The notes under the pieces: generated by a model
The model's database searches: none
The model's input: the letters and a program-made list of their open reading frames with translations, nothing else
What the model was told of the DNA's origin: nothing
Virus record (IMG/VR): IMGVR_UViG_3300025030_000267
Span: 1-37,813 of that record
Direction: 5' to 3' (one strand)
DNA from: a virus
Length of the DNA stretch: 37,813 nt
Position numbers and translations under genes: made by a program
Shown: positions 1 through 37,813 of the stretch, in pieces
Numbering within the stretch: position 1 is the stretch's first letter
How the letters are laid out: every line of letters starts with the position of its first letter

Positions 1-123
1 TTAAGCCAGCCCTATGACGAGGGATGGCGTTCGATTCTTGCTCGCTTGGATATGCTTTGGCGCTACGAGCATGGGCATGATTTGCAGTGGGCAGGTGTTG
101 GCGCAATGAGGAAACGGCCATGA
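1..123 (+). CDS. C-terminal fragment of an unrecognised protein
   Basis: The reading frame is open from the first base and ends at TGA 121-123, giving the last 40 residues of a protein whose start lies outside the window. The fragment is Trp/Arg/His-rich (around SILARLDMLWRYEHGHD) and has no motif I recognise. Its stop overlaps the next start as ATGA, the coupling seen throughout this genome, which supports it being a real gene. If the molecule is circular, this gene belongs to the same plus-strand early run that leaves the right edge of the window. Confidence 0.55.
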   Translation, partial: LSQPYDEGWRSILARLDMLWRYEHGHDLQWAGVGAMRKRP

Positions 124-335
124 GTGAGCCAGCACCTGTCTACTACACAAACGACCTGATGCGCCGGCTCGTGCGCTTCCTTGCAGCTCAGCACTACGGG
201 CGCATATACATCAAGCATCCCCGCCTGCACAACGTCCACACCTACCACATAGAAGGCCAGGATTGTGAAGCGTGTAAGCTCTGGCGTGAACTCAAGGCGT
301 ACGTGGAGTTAACCTCTGCGCCACAAGAACGTTAA
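120..335 (+). CDS. Small hypothetical protein (71 aa)
   Basis: I chose ATG 120 rather than the GTG-type start at 87 because it forms an ATGA overlap with the upstream stop and has a GAGG ribosome-binding site at 108-111. The protein is basic and rich in His and aromatic residues, with a Cys pair (CEAC) in the C-terminal half and a short helical tail. With nearby His residues the CxxC could bind a metal, but a full four-ligand site is not evident. I do not recognise the family. It is the second gene of a coupled pair. Confidence 0.6.
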   Translation: MSEPAPVYYTNDLMRRLVRFLAAQHYGRIYIKHPRLHNVHTYHIEGQDCEACKLWRELKAYVELTSAPQER

Positions 336-354
336 TACCTATGTGAAGGAGGTG

Positions 355-435
355 ATGACTCACGCCAAGACCGAGCGAGATGTCACAGCCAGGGGCTCAC
401 CGAGCTGGCTAATCTTAACGAGTGAGCATAGATGA
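355..435 (+). CDS. Possible 26-aa micro-ORF
   Basis: A strong AAGGAGG sequence at 345-351 lies just ahead of ATG 355, and the frame stays open to TGA 433-435. The spacing is only about 3-4 bases, which is short for efficient initiation. The 26-residue product has no recognisable motif. It fills the gap between two better-supported genes. An orphan Shine-Dalgarno site in a gene-free stretch is the only real support, so this is a weak call. Confidence 0.25.
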   Translation: MTHAKTERDVTARGSPSWLILTSEHR

Positions 436-446
436 AAGGACGCCAC

Positions 447-1064
447 ATGAAGAAAGCAATCCTCTTTACCGCAGTCGTGCTGCTCGCCGGCACCGTGTTC
501 AATGGCACGGCCATCGCTGGCGGACCAGGTTCCCTCACCATCGTAGTTGAGACTTCGCCCCGTGACCGGGATGTGCGCTTCCACTACGACACCAGCGAAT
601 CCCTCGGAGCCAGCTCAGTACCAGGCTTCACCCTCACGGACGATGACCGGCGTGATGCGCGGCGTAAGTTCGAAGAGCTGAGCGGCGGGCGCTACCGCAT
701 TACCCAGGACACCCCTTCAGGTTGGAACCTGGATGACGTAAACTGTGACGGTGACAAAGACACCGACATCGACATCGACGGCGAGCGCTTGACTATCACC
801 CTGGATGGTGCAGAGAACATCACCTGCACGTTCTACAACACGAAGGATGAACCAACCCCGACTCCCACTGTGGTCCCTGTTAGCACTCCAGTGCCTCCTG
901 CTCCTACTCGTGAGCCTACTGTTCCTTGTGTCATTGGCTCTGAGGTCGTTGTTCTAGTGGGGCTGCGCTGCCCACAGCCCACACCCACGGCAACGGCGAC
1001 GCCAGTTGTGCAGGTGGCCCAGATACGCCCTCCAGCCACAGGTGACGCGGGACTACTCCCATAG
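447..1064 (+). CDS. Secreted prealbumin-fold protein with truncated PPATG tail
   Basis: ATG 447 is preferred over 432 because GAAAGGA (435-440) sits correctly before it. The 205-aa product opens with a Lys-rich signal peptide and hydrophobic core (about residues 2-24, cleavage near TAIAG). A single domain (about 28-131) follows: it begins GSLTIVVET and ends ITCTFYNT, the pattern of prealbumin-like (SpaA/SdrD B-type) beta domains of bacterial surface proteins. A Thr/Pro-rich stalk follows (about 135-190). The protein ends PPATGDAGLLP, which resembles the sorting-motif region of Chloroflexota and actinobacterial wall proteins but lacks the usual following membrane helix and basic tail. It should therefore be released or held by another means. 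A role in surface display or adhesion is inference; the fold call is from sequence pattern only. Confidence 0.75.
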   Translation: MKKAILFTAVVLLAGTVFNGTAIAGGPGSLTIVVETSPRDRDVRFHYDTSESLGASSVPGFTLTDDDRRDARRKFEELSGGRYRITQDTPSGWNLDDVNCDGDKDTDIDIDGERLTITLDGAENITCTFYNTKDEPTPTPTVVPVSTPVPPAPTREPTVPCVIGSEVVVLVGLRCPQPTPTATATPVVQVAQIRPPATGDAGLLP

Positions 1065-1075
1065 AAAGGGTTGGA

Positions 1076-1369
1076 ATGTACACCGAACGAATGGATCAAA
1101 CGACCGGACGAATGGATCAAACGACCGGCGCTCCTGATCGCGTAGGCATGGAGGGCATAGTCTCTTATGCCGACCAGGTAGATGCGGCTGCACACGACGT
1201 AGAATCAGCCTGGGATTACTTCCAGAATGGCAGTAATGGGCGGTCATCATCCAGTGACTCCACGTCACCGCCACGCTCCAACGACAAACTGGAGGCTACG
1301 CAGTCCACCTTACGGGAAGCTGTTAACCTACTGGCGAGAATTGCCCAGGACATTCGCAGTCGCGCATAG
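1076..1369 (+). CDS. Hypothetical protein with tandem MDQTTGR repeat
   Basis: ATG 1076 follows GAAAGGG (about 1065-1071) and lies 11 bases after the preceding stop. The 97-aa product carries two copies of the heptapeptide MDQTTGR/A near its N terminus, encoded by a tandem 21-bp DNA repeat. A Ser-rich linker (NGRSSSSDSTSPP) follows, then an amphipathic C-terminal helix (LEATQSTLREAVNLLARIAQDI). I do not recognise the family. Just past its stop another frame encodes GDTGLLP followed by a stop, echoing the tail of the upstream secreted protein. The 3' end of this gene may therefore have been rearranged. Confidence 0.55.
   Translation: MYTERMDQTTGRMDQTTGAPDRVGMEGIVSYADQVDAAAHDVESAWDYFQNGSNGRSSSSDSTSPPRSNDKLEATQSTLREAVNLLARIAQDIRSRA
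1088..1129 (+). repeat. 21-bp tandem duplication inside coding sequence
   Basis: Two adjacent 21-bp units beginning CGAATGGATCAAACG are identical over the first 20 bases. They encode MDQTTGR and MDQTTGA in frame. The perfect identity suggests a recent slippage duplication. Confidence 0.9.
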
Positions 1370-1446
1370 GTGACACGGGGCTTCTGCCGTAGTACACTAA
1401 ACTCGGCGCAGGCGTGATTGCTGAGACCTGCACTACCTCCTTGCTG

Positions 1447-1474
1447 CCCCCGGTGGAGTCCCTTCTGCCGGGGG
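1447..1474 (+). terminator. Hairpin, probable transcription terminator
   Basis: CCCCCGG (1447-1453) pairs perfectly with CCGGGGG (1468-1474) around a 14-base loop. TAAACTTTTGTCT follows, a weak U-tract. It lies after the secreted-protein pair and just before a candidate promoter, so it probably separates two transcription units. Confidence 0.55.
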
Positions 1475-1517
1475 TAAACTTTTGTCTAAATGGGTAGATT
1501 TACACAGGTTTATCCCC

Positions 1518-1547
1518 TTGACTGTGCGCTGTACCAGAGTCCATACT
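1518..1547 (+). promoter_or_regulatory. Candidate sigma70-type promoter
   Basis: TTGACT (1518-1523) is followed after 18 bases by CATACT (1542-1547). It sits between the hairpin at 1447-1474 and the zinc-ribbon gene at 1582, where a new transcription unit would be expected to start. The -10 matches the consensus at only four of six positions. Confidence 0.4.
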
Positions 1548-1581
1548 CCACCCTGTACTACACGGAAGGAGGAGGTGCCTA

Positions 1582-1737
1582 TTGGCCAAGATTAAAGTGC
1601 CACGGCTCAAGTGTCAGCAGTGCGGCCATGACTGGACGCCACGCAATAGTGACGTGCGCCAGTGTCCTGGCTGCCATAGCGTATGGTGGGACAGGCCCAA
1701 GGAAGTAAAGGAGAATGCCCATGAACACAACGATTGA
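1582..1737 (+). CDS. Zinc-ribbon protein (51 aa, TTG start)
   Basis: TTG 1582 follows a very strong ribosome-binding site (GGAAGGAGGAGG, about 1564-1575). The product has a textbook zinc ribbon: C11-x2-C14 (KCQQCGH) and C28-x2-C31 (QCPGCH), with W18 between the knuckles. Such small ribbons in phage early operons bind nucleic acid or partner proteins; no specific role is shown here. The end overlaps the next gene by 17 bases. It is easily missed because it lacks an ATG. Confidence 0.8.
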   Translation: MAKIKVPRLKCQQCGHDWTPRNSDVRQCPGCHSVWWDRPKEVKENAHEHND

Positions 1738-1987
1738 AACTCCAAAAGTCATGAAGGAGCGCACCTTTAGCAGGAAAACACTCCAGTGGTTAGCAGAAGA
1801 GCGGCCACACCTTTACTCAGCCATTACCGAAGCCTACGCTGAGTGGAAGCGCAACGGCCCCAGAGCCAACTTCTTCCGTTCCTACAGCGCCGAGCAGTTG
1901 GCCAAGGCTGAAGCCATTGCACTCAGGAACCTTGCTGATGTGCAGGCTCGACTTGCTCGAATCGCTGCCGCTAAGGAAGGCAAGTAG
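1721..1987 (+). CDS. Helical hypothetical protein (88 aa)
   Basis: ATG 1721 is chosen over ATG 1715 because AAAGGAG (1707-1713) is 7 bases before 1721 but only 1 base before 1715. The product is mostly charged helix, with a C-terminal stretch rich in Ala, Arg and Lys (ALRNLADVQARLARIAAAKEGK). No catalytic motif is visible. It precedes the 211-aa gene by three bases and both lead into the recombination block, so a role as a small accessory protein of phage replication is possible but unproven. Confidence 0.65.
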   Translation: MNTTIETPKVMKERTFSRKTLQWLAEERPHLYSAITEAYAEWKRNGPRANFFRSYSAEQLAKAEAIALRNLADVQARLARIAAAKEGK

Positions 1988-1990
1988 ACC

Positions 1991-2626
1991 ATGAACGACC
2001 TGCTCGAAGAGCTCAACTCACTAACCCCTGAAGTCCTCGACCAGAACGAGCTACGTGCTGGTAGGCGTAAGGCCCCCTGGGTCAAGGTCTACAACGAGTT
2101 CGAAGCCGACACCACGTTCAGTGAAGGCGTCGGCAGGGATGGCAAACGCCTGCTTGTGCTCAAGTGGACGAACATGCGCATCCTCGACAGCGATACCCCC
2201 TGGACTGGGACAGAGGACGAGGACGAGTTCCCCTTCAGCGACCGCGCCAACTCCAAGATGGGCTTCTTGATTAAGAGCGCTGCTACCCACGGTGCCAGCC
2301 CAGTAACCAAGCTCAATGAACATCGCGTCCATTACAAGCTGGGTCTGTGGCAGCAAAAGAACGCGGACGGAACAGTACGACTCAATGACAAGGGCTTCCC
2401 TGCCTACGAGTTATGGTACTGGGAGGTTATCGGCGTTGGTGCTGGCAACGTGAACGGTGCCAAGCCCGCGCTTAGTAACGAGGACTTCGAGGCCAAGCTA
2501 CCACTCGTGGTGGGACAGACCCACGCCAGCGCTATCCAACTCGCCGGTGCCGAGGTCGTGAGCAAAGGGCTGCTCTCCAAGCGCATCTCCCAGGTTGACG
2601 GCGTGTACCAACTGGTGAGTGCGTAA
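1991..2626 (+). CDS. Hypothetical replication-module protein (211 aa)
   Basis: ATG 1991 follows the previous stop by three bases. The product is soluble. It has an acidic N-terminal half (around WTGTEDEDEFPF), a central beta-rich part with several Trp (LGLWQQ, ELWYWEV) and a C-terminal segment (LVVGQTHASAIQLAGAEV). Its position just before a Cas4-like nuclease and a Sak4-like ATPase matches the place where many phages encode a single-strand-binding or Sak4-partner protein. I do not see a clear OB-fold signature, so this is context only. Confidence 0.7.
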   Translation: MNDLLEELNSLTPEVLDQNELRAGRRKAPWVKVYNEFEADTTFSEGVGRDGKRLLVLKWTNMRILDSDTPWTGTEDEDEFPFSDRANSKMGFLIKSAATHGASPVTKLNEHRVHYKLGLWQQKNADGTVRLNDKGFPAYELWYWEVIGVGAGNVNGAKPALSNEDFEAKLPLVVGQTHASAIQLAGAEVVSKGLLSKRISQVDGVYQLVSA

Positions 2627-2641
2627 CTCACCCCCGCTCCG

Positions 2642-2797
2642 CTGGCCGCCACGCAAGTTACGGCCAGGGGGGTAGGCAAGGTCGCGGTTGTGGCTGAATC
2701 GTAAGTCAGTCAACCCTACCAAGGAGTTCATTCGGTCGGGCTTTGTCACCATAAATGGGGGGTTAAAGGGCTTACTGTATACCTCGGTGGGGTACAG
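2642..2797 (+). other. Structured leader with nested hairpins
   Basis: This 204-base intergenic stretch holds three inverted repeats. CTGGCCG (2642-2648) pairs with CGGCCAG (2661-2667). A nested set follows: GGTAG (2671-2675) with CTACC (2716-2720), GGTTG (2686-2690) with CAACC (2711-2715), and CTGA (2694-2697) with TCAG (2706-2709). CTGTA (2775-2779) pairs with TACAG (2793-2797). An AAGGAG directly abuts the nested structure at 2721-2726 without a good start codon behind it. The stretch may be an untranslated leader or attenuator for the nuclease gene at 2831. Confidence 0.4.
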
Positions 2798-2830
2798 CCA
2801 GCCTCCCTCCACTTAGCAAAGGATGCATTA

Positions 2831-3622
2831 ATGATCGTAGAGCCATCACCTCATCTCCATGCTGAAATAATCCAGCTACTCAAGGATGAGCACCAGTTGA
2901 CTGCTCAGCGTACAGGGATGCACGTGAGCGACCTCACTCACTGCCTCACGAAGTCATACTGGAACCGCGTTGACCCTGCGCCACCCAGTGACGACGAGGT
3001 CCTCTACTGGAGCATCGGCTGGGCAATGGAGCGTGTGCTTATCTCGCGTCTGCACATGGAGCCAATCATCCTGGACGGCATCACGGGTACGCCAGACTTC
3101 AGCATCGATGGGCTACCTGCTGACCTGAAGACTACACGTATGCCACCTGAGTCTAGCGGTGGATGCCTCGTGTGTGGCGAGCCCTACGCCGGGCACACAA
3201 AGGGTAAGAACGGCCACGCCTATGAGAAGTCGCCGCCTGTGCCCTTCAAGTTGCCAGAGACATGGGTGAGGCAGTTCAAGGCGTATCGCTACATGCTGAA
3301 CCGGACGGTCAAGACAGTCAGCTACGAATGGGTGCCGGCAGCGCTATTTGGTACTGAGCGAAAGCCATTGAACCAAAACACCTTTGCCGTCGTCATCATC
3401 CACCTTGTCCAGCCAGCGGTCCAAGTACTCACCCTGCACTTTACAGAGGGCGAGCTTGAATCCCACTGGGCCTGGATGGTAGACCGGAGCAACGCACTGG
3501 AGTCCATGTTGTCGCAGCATGACCCGATGGAGTACATGTGGAATGAGCCCTGGGAGTGCACCAACTGCGCCTACAGCCTGCGCTGTGGGTTGGCAGCTAG
3601 CTTGCAAGGAGTGAGTAAGTGA
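2831..3622 (+). CDS. Cas4/RecB-like PD-(D/E)XK exonuclease with Fe-S cysteines
   Basis: The 263-aa product has the motifs of the Cas4/AddB-type nuclease family: E67 in a helix (GWAMERVL), GTPDF with D89, ADLK with D98 and K100, and the QxxxY-type helix Q148FKAY. Four cysteines suit a 4Fe-4S cluster: C38 in the N-terminal part (LTHC) and C243, C246, C252 at the C terminus (CTNCAYSLRC). Enzymes of this family resect DNA ends. A CLVCG insert at 112-116 is extra and may bind zinc. AAAGGA lies before ATG 2831. It is followed by coupled genes for a membrane micropeptide and a Sak4-like ATPase, a typical phage recombination set. Confidence 0.85.
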   Translation: MIVEPSPHLHAEIIQLLKDEHQLTAQRTGMHVSDLTHCLTKSYWNRVDPAPPSDDEVLYWSIGWAMERVLISRLHMEPIILDGITGTPDFSIDGLPADLKTTRMPPESSGGCLVCGEPYAGHTKGKNGHAYEKSPPVPFKLPETWVRQFKAYRYMLNRTVKTVSYEWVPAALFGTERKPLNQNTFAVVIIHLVQPAVQVLTLHFTEGELESHWAWMVDRSNALESMLSQHDPMEYMWNEPWECTNCAYSLRCGLAASLQGVSK

Positions 3623-3702
3623 GTTGGCCTGAAGCTCTCGTATACATTGTCTGCATTGCGGCCGGTGCTGCCGTTGTTATTGCATTCATGAGGAGTGAGT
3701 AA
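3619..3702 (+). CDS. 27-aa single-pass membrane micropeptide
   Basis: GTG 3619 overlaps the nuclease stop (GTGA) and has AAGGAG at 3606-3611 with ideal spacing. The stop TAA 3700-3702 directly abuts ATG 3703 of the ATPase. The product is essentially one hydrophobic helix (ALVYIVCIAAGAAVVIAF) with a short polar tail, so it should insert in the membrane. The function is unknown. Its exact fit between two replication genes argues that it is translated. Confidence 0.7.
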   Translation: MSWPEALVYIVCIAAGAAVVIAFMRSE

Positions 3703-4506
3703 ATGAGTCGGTTCTTCCTCGTGTTCGGTGAAAACGGTAGTGGTAAGACAACTTTTGCCCTGACCGGCGACAAGCCGATCAATTACTACGAGTGGGACAG
3801 CGGCTCATGGGAGCGTGCTGCTACCTCGATGAACCTGGGTGAGGGCGACGTCCAGGTACGCCAGTATTACGCACCACTGACCAGTCTGCTTGACCCGGGA
3901 CGTGTCTCTGTAGGCGACAGAGGTGGCATCGCGCCTGCTACCGCACACGTACTTGAAGGCTGGAACGACCTATTCTGGGGATTCGTCAAGGACTACCTGG
4001 GCGACCTCAAGGGCGCAGGCTACCCGGTGATTGATACGAGCACGAAGCTCTGGCTCGCTGTACGCCAGGCATTCCTTGAACAAGTACAACAGGCTGCCGG
4101 CCCTGAGCGTGAGAGGCTCAATGCTCTCCAGTACACGGAGCCGAATGCCCGCATGAGCCAGATAGTCGAAGCTGCCAAGGCGCGAGGGAAAGACCTAGTG
4201 ATGCTGGCCCATGAGGGCGAGGTCTACCTCAACGACAAACCCACGGGCATACTCAAACCAGACGGCTTCAAGGAACTGCCCAACATGGCGGACTGCACGC
4301 TGCGGTTCAGCCTGCGCAACAAGAAGCCCCTCGCTGTCATCTACAAGGCAGGCACTGGTGGGCTTGAGCTCGTAGGCCGGGAGATAGAAGAGCCGACGTT
4401 GCCCAACGTGAACGCCCTGCTCGATGCAGCGATTAAGCTGAGACGCGCGGGTATGCCCCTGCCAGGTTCGAATGATGATCTGTTGGCACTGGCGGCTGCA
4501 CTCTAA
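3703..4506 (+). CDS. Sak4-like RecA-fold ATPase
   Basis: The 267-aa product begins with a short strand and Walker A motif GENGSGKT (residues 9-16). The segment after it has the Sak4-style WDSGSWERA. A Walker B-like strand (YPVIDTSTKLW) and a second beta strand (DLVMLAHEGEVY) follow. Length and arrangement fit phage Sak4/RAD51-like single-strand annealing ATPases, which work with a single-strand-binding protein in phage recombination and replication. A generic phage AAA NTP-binding protein (AAA_24 type) is the alternative name. It lies between a membrane micropeptide and a coupled micro-ORF, upstream of an XPF-like nuclease. Confidence 0.8.
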   Translation: MSRFFLVFGENGSGKTTFALTGDKPINYYEWDSGSWERAATSMNLGEGDVQVRQYYAPLTSLLDPGRVSVGDRGGIAPATAHVLEGWNDLFWGFVKDYLGDLKGAGYPVIDTSTKLWLAVRQAFLEQVQQAAGPERERLNALQYTEPNARMSQIVEAAKARGKDLVMLAHEGEVYLNDKPTGILKPDGFKELPNMADCTLRFSLRNKKPLAVIYKAGTGGLELVGREIEEPTLPNVNALLDAAIKLRRAGMPLPGSNDDLLALAAAL

Positions 4507-4604
4507 TGAGCAGCCACCTTGAACAACACCACCGTTGCACTTCTGAGTCATTAACATGGGTAGAAGATTCTTCTAACCCAGCACAGCCATTGATGCTGCA
4601 ATGA
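4506..4604 (+). CDS. Coupled 32-aa micro-ORF
   Basis: ATG 4506 overlaps the ATPase stop (TAATG) and its own TGA 4602-4604 overlaps the next start (ATGA). The ORF thus exactly bridges two genes by stop-start overlaps. The product is polar and His/Ser/Gln-rich, with no recognised motif. It may be a real small protein, or a coupling ORF that carries ribosomes to the XPF-like gene, which has no clear ribosome-binding site of its own. Both can be true. Confidence 0.55.
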   Translation: MSSHLEQHHRCTSESLTWVEDSSNPAQPLMLQ

Positions 4605-5359
4605 TCTATCTCGATACCCACGAGTCCATTGAGCTAGAGCTACTGCTCTCTCAATGCGCGCCGGTGGAGCGCGCCTTACTCAACCCTGAACGTGGTGACG
4701 TGTGGTGGATAGATGCACAGGGCAGGCAGGTCAGCTTCGAGCTCAAACAGAATGGCGAGCTGCTTGGCTCCCTTGAGTCCGTCGAGGAGCAGTTGGCCCG
4801 TGAGATGCAGAACGTGGACTACCTGGGCCTTGGCATTCGTGGCATCATCACGCCCACAGTGAGCGGCTACTGCCAGACCTGGAAGGTGGCAGACGGCAAC
4901 CCCAACATCATCCGCAAGGCGCAAGAGTATCGCCATTCATACAAGGGGCTCAGGGCATGGCTGGCGCGACTTCAGGAGTTAGGCATTGTGGTCATTGAGA
5001 CGCCAGATGTCCACTCCATGGCCATCGCCCTTATTGCCCAGTATGAGAACTCGCTCAAGGCCGAGCAGGACCACCACACCTTCAAGCGCCTCATCACTAC
5101 GAAGGCGTGGATCGCCGAGCTGGACACAGACAAGGCGCGCTTTACTAAGCAGCTCATGGCCATCGTGCCCGGCTGCGGTGAAGACATAGGTCTCGCGCTA
5201 GCTGACGTGTTCCCAGACCTCGCCACACTGCTCAATATCGTGGAGAGTGGCGCTGAGGATAAGGTGGCAGGCGTGCCCTTAAGGTTGAAGGAAGGGGTGC
5301 GCGGACGTACAGTGGGGCCGGCGTTTGTAAAGTCACTGAAGCGCGAGGTTGGACTATGA
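4601..5359 (+). CDS. XPF/ERCC4-like nuclease with helix-hairpin-helix
   Basis: The 252-aa product has an N-terminal nuclease domain: G32-D33, then E47-L48-K49 with E53, followed by Q64, fitting the GD..ERKx3D pattern of ERCC4-type nucleases with ELKx3E in place of ERKx3D. A typical late segment LQELGIVVIETPDVHSMA (125-142) and a C-terminal helix-hairpin-helix (about 185-212, PGCGEDIGLALADVFP) follow. Such proteins cut branched DNA, for example flaps or Holliday junctions. Translation probably depends on coupling to the upstream micro-ORF, since no Shine-Dalgarno sequence is visible. It is the fourth member of the recombination block. Confidence 0.75.
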   Translation: MIYLDTHESIELELLLSQCAPVERALLNPERGDVWWIDAQGRQVSFELKQNGELLGSLESVEEQLAREMQNVDYLGLGIRGIITPTVSGYCQTWKVADGNPNIIRKAQEYRHSYKGLRAWLARLQELGIVVIETPDVHSMAIALIAQYENSLKAEQDHHTFKRLITTKAWIAELDTDKARFTKQLMAIVPGCGEDIGLALADVFPDLATLLNIVESGAEDKVAGVPLRLKEGVRGRTVGPAFVKSLKREVGL

Positions 5360-5622
5360 ACACTCGGCGTGGGTTTCTTAAAGGACTGGTTGGGCTGCCT
5401 GTGGCTTATGTTGTGGGGGCTGGTTTCACTGCCGAGCAGCCACCTACCCTACACAAAATAGGCAAGATAGCTGCTCGCTTTCGAATTGATGGGGGTGAAT
5501 GGCAAGAGGTAAGCATCCCTATCATGGCCGACACGGCAGGACACCACACTGCAGACCTTGACTACATCTATGTGGAGATCACTCCAGACTTGAACTTGCG
5601 CTCAATGGGATTCAAGCCATGA
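5356..5622 (+). CDS. Tat-signal exported protein (88 aa)
   Basis: ATG 5356 overlaps the nuclease stop (ATGA). The N terminus reads MNTRRGFLKGLVG followed by a moderately hydrophobic stretch to about residue 26, a good twin-arginine signal (R4-R5-G-F-L-K). The mature part (about 60 aa) has ARFRIDGGEWQEVSIP and ends in a beta-rich acidic segment. No cofactor motif is visible. Folded export of a tiny phage protein is unusual, and the role is unknown. It sits in a chain of coupled small genes running to 6505. Confidence 0.7.
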   Translation: MNTRRGFLKGLVGLPVAYVVGAGFTAEQPPTLHKIGKIAARFRIDGGEWQEVSIPIMADTAGHHTADLDYIYVEITPDLNLRSMGFKP

Positions 5623-5903
5623 ACACTGCCACTCAAGAGTTGGTCGTCAACAAGGCAGGCCAAGAGCGCATACGCAGGACAGCAGTATGCTCGACTCACG
5701 ACCAGCGCAGCCACCAGTTCGTAGGCCCTGTCGCGCTCGGCTGGATGTTCGAATGTAGCGAGAACAGTGTCCACATGCGTCACTACTTCGTTGTTCACCC
5801 ACCCAAGGACGCGCCCAGGACCGAGGCTGATATCGTCTTGTGGCTGGAGAGCAAACGCCAAGCTCGCATTAATAGTAAGGAAGTGAGGAAGCGCGGTGCC
5901 TGA
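5619..5903 (+). CDS. Hypothetical protein (94 aa)
   Basis: The start overlaps the previous stop (ATGA). The product is soluble and basic. The central part has aromatic and His residues (ALGWMFECSENSVHMRHYFVVH) and the C terminus is a charged helix (ADIVLWLESKRQARINSKEVRKRG). I do not recognise the family. The tail overlaps the next GTG start by eight bases, with GAGG at 5885-5888 serving that next gene. Confidence 0.65.
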   Translation: MNTATQELVVNKAGQERIRRTAVCSTHDQRSHQFVGPVALGWMFECSENSVHMRHYFVVHPPKDAPRTEADIVLWLESKRQARINSKEVRKRGA

Positions 5904-6072
5904 AATAGTAACTGATTGGTGTACGGTCTGTGCATATCCTAAGCCTACAAGCTGCGTAGTCTTCAATGACGAGCACGTTTGTATCGCCTGCATCCAGGAT
6001 GCATGTGAGCTACTCGGCATCTCCCTTTCTGTGCCAGACGAGCCAGAAGAAGCCGAACTCGTAGAAGCATGA
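5896..6072 (+). CDS. Zinc-knuckle protein (58 aa, GTG start)
   Basis: GTG 5896 follows GTGAGGAAG with good spacing and lies inside the end of the previous gene. The product has C9-x2-C12 and C29-x2-C32 (plus C20), a small zinc ribbon, then an acidic tail (PDEPEEAELVEA). Its TGA overlaps the next ATG (ATGA 6069-6072). It may act as a DNA- or protein-binding accessory. It is one of more than ten tiny cysteine-knuckle proteins in this window. Confidence 0.7.
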   Translation: MPEIVTDWCTVCAYPKPTSCVVFNDEHVCIACIQDACELLGISLSVPDEPEEAELVEA

Positions 6073-6308
6073 GCTGCGCCCATCATGTTGCCACTCAGAT
6101 GATTCAGCGCAGGCTTTCCATATGGCAACCCGCTTCATGGACCCAGGACGGAAAGTTCGTCAAGTACATAGGTCAACCAGTCCGGAAGTGGCAATATCTA
6201 AACTCTTGTGAACACTGGGTTTGGGAAGATGCCAATCACTGTGGTGAATGTGGCAGTATTTGTGATGTCCAAGGCGGGCCACCTCATTTGAGAGGAAAGA
6301 ATAATTGA
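6069..6308 (+). CDS. Hypothetical Cys/His-containing protein (79 aa)
   Basis: It is coupled to the upstream gene by ATGA. It opens MSCAHH, like the MNCAHH of the next gene, and has a CEHWVWEDANHCGECGSIC segment in the second half that could form a zinc site. The remainder is Trp-rich and basic. The shared N-terminal CAHH suggests local duplication or a common metal-binding start. No function can be given. Confidence 0.6.
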   Translation: MSCAHHVATQMIQRRLSIWQPASWTQDGKFVKYIGQPVRKWQYLNSCEHWVWEDANHCGECGSICDVQGGPPHLRGKNN

Positions 6309-6505
6309 CCACTCATATGAACTGCGCCCATCATTGGGTACTCGCCACACCCGCTGGCCCCATGGTTCATGGCGTCTGTGTGCTCTGTGGAGCTGAGCGC
6401 GATTACCCTACGACCATGGACAGCGACGACTGGAAGGATGTGCGTAACAAGGGCCGTGCTGCCGCGAAGTTGGCAAGAGAGCGCAAGCAATTCGAGTTGG
6501 GCTAG
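6305..6505 (+). CDS. Zinc-ribbon protein of the HHW...CxxCG type (66 aa)
   Basis: TTG 6305 overlaps the previous stop (TTGA); ATG 6317 is an alternative start. Ligand candidates are C7 with H9/H10 (NCAHHW) and C25-x2-C28 (VCVLCGAERDY), the pattern of small phage and actinobacterial zinc proteins. The C terminus is a basic helix (NKGRAAAKLARERKQF). It ends the chain of coupled small genes. Six bases after its stop the first hairpin of the HNH region begins. Confidence 0.7.
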   Translation: MTTHMNCAHHWVLATPAGPMVHGVCVLCGAERDYPTTMDSDDWKDVRNKGRAAAKLARERKQFELG

Positions 6506-6510
6506 AGCGC

Positions 6511-6528
6511 CTGGAACCCAGGTTCCAG
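6511..6528. other. 8-bp hairpin after the small-gene operon
   Basis: CTGGAACC (6511-6518) and GGTTCCAG (6521-6528) are perfect complements separated by two bases. No U-tract follows, so it is not a classical terminator. It lies directly upstream of GATATAGTC (6542-6550) and of the HNH cassette. Confidence 0.6.
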
Positions 6529-6555
6529 ACCTCCTGGATGTGATATAGTCAGCAA

Positions 6556-6572
6556 GTCGAGGGTGGCTCGAC
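6556..6572. other. 6-bp hairpin abutting the HNH inverted repeat
   Basis: GTCGAG (6556-6561) and CTCGAC (6567-6572) pair around a GGTGG loop. The left arm of the 13-bp inverted repeat begins at the very next base, so in RNA the two stems could stack. Confidence 0.65.
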
Positions 6573-7097
6573 GGAACGGAAGGGGCTGCCAAGCGGTGGC
6601 CTCTTCGCTTATAGAAAGGGACAGAGTGAACACAAGCAGAATATCGAGATCGCAACGGTTCACAGTGCTCTTCAGGGACAAGTTCACCTGCCAGTATTGT
6701 GGACGTAAGGCACCAGATGTCATATTGCAGATTGACCACAAGGTCCCGCATCTCCTCGGAGGCGCAGATAGACTGGAGAACCTAGTCACCGCCTGTGAGG
6801 ACTGCAATCAAGGCAAGGGCACACTGGAGATAATCGCGGACCCGCCGCCGGCTTATGTTACGCCGGTAAGTCTGACACCTGAGCAACTAGAGCGCCTTGA
6901 AGCTGTACCCAGCAGCACTGTTTCAACTGAAGAAGTCATGCGCCTGCGCACTGTAAGTGGGTCATGGACTCGCAAGACACTGGAATCATGGGACGTGCCA
7001 TGGCCACCGCCGCGAGGATGGAAGGCCAAGCTTACTGGTGAGATGGACCCGCCAAGCGAAGCTGTGCCATAGGCTTTGCGCAGTCCCCTTCCGTTCC
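6573..7097. repeat. 13-bp perfect inverted repeat enclosing the HNH gene
   Basis: GGAACGGAAGGGG (6573-6585) is exactly complementary to CCCCTTCCGTTCC (7085-7097). The arms lie 40 bases before the HNH start and 12 bases after its stop. They could be the ends of a mobile cassette or a long-range RNA stem that closes the endonuclease ORF in a loop, as in ribozyme introns that carry ORFs. Confidence 0.75.
6626..7072 (+). CDS. HNH endonuclease
   Basis: GTG 6626 is preferred over GTG 6563 because GAAAGGG (6614-6620) lies just before it, while 6563 falls inside a hairpin. The 148-aa product has a full HNH core: C22-x2-C25, D37-H38, N52 (ENL), C57-x2-C60 followed by N61. The two CxxC pairs bind a structural zinc, D37/H38 and N52 are catalytic. 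The C-terminal third (about 85-148) is basic and Trp/Pro-rich and may contact DNA. It lies in the convergence zone between plus and minus operons and is enclosed by a 13-bp inverted repeat, which suggests a homing-type mobile gene. A packaging-associated HNH is less likely because the terminases are 25 kb away. Confidence 0.85.
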   Translation: MNTSRISRSQRFTVLFRDKFTCQYCGRKAPDVILQIDHKVPHLLGGADRLENLVTACEDCNQGKGTLEIIADPPPAYVTPVSLTPEQLERLEAVPSSTVSTEEVMRLRTVSGSWTRKTLESWDVPWPPPRGWKAKLTGEMDPPSEAVP

Positions 7098-7118
7098 TTC
7101 CTGGTGGGGGGTCCGACT

Positions 7119-7132
7119 GCGGCGTTAGCCGC
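7119..7132. terminator. GC hairpin in the convergent gap
   Basis: GCGGC (7119-7123) pairs with GCCGC (7128-7132) around GTTA. It lies between the HNH gene and the stop of the holin gene on the other strand, where a terminator is expected. There is no U-tract on either side, so the call is weak. Confidence 0.3.
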
Positions 7133-7140
7133 GCGAAGAG

Positions 7141-7314
7141 CTAAGTTGACTGTCCACTCTTGAACAGGAACGCTGTGAGGGTGAGGAAGTTGCCGATGCA
7201 CATCATGATCACGGCAACCTGGTCACCGGTGAAGCTGACGACGCCGGCTATCTCCAGCACGGGGAACACGCTCTGTACGAAGGCGATGATGGCGGCTCTT
7301 AGTTTGTCATTCAT
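7141..7314 (-). CDS. Holin-like membrane protein (57 aa)
   Basis: I chose ATG 7314 because it overlaps the amidase stop (ATGA) and has GGAG upstream. The product has two hydrophobic segments, about residues 8-25 (IIAFVQSVFPVLEIAGVV) and 30-50 (VAVIMMCIGNFLTLTAFLF), with a charged N terminus and a short polar C terminus. Size, topology and position directly after an amidase gene fit a phage holin that opens the membrane for the endolysin. It is the last gene of the late operon. Confidence 0.7.
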   Translation of the reverse strand: MNDKLRAAIIAFVQSVFPVLEIAGVVSFTGDQVAVIMMCIGNFLTLTAFLFKSGQST

Positions 7315-7934
7315 CCGTTTGCTCTCCTGTTCCAGTCTGCAATGATGGCCCTCTGCCAATCTACGAGGTCGGCCAGGTTCCAGCCTTGAGTGAGAAAGTG
7401 GCCAAGGTCTATTACGGTCTTGAGCTCTTCGAGTATGGATGATTCCATGGGCGCTGTGAGCCCATTGAGTAGCCTGTTCCAGTCGAAGAGGGCACCTGGG
7501 TCACTCTTACCTACGCGCTTGCCTTGGGGGGTCTCCTGGTGGCCTATGAAGCCGTGCATGAAGTGTTGTATTGGTACGCCAAAGTCCTCGACGTAGCCTC
7601 TGCACACGGCGACCAGGGCGTCCATCTGCGCATCCGTGAAGCCGTCGCTCTCTACGCCCTGTTCAAGCTCTATGCCCCAGTGAGTGGCGTTGTGCTCACC
7701 CGCGTGCCAGGCCACAAGGTCGTCGGCTACTATGCGTGCCTTGGTGCCATCGCGCCCAATGACCCAGTGCGAGCTGACCTGAGCGGCTGGGTTCTTGAAC
7801 CAGTTGAGCGCGCCCTCGAACTCACTGGGGTTCATAGAGACGCTACTGCGTGTGGAGTGAATAACTACGCCCTGCCCACTGGGCTTCATGTGAGAGAAAT
7901 GGGGTGTAGTGCTTACGACGTCAGGGGTTATCAC
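7311..7934 (-). CDS. N-acetylmuramoyl-L-alanine amidase (endolysin)
   Basis: The 207-aa product is an Amidase_2/PGRP-type zinc amidase. Zinc ligands are visible as H26 (VVIHST), H132 (IGHQE) and D145 in the KSDPG motif, with K143 as the usual catalytic neighbour. The AWHAGEHN segment (76-82) is also typical. The enzyme cleaves the bond between muramic acid and L-Ala in peptidoglycan at lysis. The C-terminal part (about 160-207) is helical and may bind the wall. GTG 7934 overlaps the previous stop (GTGA). It lies between a membrane/coiled-coil protein and a holin, a standard lysis cassette. Confidence 0.9.
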   Translation of the reverse strand: MITPDVVSTTPHFSHMKPSGQGVVIHSTRSSVSMNPSEFEGALNWFKNPAAQVSSHWVIGRDGTKARIVADDLVAWHAGEHNATHWGIELEQGVESDGFTDAQMDALVAVCRGYVEDFGVPIQHFMHGFIGHQETPQGKRVGKSDPGALFDWNRLLNGLTAPMESSILEELKTVIDLGHFLTQGWNLADLVDWQRAIIADWNRRANG

Positions 7935-8254
7935 GTGGAAATCTCCTCTGGTAAGCCTAGTTTGCCCTCGATGCGAGCTAGGCGTTGGGCGATAACTGAG
8001 CGCGCATTTACAGCTTCAGTGTAATGGGCCTCCACCTTGTCGCTCAGTGCATTCTGGGCAGAGTCGTGTCTTGCGAGCTCGGCGCGCAGCGTGCCTGCGC
8101 GTGGGTCGCTCTCTGCGCCAATGGACATTTCCACGCGCTCGACAGCGGCGAGTACATGGGCAACCTTGCGCACGATGTAGTAGACACCGCCGATGAATGA
8201 CGCTGCAAGGGTGAGCACTTCAATGACCACTCGCACAATCTCAAGGTCTGTCAT
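7931..8254 (-). CDS. Lysis-cassette membrane protein with coiled coil (107 aa)
   Basis: A single N-terminal membrane helix (about residues 7-32, VVIEVLTLAASFIGGVYYIV) is followed by a charged helical region (about 35-100) rich in heptad-like Leu/Val/Ala. This topology occurs in alternative holins and in spanin-like or XhlA-type lysis proteins. The start overlaps the large tail gene (ATGA) and the end overlaps the amidase start. The lysis role rests on topology and position only. Confidence 0.65.
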   Translation of the reverse strand: MTDLEIVRVVIEVLTLAASFIGGVYYIVRKVAHVLAAVERVEMSIGAESDPRAGTLRAELARHDSAQNALSDKVEAHYTEAVNARSVIAQRLARIEGKLGLPEEIST

Positions 8255-11200
8255 GCGGTTGCTCCCGGTACAACGCGGAATGTAATCACGGCACTCTCTA
8301 TCTCCTGCCAGTCACTCAACGTGGTTGAGCTACGTGGCTTAAACTTGATCTGCGTGCGCTCAGGGAGCCAGGCCATGGGCTTATCGTACCCTGCGCCCAG
8401 CAATCGCTGCACGTTCTTCGTGTTCTGCAAGGTCGCAAGTCGGCTAAGGATGTTCTGCAAGGGCTCGTGCTGTTGGTCAGCGGGCAGAACGAAGCTGACT
8501 TCTTCGTAGGCCGGCCACTGGCTAACGAAGGTGAAGAGCACGGGTAGCAGGTTAGGCGTCTCAGCGCTTGCTGCCTCATGGTCGCCTATAAGCCTGATGC
8601 AGAGCGTGTCGAAGGTCACGCCGGGGTCAAGGCTGGTCTTGATGGTGGAGTCCACAAACGTTTCAGCTACCGCGTTGAAGGTGATGTCTACTTCGGCGCT
8701 GGTGATGGCGGTGTCGCGCCCGGTGTCCACGAGCACACGCAGGGAGCCGTAGCTCGTGTCGTCGTCTATCCGTAGTGACTGGCACGTCACCTGGGTTAAC
8801 GTCTTGAGCATCTCTGGTGGGCCACAGTCGAGCTGTACGACCTGCACATAGAGTGGCCCATCCTGTTTGACTACAGCAGTGTTGGTTAGGTGTGGGTCGT
8901 TAAAGGGGTCAGGTGGCACAAATTCACGGGTCACACTCAGTGATGTTGCGTCTACAGGTATGAAGCGATAAACAAATCCTTGCCCTGCTGGGTAAGGCGT
9001 TTCAGCCCAGTAGAGAGGTGTAATGAGATTGTAGCTTTGCGCTTTAGACTGCTGCGCCCAACTCGCGTGCCATTTGCCATCATGGTAGAGCCAGCGCTGA
9101 GGATCGAGCCCGCAAGTGTCTACGATGAGCACATCGTTAACTGCGAACATCTGGGTAATCTTGGTTGCGACTGAACCACTTGATGGATGGTTCACAACTG
9201 CAGGAAAGCCTAAGTCTCTGGATAAGCCGTCAGAGCCAACAATCACAACTTGATTGTAGTTGTTGGATTTGCCTCCACCAGCTACGGCGACGCCACCAAG
9301 GTACGGGCAGGCAAGTCCTGCATAGCTTAGTCCAGTTTCTGGGTAGCTGATGGAGCCCACTCCTACGCTGGCGATGTCAAAGTAGGCAAGTACGCGCTTT
9401 TCAGTGATGGCCGTGGGGTCGTTAGTGCGCTCGGGCACGATGCCTACGATGCGATGGGAGTTGTTGGGTAGGGTAAAGAATGGCCCGCCGCCAGTGGGAA
9501 AGCTCAGCACACTCAGCGGCATGTACCAATAGACCGTGATGCTGATGTGGTCGAAGGTCAGCGCGTTCGCGTCGAGGTTGGCTTGCACGATGAGGCCGAA
9601 TCCTGGGTTGTTGATGTTCGCTGCCGTCCATGTCGTGCCCCATACGTCGGTGGCAGAGCCGTAGCTTACGGACTCGTCGGTAGTGCTGTACTCTAGATTG
9701 TTCGATTGCTGCTTGTTGTCGCCCACGGCGGTGAACGCCTGCATGAGCTGGATTGTCGAATCGTCCGCGTTGCCAGCGGCGTTACTCTCGGCTCGCTCTA
9801 CGGTGGCGACGATGCCGCTGATGATGGCGTTGCGTGGCAGGCTAAACCCGTAGCCGTAGGTCCATATTTGCGTAGTCACGTCATCTGCGCCCGCGCCCGT
9901 TTGCCAGGTGGCGGTCGTGTCCGCGTCATCACTGGCGGTGATGTTGCTCAGGCTGACGAAGTATTCGCTTTGGGCTGTACGCTGTGTGTAGTTACCCACG
10001 GATTTGGTGACAGACTGAAGAGTAAGGCCGCGCTGATACCAGACTGTGAGCGCGATGGCGTCTACACTTATTGTGGCATTGCCGCCCGTTGCACCTGATT
10101 TCTCGAAGGCCACACCTACACCAAAGTCAGCATCGTTGACGATGGTGGGAGTAAGCGCCTCGCCCCACATTGAAGTCTGTCCACCAAATACACTAGCTTG
10201 CACGACATCTGTAATAGGCGTCACGTCTGGCGGTGAGCCTATAGCTTGATCCTCACCGAAGAGTGCTGCACTGGCATTGAACAGGCGCACGCTTTTGTAG
10301 TTCATATCGGCAAGGTTGCCGGCAGCGGGAGTATCTGACTTGGCAAACACCATGCACTCAACACCCACTACAAGGTCAGTAGACGCCAATGCGAAGCCAA
10401 ACGTGTCGGCGTAGAGATAATTGCTAACTTCGTTGTCATCCAGTAGCACGGTGGCGAAGCTGCCATCTAGTCCGCTGTTGATGTTCGTAGGGTTAGACCA
10501 GGCAATGGTGCCGATGCCTGTATTGTTCGCGCCCACGGTGGCGAAGGTCTGGTTAGTCGCGTAAGTCGTACTGGTGGGATTAACGCTCGTGCTCAGGTCA
10601 AAGGGCGTGGGCATCGTGAGTAGGGCGTCAGTGTCGTAGACGTAGCCCACCATGTTGATGCCGCTAAACGTGCCGATAAGCACATTGATACTCAGGTCAC
10701 GAATGTAGAGTAGACCCCAGCATGAATCGCCACTGGTGTAGGTGAATATCTGCGTCCAGGTGATACTGTTAGCCGTGGGGTCAGTTGTGCCGCGCACACC
10801 ATCAGTCGTGCCGTCCATCGCGCCGATGGTTAGGCAGCGCGTGGAGTTGAACTTACAGTCACCTATCGCGCCCACATTATCAGTGATGTTGTCGTTTGTT
10901 GAAGGAACAATGAGCACGGGGCTAGACGTGCTCGTGTCTTTGACTAGGTAAGGGCCAAGACAAGCATACCAGCGCTGATTGTAGTTAATGCCATGGACTC
11001 GCTTGTTAGCGGCGTTGTATCCACTAAAGTCAGCAGAGATGAGCGTAGTCTGATTGGTCGCTTTATAGGGCAATGCAGCAACTCCTGGCACATGACACTG
11101 AATGCCCTCGTTGTACCAGACGTGATGTTTATCCTTGCGCCAGTCGCCAATCGTAGCTGAGTCCCACAGGCCGCCACTGAGGTCGTCAATAACCAGGGTG

Positions 11201-11352
11201 TTAATGCCTACGCGGGAGTCATGCTGTGCGTCCTGGAAGTGGCGTGGGGGGAACTGCTCGACATAGCGTAGGGGGTTAACGGCGCTGGCCTTGAAGTTGA
11301 CCGCGCTGGTAGTTGTGCCCCACTCGATGTTGACTGACGGCTCATTAGCCAA
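8251..11352 (-). CDS. Large virion structural protein, possible tail nozzle/hub (1033 aa)
   Basis: The start is TTG 11352 with AGGGAG upstream; no in-frame ATG is near. The product is beta-rich with many Thr, Asn and aromatic residues. It holds two copies of a jelly-roll-like unit of about 150-180 residues, each ending in a strand like ISVDAIALTVWY or FDHISITVYW. The N-terminal part and a later region (GSDGLSRDLGFPAV, DPQRWLYHDGKWHA) look like repeated blades of a propeller-type structure. Its size and position between a 435-aa possible adaptor and the lysis genes would suit a podovirus tail nozzle or a receptor-binding hub. The structural role is likely, the exact role is inference. Confidence 0.75.
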   Translation of the reverse strand: MANEPSVNIEWGTTTSAVNFKASAVNPLRYVEQFPPRHFQDAQHDSRVGINTLVIDDLSGGLWDSATIGDWRKDKHHVWYNEGIQCHVPGVAALPYKATNQTTLISADFSGYNAANKRVHGINYNQRWYACLGPYLVKDTSTSSPVLIVPSTNDNITDNVGAIGDCKFNSTRCLTIGAMDGTTDGVRGTTDPTANSITWTQIFTYTSGDSCWGLLYIRDLSINVLIGTFSGINMVGYVYDTDALLTMPTPFDLSTSVNPTSTTYATNQTFATVGANNTGIGTIAWSNPTNINSGLDGSFATVLLDDNEVSNYLYADTFGFALASTDLVVGVECMVFAKSDTPAAGNLADMNYKSVRLFNASAALFGEDQAIGSPPDVTPITDVVQASVFGGQTSMWGEALTPTIVNDADFGVGVAFEKSGATGGNATISVDAIALTVWYQRGLTLQSVTKSVGNYTQRTAQSEYFVSLSNITASDDADTTATWQTGAGADDVTTQIWTYGYGFSLPRNAIISGIVATVERAESNAAGNADDSTIQLMQAFTAVGDNKQQSNNLEYSTTDESVSYGSATDVWGTTWTAANINNPGFGLIVQANLDANALTFDHISITVYWYMPLSVLSFPTGGGPFFTLPNNSHRIVGIVPERTNDPTAITEKRVLAYFDIASVGVGSISYPETGLSYAGLACPYLGGVAVAGGGKSNNYNQVVIVGSDGLSRDLGFPAVVNHPSSGSVATKITQMFAVNDVLIVDTCGLDPQRWLYHDGKWHASWAQQSKAQSYNLITPLYWAETPYPAGQGFVYRFIPVDATSLSVTREFVPPDPFNDPHLTNTAVVKQDGPLYVQVVQLDCGPPEMLKTLTQVTCQSLRIDDDTSYGSLRVLVDTGRDTAITSAEVDITFNAVAETFVDSTIKTSLDPGVTFDTLCIRLIGDHEAASAETPNLLPVLFTFVSQWPAYEEVSFVLPADQQHEPLQNILSRLATLQNTKNVQRLLGAGYDKPMAWLPERTQIKFKPRSSTTLSDWQEIESAVITFRVVPGATA

Positions 11353-11404
11353 GTGTGATATACTCCCTTTGTTGCGCGAGGGTGAAATCTATGGCTGTGA
11401 ACAT
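11345..11404 (-). CDS. Possible 19-aa leader peptide
   Basis: In the 119-base gap before the large tail gene, ATG 11404 opens a 19-codon frame ending at TAA 11347-11345, which overlaps the TTG start of the next gene by eight bases. AGAGGA lies about ten bases upstream. It could be a coupling leader for the weak TTG start. It has no recognisable motif and could be chance. I see no convincing promoter in this gap. Confidence 0.3.
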   Translation of the reverse strand: MFTAIDFTLAQQREYITLG

Positions 11405-11471
11405 AGTCGAGTAGTCCTCTACTTCACAGGCGCAACCACGGGGCGGCACCGTATGGTGGCCGCTCCTCCAT

Positions 11472-11768
11472 TTAGTCAAAGTCTACACCTATATCATTGA
11501 ATCCGCGCTGGTTGTGCCAGTCCTGCAAGTCCTGCAAGTTCTCCCACTCGCGCCCCTGGAAGTCCAGGTCGATCATGGTGCCCATGATGCGCCCTTGGTC
11601 ACCACTGACGAGTGACTCACCGGCTGCGGGCACCCGCTCACGGGTGATCCTGTTGGCGAAGGGCTGAGTAGGCGCACCATTGAGGACGCGCAATCCTTGT
11701 AGAGCCATCTCGCGGTTGGAGGGTAGTCCATTGAGCAGTCGTACAGTGCGCAGACGGACGTGGCTCAT
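11472..11768 (-). CDS. Hypothetical protein (98 aa)
   Basis: The product is basic at the N terminus (SHVRLRTVRLLNGL) and acidic at the C terminus, ending NDIGVDFD. The motif LLNGLPSNREMALQGLRVLNGAPTQ contains a two-fold repeat of LNG-type segments. No family is recognised. It overlaps the upstream gene by four bases (ATGA) and belongs to the late operon, so a minor virion or assembly role is possible. Confidence 0.65.
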   Translation of the reverse strand: MSHVRLRTVRLLNGLPSNREMALQGLRVLNGAPTQPFANRITRERVPAAGESLVSGDQGRIMGTMIDLDFQGREWENLQDLQDWHNQRGFNDIGVDFD

Positions 11769-11956
11769 GCTATGCGATGAACAGGAATGCTGTGAACACG
11801 AATAAAGAAAGCGTCAACGACTCCCTTGGAGGTAACATCGCTATAGACGCCAACCATGGTCTTGCCGTGGGCAACGACCATATCGTCCTTAATCGCAATC
11901 CATTGCCCTGCGTATTGTTCGATAAGCTCATCTATGTGCTCCGCGTGCCAATTCAT
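11765..11956 (-). CDS. DUF5678-like protein (63 aa)
   Basis: The sequence pattern HIDELIEQYAGQWIAIKDD, then VVAHGKT, then a C-terminal FFIRVHSIP matches the small DUF5678 type (Trp-helix, strand 'gkWvAi', 'vvahG', strand 'i..ip'), found in archaea, Chloroflexota and others, with no known activity. Both ends overlap neighbours (ATGA). The family assignment is from memory of the pattern. Its presence in a phage late operon is not explained. Confidence 0.6.
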   Translation of the reverse strand: MNWHAEHIDELIEQYAGQWIAIKDDMVVAHGKTMVGVYSDVTSKGVVDAFFIRVHSIPVHRIA

Positions 11957-13260
11957 ATATTCACTCCGCCCATCGCACCCTGCCAGCGCATCAGCGTAGG
12001 TCGCTCGGTACGCCGTGCCAGCCAGCGCTCCTTGTACTCACGCTCACCCAGCGCCTCCAACTTGCTCCACTTGGCCACGTCTGCGCCATACCTGCGCCCC
12101 AGAAGTATCTTGCTGTAGGCGGTGAGCACATGCGCTGGCACCACGGTCGTATCACTGTCTGCTGTGAAGATGGTGCTAACACCATAGGGGGCGCTGGCAG
12201 GGCACTCTACCGTGAGGAATACAGGCTCACTGATGTAGCACTGGTTAATCATCTCAAGCCAGGTAGGATTGGCATCCTGGTAACGGGCACTAAGCCTGTA
12301 GTCGGCGCCCTCACGCAAGCTGGTGTAACTCAGCGCTGCTGCAAGATACTGGTCATCACCCCTACCAGCCTGTCGTAGCTGAGCAAAACTCACAGCCTTG
12401 AGCTTAAAGCGCTCATCCAGCCATGTGGGTAGCTTGAAGTGGTTGCTCCAGGTCTTGATAATCCATCCAGCCTGTACGTCTGCCTGGTCATTGTTGGTAG
12501 TGCCAACGAAGCGAAGGATAACGCCCTCGTCGTCAGTGGCCATGCTAAATACCTTACGCGTGATTATCCAGTCCTCCTCAGTGACACTGATGTCCTGCGA
12601 GAGTGTGTTGCTGGATTGGTCCATGTAGCGCACGGTCCACGTGCCGGTGTCGGCCTTGAGGATGGCGAAGGCTATGACCTGTCCGCCCTGCTCGATAGGC
12701 ACAGTCGTGGACGTAGCCGTACCACCGTCTGCTGTAGCAGTGAGACTCATGTTGCGGGCACCGAACATCAATTGTGCGGCTGTGGTCTGCTTGGCAATCG
12801 TGCAGTTAGAGGCTGTCCATGCTGTGGTTGCGCTGTCTTGTGTGTGCCAGTCGTCTGGCCCATGAGCGAGTGGCACCATGCATTCGATAGGTATGTACTC
12901 CAGCGCGTCGTTGAGGATAGCCTTGATCTTCGCCACAGGGATGCGTAGGAGATAGAACGTGGAGCTGGTATCTGCTGTGTAGTTCGCGCCCAGGTTGGTG
13001 ATGGTCGCCGTGCCGGCAGAGACACTCAGTGTGCCTACGGGACGTTCCTCAGTGTTGTCACTCGCGTAGCCGAACCAGCCTTGAAAGCGGGTAGCCGGGC
13101 CGTTCGCACCTAGCTTGACTATCTCCGCGTCAGTGGTAGTAAGTGAAGTCGTGCCTACGTTGGCCGTGAACTTGTAGCCAAGCGCACCCTCCTCGATGTT
13201 GAGGGCGGTCACCTCGTCAAGAAGTTGGTCGAGCGCCACCAGGAACGTAGTCGTTGGCAC
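11953..13260 (-). CDS. Virion structural protein, possible head-tail adaptor (435 aa)
   Basis: GTG 13260 follows an AAAGG site. The N-terminal helix (LDQLLDEVTALNIEEG) and a second helix (VAKIKAILNDALEYI, about 110-125) flank a small beta domain. A carbohydrate-binding-like beta domain (about 135-270) follows, then a helical C-terminal region (SYTSLREGADYRLSARYQD, and the tail YGADVAKWSKLEALGE). This helix-beta-helix layout, just upstream of the 1033-aa protein, could be an adaptor with an inserted surface domain. A tail protein of another kind is equally possible. Confidence 0.65.
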   Translation of the reverse strand: MPTTTFLVALDQLLDEVTALNIEEGALGYKFTANVGTTSLTTTDAEIVKLGANGPATRFQGWFGYASDNTEERPVGTLSVSAGTATITNLGANYTADTSSTFYLLRIPVAKIKAILNDALEYIPIECMVPLAHGPDDWHTQDSATTAWTASNCTIAKQTTAAQLMFGARNMSLTATADGGTATSTTVPIEQGGQVIAFAILKADTGTWTVRYMDQSSNTLSQDISVTEEDWIITRKVFSMATDDEGVILRFVGTTNNDQADVQAGWIIKTWSNHFKLPTWLDERFKLKAVSFAQLRQAGRGDDQYLAAALSYTSLREGADYRLSARYQDANPTWLEMINQCYISEPVFLTVECPASAPYGVSTIFTADSDTTVVPAHVLTAYSKILLGRRYGADVAKWSKLEALGEREYKERWLARRTERPTLMRWQGAMGGVNI

Positions 13261-13264
13261 TTAG

Positions 13265-13414
13265 CTAACCTTTGACCTTCTTCAAGTTGGGATTCTTGCG
13301 CTTGGCAGCAGGACTGGCCTTGCGTGAGGCAGCAGCTACGATGGCCGCGCCTTTCTTGTAGTTGCCCTTGCCAGCGGACATCGCCGCAGCCTTGAAGCCC
13401 ATTCCTTTAGGCAT
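13265..13414 (-). CDS. Small basic protein (49 aa)
   Basis: ATG 13414 begins two bases after the stop of the upstream basic peptide. The product has about a quarter Lys/Arg and many Ala. It ends with ASPAAKRKNPNLKKVKG, a terminal pattern I associate with small phage proteins of the late region. It would bind nucleic acid or an acidic partner. It may help DNA condensation or be a virion component, but nothing in the sequence proves it. Confidence 0.7.
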   Translation of the reverse strand: MPKGMGFKAAAMSAGKGNYKKGAAIVAAASRKASPAAKRKNPNLKKVKG

Positions 13415-13416
13415 AG

Positions 13417-13554
13417 CTACATGCCCTTCATGGGCATACCCTTGGGCGGCATACCCTTCATGGGCATCTTGCCCTTCTTGGCGAAGGGGTTACCCTTGGG
13501 CGCGCCCTTTTTGCCCTTCTTCACCATCGCAGGTGGCATAGTCTTCTTGGCCAT
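13417..13554 (-). CDS. Lys/Met/Gly/Pro-rich peptide (45 aa)
   Basis: ATG 13554 directly follows the stop of the dockerin-like gene (TAGATG). The product is low complexity: Lys-Gly pairs in the first half (KKGKKGAPKGN), then repeats of the type MPMKGM and MPPKGM to the end. It has almost no acidic residue and about ten Met. It cannot fold on its own in an obvious way, and could bind DNA, RNA or the capsid interior. Ordinary composition in the flanking genes argues it is selected for. Confidence 0.7.
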   Translation of the reverse strand: MAKKTMPPAMVKKGKKGAPKGNPFAKKGKMPMKGMPPKGMPMKGM

Positions 13555-13887
13555 CTAACACGTCCTTCCATTCTTGCTTGCTACAGCGCTGATATCGAGA
13601 ATACTAATTACGCCGTCGTCATCCTGGTCGAACCAGAAGGGCGCGTCATTGCGTCCGAACCAGTCGCTAATAAGCTTGAGGTCAATAGCGTTGACACCAC
13701 CGTTGAAGCTGAGGTCGGCTCGTTGACAGGCGCTCACATCCTGGTAGTTGCGAATGACACGTCGCACATCACCATCGTCGGTTCTATGAGAGGCGTAGAT
13801 TTCTGACGCTGGCCCAACAAGAACAACGAGGGCGATTGCAGCTATTAACAGAATCCTCTGTGCAGTGGTCATGGAACTCCTGTTCAT
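13555..13887 (-). CDS. Secreted dockerin-like calcium-binding protein (110 aa)
   Basis: Starts at ATG 13887 (GAGG upstream) and ATG 13872 (AGGAG upstream) are both possible. A signal peptide covers about residues 10-32 (RILLIAAIALVVLVGPASEIYA). Two dockerin type I half-repeats follow. The first, about 57-77 (ADLSFNGGVNAIDLKLISDWFG), has D58, N62 and D69. The second, about 87-107 (FDQDDDGVISILDISAVASKNG), is a canonical D-x-D-x-D-G-x-I-x-x-x-D loop. Dockerins bind cohesins on the cell surface or on scaffold proteins, and similar stand-alone modules are common in secreted proteins of Chloroflexota and Planctomycetota. It lies among virion genes, so attachment to host surface cohesins is an inference. 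Confidence 0.75.
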   Translation of the reverse strand: MNRSSMTTAQRILLIAAIALVVLVGPASEIYASHRTDDGDVRRVIRNYQDVSACQRADLSFNGGVNAIDLKLISDWFGRNDAPFWFDQDDDGVISILDISAVASKNGRTC

Positions 13888-13944
13888 CGTGTGTCCTCAT
13901 CCGCCTATATATTACATCGTATGGCGGGCGCGAAGGTTACGGGG

Positions 13945-14202
13945 TTAAGACAGCTTCGATACTGTCGCATCGTCCCACTCCTTTTGCGGTGCTACGGCCC
14001 ACGAAGCGCCTGCACCCGCTGGCACCTGGATGCTGCAAAGCCCTGGCGGCTCGCAGGCTATAAGCACGTAGCCCGGCGCGAGGTAGACCGAGCCCGACTC
14101 GATGAAGTACGTGCCAGGCGCGAGTACGAGCCTGCCACCCTTTGCCTTGGCGCGCTCGATAGCGACCTTGTTGCGTACGGAAATCGTGTCGTTAGTTGCC
14201 AT
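13945..14202 (-). CDS. Small beta-helix-type protein (85 aa)
   Basis: I chose ATG 14202, two bases after the previous stop, over the longer frame from 14244. Residues about 18-50 (ERAKAKGGRLVLAPGTYFI) match the first turn of pectate-lyase-like right-handed beta helices, and YLAPGYVLIACEP continues the pattern. At 85 aa it holds only about two to three turns, so it is either a cap-like fragment of a tail spike or a small surface subunit. It follows a LamG-like surface protein. Confidence 0.6.
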   Translation of the reverse strand: MATNDTISVRNKVAIERAKAKGGRLVLAPGTYFIESGSVYLAPGYVLIACEPPGLCSIQVPAGAGASWAVAPQKEWDDATVSKLS

Positions 14203-14204
14203 AG

Positions 14205-15410
14205 TTAGCGCCGCCTCGTGAATACGCCGCTTGTCGCGTCCCATAGGGCGGTTGGATGGCCGGGTAGTCCTGTAAGGCGTGGCGGGCCAGCGTTGCCAAG
14301 AGAGTGCAAGTAGGCTGCGTCTGAGTTGGCCAGAAAGCCTTTGCCGCAGACGAACCAGAGTATGTCGCTAGAGATGACTTGTGTGCCGCTACCATCTGTC
14401 CCAAGGTCGCTATTTACTGGAAGCCCAATAGGCACAAATGGGCAGGCTAATGAGGAGAAGGCGCCGCCATTGTAGCTAATGTATAAAGTATCTTCTGTCC
14501 ATGTAACAGTTACGGTGAAGACATCACCCAATATAAAGGGTGCTGCGACGGTCACAATTCTGCCGTCAGGACCAGGTAGGCCAACTCGTGCAAAGGCAAG
14601 TAAACTAGTGCTAGCTATAGAGTACAGTTCCATCCGAGAGTTCGTGTCGGTTCTATGCTGAAAATAGTACGAATTTTCAAATGGCGCTGTCCCAATGGCG
14701 TGGCCCGCTCTTATGCGGTAAGTCATCCAGCCTTGCGATGGCGTGAACAACCGCGCAACATCAGGTATCTGTATTCGCGCCGCGCTGCTCGCCGCCGTAG
14801 CACCATCAGTCAGCACGTGCGGCGTTGCAACCGCGCCGGTTTGCGCCATCCAGCGCCCGTGAGTGACCGTAATCGCCTGCTGGCTGTCGGTCTCCCAACC
14901 CACCGTCTGCGTGGTGCTCGCCGCGCCGGTCGTGGCCGTGACGCTGTACTTTGTCGGTGTGGCGGTTAGCGTGATTTGCGCGCCAAGTTGCTTGCCGCTA
15001 ACCGAGTCGGAGATATAAAGCTTAACCGTGCCAGTGCCCGCGAGCCACACCGAAAACGTGTACTGCGTGCCAGCCGCGCCACCGCTGATGAGCTGCGATG
15101 TGCCTTCAGCGGTTGCAGCGTTGGCGGTGACGGTTGAGAAGTGAGTGGTGTCAGCGCCGACGAGTCCGGACGCCACGCGGGAGGTTGTTGCGCCCACGTC
15201 GATGATGTCATCGGTACCGCTGGTCTTGGCGTTACTGTTGATAGCGCGGTTAGTCGCGGCGGGCCAGACTCCGAATGAGCCGTCGTTAGTTAGCCCGTCG
15301 CCCTGGTCAGGCAGCGTACGGATGTAATCGGTGACTTCGTTGCCACTGAGGGTCAGCAGGTCGTACTGCTGGGCCTGGGCCATCATCAGCTGTTGGGCAG
15401 TAGTCAGCAT
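14205..15410 (-). CDS. Virion surface protein with CBM/LamG-like domains (401 aa)
   Basis: After a helical N terminus (TTAQQLMMAQAQQYDLL) the protein shows a carbohydrate-binding-module-like beta domain (about 80-190, QYTFSVWLAGTGTVKLYI and TPTKYSVTATTG). A concanavalin/LamG-like domain (about 220-340, WMTYRIRAGHA, FTVTVTWTEDTLYISYNGG) follows. The end (NAGPPRLTGLPGHPTALWDATSGVF) resembles segments at the end of phage LamG proteins. It probably decorates the capsid or tail and binds glycans. The start is ATG 15410; the gene ends just before the beta-helix gene. Confidence 0.7.
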   Translation of the reverse strand: MLTTAQQLMMAQAQQYDLLTLSGNEVTDYIRTLPDQGDGLTNDGSFGVWPAATNRAINSNAKTSGTDDIIDVGATTSRVASGLVGADTTHFSTVTANAATAEGTSQLISGGAAGTQYTFSVWLAGTGTVKLYISDSVSGKQLGAQITLTATPTKYSVTATTGAASTTQTVGWETDSQQAITVTHGRWMAQTGAVATPHVLTDGATAASSAARIQIPDVARLFTPSQGWMTYRIRAGHAIGTAPFENSYYFQHRTDTNSRMELYSIASTSLLAFARVGLPGPDGRIVTVAAPFILGDVFTVTVTWTEDTLYISYNGGAFSSLACPFVPIGLPVNSDLGTDGSGTQVISSDILWFVCGKGFLANSDAAYLHSLGNAGPPRLTGLPGHPTALWDATSGVFTRRR

Positions 15411-15413
15411 GGT

Positions 15414-16115
15414 TTAGTAGACGTAGAAGTCGAGGTCGATGGTCATGCCTGCCGACTCGTTTGTCTCGGCGGTCTCAGTAACAAGCACAAGCCAAAGCCC
15501 AGTTTCGCCAGGTGCGCAATGAACTGGCTCTACCAGTCCAACTGTATCAGAGGTTGAACCCAGCGTGCCTCGGTCTACGAAGGAACTACCAAGGAAGGTG
15601 CCAACATGCAAGCCACGACCAGTCGCTGTAACGAGGTCGAAGGGCGCGTTGTCATCCATCTCTACATCAGCAGCGGCAGGGGCAGCACTGAACCAGTGAA
15701 AGCGCGGTGCGAGCAATACGGCATCTTCGGAGCAGCGCGCACGAATCGCAGCGAAGTTGGCAATCCCGCCCGGCGTTCGTGCCAGGTTGGGGACGTAAGT
15801 TGCCCGTCCTGCGGTATCCGTGGCGCTGGCACTCAGGACATCGCCAGCGAGGTAGTTGCCAGCCGCCGCGCAAGTGATTTTGGCTGTTCCTGCATAGTGG
15901 ACGGGCTCTTGAATTGCCGCTATCAGCCCTGCCATGCTCACTGGCATGGGGTTGCCCTCATCTACACCTACAGCCTCAGTCGTGCCATCAGGGGTGAAGT
16001 AAAGGCCAACAGGTAGCGCGTGCTGCTCGTCTACAGGACGGGCAGGTTCGTGCTTGTGAAGCTCGCGCTCCTCAAGGTCGGCAGGCTCGCGGGTTTTCCA
16101 GTAAACAGTGCTCAA
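15414..16115 (-). CDS. Virion structural protein (233 aa)
   Basis: TTG 16115 follows GAAGGAG at good spacing. The N-terminal 60 residues are charged and contain VGLYFTPDGTTEAVGVDEGNP, as in phage surface proteins that carry optional display domains. The rest is beta-rich with a C-terminal strand pair (GLWLVLVTETAE, MTIDLDFYVY). No family is recognised with confidence. Neighbours are all virion-type proteins, so a minor capsid or tail role is likely. Confidence 0.65.
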   Translation of the reverse strand: MSTVYWKTREPADLEERELHKHEPARPVDEQHALPVGLYFTPDGTTEAVGVDEGNPMPVSMAGLIAAIQEPVHYAGTAKITCAAAGNYLAGDVLSASATDTAGRATYVPNLARTPGGIANFAAIRARCSEDAVLLAPRFHWFSAAPAAADVEMDDNAPFDLVTATGRGLHVGTFLGSSFVDRGTLGSTSDTVGLVEPVHCAPGETGLWLVLVTETAETNESAGMTIDLDFYVY

Positions 16116-16158
16116 CGGATTACTCCTTCTTCTGCGCAGTGTCCGCTTGCGCTATGTG

Positions 16159-16833
16159 TTAGGTCAACTCAGGGAACACCATTGCGATAATGACGAAGCC
16201 CGTGGTGGCCTGGCAGGACATAAACACGTTTAGTCGGGTAAAGGTGCTCGTGTTGTACATGATTGGCCAGATGCCGGTTTGAGTTGCAGACCAGTTGTAC
16301 TGCGACGGTCCGATAGAGCTGTCATCGTCAGCGGTGCCGATAGTCACCATCTTGTTGTGTTGGTGACGCATGAACTCGACCGCGTCATCCATGTAGACAG
16401 CGCCCGTGCCCGTACCGCCAGCAGTGATGCCAAAGGTCTGGTCGGCAATGTCCGTGCGTGCGTTCTGAGCGGTGAAGGTGTCGAGTGAGGTTGGCGTGTA
16501 CGTGCCACCGGAGCCAATGGCCGCGACTGATTCAAACAGCGCCGTGGTACCGTAAGCTTCGATACCGATCTGAATATTGAACGGGATGGCCAGCACGCCA
16601 GCTGGCACCCTGATGTCCACGTCAGGCGTAGTGTTCACGTATGCGCCAGCCGAGGTGATGGGCGCGGTGCCTGTGCCAGCGTTGATGATGACCACACGGC
16701 CCTCAAGTGCCTGCCGTGCCAGCCAGTCAGCAGTGAACAGCGTACCATCCTTGAGCCCTTTGACAGGCACAGGAGAGGTCGCTGAGCCAGCGCCAAGTAC
16801 ACGCGTGCTAGGAGTAAGTCTCAAATCAGCCAT
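16159..16833 (-). CDS. Virion structural protein (224 aa)
   Basis: The N-terminal part includes a GGSATSPVP-like loop (VLGAGSATSPVPVKGLKDGTLF). The middle and C-terminal parts are beta-rich with many Thr, Gly and Ala (GGTGTGAVYMDD), and the end is hydrophobic (TTGFVIIAMVFPELT). This resembles phage capsid-decoration or tail-surface proteins, but I cannot name a family. Its 43-base separation from the upstream zinc-finger gene contains a ribosome-binding site. Confidence 0.65.
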   Translation of the reverse strand: MADLRLTPSTRVLGAGSATSPVPVKGLKDGTLFTADWLARQALEGRVVIINAGTGTAPITSAGAYVNTTPDVDIRVPAGVLAIPFNIQIGIEAYGTTALFESVAAIGSGGTYTPTSLDTFTAQNARTDIADQTFGITAGGTGTGAVYMDDAVEFMRHQHNKMVTIGTADDDSSIGPSQYNWSATQTGIWPIMYNTSTFTRLNVFMSCQATTGFVIIAMVFPELT

Positions 16834-16877
16834 TGGTTCAGTCCCTTTCTATCTTGTGGAACTCTGCTAAGTGCGCG

Positions 16878-17519
16878 CTATTCGAGGCTAGCGGGCTCTG
16901 CCGTGATGTGTGAGCGCTTGTGGGCAGCGAGCCCTGCCGCGCTCTTGGAAGTGATGCCACAGACATCACAGGTGAAGTCTTCAACGGGGGCAACGCTATG
17001 GCTGGCGAGCTGCATCATGGCGCTAGTCATTTGTTCTTGACGCGCATCAGTCTCAGCCTGCGTCTTCTCAGCGAGGTACTCCTGGAGCATGGCCCAGGAC
17101 TGCCCATGACGGTTCTGTGCGTGCTGGCGCTTGCTGTACATCGAGCCCAGTTTTTGCGCAGGACAGGGTGCAAGATGGCCAATACCCGCTTCGTCCAGCA
17201 ACCCACTCTTGCGCTCAGGACTGTCTACTGCGAGGAAACAACGAGTGGAGCCGTGGTGCTCAGGCGGGGCCTTGGCTGCATCCGTGGTGAACATGAACTC
17301 GCCACTGGGTAGGCGCTTGCGCATGGCCGACTCAGCCTGGTAGCGCGGGAGTTGAATCTTCTCGCCCGTCTCCATGGAGTAGAGCGTGACGACTACACGG
17401 CCAGGGCTCCACTCGCGGAATACCCAGGGCGCGTTCTCCTGTGACATCTCACCAATCTGGGTGCGCAGGTCGCGCTCCAACTCCATGCGCTGAGCAATGG
17501 CCGTAGTCTCGTTGGTCAT
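16878..17519 (-). CDS. Protein with C-terminal C2H2 zinc finger (213 aa)
   Basis: The first 120 residues form a mixed domain containing C94, H115 and C119, which could be a second metal site. A helical part follows (about 125-172, SMYSKRQHAQNRHGQSWAML). The C terminus carries a classical C2H2 finger: C184-x2-C187-x12-H200-x3-H204, with the GLAAHKRSH recognition-helix end. Such fingers are rare in bacteria but recur in phages and in Ros/MucR-like regulators. It overlaps the upstream gene by four bases and is embedded in virion genes. A DNA-binding or assembly role is inference. Confidence 0.75.
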   Translation of the reverse strand: MTNETTAIAQRMELERDLRTQIGEMSQENAPWVFREWSPGRVVVTLYSMETGEKIQLPRYQAESAMRKRLPSGEFMFTTDAAKAPPEHHGSTRCFLAVDSPERKSGLLDEAGIGHLAPCPAQKLGSMYSKRQHAQNRHGQSWAMLQEYLAEKTQAETDARQEQMTSAMMQLASHSVAPVEDFTCDVCGITSKSAAGLAAHKRSHITAEPASLE

Positions 17520-17974
17520 AGTTGAATCTTTCCTGTTCTGCGGTGGCGCTCATCGTTCCAGTTGCGCCAGGTTGTGATATGTGAGTAGCCGTTGCGCTGT
17601 GTAGACTGCGCAGGCCCAAAGTTGGACCTGTTGCGAATTACCGCATCCATCTGTTCGCGCTGGCGGATGGCATCTTCAATAATCGTGGAAGCCTCAAGAT
17701 GCTCTACACGTCGGCGCAGCCAGTGGTAGTCGTGAATGTGCTTCTCGCCAAACTCGCGCATCAGGCCCACCTTATTCTCACCGAAGCTGGGCATCAGCAG
17801 TGGAGGTACGTGCTCGTAGTCCTCGATGGGGCCGAAGACGTGCTCGTACTTGGCGATGGCATCACCACGAATGACGAATATCCACTCCACGAGGTTCCCG
17901 TTGTACTCGCGCACACAGTAGCCGTGGCAGGGCTCGTCGTCGCTGACTTCTTGGGTGATGATGCTAAGAGGCAA
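17516..17974 (-). CDS. Hypothetical protein (152 aa)
   Basis: TTG 17974 lies 11 bases inside the upstream gene. The product has an N-terminal beta part (VEWIFVIRGDAIAKYEHVFG) and a long charged helix (KHIHDYHWLRRRVEHLEASTIIEDAIRQREQMDAVI, about 78-112). The C terminus is basic with several Trp and Asn. No family is recognised. It overlaps the C2H2 gene (ATGA), so the two are probably translated together. Confidence 0.65.
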   Translation of the reverse strand: MPLSIITQEVSDDEPCHGYCVREYNGNLVEWIFVIRGDAIAKYEHVFGPIEDYEHVPPLLMPSFGENKVGLMREFGEKHIHDYHWLRRRVEHLEASTIIEDAIRQREQMDAVIRNRSNFGPAQSTQRNGYSHITTWRNWNDERHRRTGKIQL

Positions 17975-18500
17975 AGCAGGCCAGTCCTTCTTCGTCTACG
18001 TGCGCTACACCATCTACGAAGATGTGAGAACCACGGTCGAAGTAGTTAACGTTGACTGGCCCACGGTAGCCATTGACGAACCAGAGCTCGCCAGTGCGCT
18101 CATCACGTAATCGCCAGTAGTCATCCTGCCCTGTCTCTGCGCGTTCACGGGCGTAGCAGAGTCGCCAGTGGGATTCGCGCCCATTAGGGAAGGGGTAGCC
18201 GGTGCCAACCATGCAGGTTGAATGGTCATGCGCCGGCGTGATGTCGCAAGCGCCGCCTTCAACATGCGATGGCGATACCCCAGGGAGGTATACATAGGCA
18301 GTCTCCCCCTTCACTTGGAGCAGGCAGCGCACCTGGCAACGTCCGCTACGCTCTTGAGACTCGAAGTCCCATTGACCCACGAGACGGTCAGCCAGCCACT
18401 CCTGCCCGTTGAGGCGAAAGCGCATCTTGCCCGTGCTGCGGCTGTAGTCGAAGGAATAAGTCTCGATGCTCTTAGGAGGCGCGCTTGCCATTGTGACCAC
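17964..18500 (-). CDS. Hypothetical protein (178 aa)
   Basis: GTG 18500 has GAGGAGG six bases upstream; ATG 18491 is too far from it. The product is beta-rich with several aromatic strands (ETYSFDYSRSTGKMRFRL, DYWRLRDERTGELWFVNGY) and six Cys, some possibly paired (GRCQVRC). It resembles small phage surface or chaperone proteins but has no motif I can name. It overlaps the upstream 75-aa gene by 29 bases and the downstream gene by 11. Confidence 0.65.
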   Translation of the reverse strand: MVTMASAPPKSIETYSFDYSRSTGKMRFRLNGQEWLADRLVGQWDFESQERSGRCQVRCLLQVKGETAYVYLPGVSPSHVEGGACDITPAHDHSTCMVGTGYPFPNGRESHWRLCYARERAETGQDDYWRLRDERTGELWFVNGYRGPVNVNYFDRGSHIFVDGVAHVDEEGLACFAS

Positions 18501-18699
18501 TGACTACCTCCTCTGCTACGGGTAGCGCAGGCACGAATTCCCAGCCATTATCGGTGACGACAAGTTGGTCGATAGTGACTTCGCCTGCCTTGAGAGCCTT
18601 GAAGTCCTCGATGGCCTTCTTCTGCCCTGTTTCCAGCGTATCGATGGTGTTAAGAGCAGTGGCGTAATTCTGCAAGAGCATCTGATTGACGATAGCCAT
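18472..18699 (-). CDS. Small helical protein (75 aa)
   Basis: ATG 18699 overlaps the tail-fibre stop (TAATG). The product is a helix (NQMLLQNYATALNTIDTLETGQKKAIEDFKAL, about 5-37) followed by a short beta segment. Small coiled proteins directly after a fibre gene often act as fibre assembly chaperones or fibre caps. Here that is only a positional suggestion. Confidence 0.65.
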   Translation of the reverse strand: MAIVNQMLLQNYATALNTIDTLETGQKKAIEDFKALKAGEVTIDQLVVTDNGWEFVPALPVAEEVVSGHNGKRAS

Positions 18700-19847
18700 T
18701 AGTTGCGAGCCTCCAAAGCTTCAAGTCGCTTGTTCAGAGCCTGGATTGAGGCGGTCAGCGCGCCAACTGAATTGATCGTGGAGATCGCTTGCTTGCGTGC
18801 GCCCTGCATTGCCCACGGAGCCTCTTCACCGAAAATACCGACAAACTCGCACTCACCAGCCCACTGACCAGTCGGGAGCTTGTCGCGGTTGTAAGTGAAG
18901 CGGTGTACCGGTGCATTGACTACGGCCTGGAGCATCTCGTTTGTGCAGACCACTCCAAGATCATTCTTGTAAGCACCAACAGAGGCAGCAGCCCAGGACA
19001 GCGCACCTGAAGTATTGCAGGTAAGCTGCATCCCGCTACAGGCGGCATAGGCAGCGGGGAAAACATAGTTCAGGCACGCACCAGCGGCAGAAGCAGCCGA
19101 GAGTTTAATCGTGCCTGAAGTTACGCCCGCAAGAACCAGCGACCCAGTGCTTGTGCCTGCTGTCCCGAGTTGCACCTGCGCCACAGTCGTAGCACCAGCT
19201 AGGACAGTCATGCGTGTGGCAGGAGTCTGTGTGGCGTCAGGCGAAGTCTGGAAGAGAATGCGCCCTGGCATATCACAACTCGCGCCGGGAGTTCCAGCTA
19301 CCTCAGCGATAATCGCAGCAGCAGGGTCGAAGCCGGTTGAGCCGTCTGCACCTAGCCACTGGATGCCGCCCAGTGAGTCACCGGAAGCAACGATGGTGTT
19401 GGTGCCTAGCGTGGCACTCTTGCTGCGGAAGAAGTTAAGCAGCGGTCCATTGCCTGCCGTCGAGCTGTAGAGGCCAACAGCTGCTGCACCGTCCACTCCA
19501 ACCGTGCTGCCCACCACCTGAAATTCAGGGACGAGAGCGTTCATGGTGATCTGTGCGGAATGGCCGATGACCTGCCCAAAGCCATTGGCAGTAAGCACGT
19601 CACTGTTAAAGGTTGTTGCCGTGGCGCTGTTGAACACAGGCGTTGCCGTGAAGGTTGCAACACCAGTGACAAGGAGCGTGGTATCCATTGTGACGCCGGC
19701 TGAGAAGGTAGTCGCGGGGGTCACTACCATGTCATTGGCATCGAAGTCGAAGACCTCGGTGCCGTTGTACACGGCAGCAAGGCGGTTGTTCACCTGGTCA
19801 AAGAACCAGCCACGATGCCGGTGTCGAGCAGTGGCTACGTTAGGCAT
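18699..19847 (-). CDS. Tail fibre with S74-like C-terminal domain (382 aa)
   Basis: GGAAGGAG precedes ATG 19847. The N-terminal and middle parts are Thr/Ala/Gly/Val repeats typical of fibre shafts (VTGVATFTATPVFNSATATT). The last 90 residues (VHRFTYNRDKLP, EFVGIFGEEAPWAM, then a helix ISTINSVGALTASIQALNKRLEALEA) have the layout of an S74/intramolecular chaperone domain that trimerises fibres and may cleave itself off. The 'Y/F.YN...FVGIFAEE' order is the recognisable part. It probably recognises the host surface. Confidence 0.75.
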   Translation of the reverse strand: MPNVATARHRHRGWFFDQVNNRLAAVYNGTEVFDFDANDMVVTPATTFSAGVTMDTTLLVTGVATFTATPVFNSATATTFNSDVLTANGFGQVIGHSAQITMNALVPEFQVVGSTVGVDGAAAVGLYSSTAGNGPLLNFFRSKSATLGTNTIVASGDSLGGIQWLGADGSTGFDPAAAIIAEVAGTPGASCDMPGRILFQTSPDATQTPATRMTVLAGATTVAQVQLGTAGTSTGSLVLAGVTSGTIKLSAASAAGACLNYVFPAAYAACSGMQLTCNTSGALSWAAASVGAYKNDLGVVCTNEMLQAVVNAPVHRFTYNRDKLPTGQWAGECEFVGIFGEEAPWAMQGARKQAISTINSVGALTASIQALNKRLEALEARN

Positions 19848-19892
19848 TTGTTAGCTCCTTCCTGGTTCGCCAGGACGTGAAAGGGGGACTCC

Positions 19893-20012
19893 TTAGACTT
19901 CTCTGCCACATATCCCGCAGTTAGGGTTTATGCGTGTGCCATCTGTCCAGCCGGGGGAGTGACCGTTGCGACGGCAGACGAACAGGTAGCGGATTAGTCC
20001 AAGGAGTCCCAT
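19893..20012 (-). CDS. 39-aa Cys-containing micro-protein
   Basis: ATG 20012 lies two bases after the stop of the 273-aa gene and the frame ends at TAA 19895-19893. The N terminus is hydrophobic/basic (GLLGLIRYLFVCRR) and the C terminus has C33-x2-C36 (NCGICGREV), plus C13, so a zinc knuckle is possible. No strong ribosome-binding site is visible; coupling would be needed. It fills an otherwise empty 167-base gap. Confidence 0.5.
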   Translation of the reverse strand: MGLLGLIRYLFVCRRNGHSPGWTDGTRINPNCGICGREV

Positions 20013-20014
20013 GA

Positions 20015-20836
20015 TTACGCCGCCCAGTCGCGGTTGTAGGTGTAACCGAGGTAGTCGATTTCCAGCAATGGGTCGCCCGTGGAGCTAGCCGCCAGAATCA
20101 CTATCGGGTAGTAGAGAGCAGTCGTGCTGAGTGTGCCGGGCTGAAGCTCAGCTACCAGCGTGAGGCCGTTGCGGTTGCCCATTGTGGTGTGGCCGAAGTA
20201 GCCGCGAGCGCGACCGTCAGGGCCGACCTCGACACGGGCGATGTACCACGAGTCGGCAGTTATGGTGCAGCCAGCACGAATGCCAAGTGAGCCGAGAGTC
20301 GTGGCGTTGGAGTTGAGTCCAGCGACTAGTGGGCCACAACGAACAGCAGCGCCCGTATCAGCTGTACCTGCCGCTGATGCCATGAAGCGGAAGTCGTCCG
20401 TAGTGGCAGCCGTGTCAGTGTAGAAGCCAACTACTTCGCCACCGTTGTTCGCGGTAAGGGTCGTGCCTGAGAGTGTGAACGGGTTCACCGTCTCAGCAAG
20501 GTCAACTGTCTCCTGCCAGCCCACGAAGGCACGCAGGTCAGTAGCAGATGCGCCCTTGAAGCGGGCCTCGATGACCATTGTGCCGTTACTCGTAGGCACA
20601 GCAGGCGCGCCAAAGATGGACACGCCATCAGCAGCACCACCAGCGCCACTGAAGGATGCAACACCACCGGACTCATCCACGGTGTTGATGAAGTCAACCG
20701 CGCCACTGAGGGCGACGATGCAGAGTTCGTTGTAGCGAGTACCCCCGGTGGCGTCGGCAATTGAGGCTGTGGCCCCGTAACCCTGGAAGTCCTCGAAGAC
20801 CGAGACTTTGCCGAAGGTGCTTTGAATGTTGGGCAT
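20015..20836 (-). CDS. Virion structural protein near the capsid gene (273 aa)
   Basis: Opens PNIQSTFGKVSVFEDFQGYG and is beta-rich throughout, with two LamG-like strands (GTMVIEARFKGASATDLRAFVGW and WYIARVEVGPDGRARGYFGH) and a C-terminal LLEIDYLGYTYNRDW. This pattern recurs in phages directly after the major capsid protein, so it may be a capsid decoration or minor capsid protein. It starts 38 bases after the capsid gene stop. Confidence 0.7.
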   Translation of the reverse strand: MPNIQSTFGKVSVFEDFQGYGATASIADATGGTRYNELCIVALSGAVDFINTVDESGGVASFSGAGGAADGVSIFGAPAVPTSNGTMVIEARFKGASATDLRAFVGWQETVDLAETVNPFTLSGTTLTANNGGEVVGFYTDTAATTDDFRFMASAAGTADTGAAVRCGPLVAGLNSNATTLGSLGIRAGCTITADSWYIARVEVGPDGRARGYFGHTTMGNRNGLTLVAELQPGTLSTTALYYPIVILAASSTGDPLLEIDYLGYTYNRDWAA

Positions 20837-20874
20837 TAGTTTACTCCTGCGCTTTCTTCGCTAGGGTTGGTGCC

Positions 20875-21759
20875 TTACGAGGCTGGCGCGGTAGCGTCTG
20901 ACAGGTGGGTGTAGAGCCACACCTGGGTTGTGCCGCTGGTCCGCTCGAAGAAGCCATAGTCGTCCACCATAGAGAGAACATCCGCACCACCACCGAAGTA
21001 GAGGTCACGGTCTTTCTCTGTCTTGATTGCCATGGCGGAGAGAGCGACGACGCCACCACGAGAGTGCGTTGCGCCGCGTGCATCAGGCGTTGAGTTCACG
21101 GTGATGTTGCCATCCGTGAAGACGTTGGAGCCTGCCACGGTGCCAGACCAGCCCTTGCGGTAGACCTCTTCGCTGAGGCCCTGCATCATGTAGGTGCCCA
21201 CAGGAGCCGTGACCTCGATTTGCAGATCGTACTTCTGGAAACCGTGGATGACGGTGGAGATGAGGTCCATCGAGGGCTCAGTCGTGTTGCCCTGGATGTT
21301 CGCCACGGAAGCGGCGATGTGGCCGTGTGACAGTGGGTTGCCCGTGCCAGGGGACGTGGTTGTCGCAGCGGAAGAAAAGAGCGCCAGGTAGTCCTGGTCT
21401 TTCTTCGTTGCCATCGCCTGGCCCGCAAGAGAGCCGAATTTGCCTGTGACTACGTTGGGCAGCTTGCGCATCGTCTCGTCCGTAATCTTTAGGATCACCT
21501 GGGTCATGGACGGGGTGCCAGTGAGCAGCGTGCCTGTGATTTGCTGGTAGGTGCCGTTTAGTGTCTCGCCACCGATGTCAGCAGACTGCACCTGGGAGAC
21601 GGCAAATTCGTTCCAGGTGTTGCCATTGCCGGTGCCGAGTTGCTGCACTTCACAGGTGCGCATCCAGGTGCCGTCGTAGGCTTTGATGATTCGCGCTTGC
21701 CCAATGATCGTTGGTTCAGCCGCACTTAGTGAATTGAAGGTCGTTTCGCCGGTAGCCAT
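20875..21759 (-). CDS. Probable major capsid protein
   Basis: The 294-aa product directly follows a scaffold-like gene, as major capsid proteins do. It has a mid-sized sequence with a DETMRKLPNVVTGKFGSLAGQAMATKKDQDYLALFSSAA helical stretch (about 93-131), then GHIAASVANIQG and a C-terminal region of strands (IKTEKDRDLYFGGGADVLSMVDDYGFFER) consistent with an HK97-fold A-domain. I do not recognise a specific family. Position and length support the call more than motifs do. Confidence 0.75.
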   Translation of the reverse strand: MATGETTFNSLSAAEPTIIGQARIIKAYDGTWMRTCEVQQLGTGNGNTWNEFAVSQVQSADIGGETLNGTYQQITGTLLTGTPSMTQVILKITDETMRKLPNVVTGKFGSLAGQAMATKKDQDYLALFSSAATTTSPGTGNPLSHGHIAASVANIQGNTTEPSMDLISTVIHGFQKYDLQIEVTAPVGTYMMQGLSEEVYRKGWSGTVAGSNVFTDGNITVNSTPDARGATHSRGGVVALSAMAIKTEKDRDLYFGGGADVLSMVDDYGFFERTSGTTQVWLYTHLSDATAPAS

Positions 21760-21768
21760 GTGTTACTC

Positions 21769-22584
21769 CTAAGTAAGACCACGCGAGCGCATGATCTCTT
21801 GGACTTTGGTGATTGGGGTGTTGGGGTCAAGCAGCAACTCGTCTTCAGTGCGAGTGTCTGCGACTCCTCTGATGTGAGAGGTTGGCTGAGTGCCACGTGC
21901 GCCAGGTGCCTGTGCAGCCCGTTTGCCACGGATGTAGGCCAGCGCCTCTTTCTCTTCAAGCTGAAGCTTCGTGTAGTGACCAGTAGTCGCTGCCTTTTGG
22001 CTCGCTTCGATGATGCGGTCGAGCAACTGGGGGAAGGACTCGAACTTGGCTGCGTTGTAGTCGGCAAGGATAGACTTGGCTGATGCTTCGTCTAGCTTGC
22101 GCACGGCGTAGTCGATAGTACCGTCCCAGTATTCCTTGGACACGACTACTGAAGACTGGGCGTGGTGGGCGTTAAATGTGGCTACGAGCCGTTCAGCATC
22201 TTCAGGTTCGAGGCCCTTGTCACGAGCGAACCCGCGAATAGCCTGAGCGGTTTCACGGAAGGCTTTCTCTATACCCTCTACGCGGTTACGCTGCTCGCGG
22301 GCCGTAGCTTCGGCCTCGTGGGACTTGCGTTCGGCTTCACGCCCACGCGCTTCAGCTTCCTCAGCAGCGGCAGCCTTAGCCGCGTCGAGAAGTGTCTTTA
22401 CGTCGTCGTCTACCTGGGGTTCTGTACCTGTGCTCGCGGGTTCTGTACTGGCGCCCTGAGTCTCCAGCCCTAGAGCAGTACGCGCTTCTGCAAGCTCGTC
22501 CGCGCTGGGCGTGGATTCTGTAACGTCAGCCGGGGTAACTGGAGCACTGGCCTGGGTTGCGTCGGTTAAGACTTCAGTGGTCAC
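21769..22584 (-). CDS. Scaffold-like protein (271 aa)
   Basis: GTG 22584 follows a TGAGG site. The N-terminal 70 residues are acidic, Thr/Ala/Pro-rich and probably disordered. The middle (about 68-135) is a long charged coiled coil (AAKAAAAEEAEARGREAERK). The C terminus has RGKRAAQAPGARGTQPTS and a short acidic helix. Acidic tail, coiled coil and a basic C terminus just before a capsid gene are the usual features of phage scaffolding proteins. No protease domain is visible. Confidence 0.75.
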   Translation of the reverse strand: MTTEVLTDATQASAPVTPADVTESTPSADELAEARTALGLETQGASTEPASTGTEPQVDDDVKTLLDAAKAAAAEEAEARGREAERKSHEAEATAREQRNRVEGIEKAFRETAQAIRGFARDKGLEPEDAERLVATFNAHHAQSSVVVSKEYWDGTIDYAVRKLDEASAKSILADYNAAKFESFPQLLDRIIEASQKAATTGHYTKLQLEEKEALAYIRGKRAAQAPGARGTQPTSHIRGVADTRTEDELLLDPNTPITKVQEIMRSRGLT

Positions 22585-22660
22585 GCATGGCCTCAGTAGA
22601 ACTGCGCTACTGGGCCGTCTGCGCTAGGGCCGCTTATTTATGTGCAGAGTACAGCGCGAA

Positions 22661-22846
22661 TTAGAACTTGGCAACTGTGTTGCAGTTCTTGCACGCAGGA
22701 ATCGTAACTCCCTGGAGTTGCTGGATGCTTGGAACGATGGCGATAAGCCGTCCGCAGACTTGACCTTTACGCGGGCCACGCAAGACTGTGCCCGTACAGC
22801 GGACTTCTACCATGCCGGTAATGCGTGGGGGAGACTCAGTGGTCAC
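22661..22846 (-). CDS. Zinc-ribbon protein (61 aa, GTG start)
   Basis: I chose GTG 22846 because it overlaps the upstream stop as GTGA; the longer frame from 22924 would overlap that gene by 82 bases. The product has C17, C31, and C52-x2-C55 (PACKNCN), a Com-like zinc ribbon with the knuckle spacing seen in small phage proteins. Function unknown. It lies between the 70-aa gene and the scaffold. Confidence 0.6.
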   Translation of the reverse strand: MTTESPPRITGMVEVRCTGTVLRGPRKGQVCGRLIAIVPSIQQLQGVTIPACKNCNTVAKF

Positions 22847-23055
22847 TTGCGCTTCAGCTCCCGTTCTTGTTCCCACAGCACAGTTAGCGCACGACCCATC
22901 CACACAGCACAGCCAGCGCGCCACTTAGCCATCCGCCAAAATTGCCAACGCGGAGGCCGTGCAGGAGGTAGTTCAGTAGAACTATAGAACTCAATCAGCA
23001 ATTCTTGATCATGCTTATTCAGCATCGCTTGTGCAGCTATCTCAGAATAATTCAT
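22843..23055 (-). CDS. Hypothetical protein (70 aa)
   Basis: The product begins with a helix (YSEIAAQAMLNKHDQELLIEFY), has a Pro/Trp-rich centre (PPARPPRWQFWRMAKWRAG), then a basic helix ending KRK. It may associate with membranes or DNA through the basic aromatic part. No family is recognised. It is coupled to both neighbours. Confidence 0.6.
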   Translation of the reverse strand: MNYSEIAAQAMLNKHDQELLIEFYSSTELPPARPPRWQFWRMAKWRAGCAVWMGRALTVLWEQERELKRK

Positions 23056-24714
23056 TTACTTCCTCTTCATGCTCATCAGGACACGTTTGGGATCGAGGAG
23101 TTGCACAGGGCGCTTGGACTGTGGGTAAGGCGCATTCATCGGTGGCGCACTCATGGGAGTGAAGTTCACCATCTCAGGGCCAGCTTCACCGGCTACGAAC
23201 TTGGGATCGATTTGCCCTTGTGTTAATCCTTTAAGTCCAACGCCAACTACTGGCTCGCCCAAAACTTGCGCCCCGCCGTTGGCAAAGCGTGGAGCATAGC
23301 CCACTGAACGGGTAGCCCCACGAGGTTGAGGCTCTACGCCTGCCTGGGGGAACGCGTTACCGGCTAGTGCGTTAGTGTTCTCCTCGCGCTCGGGCTCAAT
23401 GCGCTCAATAGACTGTTGCCCAGGGAAGTTAGGGTTGGCAAGACGGCCAAGGAAGCGCCCTAGTCCAGGGCCGTATGAGCCACCACGCGGCGTGTCAGGG
23501 TATGAAGGCAAGAGCCATGGTGGCACCATGCCCAGTCTGCGCCCACCGTTGTAGAGTTGGCCGGTATAGGAAGTGTCTAGTGGGCGATAACCTTGTTGGG
23601 CCAGATTGCGTGTAGCGAACTCGTAGGGAGAGTAGTTTTCGCCCTCGCGGTAAGGACGGTTGCGCAGGGTGTCCGTCGTGAAGCCAGCGCCGACTGTGCC
23701 CCCTTCGGCGTAAGATTGCGCACCCTGCTGTTCCAGTTGAGCCAGCAGGTTATCTTCGTCTTGCGAGTAGCCGTAGTTGGTGAGTGAGTCGGACTCAACG
23801 CCCTGCGAGAGGTTACTTAGCTCACGCAAGAGGTTCGCCGCACGCTCGCGGCGCATAGCAGAACGCTCAGCCATCGCGGGCTGGAAGAATGCTGACTGGA
23901 TGCGCGCGGGAGACATATCAGGATTGGTCGCCTGGAACATCGCACGCTGGAGTTGCGCGTTGCCATAGCTCTCAAGGTCTTTCTCGAAGTCGCCAGTAGG
24001 AGTCTGCCCTGCTGCCGCAAGCGTCATGCCGATTGTGTCTGCATTAATGTCGCGTGAGCCGCCAGGGCCAGTAGGCAGTCGCGCCATGTAGACATCACCT
24101 GGTTGACCAAGGAGAGACTGGCCAAGGCTGGGCGCACGGCGAAACACGTTGTCTTCCGGTGAGCCTGCTGTTAACGACTGAGCAGGTGGCGCTGTGCCGA
24201 GAGGCTGAGCAGGTGCAGCGGCCTCACGAGGAGCTAGGCCGAATTGCTGAAGAGCACCACCAACTACCGTGGCAGCGGTGGGCTTGGTTGTAGCAGTTGG
24301 TGGCGTCGCCACATAATCATAAATGACCTGTCCATTGCGGTCCTGCCCAATGGGCTTGTAGTAGTCAACTCGGCCCTGAATACGCAGGTTACCCACTGGA
24401 TCAGATGCCGCTCCTGGGGCAAGAGCGAGGACCTGCTCACGAGAGAGGCCAGTAGCAGACTGCGAAGGGGGGTTAACAGTGATGTTCGTTGGTACGGGCG
24501 TCTGATAGACGACTTCACCAGTGCGCGGGTCGATGCCAGTAACTACGCCGCCAGATGTGACACGTGCAGGGTCGCCCTCTGCTGGAACCTTGATGTTATA
24601 GGCATCTGCCAGCGCCCTAGCTGTGAGGAGGTCGCGCCCAGTAAGTTCTTCCCATCGCTGGACACGTCCTCTAGTAGCTTGTTGTGCAACAGCGTCGAGT
24701 TCAGGACTGGCCAT
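23056..24714 (-). CDS. Virion-associated protein with GEAGPEM motif (552 aa)
   Basis: The product is Gln/Ala/Pro/Gly-rich and probably largely disordered. Near its end it has KFVAGEAGPEMVNFTP, the short motif often seen near the C terminus of tape-measure proteins ('GEAGPEL' motif). The first 120 residues contain GGVVTGIDPRTGEVVYQTPVP and GQDRNGQVIYDYV repeats. It follows the 1469-aa protein by a TAATG overlap. A role as an internal virion or ejection protein is an inference. Confidence 0.65.
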   Translation of the reverse strand: MASPELDAVAQQATRGRVQRWEELTGRDLLTARALADAYNIKVPAEGDPARVTSGGVVTGIDPRTGEVVYQTPVPTNITVNPPSQSATGLSREQVLALAPGAASDPVGNLRIQGRVDYYKPIGQDRNGQVIYDYVATPPTATTKPTAATVVGGALQQFGLAPREAAAPAQPLGTAPPAQSLTAGSPEDNVFRRAPSLGQSLLGQPGDVYMARLPTGPGGSRDINADTIGMTLAAAGQTPTGDFEKDLESYGNAQLQRAMFQATNPDMSPARIQSAFFQPAMAERSAMRRERAANLLRELSNLSQGVESDSLTNYGYSQDEDNLLAQLEQQGAQSYAEGGTVGAGFTTDTLRNRPYREGENYSPYEFATRNLAQQGYRPLDTSYTGQLYNGGRRLGMVPPWLLPSYPDTPRGGSYGPGLGRFLGRLANPNFPGQQSIERIEPEREENTNALAGNAFPQAGVEPQPRGATRSVGYAPRFANGGAQVLGEPVVGVGLKGLTQGQIDPKFVAGEAGPEMVNFTPMSAPPMNAPYPQSKRPVQLLDPKRVLMSMKRK

Positions 24715-27700
24715 TAACGCGCTCCTATCAGGTAGTTCGGATCAAGTACTTCTAGCCCGTAAGGCACGCTGTACCACTTTCCAAGCGTTGGCACTGCTTC
24801 AGGATGGTCAATGAGATACTCGATTCGTCGCGTCTTCACGTCCACATTGTATGGGGTGAGTTCTGCTGCCACAACTTTGTCTGCTACTTGTTCGGCAACG
24901 ACAGGCGGCACACCCCCAGCGATAAGGTCGGCAGCCATCGCTCGTGAGCTTCGTGAAACGTAATCCTTGGCATCGCGGTACACAAGAAGTCGTGCATCTT
25001 CAGCCTGTGCTTGTGCCCACGCCTGGTCTTGTAGGTCGAAGTAAGGTTCAAGCTCCTTGCGAGCTTGGATTAATTCTTCATGAGCAGGTGAGAGTGGCCG
25101 CGCTGGTGATACCTGTTCTTTTGTGAATTCAGGATGGGTGGCTTCCCATCGGCGCAGGTTTCGCTCGTAGAGGTCAAAGTCGAACTCTACTCCAGTGGAC
25201 GCAGGTGTGATGACATCCTCGAAGTAGGACTGGCGGGCAGCGTCGGCAGGCGAGCGCTCTTTCTCAGGAATCTTAGCCAGCGCCTTATCTGCGCGGTCTG
25301 TTGCATAGCGCGCCTGGGAATCAGTGGCTAGATCACGAGTCATCTCATCGTACAGACGACGCGCCTGTGCGCCAGTAATTTCACCAGATTCAAGACGGCT
25401 ATCAACTGACAGTGCATCCTCCCGCTTGGAATCGCGCTCCATACGGTCAGCAAGTTTGTTCTCGGCTATGGGATTCTTACCCGTGGCAGCCTGTTCGCGC
25501 AAGTTCTGGAGCACAAGTGCATCCACGGCGGAGTCAGCATCTACTTGGAGCCTGAGGTCCTGGGCTAGTTCCTCATATGGCTTATCGAAGCCCAATGACT
25601 TGCGAGCAGTCTCACGCGCACGGTCAATGGCAGCTTTACCCTGCTCTCCATAAGAAGTCACACCGGACTGGGTTAACGCGATGGATACAGGGTCAATCTC
25701 ACCTTCTGTTACTGTGCGCAGCCCAAGTGGCATGGGCGAAGAAGCGATGACACGTTCACTAAGAGGCATGTCAAAGCCAGAGTAGAACTTACCCTCTCTG
25801 CCGTAGCCAAAGCCTGTAGCACGAGCTCCCATGCCTACTGCCGGCGATGCACGACCAGCAGTAAAACGCGCTAATTGCTCAGCCGCTCCCTGTGGATCGT
25901 TCTTGAATAGCTTGTTTATCGCACGCACACCGGCGCGTATTGCTTGAGTTTGGGGCATGAAGTCCACAATAATTGGCTCACCCTTGGAGTTACGCTGCTT
26001 GGTCACGATACGACCAAAGTCGAGGTCGGCAGGGTTCATGTGCTTGGCCGTCCACTCCACAATGTCCATCTCGGTATCGTCCAGCCCAATTTCCTTGTTC
26101 AAGTAGTAGCCCGCTGCCGCGAGTGCCGCCGTTGAGACAACGAGGTTGGCTGTGTTGATGGCGTCAGTAGGCGAGCGCAAGGTCTTGGGGATAACCAGCA
26201 CCTCATTCAGCATTGCGCGAGTCATACGAGGCGAGAGTGCAGTTCCTGCTTCTATGGCTCCACGGCGAGGCGTGGCAGCAGGACGCGCCGTAGAGCCGAT
26301 AATATTGGCCATTTCGGCAATGCGCCGACGCACGATAGAATTCGTGACGTCCGCCCCCAGCGCCTTGTTCTGGATAAGTAGTCCTTCGTAAGCCAGCTTG
26401 CGCACAGTGCCACCGAAGCCTTCGAACTGGACGGTGGCGGCAGCATTGAGAATGTCGCCCAAGACCGGCGTGCTCGCGAGCCCTTCTCTGGTGATGTCGG
26501 CAGTAGCGCCACCACGGCCCATCTGCACAGTGTCTATTATCATCTGGGCGATTTCGTCTATGTCGCCACGAGGATAGATGTCTGGGCCATGACCAGCGAG
26601 CTTGGCGACGCGGCCTATGAGCCCTGTGGTGATGGCTGTGCTGCCACGCATAGCACGCAGTCCTTGCTGACCCCCCCAGCCAAACACGTCGAAGTTCAGG
26701 ATTAGCTCACGTAGAGAATTGTTAAACGCGTTGTACCAGCGCAAAGAAACATTGTCGGCAACGCGCCTTGCATCGGCCTTCTCCAGAGTTTCGCGTGCTA
26801 TGCGGATAGCCCCAAGGTCATTGCCGTAGCGAGCTTGGAATGCAGCCTCACGGAACTGGTTAGCGATGCGCTTGGACTCGATTTCAAGGCGCATGACTTC
26901 ACGGCCTTCAGGAGTGTTCTTTACCACCGTGGCCAGAGGACGAGAGTAAGCACGCTGACCTGTAATGGGGTCTACGCCAGCATCGAGCGTAACATCAGCA
27001 AAGCGAATGATTGCTTCACGAAGCTCGCGCTCACGATGGGCAATTTCATTCACTACAGGGTCAGAGAATTGGCCCAATGTGGCTGCTGTAGCACGACTGC
27101 CCACACCTCTCCTGGACGCTTCCTTGACGGCACGAATACCTTCTTGAGCGATGACGTCTATGTTGCGGTTGGCTGCTTCAGGGATGCCACTGATGCTGAA
27201 AGGGGCACGTGCTGTGCCAGGGGTAAGCTGTGGTAGCTCTATCGGACCTGCCGCGCTAGGCGTGCCAAATGCACGCTGACCAGCAGGCCCAGGAGCAAAG
27301 GGACCAGGAAGATTCTCAGGAATGGCGATTCCCGTACCACCTTCACTTAGCGGCAACGTGGGCTCCAAGGGTACTTCGCCAAGTCGAGGAGTCATGGGCG
27401 GAAGGGTTTGCCGTGGAACTTCGCCAGGAGTTGAAACCCCTGTGGGTGGGAGTCCTGAGCCACGTCCTGAGCCACCACGTCCTGCGCCACCTGTAGTAGT
27501 AGGTGGGGGGACTTGTGGTGGAATCGCACCACCAGCACGCGCAGCACTAAGTCGTTCTGCTACTTGCTTCTTCGTACCAGCGGAATCCACGCCAGCCTGA
27601 CGTGCGGCAGCCTGTAGCTCGGTAAGCTTTACGCGGTCTGGCGCCAACTCGTAACGGGCAAGGACTGAGCCTACAGGTTCACTGACTACGCCAGGACGTG

Positions 27701-29123
27701 GGGGGATTACGCCTTCCAGACTTGCAGATGCAGCAGCTCCACTGGTGCGTAGACGTGACTCGCCCGTGATGATGCGACGCAGGAGGTTGCGCTGGCCCTC
27801 GGTTAGGTCTTCAGCCTGGTTAAGGATGCGCGGGATATTGAACTGCACATCCTGGGGGGAGAGTGTGCCGGATTCGCGCAGGGCGAGGGCACGGTCAATG
27901 ATGAAGTCTTTCTGCTGTTGGGTTAGGCCAAGTCCGCCTGTGCCCTGGAGTAGCGGGTCTGATGTGGCCCCTAGCTCCTTGACACGCTCGATGAGTGCTT
28001 CGCCGCTTAGCCCCTCGGCAGAAGCCTGATTCTGCGCTGCACGGATACGCGCCGCCTGGGCAGAAGTCTGTTCAGGGCGTGTTTGACGCGTAGGTGGAGT
28101 GTCGAGCTTCTGGCGCAGGACTTCTATCGGGTCGTCCATGCTGCCTGGGGGGGCTGCTTCGCCTGCGCCACGTATGCCACGAGCGAGGATGCGCTCTGTT
28201 GGCGTCGGCTGAGTAATGTCCACAAGGCCCGCACCTACACGGTTGAGTAGAGGGGATTCTGTTCGCAGGGCGGCAGAGCCAAGCCCACGAGCGGCGCGCA
28301 CAGGCAGTGGAGGATTCAGGTTAGGTGTAGGTAGCAGCGTTTCAACGCCTGTGAGAGCGCCACGTTTGAGTGCTTGACTTAATGGCAGTCCTGCACCCAG
28401 TCCTTTGCCTACCGTGTAGCCAACTGGGAGCGCAGTCGCCGCTATTTCCAGCGGAGAAGTAGGAGTGATGTAGCCACCAAAGGCTTCACCCGCTGCCTGA
28501 AACTCAGGTGAAGCTCTAAATCCATATTGGGTAGTAGGCATCCCTGACGCCAGTATGTCGGCTCCAATCCTGCCTGCTTCCCGCCCTGCTCGCTCGACAG
28601 ACGCTAACGCTGGCATATCGACCATGCCCTTTGCCGCGAGCTCTGCGTCTCGCTGAACAGGCAGCTTCCCTTCAGGGCCTACGCGCATTGTGGGATTGAG
28701 CAAGTTCGCAAAACGCTGAAGAGCGCTGAGTTCGGTTGATACTGGCCCGCCAAAGTAGTCTTCTGGCTGAAGTGGTGCTTGGCCCGCGTATGCAGTTGGG
28801 CTTGTTGGTGCTGCGAACTGTTCACCCTGAATAGCTGCATCCATTAAGCCGCCAAAGGGGATGTCTGCGCCACGTACTTCAGGCTGAGGCTGCTGGAAGA
28901 AGACGGGCTCGTCCTGAACCATGCCCACGGGACGAGAGACACTTTCGAACGATTCGCTTAGAGTCTGCTCGCCCTGGTAGTTTGGCTCGGCATAAGCCTC
29001 AACAGTGCCACCTTGCAAGGGCTCGGCATACTGGTCGTTAACCACGGGAGCGCCGAAGCGCTCAAACTCCTGCTCTAGTGCGCGACGCTTACGCTCTTCC
29101 CAGTCGTCAAGGAAGTTAGTCAC
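24714..29123 (-). CDS. Giant virion protein with SAP-like segment (1469 aa)
   Basis: GTG 29123 overlaps the preceding stop (GTGA). Order of parts: a charged, disordered N terminus; a mostly helical region (about 130-460); a SAP-like motif (about 498-530, LTELQAAARQAGVDSAGTKKQVAERL); a Pro/Gly linker (about 531-650); then a long helical half with the RELILNFDVFGWGGQQGL segment, a hydrophobic helix (NLVVSTAALAAAGYYL) and a charged C terminus. The helical half resembles large polyvalent protein-associated domains of phage internal proteins. It is probably an internal or ejected protein that accompanies DNA. The SAP element would bind DNA. No lysozyme or peptidase motif is seen. Confidence 0.75.
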   Translation of the reverse strand: MTNFLDDWEERKRRALEQEFERFGAPVVNDQYAEPLQGGTVEAYAEPNYQGEQTLSESFESVSRPVGMVQDEPVFFQQPQPEVRGADIPFGGLMDAAIQGEQFAAPTSPTAYAGQAPLQPEDYFGGPVSTELSALQRFANLLNPTMRVGPEGKLPVQRDAELAAKGMVDMPALASVERAGREAGRIGADILASGMPTTQYGFRASPEFQAAGEAFGGYITPTSPLEIAATALPVGYTVGKGLGAGLPLSQALKRGALTGVETLLPTPNLNPPLPVRAARGLGSAALRTESPLLNRVGAGLVDITQPTPTERILARGIRGAGEAAPPGSMDDPIEVLRQKLDTPPTRQTRPEQTSAQAARIRAAQNQASAEGLSGEALIERVKELGATSDPLLQGTGGLGLTQQQKDFIIDRALALRESGTLSPQDVQFNIPRILNQAEDLTEGQRNLLRRIITGESRLRTSGAAASASLEGVIPPRPGVVSEPVGSVLARYELAPDRVKLTELQAAARQAGVDSAGTKKQVAERLSAARAGGAIPPQVPPPTTTGGAGRGGSGRGSGLPPTGVSTPGEVPRQTLPPMTPRLGEVPLEPTLPLSEGGTGIAIPENLPGPFAPGPAGQRAFGTPSAAGPIELPQLTPGTARAPFSISGIPEAANRNIDVIAQEGIRAVKEASRRGVGSRATAATLGQFSDPVVNEIAHRERELREAIIRFADVTLDAGVDPITGQRAYSRPLATVVKNTPEGREVMRLEIESKRIANQFREAAFQARYGNDLGAIRIARETLEKADARRVADNVSLRWYNAFNNSLRELILNFDVFGWGGQQGLRAMRGSTAITTGLIGRVAKLAGHGPDIYPRGDIDEIAQMIIDTVQMGRGGATADITREGLASTPVLGDILNAAATVQFEGFGGTVRKLAYEGLLIQNKALGADVTNSIVRRRIAEMANIIGSTARPAATPRRGAIEAGTALSPRMTRAMLNEVLVIPKTLRSPTDAINTANLVVSTAALAAAGYYLNKEIGLDDTEMDIVEWTAKHMNPADLDFGRIVTKQRNSKGEPIIVDFMPQTQAIRAGVRAINKLFKNDPQGAAEQLARFTAGRASPAVGMGARATGFGYGREGKFYSGFDMPLSERVIASSPMPLGLRTVTEGEIDPVSIALTQSGVTSYGEQGKAAIDRARETARKSLGFDKPYEELAQDLRLQVDADSAVDALVLQNLREQAATGKNPIAENKLADRMERDSKREDALSVDSRLESGEITGAQARRLYDEMTRDLATDSQARYATDRADKALAKIPEKERSPADAARQSYFEDVITPASTGVEFDFDLYERNLRRWEATHPEFTKEQVSPARPLSPAHEELIQARKELEPYFDLQDQAWAQAQAEDARLLVYRDAKDYVSRSSRAMAADLIAGGVPPVVAEQVADKVVAAELTPYNVDVKTRRIEYLIDHPEAVPTLGKWYSVPYGLEVLDPNYLIGAR

Positions 29124-29326
29124 TTGAGCTTTTTCCAGCGGCGTACTTGGCCCGTAGAGCGAGCATCTCTGCGCGCACGGAATTGCACCCTGTCATCTTC
29201 AATACGAAAGTCCATTTGGTGGACGAGCCCACAATCACAGCAGGCCATCTTATATCCTTGCTCAATCGGCTGAACCCATCGCGACCAGCCATCTTCAAGC
29301 TCGAATTCAGTTACTATTCGCGTCAT
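29120..29326 (-). CDS. Small CCDCG protein (68 aa)
   Basis: ATG 29326 overlaps the upstream stop (ATGA) and is preferred over the longer frame to 29392. The core YKMACCDCGLVHQMDFRI and the basic end VQFRARRD...RRWKK match a small protein I have seen in many unrelated phages, always without known function. Candidate metal ligands are C29/C30, C32 and H36. It sits between the 136-aa gene and the giant virion protein. Confidence 0.75.
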   Translation of the reverse strand: MTRIVTEFELEDGWSRWVQPIEQGYKMACCDCGLVHQMDFRIEDDRVQFRARRDARSTGQVRRWKKLK

Positions 29327-29733
29327 TCCAGTTCTCTCACGAATCGTCTGTAGAGGGCGCGCAGGTCTTGCTGTCTGTTCACGAACAGCCATGGCAGCTT
29401 GATTATGACACTCCAGGGACGCGCCATGGGTGGGGGAAGTAACCCTAGCTTGATTGCCTTGAGGTAGTCAGGGTCGAGAAGCGCATAGAGTTCGTTTATC
29501 CGACCCTGTTCGTCATCAGGGTAGGCTTCCATGATCTTCATCATGTAGCGCGAGAGTCGTACTTCTGCGCCCGCGTCTATACCCGGTGCGATGAGCAGCT
29601 TGGGAAACATCTGCTCAATGCGGCGCTGGTTCTCCTCGTGCATCTTGAGAGCGACTTCACGCCAAATTTCGACCTTCTGCTCCTCAGTGACTTGAGGGAT
29701 GATCGCTTCGTAGAGGGCGTTGTAAGCAGGCAT
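29323..29733 (-). CDS. Helical hypothetical protein (136 aa)
   Basis: The product is mostly helical and charged (EEQKVEIWREVALKMHEENQRRIEQM), with PPPMARPWSVIIKLPWLFV, a short aromatic/hydrophobic segment, near the C terminus. No catalytic motif. It lies between the portal group and the giant protein, so a minor head or assembly role is plausible. AGGA precedes ATG 29733. The 69 bases between it and the upstream gene hold no gene I can support. Confidence 0.65.
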   Translation of the reverse strand: MPAYNALYEAIIPQVTEEQKVEIWREVALKMHEENQRRIEQMFPKLLIAPGIDAGAEVRLSRYMMKIMEAYPDDEQGRINELYALLDPDYLKAIKLGLLPPPMARPWSVIIKLPWLFVNRQQDLRALYRRFVRELE

Positions 29734-29802
29734 TAGATAATAGTCCTAGTGCGACGTAGCTTTAACATCACACAGATGGGAGTGTTCCATTTAGGCAACA
29801 TT

Positions 29803-30033
29803 TCATCCACCTATTCTCATATCTGGGCCAGGTCCATAAGGCCTTCCAGGTGGAATCAGTTTATTCGGTGCGTCCTCGGGCTTTGTCGGTGTAGAAGATG
29901 AAATTGCTGGATAGACCATGCCTGTTTCATGGAAGCCACACTCACATTGAATGGAGACGCGACCCATTCGTTGGTCTTCATCAACAGTGCCCATCACCCC
30001 GCATCCTGGGCATGTAAACCAATACTCATTCAT
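29803..30033 (-). CDS. Zinc-ribbon protein (76 aa)
   Basis: C8-x2-C11 (TCPGCGV) and C30-x-C32 (QCECGF) form a small zinc ribbon in the first half. The second half is Pro-rich and likely disordered (SSSTPTKPEDAPNKLIPPGRPYGPGP). It begins two bases after the portal stop. Portal-adjacent zinc ribbons are often small structural or assembly proteins, but no role is shown here. Confidence 0.7.
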   Translation of the reverse strand: MNEYWFTCPGCGVMGTVDEDQRMGRVSIQCECGFHETGMVYPAISSSTPTKPEDAPNKLIPPGRPYGPGPDMRIGG

Positions 30034-30035
30034 AA

Positions 30036-31979
30036 CTAGCCAAATCCGCCTGTGCCTGGAGCTGCTCCACCTGAAGGCTGGGTAATTGGTGGCGGGTTAA
30101 TGTTGGGCATAGGTGCTTGGCGCGGTCTGCCTGGAGGCGATACTGGCTCAGGTGGGCTGACCACGGGCATGGGCGTGAGGAGTGAGGGGTCAACATCCCA
30201 CAGCTCGGCCAGGATGATGTCAATGGTGTTGAGGAACACCTGGTCTTGCTTAGGGCGCATCATCTCGTAAGCGCGCTCCTGCTCAAGCTGGATCATTTGG
30301 CCTTCTACGTCATCGAAGTCCCACAGGCGCAGAACTTGCTGCGAGGTGAAGATGCCCGCCTGCTTGCCCTGGAGCGCGGCCTGGCGCTTCTCCTTCTTGC
30401 CCTGGGGAGTGTCTTTGCTTGTCTCGGCGTAGAGGCCGATGTCGTGAGAAAGCTTGGAAGCGGTGATGTAAACACGGCTGTTGGCGTCAGCTCGCATGCC
30501 ACGCACATGCTCATTGCCTGTAAGAGTGGCGTAGTAGTAAGTCTCCGCGCCCTTGGGAGAGTCGCGGTCCCAGTACCGGATGGCGTGCCACTGGTCTTCT
30601 TTGCACTTGATAATGAAGTCGTCCATCTGTGACAGGGGCCAGTCGAAGGGTAGATGGGCTTGCTCTGCGCCGATGACGTTGGCAGTACCCGTGCCCTGAG
30701 CTGCTTCGGTGTAGTTCTCGCCTAGGAGCCAGCGTGAAGGCTTTGCCTTCTCGAACGCTTCCTTGGCCTCGTCGTAGACCTTCATCAGGAGTTCGCTGGC
30801 TTGTACGGGCCACTGGTAGAGCTTGCCCTGAGTGACTGTAATTTCGCCTGAGTCTACTTCCGGCGTCTTCATCACAGGCGACTGCCAGAACTCGTCGGGT
30901 ATGCGTGGGATTGCCTCACTGGGGATCGTGCTGGCGTCAAGATACACACGCTCAGTAGAGGAGTCGCGGTTGGCCAGCGTGTGCAGCGTGGCGCGGCACC
31001 AGTTCATCACCGTCGCTTCCACGTAGAGGCGGAAGAGCAAAGGACGGTAGTAGAAGTGGGGGTCGTCCTTGTCCAGGTCGTTCGTGCGGCCAGCAATGAG
31101 ACGCATCGTGCCTGCATGACGATATGGGAGCGTGTATTCCTGGACAATGAGCCCTGTGCTGGGGTCAGCGTTAGAAGCGTTACGGATGATCTCTATGCCA
31201 CTCCACATAGGGTGATGATCCGGGCAGATAGGGCATAGGTTGTCGAAGTCGCGGTATTCGCACAGGGTGACACGTATCTTGTGACCTAATTGAGACGAAG
31301 TATCAGCGGCAATGTCCTCTGCCAGCCATCCTAATTTGCCATCATTCTGCACTGTAGGGTAGTAAGTCTCGTCCTTGGATTTGCCAATCTTGAGCCCGTC
31401 CGTGGCATAGTCCTCACGAGCCGACAGGTACGGGACTTCGTAGTCGTAGAGAATGGCCTGAACCTGGTTAGAACGTGTGATTGTGCCACAGGCGAGGTCA
31501 GCCATGGACTCGAAGTACCAGGGATGTGGGCGCTGTTGGTACTCCTTCTTACGCTTGTCTAGGTCATCGGTGTCCGGCTCTGATTGGTCGTGGCAGAGCA
31601 TGCGTAGCCACTTAAGACCGTAGCGAGCAGCGCCGGCAGCATAGGCACGGTCGAGCCAGCGGCCCTGGTTCTCGATGTCCCAGGTGCGTGCTGCCCAGAG
31701 CACAGCGTCCTTCACGTCCTGGAGTACGTCAGTGTCTACGTCTAGAGGTGCGCCACCGAAGCGCGTGGGCGACATCGTGAGGATGTCGATAACGTCGTGT
31801 TCGCTGTCCTCAAGGTCGGCAGTGCGGAAGTCGTCTACCTCTGCGCCTAGCTTGAGATTGATAAAGGGCTTGGACTTACGATGGACGAGGTTGTCTAGCT
31901 TGCGACGCTCACTGACCGCTGTTGACCAGAGGGACTGGACTTCACGGAGCCAGGTGTCTACTTGTGTGGGCTTAACCAT
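30036..31979 (-). CDS. Portal protein
   Basis: The 647-aa product follows the large terminase and has a typical portal layout: a helical N terminus (VDTWLREVQSLWSTAVSERRKLDNLV), an alpha/beta core with many aromatic residues, a long helical region in the C-terminal half (QGKKEKRQAALQGKQAGIFTSQQVLRLWDFDDVEGQMIQLEQERAYE) and a Pro-rich tail. KQ-rich helix then 'SQQVLRLWDFDDVEG' is the portal-like segment. It forms the dodecameric ring through which DNA enters and leaves the head. The start overlaps a 46-aa gene by 22 bases. Confidence 0.8.
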   Translation of the reverse strand: MVKPTQVDTWLREVQSLWSTAVSERRKLDNLVHRKSKPFINLKLGAEVDDFRTADLEDSEHDVIDILTMSPTRFGGAPLDVDTDVLQDVKDAVLWAARTWDIENQGRWLDRAYAAGAARYGLKWLRMLCHDQSEPDTDDLDKRKKEYQQRPHPWYFESMADLACGTITRSNQVQAILYDYEVPYLSAREDYATDGLKIGKSKDETYYPTVQNDGKLGWLAEDIAADTSSQLGHKIRVTLCEYRDFDNLCPICPDHHPMWSGIEIIRNASNADPSTGLIVQEYTLPYRHAGTMRLIAGRTNDLDKDDPHFYYRPLLFRLYVEATVMNWCRATLHTLANRDSSTERVYLDASTIPSEAIPRIPDEFWQSPVMKTPEVDSGEITVTQGKLYQWPVQASELLMKVYDEAKEAFEKAKPSRWLLGENYTEAAQGTGTANVIGAEQAHLPFDWPLSQMDDFIIKCKEDQWHAIRYWDRDSPKGAETYYYATLTGNEHVRGMRADANSRVYITASKLSHDIGLYAETSKDTPQGKKEKRQAALQGKQAGIFTSQQVLRLWDFDDVEGQMIQLEQERAYEMMRPKQDQVFLNTIDIILAELWDVDPSLLTPMPVVSPPEPVSPPGRPRQAPMPNINPPPITQPSGGAAPGTGGFG

Positions 31980-32098
31980 TTACTCACCCACTGAATGGCG
32001 CGCTGCATAAAGCTGAGCTGTTTCTTTGGCTGGACAAGCAGGAAGTCTGTTACATAAGTGGTTGACGAGGCAGTCGTAGTCGTGTTCAACCATGGCAT
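31958..32098 (-). CDS. 46-aa protein bridging terminase and portal
   Basis: ATG 32098 has GAGGTG eight bases upstream and the frame ends at TAG 31960-31958, inside the portal start. The product is Thr-rich at the N terminus and amphipathic later (LSFMQRAIQWVSKWLSPHK). It fills the otherwise empty 129 bases between the terminase and portal genes. The function is unknown; ribosomes may be passed to the portal gene. Confidence 0.55.
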   Translation of the reverse strand: MPWLNTTTTASSTTYVTDFLLVQPKKQLSFMQRAIQWVSKWLSPHK

Positions 32099-32108
32099 AG
32101 TCTTCACC

Positions 32109-33425
32109 TCAGATGCTAGTGTACAGCCCTTGCACAAAAGAGCGTTGGGAGTTTGCTAGCTTCGCCCGTGTGGGCATTGTGCGCTGGCGCGTGACTTCCA
32201 TTAGCTCCTCAACAGCGTACTCCATGGCGGCTACACGGTCTTCGGCGATACGCACGGGCTGAAGCTCCTCAATCGTGGCAGACTCGCGCTTCTCCCAGTG
32301 GTAGAGATTAAGCTCTGTCCACAGGTCCTCTATGCCTTCAGCGTCTTTGGCCAGGACAAGCGTGGAAGGGGTTGAGTTGAACAGAGTGTCTACCTGATCG
32401 ATGCGCTGTTTACGCGTGCCAGGGCCACGCTTGGCTACTTTGCCACCGTGATCGTGTGCGAGACGCGACTGGTTGGGGTCGGTACGGATGCGCGTAATCT
32501 TGAAACGCTGCTTCATGCCACGAATGATTGAATCCAACTCAGTGTTGTCACGAGTTGTGCGGCATTCGCGTACCCACCAGCGACCCGTGGGGCCAATCTG
32601 TATAGCCACGACCGCGTTAGGGTGAACGTCGCCATAGTCTACGCCAATAGCGCCCAGGCCCCACTCGTGAGGGAGCACGTTACAGGGGACGATGTGCTTG
32701 TCGCGTTCGAGTGTGTAGATGGCATTCTCCATTCCTACCCATTCGCCCTTACGGAAGCGCTGGTAGTTGGTGCCTTTAAGACGTTCTAGCTTTCTGAGAT
32801 AGTCTACGCCTTCTTCAGTGGGAGTACCGTCATCATTAAAGAAGAAGGGGTTGTCCTCCAGGAATGTGCATATCCGGCGAGTTAGCCCTTCAACACAACG
32901 CAAGTTTAGCCAGTGGCGGTCGAACACGGGGTTACAGTCGCCCCAGAGTTGCTTCTTCTTGATTGGCCCATAGCGTAGACGCGTTGTGAGCTTCTCCCAG
33001 TCGTCTAGTGTGCCCTCAGTAGCTTCGTTGAAGTAGGCCCAACTGTACTGAGAGGAGAGTATCTTGTCGGGGTCGTCCATGCCTCCAACAATGATGGATG
33101 AACCATTGGGATAGCGGTAACTAGCAGGCTCTGACTTGGAGCCACCAAAGAACTTCACACCATCGGCAGGGTGCAGGACTTCGCGGTTGAACGTGTCGAG
33201 ACAAGTTGATGTAAGGTTGACCTGGTACTTGCGCACTATGAGTCCCTTTGTGCCTGGGTACTGGAGATTGATTAAGTGAGCTGTCGTAAGGATAGTAAAC
33301 GTCTTGCCGGTTCCTGATCCGCCTTCTAATAGCACTTCATCATCTAGTGCCTCAGTGAACTCAGCATTACCACCCCTAAACTTGAGGGAGAGTCTGACTT
33401 CTTTAGGCGCTGTTTGTGTAGTCAA
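32109..33425 (-). CDS. terL: Terminase large subunit
   Basis: The 438-aa product has Walker A LLEGGSGTGKTF (G35-T42), a Walker B-type FNEATE with E134, the coupling motif WGDCNP (161-166), and a C-terminal RNase H-fold nuclease with D263 (GVDYGD), D316 and D396 (AEDRVAAMEY). It drives ATP-dependent packaging and cuts concatemers. The start is TTG 33425, the only start candidate after an in-frame stop, with no clear ribosome-binding site and a 23-base overlap with the upstream gene. Translation is probably coupled. Confidence 0.92.
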   Translation of the reverse strand: MTTQTAPKEVRLSLKFRGGNAEFTEALDDEVLLEGGSGTGKTFTILTTAHLINLQYPGTKGLIVRKYQVNLTSTCLDTFNREVLHPADGVKFFGGSKSEPASYRYPNGSSIIVGGMDDPDKILSSQYSWAYFNEATEGTLDDWEKLTTRLRYGPIKKKQLWGDCNPVFDRHWLNLRCVEGLTRRICTFLEDNPFFFNDDGTPTEEGVDYLRKLERLKGTNYQRFRKGEWVGMENAIYTLERDKHIVPCNVLPHEWGLGAIGVDYGDVHPNAVVAIQIGPTGRWWVRECRTTRDNTELDSIIRGMKQRFKITRIRTDPNQSRLAHDHGGKVAKRGPGTRKQRIDQVDTLFNSTPSTLVLAKDAEGIEDLWTELNLYHWEKRESATIEELQPVRIAEDRVAAMEYAVEELMEVTRQRTMPTRAKLANSQRSFVQGLYTSI

Positions 33426-33609
33426 TTGATTCTATTATGAGGCCTGCGTGATCCCCATCTGTTAAGGGGTCGCTCCACGTCTCGTTAAATGGCAGGGGTT
33501 CGTCCTTCCAAATGCCTTCCAATAATTTAGCAAACCGGGGTTCGTCCTTTATCTCTTCGACGTGCTCACAGGGAAAGTACGCGCCACAGACTATGCAGAG
33601 TTCATTCAT
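33403..33609 (-). CDS. Zinc-knuckle protein (68 aa)
   Basis: C5-x2-C8 (LCIVCG), C14 and H16 (PCEH) form a compact metal site at the N terminus. The remainder is acidic and Trp-containing. Its end runs 23 bases into the terminase gene, so the two are likely coupled. ATG 33609 overlaps the upstream stop (ATGA). The middle LLEGIWKDEPLP resembles LLEDIWQDEAWF in the upstream gene, which suggests related sequences. Confidence 0.65.
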   Translation of the reverse strand: MNELCIVCGAYFPCEHVEEIKDEPRFAKLLEGIWKDEPLPFNETWSDPLTDGDHAGLIIESIDYTNSA

Positions 33610-33857
33610 TGGTGGCGCTCCTTAAACCATGCCTCATCCTGCCAGATGTCTTCTAGCAACTCTGCGTCTACTTGGCTGATATAGCGCTCATCTCCCGCCC
33701 AACAAATCATGCAAACATGCGCCCAGCCATCAGGTCTCCACCACATGTGCTCAGGGCAGCAGTCACAACATTCGTAAGTCGCATGGGTAATCTCTAGGGG
33801 ATATGAAGCTGCACTCCACATCTCCATACCTTCGACTAATGTAGAGGATGTAATCAT
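33606..33857 (-). CDS. Cys-rich zinc-binding protein (83 aa)
   Basis: ATG 33857 overlaps the upstream stop (ATGA) and is preferred over ATG 33896. Cysteines cluster as C30, C31, C33, C34 with H37 (YECCDCCPEH) and C49-x2-C52 (VCMIC), suggesting one or two zinc sites. The C-terminal helix is acidic. It begins at an 18-bp repeat shared with the next upstream junction. Function unknown. Confidence 0.65.
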   Translation of the reverse strand: MITSSTLVEGMEMWSAASYPLEITHATYECCDCCPEHMWWRPDGWAHVCMICWAGDERYISQVDAELLEDIWQDEAWFKERHQ

Positions 33858-34057
33858 TGAGGCATACTCTCTGTACTCAGGATGGCGCTTGTGCATACTA
33901 CAGTTGATAATTCTTCAACTGTAGAACGGCTTTCGTGACAAACAACACACCATGCAGCTTTGCTATCTGCAATAATGCAGATGTGGTTGCTAGTCCATAT
34001 TTCTTCATGGTCTATAGATACAGGAACGCCAAAGACTGTGCTAATTAGTTCATTCAT
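33854..34057 (-). CDS. Hypothetical protein with CxxCH (67 aa)
   Basis: ATG 34057 overlaps the upstream stop (ATGA). The product has C27 and C37-x2-C40-H41 (CVVCHE), a possible metal or haem-like site, although haem attachment is unlikely in a non-exported protein. It ends TESMPQ, like the previous gene product ESMPQ, because both ends lie in the same 18-bp repeat. No family is recognised. Confidence 0.6.
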   Translation of the reverse strand: MNELISTVFGVPVSIDHEEIWTSNHICIIADSKAAWCVVCHESRSTVEELSTVVCTSAILSTESMPQ

Positions 34058-34071
34058 TGAGGCATACTCTC
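33854..34071. repeat. 18-bp direct repeat at two gene junctions, 200 bp apart
   Basis: TCATTGAGGCATACTCTC occurs at 33854-33871 and 34054-34071. On the coding strand each copy holds GAGAG, an in-frame ATGCCTCAATGA (MPQ stop) and the ATG of the next gene. It is a duplicated stop-start junction. Confidence 0.9.
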
Positions 34072-34242
34072 CTGCATAACTGCGCCAAAGAGCCACAGGA
34101 TGTCGTTGCCATATTCAGCTATGATGATGTCCTTCTGCTTGATAAGATAGGCGAGTTCTTTATATGCGAGCCTGTCTGCCGGGTTGCGCTCCAAAGCGGC
34201 GTTTGTGTAGGCAACGCGCTCCCACCAAAAAGAGAGGTTCAA
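34054..34242 (-). CDS. Helical protein (62 aa, TTG start)
   Basis: TTG 34242 overlaps the upstream stop (TTGA). The product is predominantly helical (RVAYTNAALERNPADRLAYKELAYLIKQKDIIIAEY), with a hydrophobic segment IIIAEYGNDILWLFGAV near the end. It could associate with the membrane weakly. It ends ESMPQ in the 18-bp repeat. No function can be given. Confidence 0.55.
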   Translation of the reverse strand: MNLSFWWERVAYTNAALERNPADRLAYKELAYLIKQKDIIIAEYGNDILWLFGAVMQESMPQ

Positions 34243-34391
34243 TGGTTGCTATTTCCTGTGGCAACATGCGCGGTGTAGCGTAGGTGCCCACATTGACGGC
34301 AGACGACCTGGACTGACCTGCCAACTGGCAGATAGATTGGCCACGAAGGTGGACAGCCGAACAATCTGTGCCAGATACGCTGGAAAATCAT
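34239..34391 (-). CDS. Zinc-knuckle protein (50 aa)
   Basis: ATG 34391 has GAGGTG five bases upstream; the frame ends at TGA 34241-34239, overlapping the next TTG. C31-x2-C34 and H36 (VCRQCGH), with C13, may bind zinc. The N terminus is basic/aromatic (IFQRIWHRLFGC). It is a short gene easily missed by size filters; coupling and the ribosome-binding site support it. Confidence 0.6.
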   Translation of the reverse strand: MIFQRIWHRLFGCPPSWPIYLPVGRSVQVVCRQCGHLRYTAHVATGNSNH

Positions 34392-34401
34392 TGAGACACC
34401 T

Positions 34402-34482
34402 CTACAAGGCGTACATTACCACGACCGCGCAGATTCCGCACACAAAACCCACGAGGAAGCCGAGAACCCAGGTGCTACTCAT
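34402..34482 (-). CDS. 26-aa single-pass membrane micropeptide
   Basis: ATG 34482 overlaps the end of the 117-aa gene and the frame ends at TAG 34404-34402. The product is nearly all hydrophobic (TWVLGFLVGFVCGICAVVVMYAL), so it should form one membrane helix with two Cys. It is one of three such micropeptides in the window. Its role is unknown; a small regulatory or superinfection-type function is only a guess. Confidence 0.6.
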   Translation of the reverse strand: MSSTWVLGFLVGFVCGICAVVVMYAL

Positions 34483-34828
34483 GCCTGGTCCGTCGCCTTA
34501 TGAAGTCCTGCCAGTTATGGACTTTGCGCAGGTCTAGAACGGAAGCCACTATCGTATCTGGCGTAACTGGAGGGCGCAGCTCAGGGATACGCTTCATCAA
34601 CCCATGCGGCACAACCCACACGACCGGGGAGTCGTCGTCGCTCGGTGTCCAGATTGACTGCCAGATGACATCCTCTTCGTCGTTTAGCCATACGCGAAGG
34701 GTGCCAGTATTTTGCAGGGTTAGTGTGCCACAGAGACAACGCACAGATTCGCGGTCTTGAGGCTCGTAGGCGAATTTGTGCCGCCATTCAGTAATTTGGC
34801 CCTCAGTGTCGTATGCGTAAGTACACAT
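34475..34828 (-). CDS. Hypothetical protein (117 aa)
   Basis: GAGGAGAGGG precedes ATG 34828 strongly. The product is acidic in its middle (LNDEEDVIWQSIWTPSDDD) with a C31xC33G pair (RCLCG) and ends with a basic tail (NWQDFIRRRTRHE). Strand-like segments (TLRVWLN, SPVVWVVPHGL) suggest a small beta domain. I do not recognise it. It is the largest gene between the small terminase and large terminase. Confidence 0.65.
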   Translation of the reverse strand: MCTYAYDTEGQITEWRHKFAYEPQDRESVRCLCGTLTLQNTGTLRVWLNDEEDVIWQSIWTPSDDDSPVVWVVPHGLMKRIPELRPPVTPDTIVASVLDLRKVHNWQDFIRRRTRHE

Positions 34829-34838
34829 CGCCCTCTCC

Positions 34839-34916
34839 TCAGCGCGCCCACATAATCACTAGCGCGAATATAACACTCAGAGCGAAGACCGTCCACTCAA
34901 CCCGTGTCCACTTCAC
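34839..34916 (-). CDS. 25-aa membrane micropeptide (GTG start)
   Basis: GTG 34916 overlaps the stop of the zinc gene (GTGA) and the frame ends at TGA 34841-34839. The product has a charged start (KWTRVEW) and one helix (TVFALSVIFALVIMW). It directly precedes the strong ribosome-binding site of the 117-aa gene. It is supported by topology and overlap only. Confidence 0.6.
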   Translation of the reverse strand: MKWTRVEWTVFALSVIFALVIMWAR

Positions 34917-35077
34917 TTCGCGCCGTACCAGTGTTTACGCCACTTGAGCCGCGAATCTGGCGCAGGGAGCTGCCCCTCCAGGTAAGCTGAGCGCTCGGCC
35001 AAACAGGCGCAGATTAGCACCCCGCACGACGGGCAAGGACGTAACTCGGAGCCGCAGACTTCACAAGTGAATACCAT
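34913..35077 (-). CDS. Double zinc-ribbon protein (54 aa)
   Basis: ATG 35077 opens a frame with C5-x2-C8 (TCEVCG), C15-x2-C18 (PCPSCG) and C23-x-C25 (ICAC), six cysteines in 21 residues. The C terminus is basic (SRLKWRKHWYGAK). It is the first gene after the palindrome-rich gap, so its transcript probably starts there or continues from the small terminase. No clear ribosome-binding site is seen. Confidence 0.65.
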   Translation of the reverse strand: MVFTCEVCGSELRPCPSCGVLICACLAERSAYLEGQLPAPDSRLKWRKHWYGAK

Positions 35078-35128
35078 TATGTCAACTAACCTCCAGGATT
35101 TTGAGTGGGAAAGTACCAGAAGTACGAG

Positions 35129-35340
35129 TTATATATATATATACTATATACCTAAGAGAGAGGGTGGCTAACGTTTATAGTTAGCATGGTGGGACTGCGC
35201 CGCTGGGCGCGCGCTACAGTGTATAGATAGAATCTATAGCTTAACGTGATAGGCATAGACGACAATATCGCCACATTCTGAAAACGACGTCGTGTAGTAC
35301 TACACACAAGGACCCTATGTAGTAGTTAACGTGTTAACTA
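35129..35340. promoter_or_regulatory. Palindrome-rich AT/GC intergenic region (origin or operator candidate)
   Basis: A 260-base gap holds a TA tract (35129-35150) and these inverted repeats: GCTAAC 35167-35172 with GTTAGC 35180-35185; GCGCC 35197-35201 with GGCGC 35206-35210; TATAGAT 35222-35228 with ATCTATA 35232-35238; the perfect palindromes ACGACGTCGT (35284-35293) and GTGTAGTACTACAC (35292-35305); TAGTTAAC 35323-35330 with GTTAACTA 35333-35340, the last arm covering the small-terminase stop. No gene is seen in it. Confidence 0.6.
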
Positions 35341-35859
35341 TCGCTCTATGTGTACGTTGATCTCGCGGATTAGTACGACGTTTCCGGGTGCGGTGTCGCC
35401 TGCGCGCGGCAGCTGCCCGAGCTCTTCAGCGAGCGCGTGATGATATTGGCGCGCTTCTGCTAGAAGGTCTTTGTCGATGCGTTCAATCTCGGCTAGCAGG
35501 TTGCCATCCTTGTCGTAACGTCTCTCGACCTGGGTCACGCCTTCGTGGATGCGTGAGTCCAATTCACGCGTAGCGTAGTCCATAGAGGCGAGTCGATTCC
35601 CCTTGTTACCGAATCCGTAGCGCGTGATGTCGTCTAACTGTTGGGCCTTAATTGAATCTACGCGCGCCTTGAAAATAGGATTCGCCTTCTGCAGCTGGAC
35701 CCAGTCCCTCGAACGCGAGCACTGCCGAGCGACCTCGGCGTCATAGTGCCCGGCGAGCAGAAGCTCTAAACACTGTATGCGCCGTTTGGTCCAATAACGT
35801 GCTAACTGTTGTGGAACAGGTGAGGTCGATTCATGCGTCTCGGGCAGCAATGCAACCAT
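35338..35859 (-). CDS. terS: Terminase small subunit
   Basis: The 173-aa product has an N-terminal helix-turn-helix (QCLELLLAGHYDAEVARQCSRSRDWVQLQKANPIF, about 29-63), the DNA-binding form common in small terminases. A helical oligomerisation part (about 64-140) and a short beta/charged C terminus (NVVLIREINVHIER) follow. It recognises the packaging site and regulates the large subunit. It is the first late gene and lies 1.9 kb upstream of the large subunit, separated by nine small genes. A transcription regulator with a similar helix-turn-helix is the alternative. Confidence 0.75.
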   Translation of the reverse strand: MVALLPETHESTSPVPQQLARYWTKRRIQCLELLLAGHYDAEVARQCSRSRDWVQLQKANPIFKARVDSIKAQQLDDITRYGFGNKGNRLASMDYATRELDSRIHEGVTQVERRYDKDGNLLAEIERIDKDLLAEARQYHHALAEELGQLPRAGDTAPGNVVLIREINVHIER

Positions 35860-35883
35860 GGTTTAAGGCTAAACGATCACGTA

Positions 35884-35913
35884 CTGTGCACACAAGTGCG
35901 CAGATTTGCACAG
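35884..35913. promoter_or_regulatory. Inverted repeat between divergent operons (operator candidate)
   Basis: CTGTGCA (35884-35890) and TGCACAG (35907-35913) are perfect 7-bp complements with a 16-base centre. They lie upstream of the plus-strand promoter and downstream of nothing on the minus strand but the small-terminase start, where a repressor or activator could control both directions. Confidence 0.45.
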
Positions 35914-35933
35914 AATTATCCTTACATCGGGAC

Positions 35934-35961
35934 TTGACAGTATAGCTATAAGGGTTATAGT
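35934..35961 (+). promoter_or_regulatory. Strong sigma70-type early promoter
   Basis: A perfect -35 TTGACA (35934-35939), a 16-base spacer and TATAGT (35956-35961) form a near-consensus promoter. The spacer holds the palindrome TATAGCTATA (35941-35950), a possible operator. It precedes the first rightward gene at 36004. Confidence 0.8.
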
Positions 35962-36003
35962 ACGAGTACTGGACGGTTAGTTAGCAGCAAGGGAGTAAGC
36001 ACA

Positions 36004-36222
36004 GTGGAGATCAACGGAACCTACTTCAGCAACGCGGATCAGGCAGAGCTAGCCAACCTTTACCATCTGGCGCGCACTGCGCTGGCTGGACTCGACCACG
36101 TTCCCACGCGGCACGAACGTCTCATCTGGGCTTCAGACGCATTCAGTAAAGCCAATGGCGGCGCTGAAGCCGGATACCCTTCGATTCGCTGCTATAAAGC
36201 AATCACGCGCGTTCTGGCCTAG
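36004..36222 (+). CDS. Small early protein (72 aa, GTG start)
   Basis: GTG 36004 follows AAGGGAG with good spacing and is the first gene after the strong promoter. The product is helical and mostly neutral (YFSNADQAELANLYHLARTALAGLDHV), followed by a short basic/aromatic part. No family is recognised. As first gene of the early operon it may act against the host or regulate transcription, but this is inference. Confidence 0.65.
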   Translation: MEINGTYFSNADQAELANLYHLARTALAGLDHVPTRHERLIWASDAFSKANGGAEAGYPSIRCYKAITRVLA

Positions 36223-36267
36223 GCACGCTCAACTACTGGACGGTTGATTAAGGCAAAGGAGTAGGGA

Positions 36268-36474
36268 ATGGCTTTTGCAACTGGTGACTATGACAGCTTC
36301 ACGGAAACGCGCTTCAAGGGCTTAGGTGTCGCCAAATGGGGCAATGCTCATTGGTTCTTCGTTGACTGCATGAACAGGGAGGACGTAGCGAAGATTGGCC
36401 CGTCCTACCGAACTAAGACTGAAGCCCTAGCCGATGCCCATCGATTCGCCGGCGAACGCGGATACCGCGCCTAG
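36268..36474 (+). CDS. Small early protein (68 aa)
   Basis: ATG 36268 follows AAAGGAG in a leader that repeats the one before the first gene. The product combines an acidic N-terminal part (TGDYDSFTETRFKGLG), a central WGNAHWFFVDC segment and a C-terminal helix (TKTEALADAHRFAGERGY). This form is common in small phage and plasmid proteins with no known role. One Cys is present; no metal site is evident. Confidence 0.65.
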   Translation: MAFATGDYDSFTETRFKGLGVAKWGNAHWFFVDCMNREDVAKIGPSYRTKTEALADAHRFAGERGYRA

Positions 36475-36550
36475 CGCATTCTGGCTAGCTCTACTCTAGG
36501 GCTGGCATGAGCGCACTAGCTCAAGATTAAGCAGGCAAGGAGTTAAGGCA

Positions 36551-36748
36551 ATGGCTGATTTCAGCGTCAATGATCAGGGAAGCATCGTACTAATCGAGCC
36601 AGTCTCGCAGGCTGCGGTTGACTGGGTCGAGGAGTTCATCGGCCAGGACAACGGCTTCCAACCCTACTGGCCTACGGTGGTAATCGAGCACCGATACGCG
36701 GACGACGTGATCGAAGGAATGATTAGCGACGGGCTAGAGCCCGCTTAG
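36551..36748 (+). CDS. Small early protein of a widespread phage/plasmid type (65 aa)
   Basis: The sequence pattern GSIVLIEPVSQAAVDWVEEFIG, then WPTVVIEHRYADDVIEGMISDGL, matches a short family I have met in many plasmids and phages of Proteobacteria, with no function assigned. It is preceded by AAGGAG in the shared leader type. It is acidic and probably an alpha/beta sandwich. Confidence 0.7.
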   Translation: MADFSVNDQGSIVLIEPVSQAAVDWVEEFIGQDNGFQPYWPTVVIEHRYADDVIEGMISDGLEPA

Positions 36749-36801
36749 CATCCCCATGAGCTGCTAAAGGTTGGCAGTCAAGCTTGAAGGGAGTAGGCAC
36801 C

Positions 36802-37377
36802 ATGGTTATTGACTACGCGAGAGAGCAGGCACAGGCGCAGCTTGAAAGCATCAAGGAGATGCTAGCCAGGCTGGAACATGCGCAGGAGTGCGACGGCGAC
36901 GACGTTGACACTTGTGAGCTACTGAACGAGACAGACTGCCCGTTTGGGCAGCCCAAACTCAAGTGTCCAGAACAGGATGCCGGGTGTTACGAGGAACTGA
37001 AGGAAGCAATCGAGGCAGGCGAGACACCTTGCGATGTATGTGGGATGCCTGCCTCATGGCATGAAAGCGAACAGGATGAGTTTGACGACTACCACGATGA
37101 GGACGCAGCCAAGCAGGCCATCAATGAGGACCCGCTAAGCGTAGAAGTACGCTCAAGCTGGCAGTCCCAGGGCGAAGAGCTGGAGCCTGCCGAGTACATG
37201 ATCCTCCTCTGCACTGGCGGGCCAGCAGCCCGCATCATCGGCGACCTGAACCAGCATGGCGGCGCAGGTAGCGCACGGCTTGAGTATCAGGACTGGGGAA
37301 CGCCCTGGACTGAGTACTTCGAGGATGGCGCTGGCTCCACGCTACTTGACTACGCGAATTATTTCCTGAGGCTCTAG
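36802..37377 (+). CDS. Phage/plasmid protein with GGPAARI.GDL...DWGTPW signature (191 aa)
   Basis: I chose ATG 36802, with GGGAG upstream, over 36784. The N-terminal half (about 1-100) holds Cys-rich segments (CPFGQPKLKCPEQDAGC, CDVCGMPASWH) and is acidic, suggesting a zinc-binding region. The C-terminal half (about 130-191) has ILLCTGGPAARIIGDLNQHG and YQDWGTPWTEYF, the signature of a widely distributed small family in phages and plasmids with no known function. Fusion of a Cys-rich head to this module is notable. It is not an ArdA-type antirestriction protein by any motif I can see. Confidence 0.7.
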   Translation: MVIDYAREQAQAQLESIKEMLARLEHAQECDGDDVDTCELLNETDCPFGQPKLKCPEQDAGCYEELKEAIEAGETPCDVCGMPASWHESEQDEFDDYHDEDAAKQAINEDPLSVEVRSSWQSQGEELEPAEYMILLCTGGPAARIIGDLNQHGGAGSARLEYQDWGTPWTEYFEDGAGSTLLDYANYFLRL

Positions 37378-37383
37378 TTCACG

Positions 37384-37418
37384 CCGGCTGCCTGCCTCGC
37401 AGGGATACGGGCAGCCGG
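37384..37418 (+). terminator. 9-bp hairpin between early genes
   Basis: CCGGCTGCC (37384-37392) pairs perfectly with GGCAGCCGG (37410-37418) around a 17-base loop that has its own GCAGG/CCTGC complement. No U-tract follows, so it may be an attenuator, an RNA-stability element or a partial terminator before the coiled-coil gene. Confidence 0.5.
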
Positions 37419-37458
37419 AGCGCCCTAAAGCTCACGTGATTAGCAAGGAGTAAACACA

Positions 37459-37813
37459 ATGGCAATCCTAATGCACGGCCATCACGCAGGCAGTCTGTTT
37501 ACGGTTGGCCGCGAGCTCGGCGAGAGAGTAGAGCAGATTAAGCGAGAGAAGCCTGTAGCGGAACAGGCGCTAAGGCTGGCCCTCATCCAAGACGTGACGG
37601 CCCTACTGCCACAGACCAAGGCGAGGGCCGCGCACGACGAGGCGTTGGCCGCGCTCGACAAGGCGTGGGCCGCGCTCGACAAGGCGAGGGCCGCGCTCGA
37701 CAAGGCGAGGGCCGCGCTCGACAAGGCGTGGGCCGCGCTCGACAAGGCGAGGGCCGCGTACGACAAGGCGAGGACCGCGTTCGACGAGGCGTTGGCCGCG
37801 CACGACGAGGCGT
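37459..37813 (+). CDS. Heptad-repeat coiled-coil protein, 3' end outside the window
   Basis: ATG 37459 follows AAGGAG in the shared leader. After a 53-aa N-terminal segment with MHGHHAGSLFTVGRELGERVEQIK and an Ala/Leu helix, the protein consists of 7-residue repeats of the form K/E-A-R/W/L-A-A-L/H/Y/F-D from residue 54 onward. It forms a long helix with a strict heptad, so a coiled-coil rod or oligomer is expected. The frame is still open at the window edge. The extent of repeat variation suggests a structural role rather than an enzyme. Confidence 0.7.
   Translation, partial: MAILMHGHHAGSLFTVGRELGERVEQIKREKPVAEQALRLALIQDVTALLPQTKARAAHDEALAALDKAWAALDKARAALDKARAALDKAWAALDKARAAYDKARTAFDEALAAHDEA
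37618..37813 (+). repeat. 21-bp tandem minisatellite (nine full units and a part)
   Basis: Units of the form AAGGCGTGGGCCGCGCTCGAC run from 37618 to the window end with few substitutions. Nine complete units (37618-37806) and seven further bases are seen. The period of 21 matches one heptad. Some units start with GAG instead of AAG. The array continues beyond the window. Confidence 0.95.

What the first reader, a model, noticed from the sequence alone, without database searches (positions are those of the whole stretch)
6573..7097. HNH gene sealed by a perfect 13-bp inverted repeat
GGAACGGAAGGGG (6573-6585) is the exact complement of CCCCTTCCGTTCC (7085-7097). The arms lie 40 bases before and 12 bases after the HNH ORF, in the zone where the two transcription directions meet. 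Thirteen perfect pairs over such a small interval are hard to explain by chance. The arms may be the ends of a transposable or homing cassette, or a long RNA stem looping out the endonuclease ORF as in intron-encoded homing genes.
Basis: seen in the sequence. Interest (0 to 1): 0.6.

Follow-up and report, generated by a model that had tools for sequence, protein, structure and literature searches.

The report
Phage gene slot with paired ends
In two related uncultured phages, short conserved sequences on either side of a gene can pair with each other, and they have changed together so that they still pair even though the gene between them is completely different, which suggests an RNA structure built around an exchangeable gene.

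Summary
The 13-base inverted repeat is real. By itself it is weak evidence: about 0.4 such pairs are expected per window. A collinear relative, G001 (IMGVR_UViG_3300031237_000011, 72% identical tail protein), makes it convincing. G001 keeps two noncoding islands (40/49 and 57/71 bases identical) at the same place, but carries an unrelated 91-aa ORF where the window has the HNH gene. Three of its 13 arm pairs have changed, and all three changed on both sides, so the helix is perfect again (GAAACGGGAGAGG/CCTCTCCCGTTTC). A fourth double change maintains a hairpin just before the left arm. It is the only one of 25 testable window repeats that is conserved. The arms therefore belong to the phage backbone, not to the HNH gene, which argues against transposon ends; Rfam gives no intron. 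Best reading: a one-gene transcription unit (extended -10, 5' hairpin, left arm, Shine-Dalgarno, exchangeable ORF, right arm) whose mRNA ends pair, working like the 5'-3' UTR pairing of icaR or hok. Translation or decay control is inferred, not shown. DNA-level co-evolving protein sites remain a live rival. Only two genomes were found, so confidence is moderate.

The parts
6511..6528 (.). Perfect palindrome CTGGAACC-CA-GGTTCCAG just upstream of the promoter; possible operator; not seen at the same place in G001
   Evidence: Sequence; absent from the aligned G001 sequence
6539..6587 (+). 5' conserved noncoding island: promoter, hairpin and left arm
   Evidence: 40 of 49 bases identical to G001 8116-8164, no gaps, between non-homologous neighbours
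6541..6549 (+). Extended -10 promoter-like element TGaTATAGT (TGgTAAAGT in G001); start of transcription predicted about 6556
   Evidence: Only match to TGnTA[TA]A[AG]T in the window; homologue at G001 8118. Start site inferred.
6556..6572 (+). P1: hairpin GTCGAG-ggtgg-CTCGAC at the predicted 5' end of the RNA
   Evidence: One double compensatory change against G001 GCCGAG-ggtgg-CTCGGC
6573..6585 (+). P2 left arm GGAACGGAAGGGG
   Evidence: Perfect complement of the right arm; 3 of 13 pairs doubly changed in G001, none singly
6579..6606 (+). Local alternative hairpin GAAGGGGCUGCC-AAGC-GGUGGCCUCUUC that uses the left arm before the right arm is made
   Evidence: RNAfold of the 5' leader; imperfect counterpart in G001
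6613..6621 (+). Shine-Dalgarno AGAAAGGGA of the HNH ORF; aligns with GAAAGG of the G001 leader
   Evidence: Sequence; leader alignment
6626..7072 (+). HNH endonuclease ORF, 148 aa; exchangeable content (an unrelated 91-aa ORF stands here in G001)
   Evidence: Pfam HNH 2e-14, HNH_5 1e-11; PHROG HNH families; no similarity to the G001 ORF
7078..7148 (+). 3' conserved noncoding island: right arm and downstream hairpins
   Evidence: 57 of 71 bases identical to G001 8571-8641
7085..7097 (+). P2 right arm CCCCTTCCGTTCC
7099..7111 (+). P3: small predicted hairpin UUCCU.....GGGG (weak)
   Evidence: RNAalifold; one single-sided change, no double change
7119..7132 (+). P4: hairpin GCGGC-GTTA-GCCGC, identical in both phages; possible terminator or barrier without a T run
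   Evidence: Invariant, so no covariation evidence; no consensus intrinsic terminator found

Best explanation
This is a small self-contained transcription unit placed where the two gene blocks of the phage converge. RNA polymerase starts at the extended -10 element (predicted start about 6556), so the RNA begins with hairpin P1 followed at once by the left arm. While only the leader exists, the left arm folds into a local hairpin (6579-6606). When the right arm has been transcribed, just after the stop codon, it pairs with the left arm over 13 bases and closes the mRNA into a loop that carries the ORF. [quoted passage not shown] The ORF can be exchanged: HNH nuclease here, an unrelated 91-aa protein in G001. 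Shown: the arms, the double compensatory changes, the conserved islands and the exchange of the ORF. Inferred: transcription start, RNA rather than DNA as the acting form, the switch, and the effect on expression.
For: All three arm differences between the two phages are paired changes that restore a perfect 13-bp helix; a fourth paired change lies in P1. 28 of 28 proposed pairs form in both sequences, against 45-55% and no double changes when partners are slid by 1-3 columns. The chance of exact re-complementarity under independent change is about 2e-4. The consensus fold of the joined islands is -54 kcal/mol against -31 +- 4 for column shuffles, 0 of 300 and 0 of 500 reaching it. The pair is the longest perfect inverted repeat (spacing 100-1000) in both genomes and the only conserved one of 25 window repeats lying in homologous blocks. 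Mixed arms pair much worse (-15.3 and -12.9) than matched ones (-25.7 and -23.6 kcal/mol). In full-length predicted transcripts the right arm pairs with the left arm with probability 0.95-1.0 in the window. In G001 it pairs at 0.97-1.0 over 12 bases with a second arm copy nearer the SD. Islands of 49 and 71 bases survive between neighbours without detectable homology. All three P2 changes are transitions, as expected for passage through G-U pairs. Analogue with experiments: icaR 5'-3' UTR pairing (PMC3868564).
Against: The minus strand folds as significantly as the plus strand, so the strand rests on promoter and ORF orientation alone. The 3' island beyond the arm shows no significant structure (z -0.7). 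In the predicted G001 transcript the first arm copy is locked in a local hairpin and the second copy does the pairing. Sequestration of the SD is predicted in the window but not in G001, so no common translational effect follows from the folds. No RNA data exist.
Confidence: 0.55

Rival explanations
1. DNA-level sites: the arms are two inverted binding sites for one phage protein (repressor, stoperator-like protein, recombinase) whose specificity drifted, so both sites changed alike.
For: A third copy of the arm (12 of 13) in the same orientation as the left arm stands in the G001 leader and carries the G001-specific letters. An inverted-repeat DNA site would change in parallel in the same way. 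Inverted repeats of unknown function that differ between subclusters are known upstream of start codons in Cluster K mycobacteriophages (ESAS, PMC3203893).
Against: No further sites elsewhere: only the two arms in the window plus one 2-mismatch match (expected 0.55), and three in G001, the third lying in an apparent local leader duplication. The hairpin P1 also covaries, in a different sequence. All arm changes are transitions.
Confidence: 0.25
2. Ends of a mobile HNH element (terminal inverted repeats) or boundaries of a homing cassette.
For: The arms lie closely around the HNH ORF; HNH genes in phages are often mobile; the homology between the two phages is lost within a few tens of bases inside the left arm and 7 bases inside the right arm.
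Against: Arms and their outer flanks (promoter, P1, P4) are kept in G001 around a different gene. No flanking direct duplication. Other HNH relatives found have no such arms.
Confidence: 0.07
3. A structured noncoding RNA (ribozyme or other) into whose loop unrelated ORFs have been inserted, the RNA and not the ORF being the product.
For: Two conserved noncoding islands pair across a variable ORF; about 130 nt remain when the ORF is left out; P1 and P2 covary.
Against: No Rfam match; the region beyond the arms is not significantly structured; the leader has a Shine-Dalgarno whose distance from an arm copy is roughly kept in both phages, which suits an mRNA.
Confidence: 0.1
4. Chance repeat with parallel changes by accident.
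For: A 13-bp repeat of this spacing is expected 0.4 times per window; only two genomes.
Against: Joint conservation with three paired changes (about 2e-4) and unique conservation among 25 repeats.
Confidence: 0.03

Closest known systems
icaR mRNA 5'-3' UTR pairing, Staphylococcus aureus (PMC3868564)
   Same: [quoted passage not shown] control of translation and RNase III cleavage shown there.
   Different: icaR pairs at the Shine-Dalgarno itself through a short motif (UCCCCUG); here the arm ends 27 bases before the SD, pairs over 13 bases, and encloses different genes in different phages.
hok mRNA fold-back (hok/sok, plasmid R1; as described in PMC3868564)
   Same: [quoted passage not shown] alternative local folds in the leader.
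   Different: No toxin and no antisense RNA found here; the pairing is not at the start codon.
Hairpin-controlled homing endonuclease genes of T4-like phages (I-TevI, segB, mobE; seg43(25) of Aeromonas phage 25; reviewed in PMC2988022)
   Same: A phage endonuclease ORF preceded by a stable leader hairpin; in seg43(25) the hairpin lies upstream of the RBS without covering it.
   Different: Those hairpins are local; here arms on both sides of the ORF pair, and the structure persists without the endonuclease.
ESAS inverted repeats of Cluster K mycobacteriophages (PMC3203893)
   Same: Inverted repeats near start codons whose sequence differs between phage subclusters; function unknown.
   Different: ESAS repeats are 17 bp, imperfect, separated by short spacers (4-13 bp), and many per genome; here one pair, perfect, enclosing the gene.
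Phage morons (general knowledge)
   Same: A single gene with its own promoter inserted between other genes, with variable content.
   Different: The control sequences stay while the gene is exchanged, and the two ends pair.

Membership tests
Group I intron with homing endonuclease ORF | Conserved catalytic core (Rfam Intron_gpI) | tested here: not met
   No Rfam match at gathering level over the whole window; only chance-level matches to other families in relaxed search of 6500-7200 and of the G001 locus
Group I intron with homing endonuclease ORF | Interrupts a gene | tested here: not met
   Locus is intergenic between small unrelated + strand ORFs and the - strand lysis/tail block
Transposable element with terminal inverted repeats | Inverted repeats travel with the element's gene | tested here: not met
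   Arms remain in G001 around an unrelated ORF
Transposable element with terminal inverted repeats | Target-site duplication outside the arms | tested here: not met
   CTCGAC before and TTCCTG after the arms share no direct repeat
mRNA with 5'-3' UTR pairing (icaR/hok type) | Complementary 5' and 3' UTR segments kept by compensatory change | tested here: met
   13 of 13 pairs in both phages, 3 double changes; two genomes only
mRNA with 5'-3' UTR pairing (icaR/hok type) | Both segments on one transcript | not testable with these tools
   No RNA data; promoter-like element only
mRNA with 5'-3' UTR pairing (icaR/hok type) | Pairing covers the translation start region | tested here: not met
   Left arm ends 27 bases before the SD and 40 bases before the start codon; predicted SD accessibility differs between the two phages
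Free-standing HNH homing endonuclease gene | HNH catalytic motif | tested here: met
   Pfam HNH 2e-14
Free-standing HNH homing endonuclease gene | Cuts a cognate empty site and spreads into it | not testable with these tools
   No empty-site genome found; G001 has another ORF there

The most novel reading that the evidence does not exclude
A conserved RNA 'gene slot': a phage backbone element whose 5' and 3' parts pair across whatever gene sits between them, so that unrelated proteins are placed under the same structure-based control and exchanged between phages.
Probability: 0.3. Interest if true: 0.7.

Novelty: new variant of a known kind. Interest (0 to 1): 0.52.

Why it matters
Pairing between the two ends of one bacterial mRNA is known from few cases, and those are tied to particular genes. 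Here the paired ends appear to belong to the site rather than to the gene. If confirmed, this would show how phages put newly acquired genes under ready-made post-transcriptional control, and would offer a simple way to find exchangeable accessory genes by their covarying ends.

Tried and rejected
Rfam, gathering and relaxed, window and G001: nothing. Cultured phages by DNA (6000-8000 and each island): no real match. Cultured phages by protein with the 1991-2623 protein, the 434-aa and 646-aa minus-strand proteins, and the G001 91-aa ORF: none; the terminase reaches only distant phages. Pattern scans for P4 and for P1 plus left arm in viral contigs: only the window's own phage (IMGVR_UViG_3300025015_000075, identical in the overlap) and G001. 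The P4 pattern in genome contigs gave three hits without arms nearby (Solirubrobacterales, Oxalobacteraceae, Streptomyces), taken as chance. Other HNH or C-terminal-motif relatives (L003, L005-L008) have no comparable flanking arms. An outer helix pairing the P1 loop (GGGTGG) with the 3' end (CCACTC / CTACCC) was seen as an alternative consensus fold but is not separable from P1 with two sequences. A call to the repeat finder with a minus-strand region, one protein alignment with wrong coordinates and two literature searches with forbidden characters failed.

Full report
The observation. The HNH ORF runs from a GTG at 6626, behind AGAAAGGGA, to 7072, and matches Pfam HNH at 2e-14. The arms are 40 bases before and 12 bases after it. 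On its own the repeat is not remarkable. Shuffled windows contain on average 0.4 perfect 13-bp pairs within 600 bases. What makes it remarkable is its history.

A relative without the HNH gene. Scanning viral contigs with the 1033-aa protein of the minus-strand tail block next to the locus gave one distinct relative, IMGVR_UViG_3300031237_000011 (G001; L014, L019-L021), 72% identical in that protein. Its 43-kb contig is collinear with the window. At the homologous convergent junction the neighbouring small ORFs on both sides show no clear homology, yet two short islands are kept: window 6539-6587 (40 of 49 bases) and 7078-7148 (57 of 71 bases). Between them G001 has a 91-aa ORF that resembles neither the HNH protein nor anything in Pfam, PHROGs or cultured phages.

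Compensatory changes. The G001 arms are GAAACGGGAGAGG (8150-8162) and CCTCTCCCGTTTC (8578-8590), again a perfect 13-bp complement. Three positions differ from the window in each arm, and they are the three matching positions (G-C to A-U, A-U to G-C, G-C to A-U). The hairpin just before the left arm, GTCGAG-ggtgg-CTCGAC, is GCCGAG-ggtgg-CTCGGC in G001, a fourth paired change. Counted formally, 28 of 28 proposed pairs form in both sequences with four double changes; sliding the partners by one to three columns leaves 45-55% paired and no double change. The letter-shuffling control has little power with two sequences (33 of 500). Under independent change the chance that the right arm would again be an exact complement is about 2e-4. 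Of 25 window repeats of at least 10 bp that lie in homologous blocks, only this one is conserved, and it is the longest of its spacing class in both genomes.

Anatomy. Directly before the hairpin stands TGaTATAGT (TGgTAAAGT in G001), an extended -10 element found once in the window. A start seven bases downstream would put the hairpin at the very 5' end of the RNA. The leader then holds the left arm, a local hairpin that uses part of the arm (6579-6606), and the Shine-Dalgarno. In G001 part of the leader is duplicated, giving a second arm copy (8216-8227), which lies about as far before the G001 Shine-Dalgarno as the window's arm lies before its own. After the ORF come the right arm, a weak small hairpin, and the invariant hairpin GCGGC-GTTA-GCCGC without a T run. 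In full-length predicted transcripts the right arm pairs with a left-arm copy with probability near 1 in both phages; in G001 the partner is the second arm copy.

What it is most likely. The evidence fits an mRNA whose 5' and 3' untranslated parts pair around the coding region, the pairing being a property of the site and not of the gene. Base pairing of this kind controls translation and RNase III cleavage of icaR mRNA in Staphylococcus aureus, and the 3' end of hok mRNA folds back on its start region (both in PMC3868564). Phage endonuclease genes with leader hairpins are known from T4-like phages (PMC2988022). Which effect applies here is inference. The arm does not cover the Shine-Dalgarno, and the predicted accessibility of the latter differs between the two phages, so control of decay is at least as likely as control of initiation.

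Limits. The minus strand folds as significantly as the plus strand, and the part of the 3' island beyond the arm has no significant structure of its own. A DNA-binding protein with two inverted sites that changed together is therefore not excluded, and the third arm copy in G001 gives that view some support. Against it stand the absence of further sites in either genome and the separate covariation of hairpin P1.

Transposable ends are ruled out in practice, because the arms stay when the gene is exchanged. A group I intron is not supported by Rfam or by context. The idea of an RNA stem looping out the ORF is supported, but outside any intron.

Noticed in passing
window 35054-35177 (G001 35983-36104): Conserved noncoding AT-rich block (TATATATATATATACTATATACC ... 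GAGGGTGGCTAACGTTTATAGTTAGC) in a region with few ORFs near the end of the record; possibly the main promoter region or origin.
   Followed up: no
G001 (L019) 8150-8283: The leader of the 91-aa ORF contains a diverged tandem duplication, giving two left-arm copies (12 identical bases).
   Followed up: partly
window 6950-7040; L005 9884-10171; L006 411-683: The C-terminal motif of the HNH protein (SWTRKTLESWDVPWPPPRGWKAKL) also occurs in small phage ORFs that lack the HNH domain; an exchangeable C-terminal module.
   Followed up: partly
window 5862-5904; G001 7598-7640 and 7899-7923: The junction sequence GTGAGGAAGCGCGGTGCCTGA (end of one ORF, coding VRKRGA, overlapping the start of the next) is repeated at two gene junctions in G001.
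   Followed up: no
window 6511-6528: Perfect 8-bp palindrome arms CTGGAACC-CA-GGTTCCAG just upstream of the promoter-like element, absent in G001; an operator candidate.
   Followed up: no
window 432-1064: A 210-aa ORF with a prealbumin-like SpaA_4 domain (Pfam 3e-12), an unusual surface-type domain in the early-gene block.
   Followed up: no
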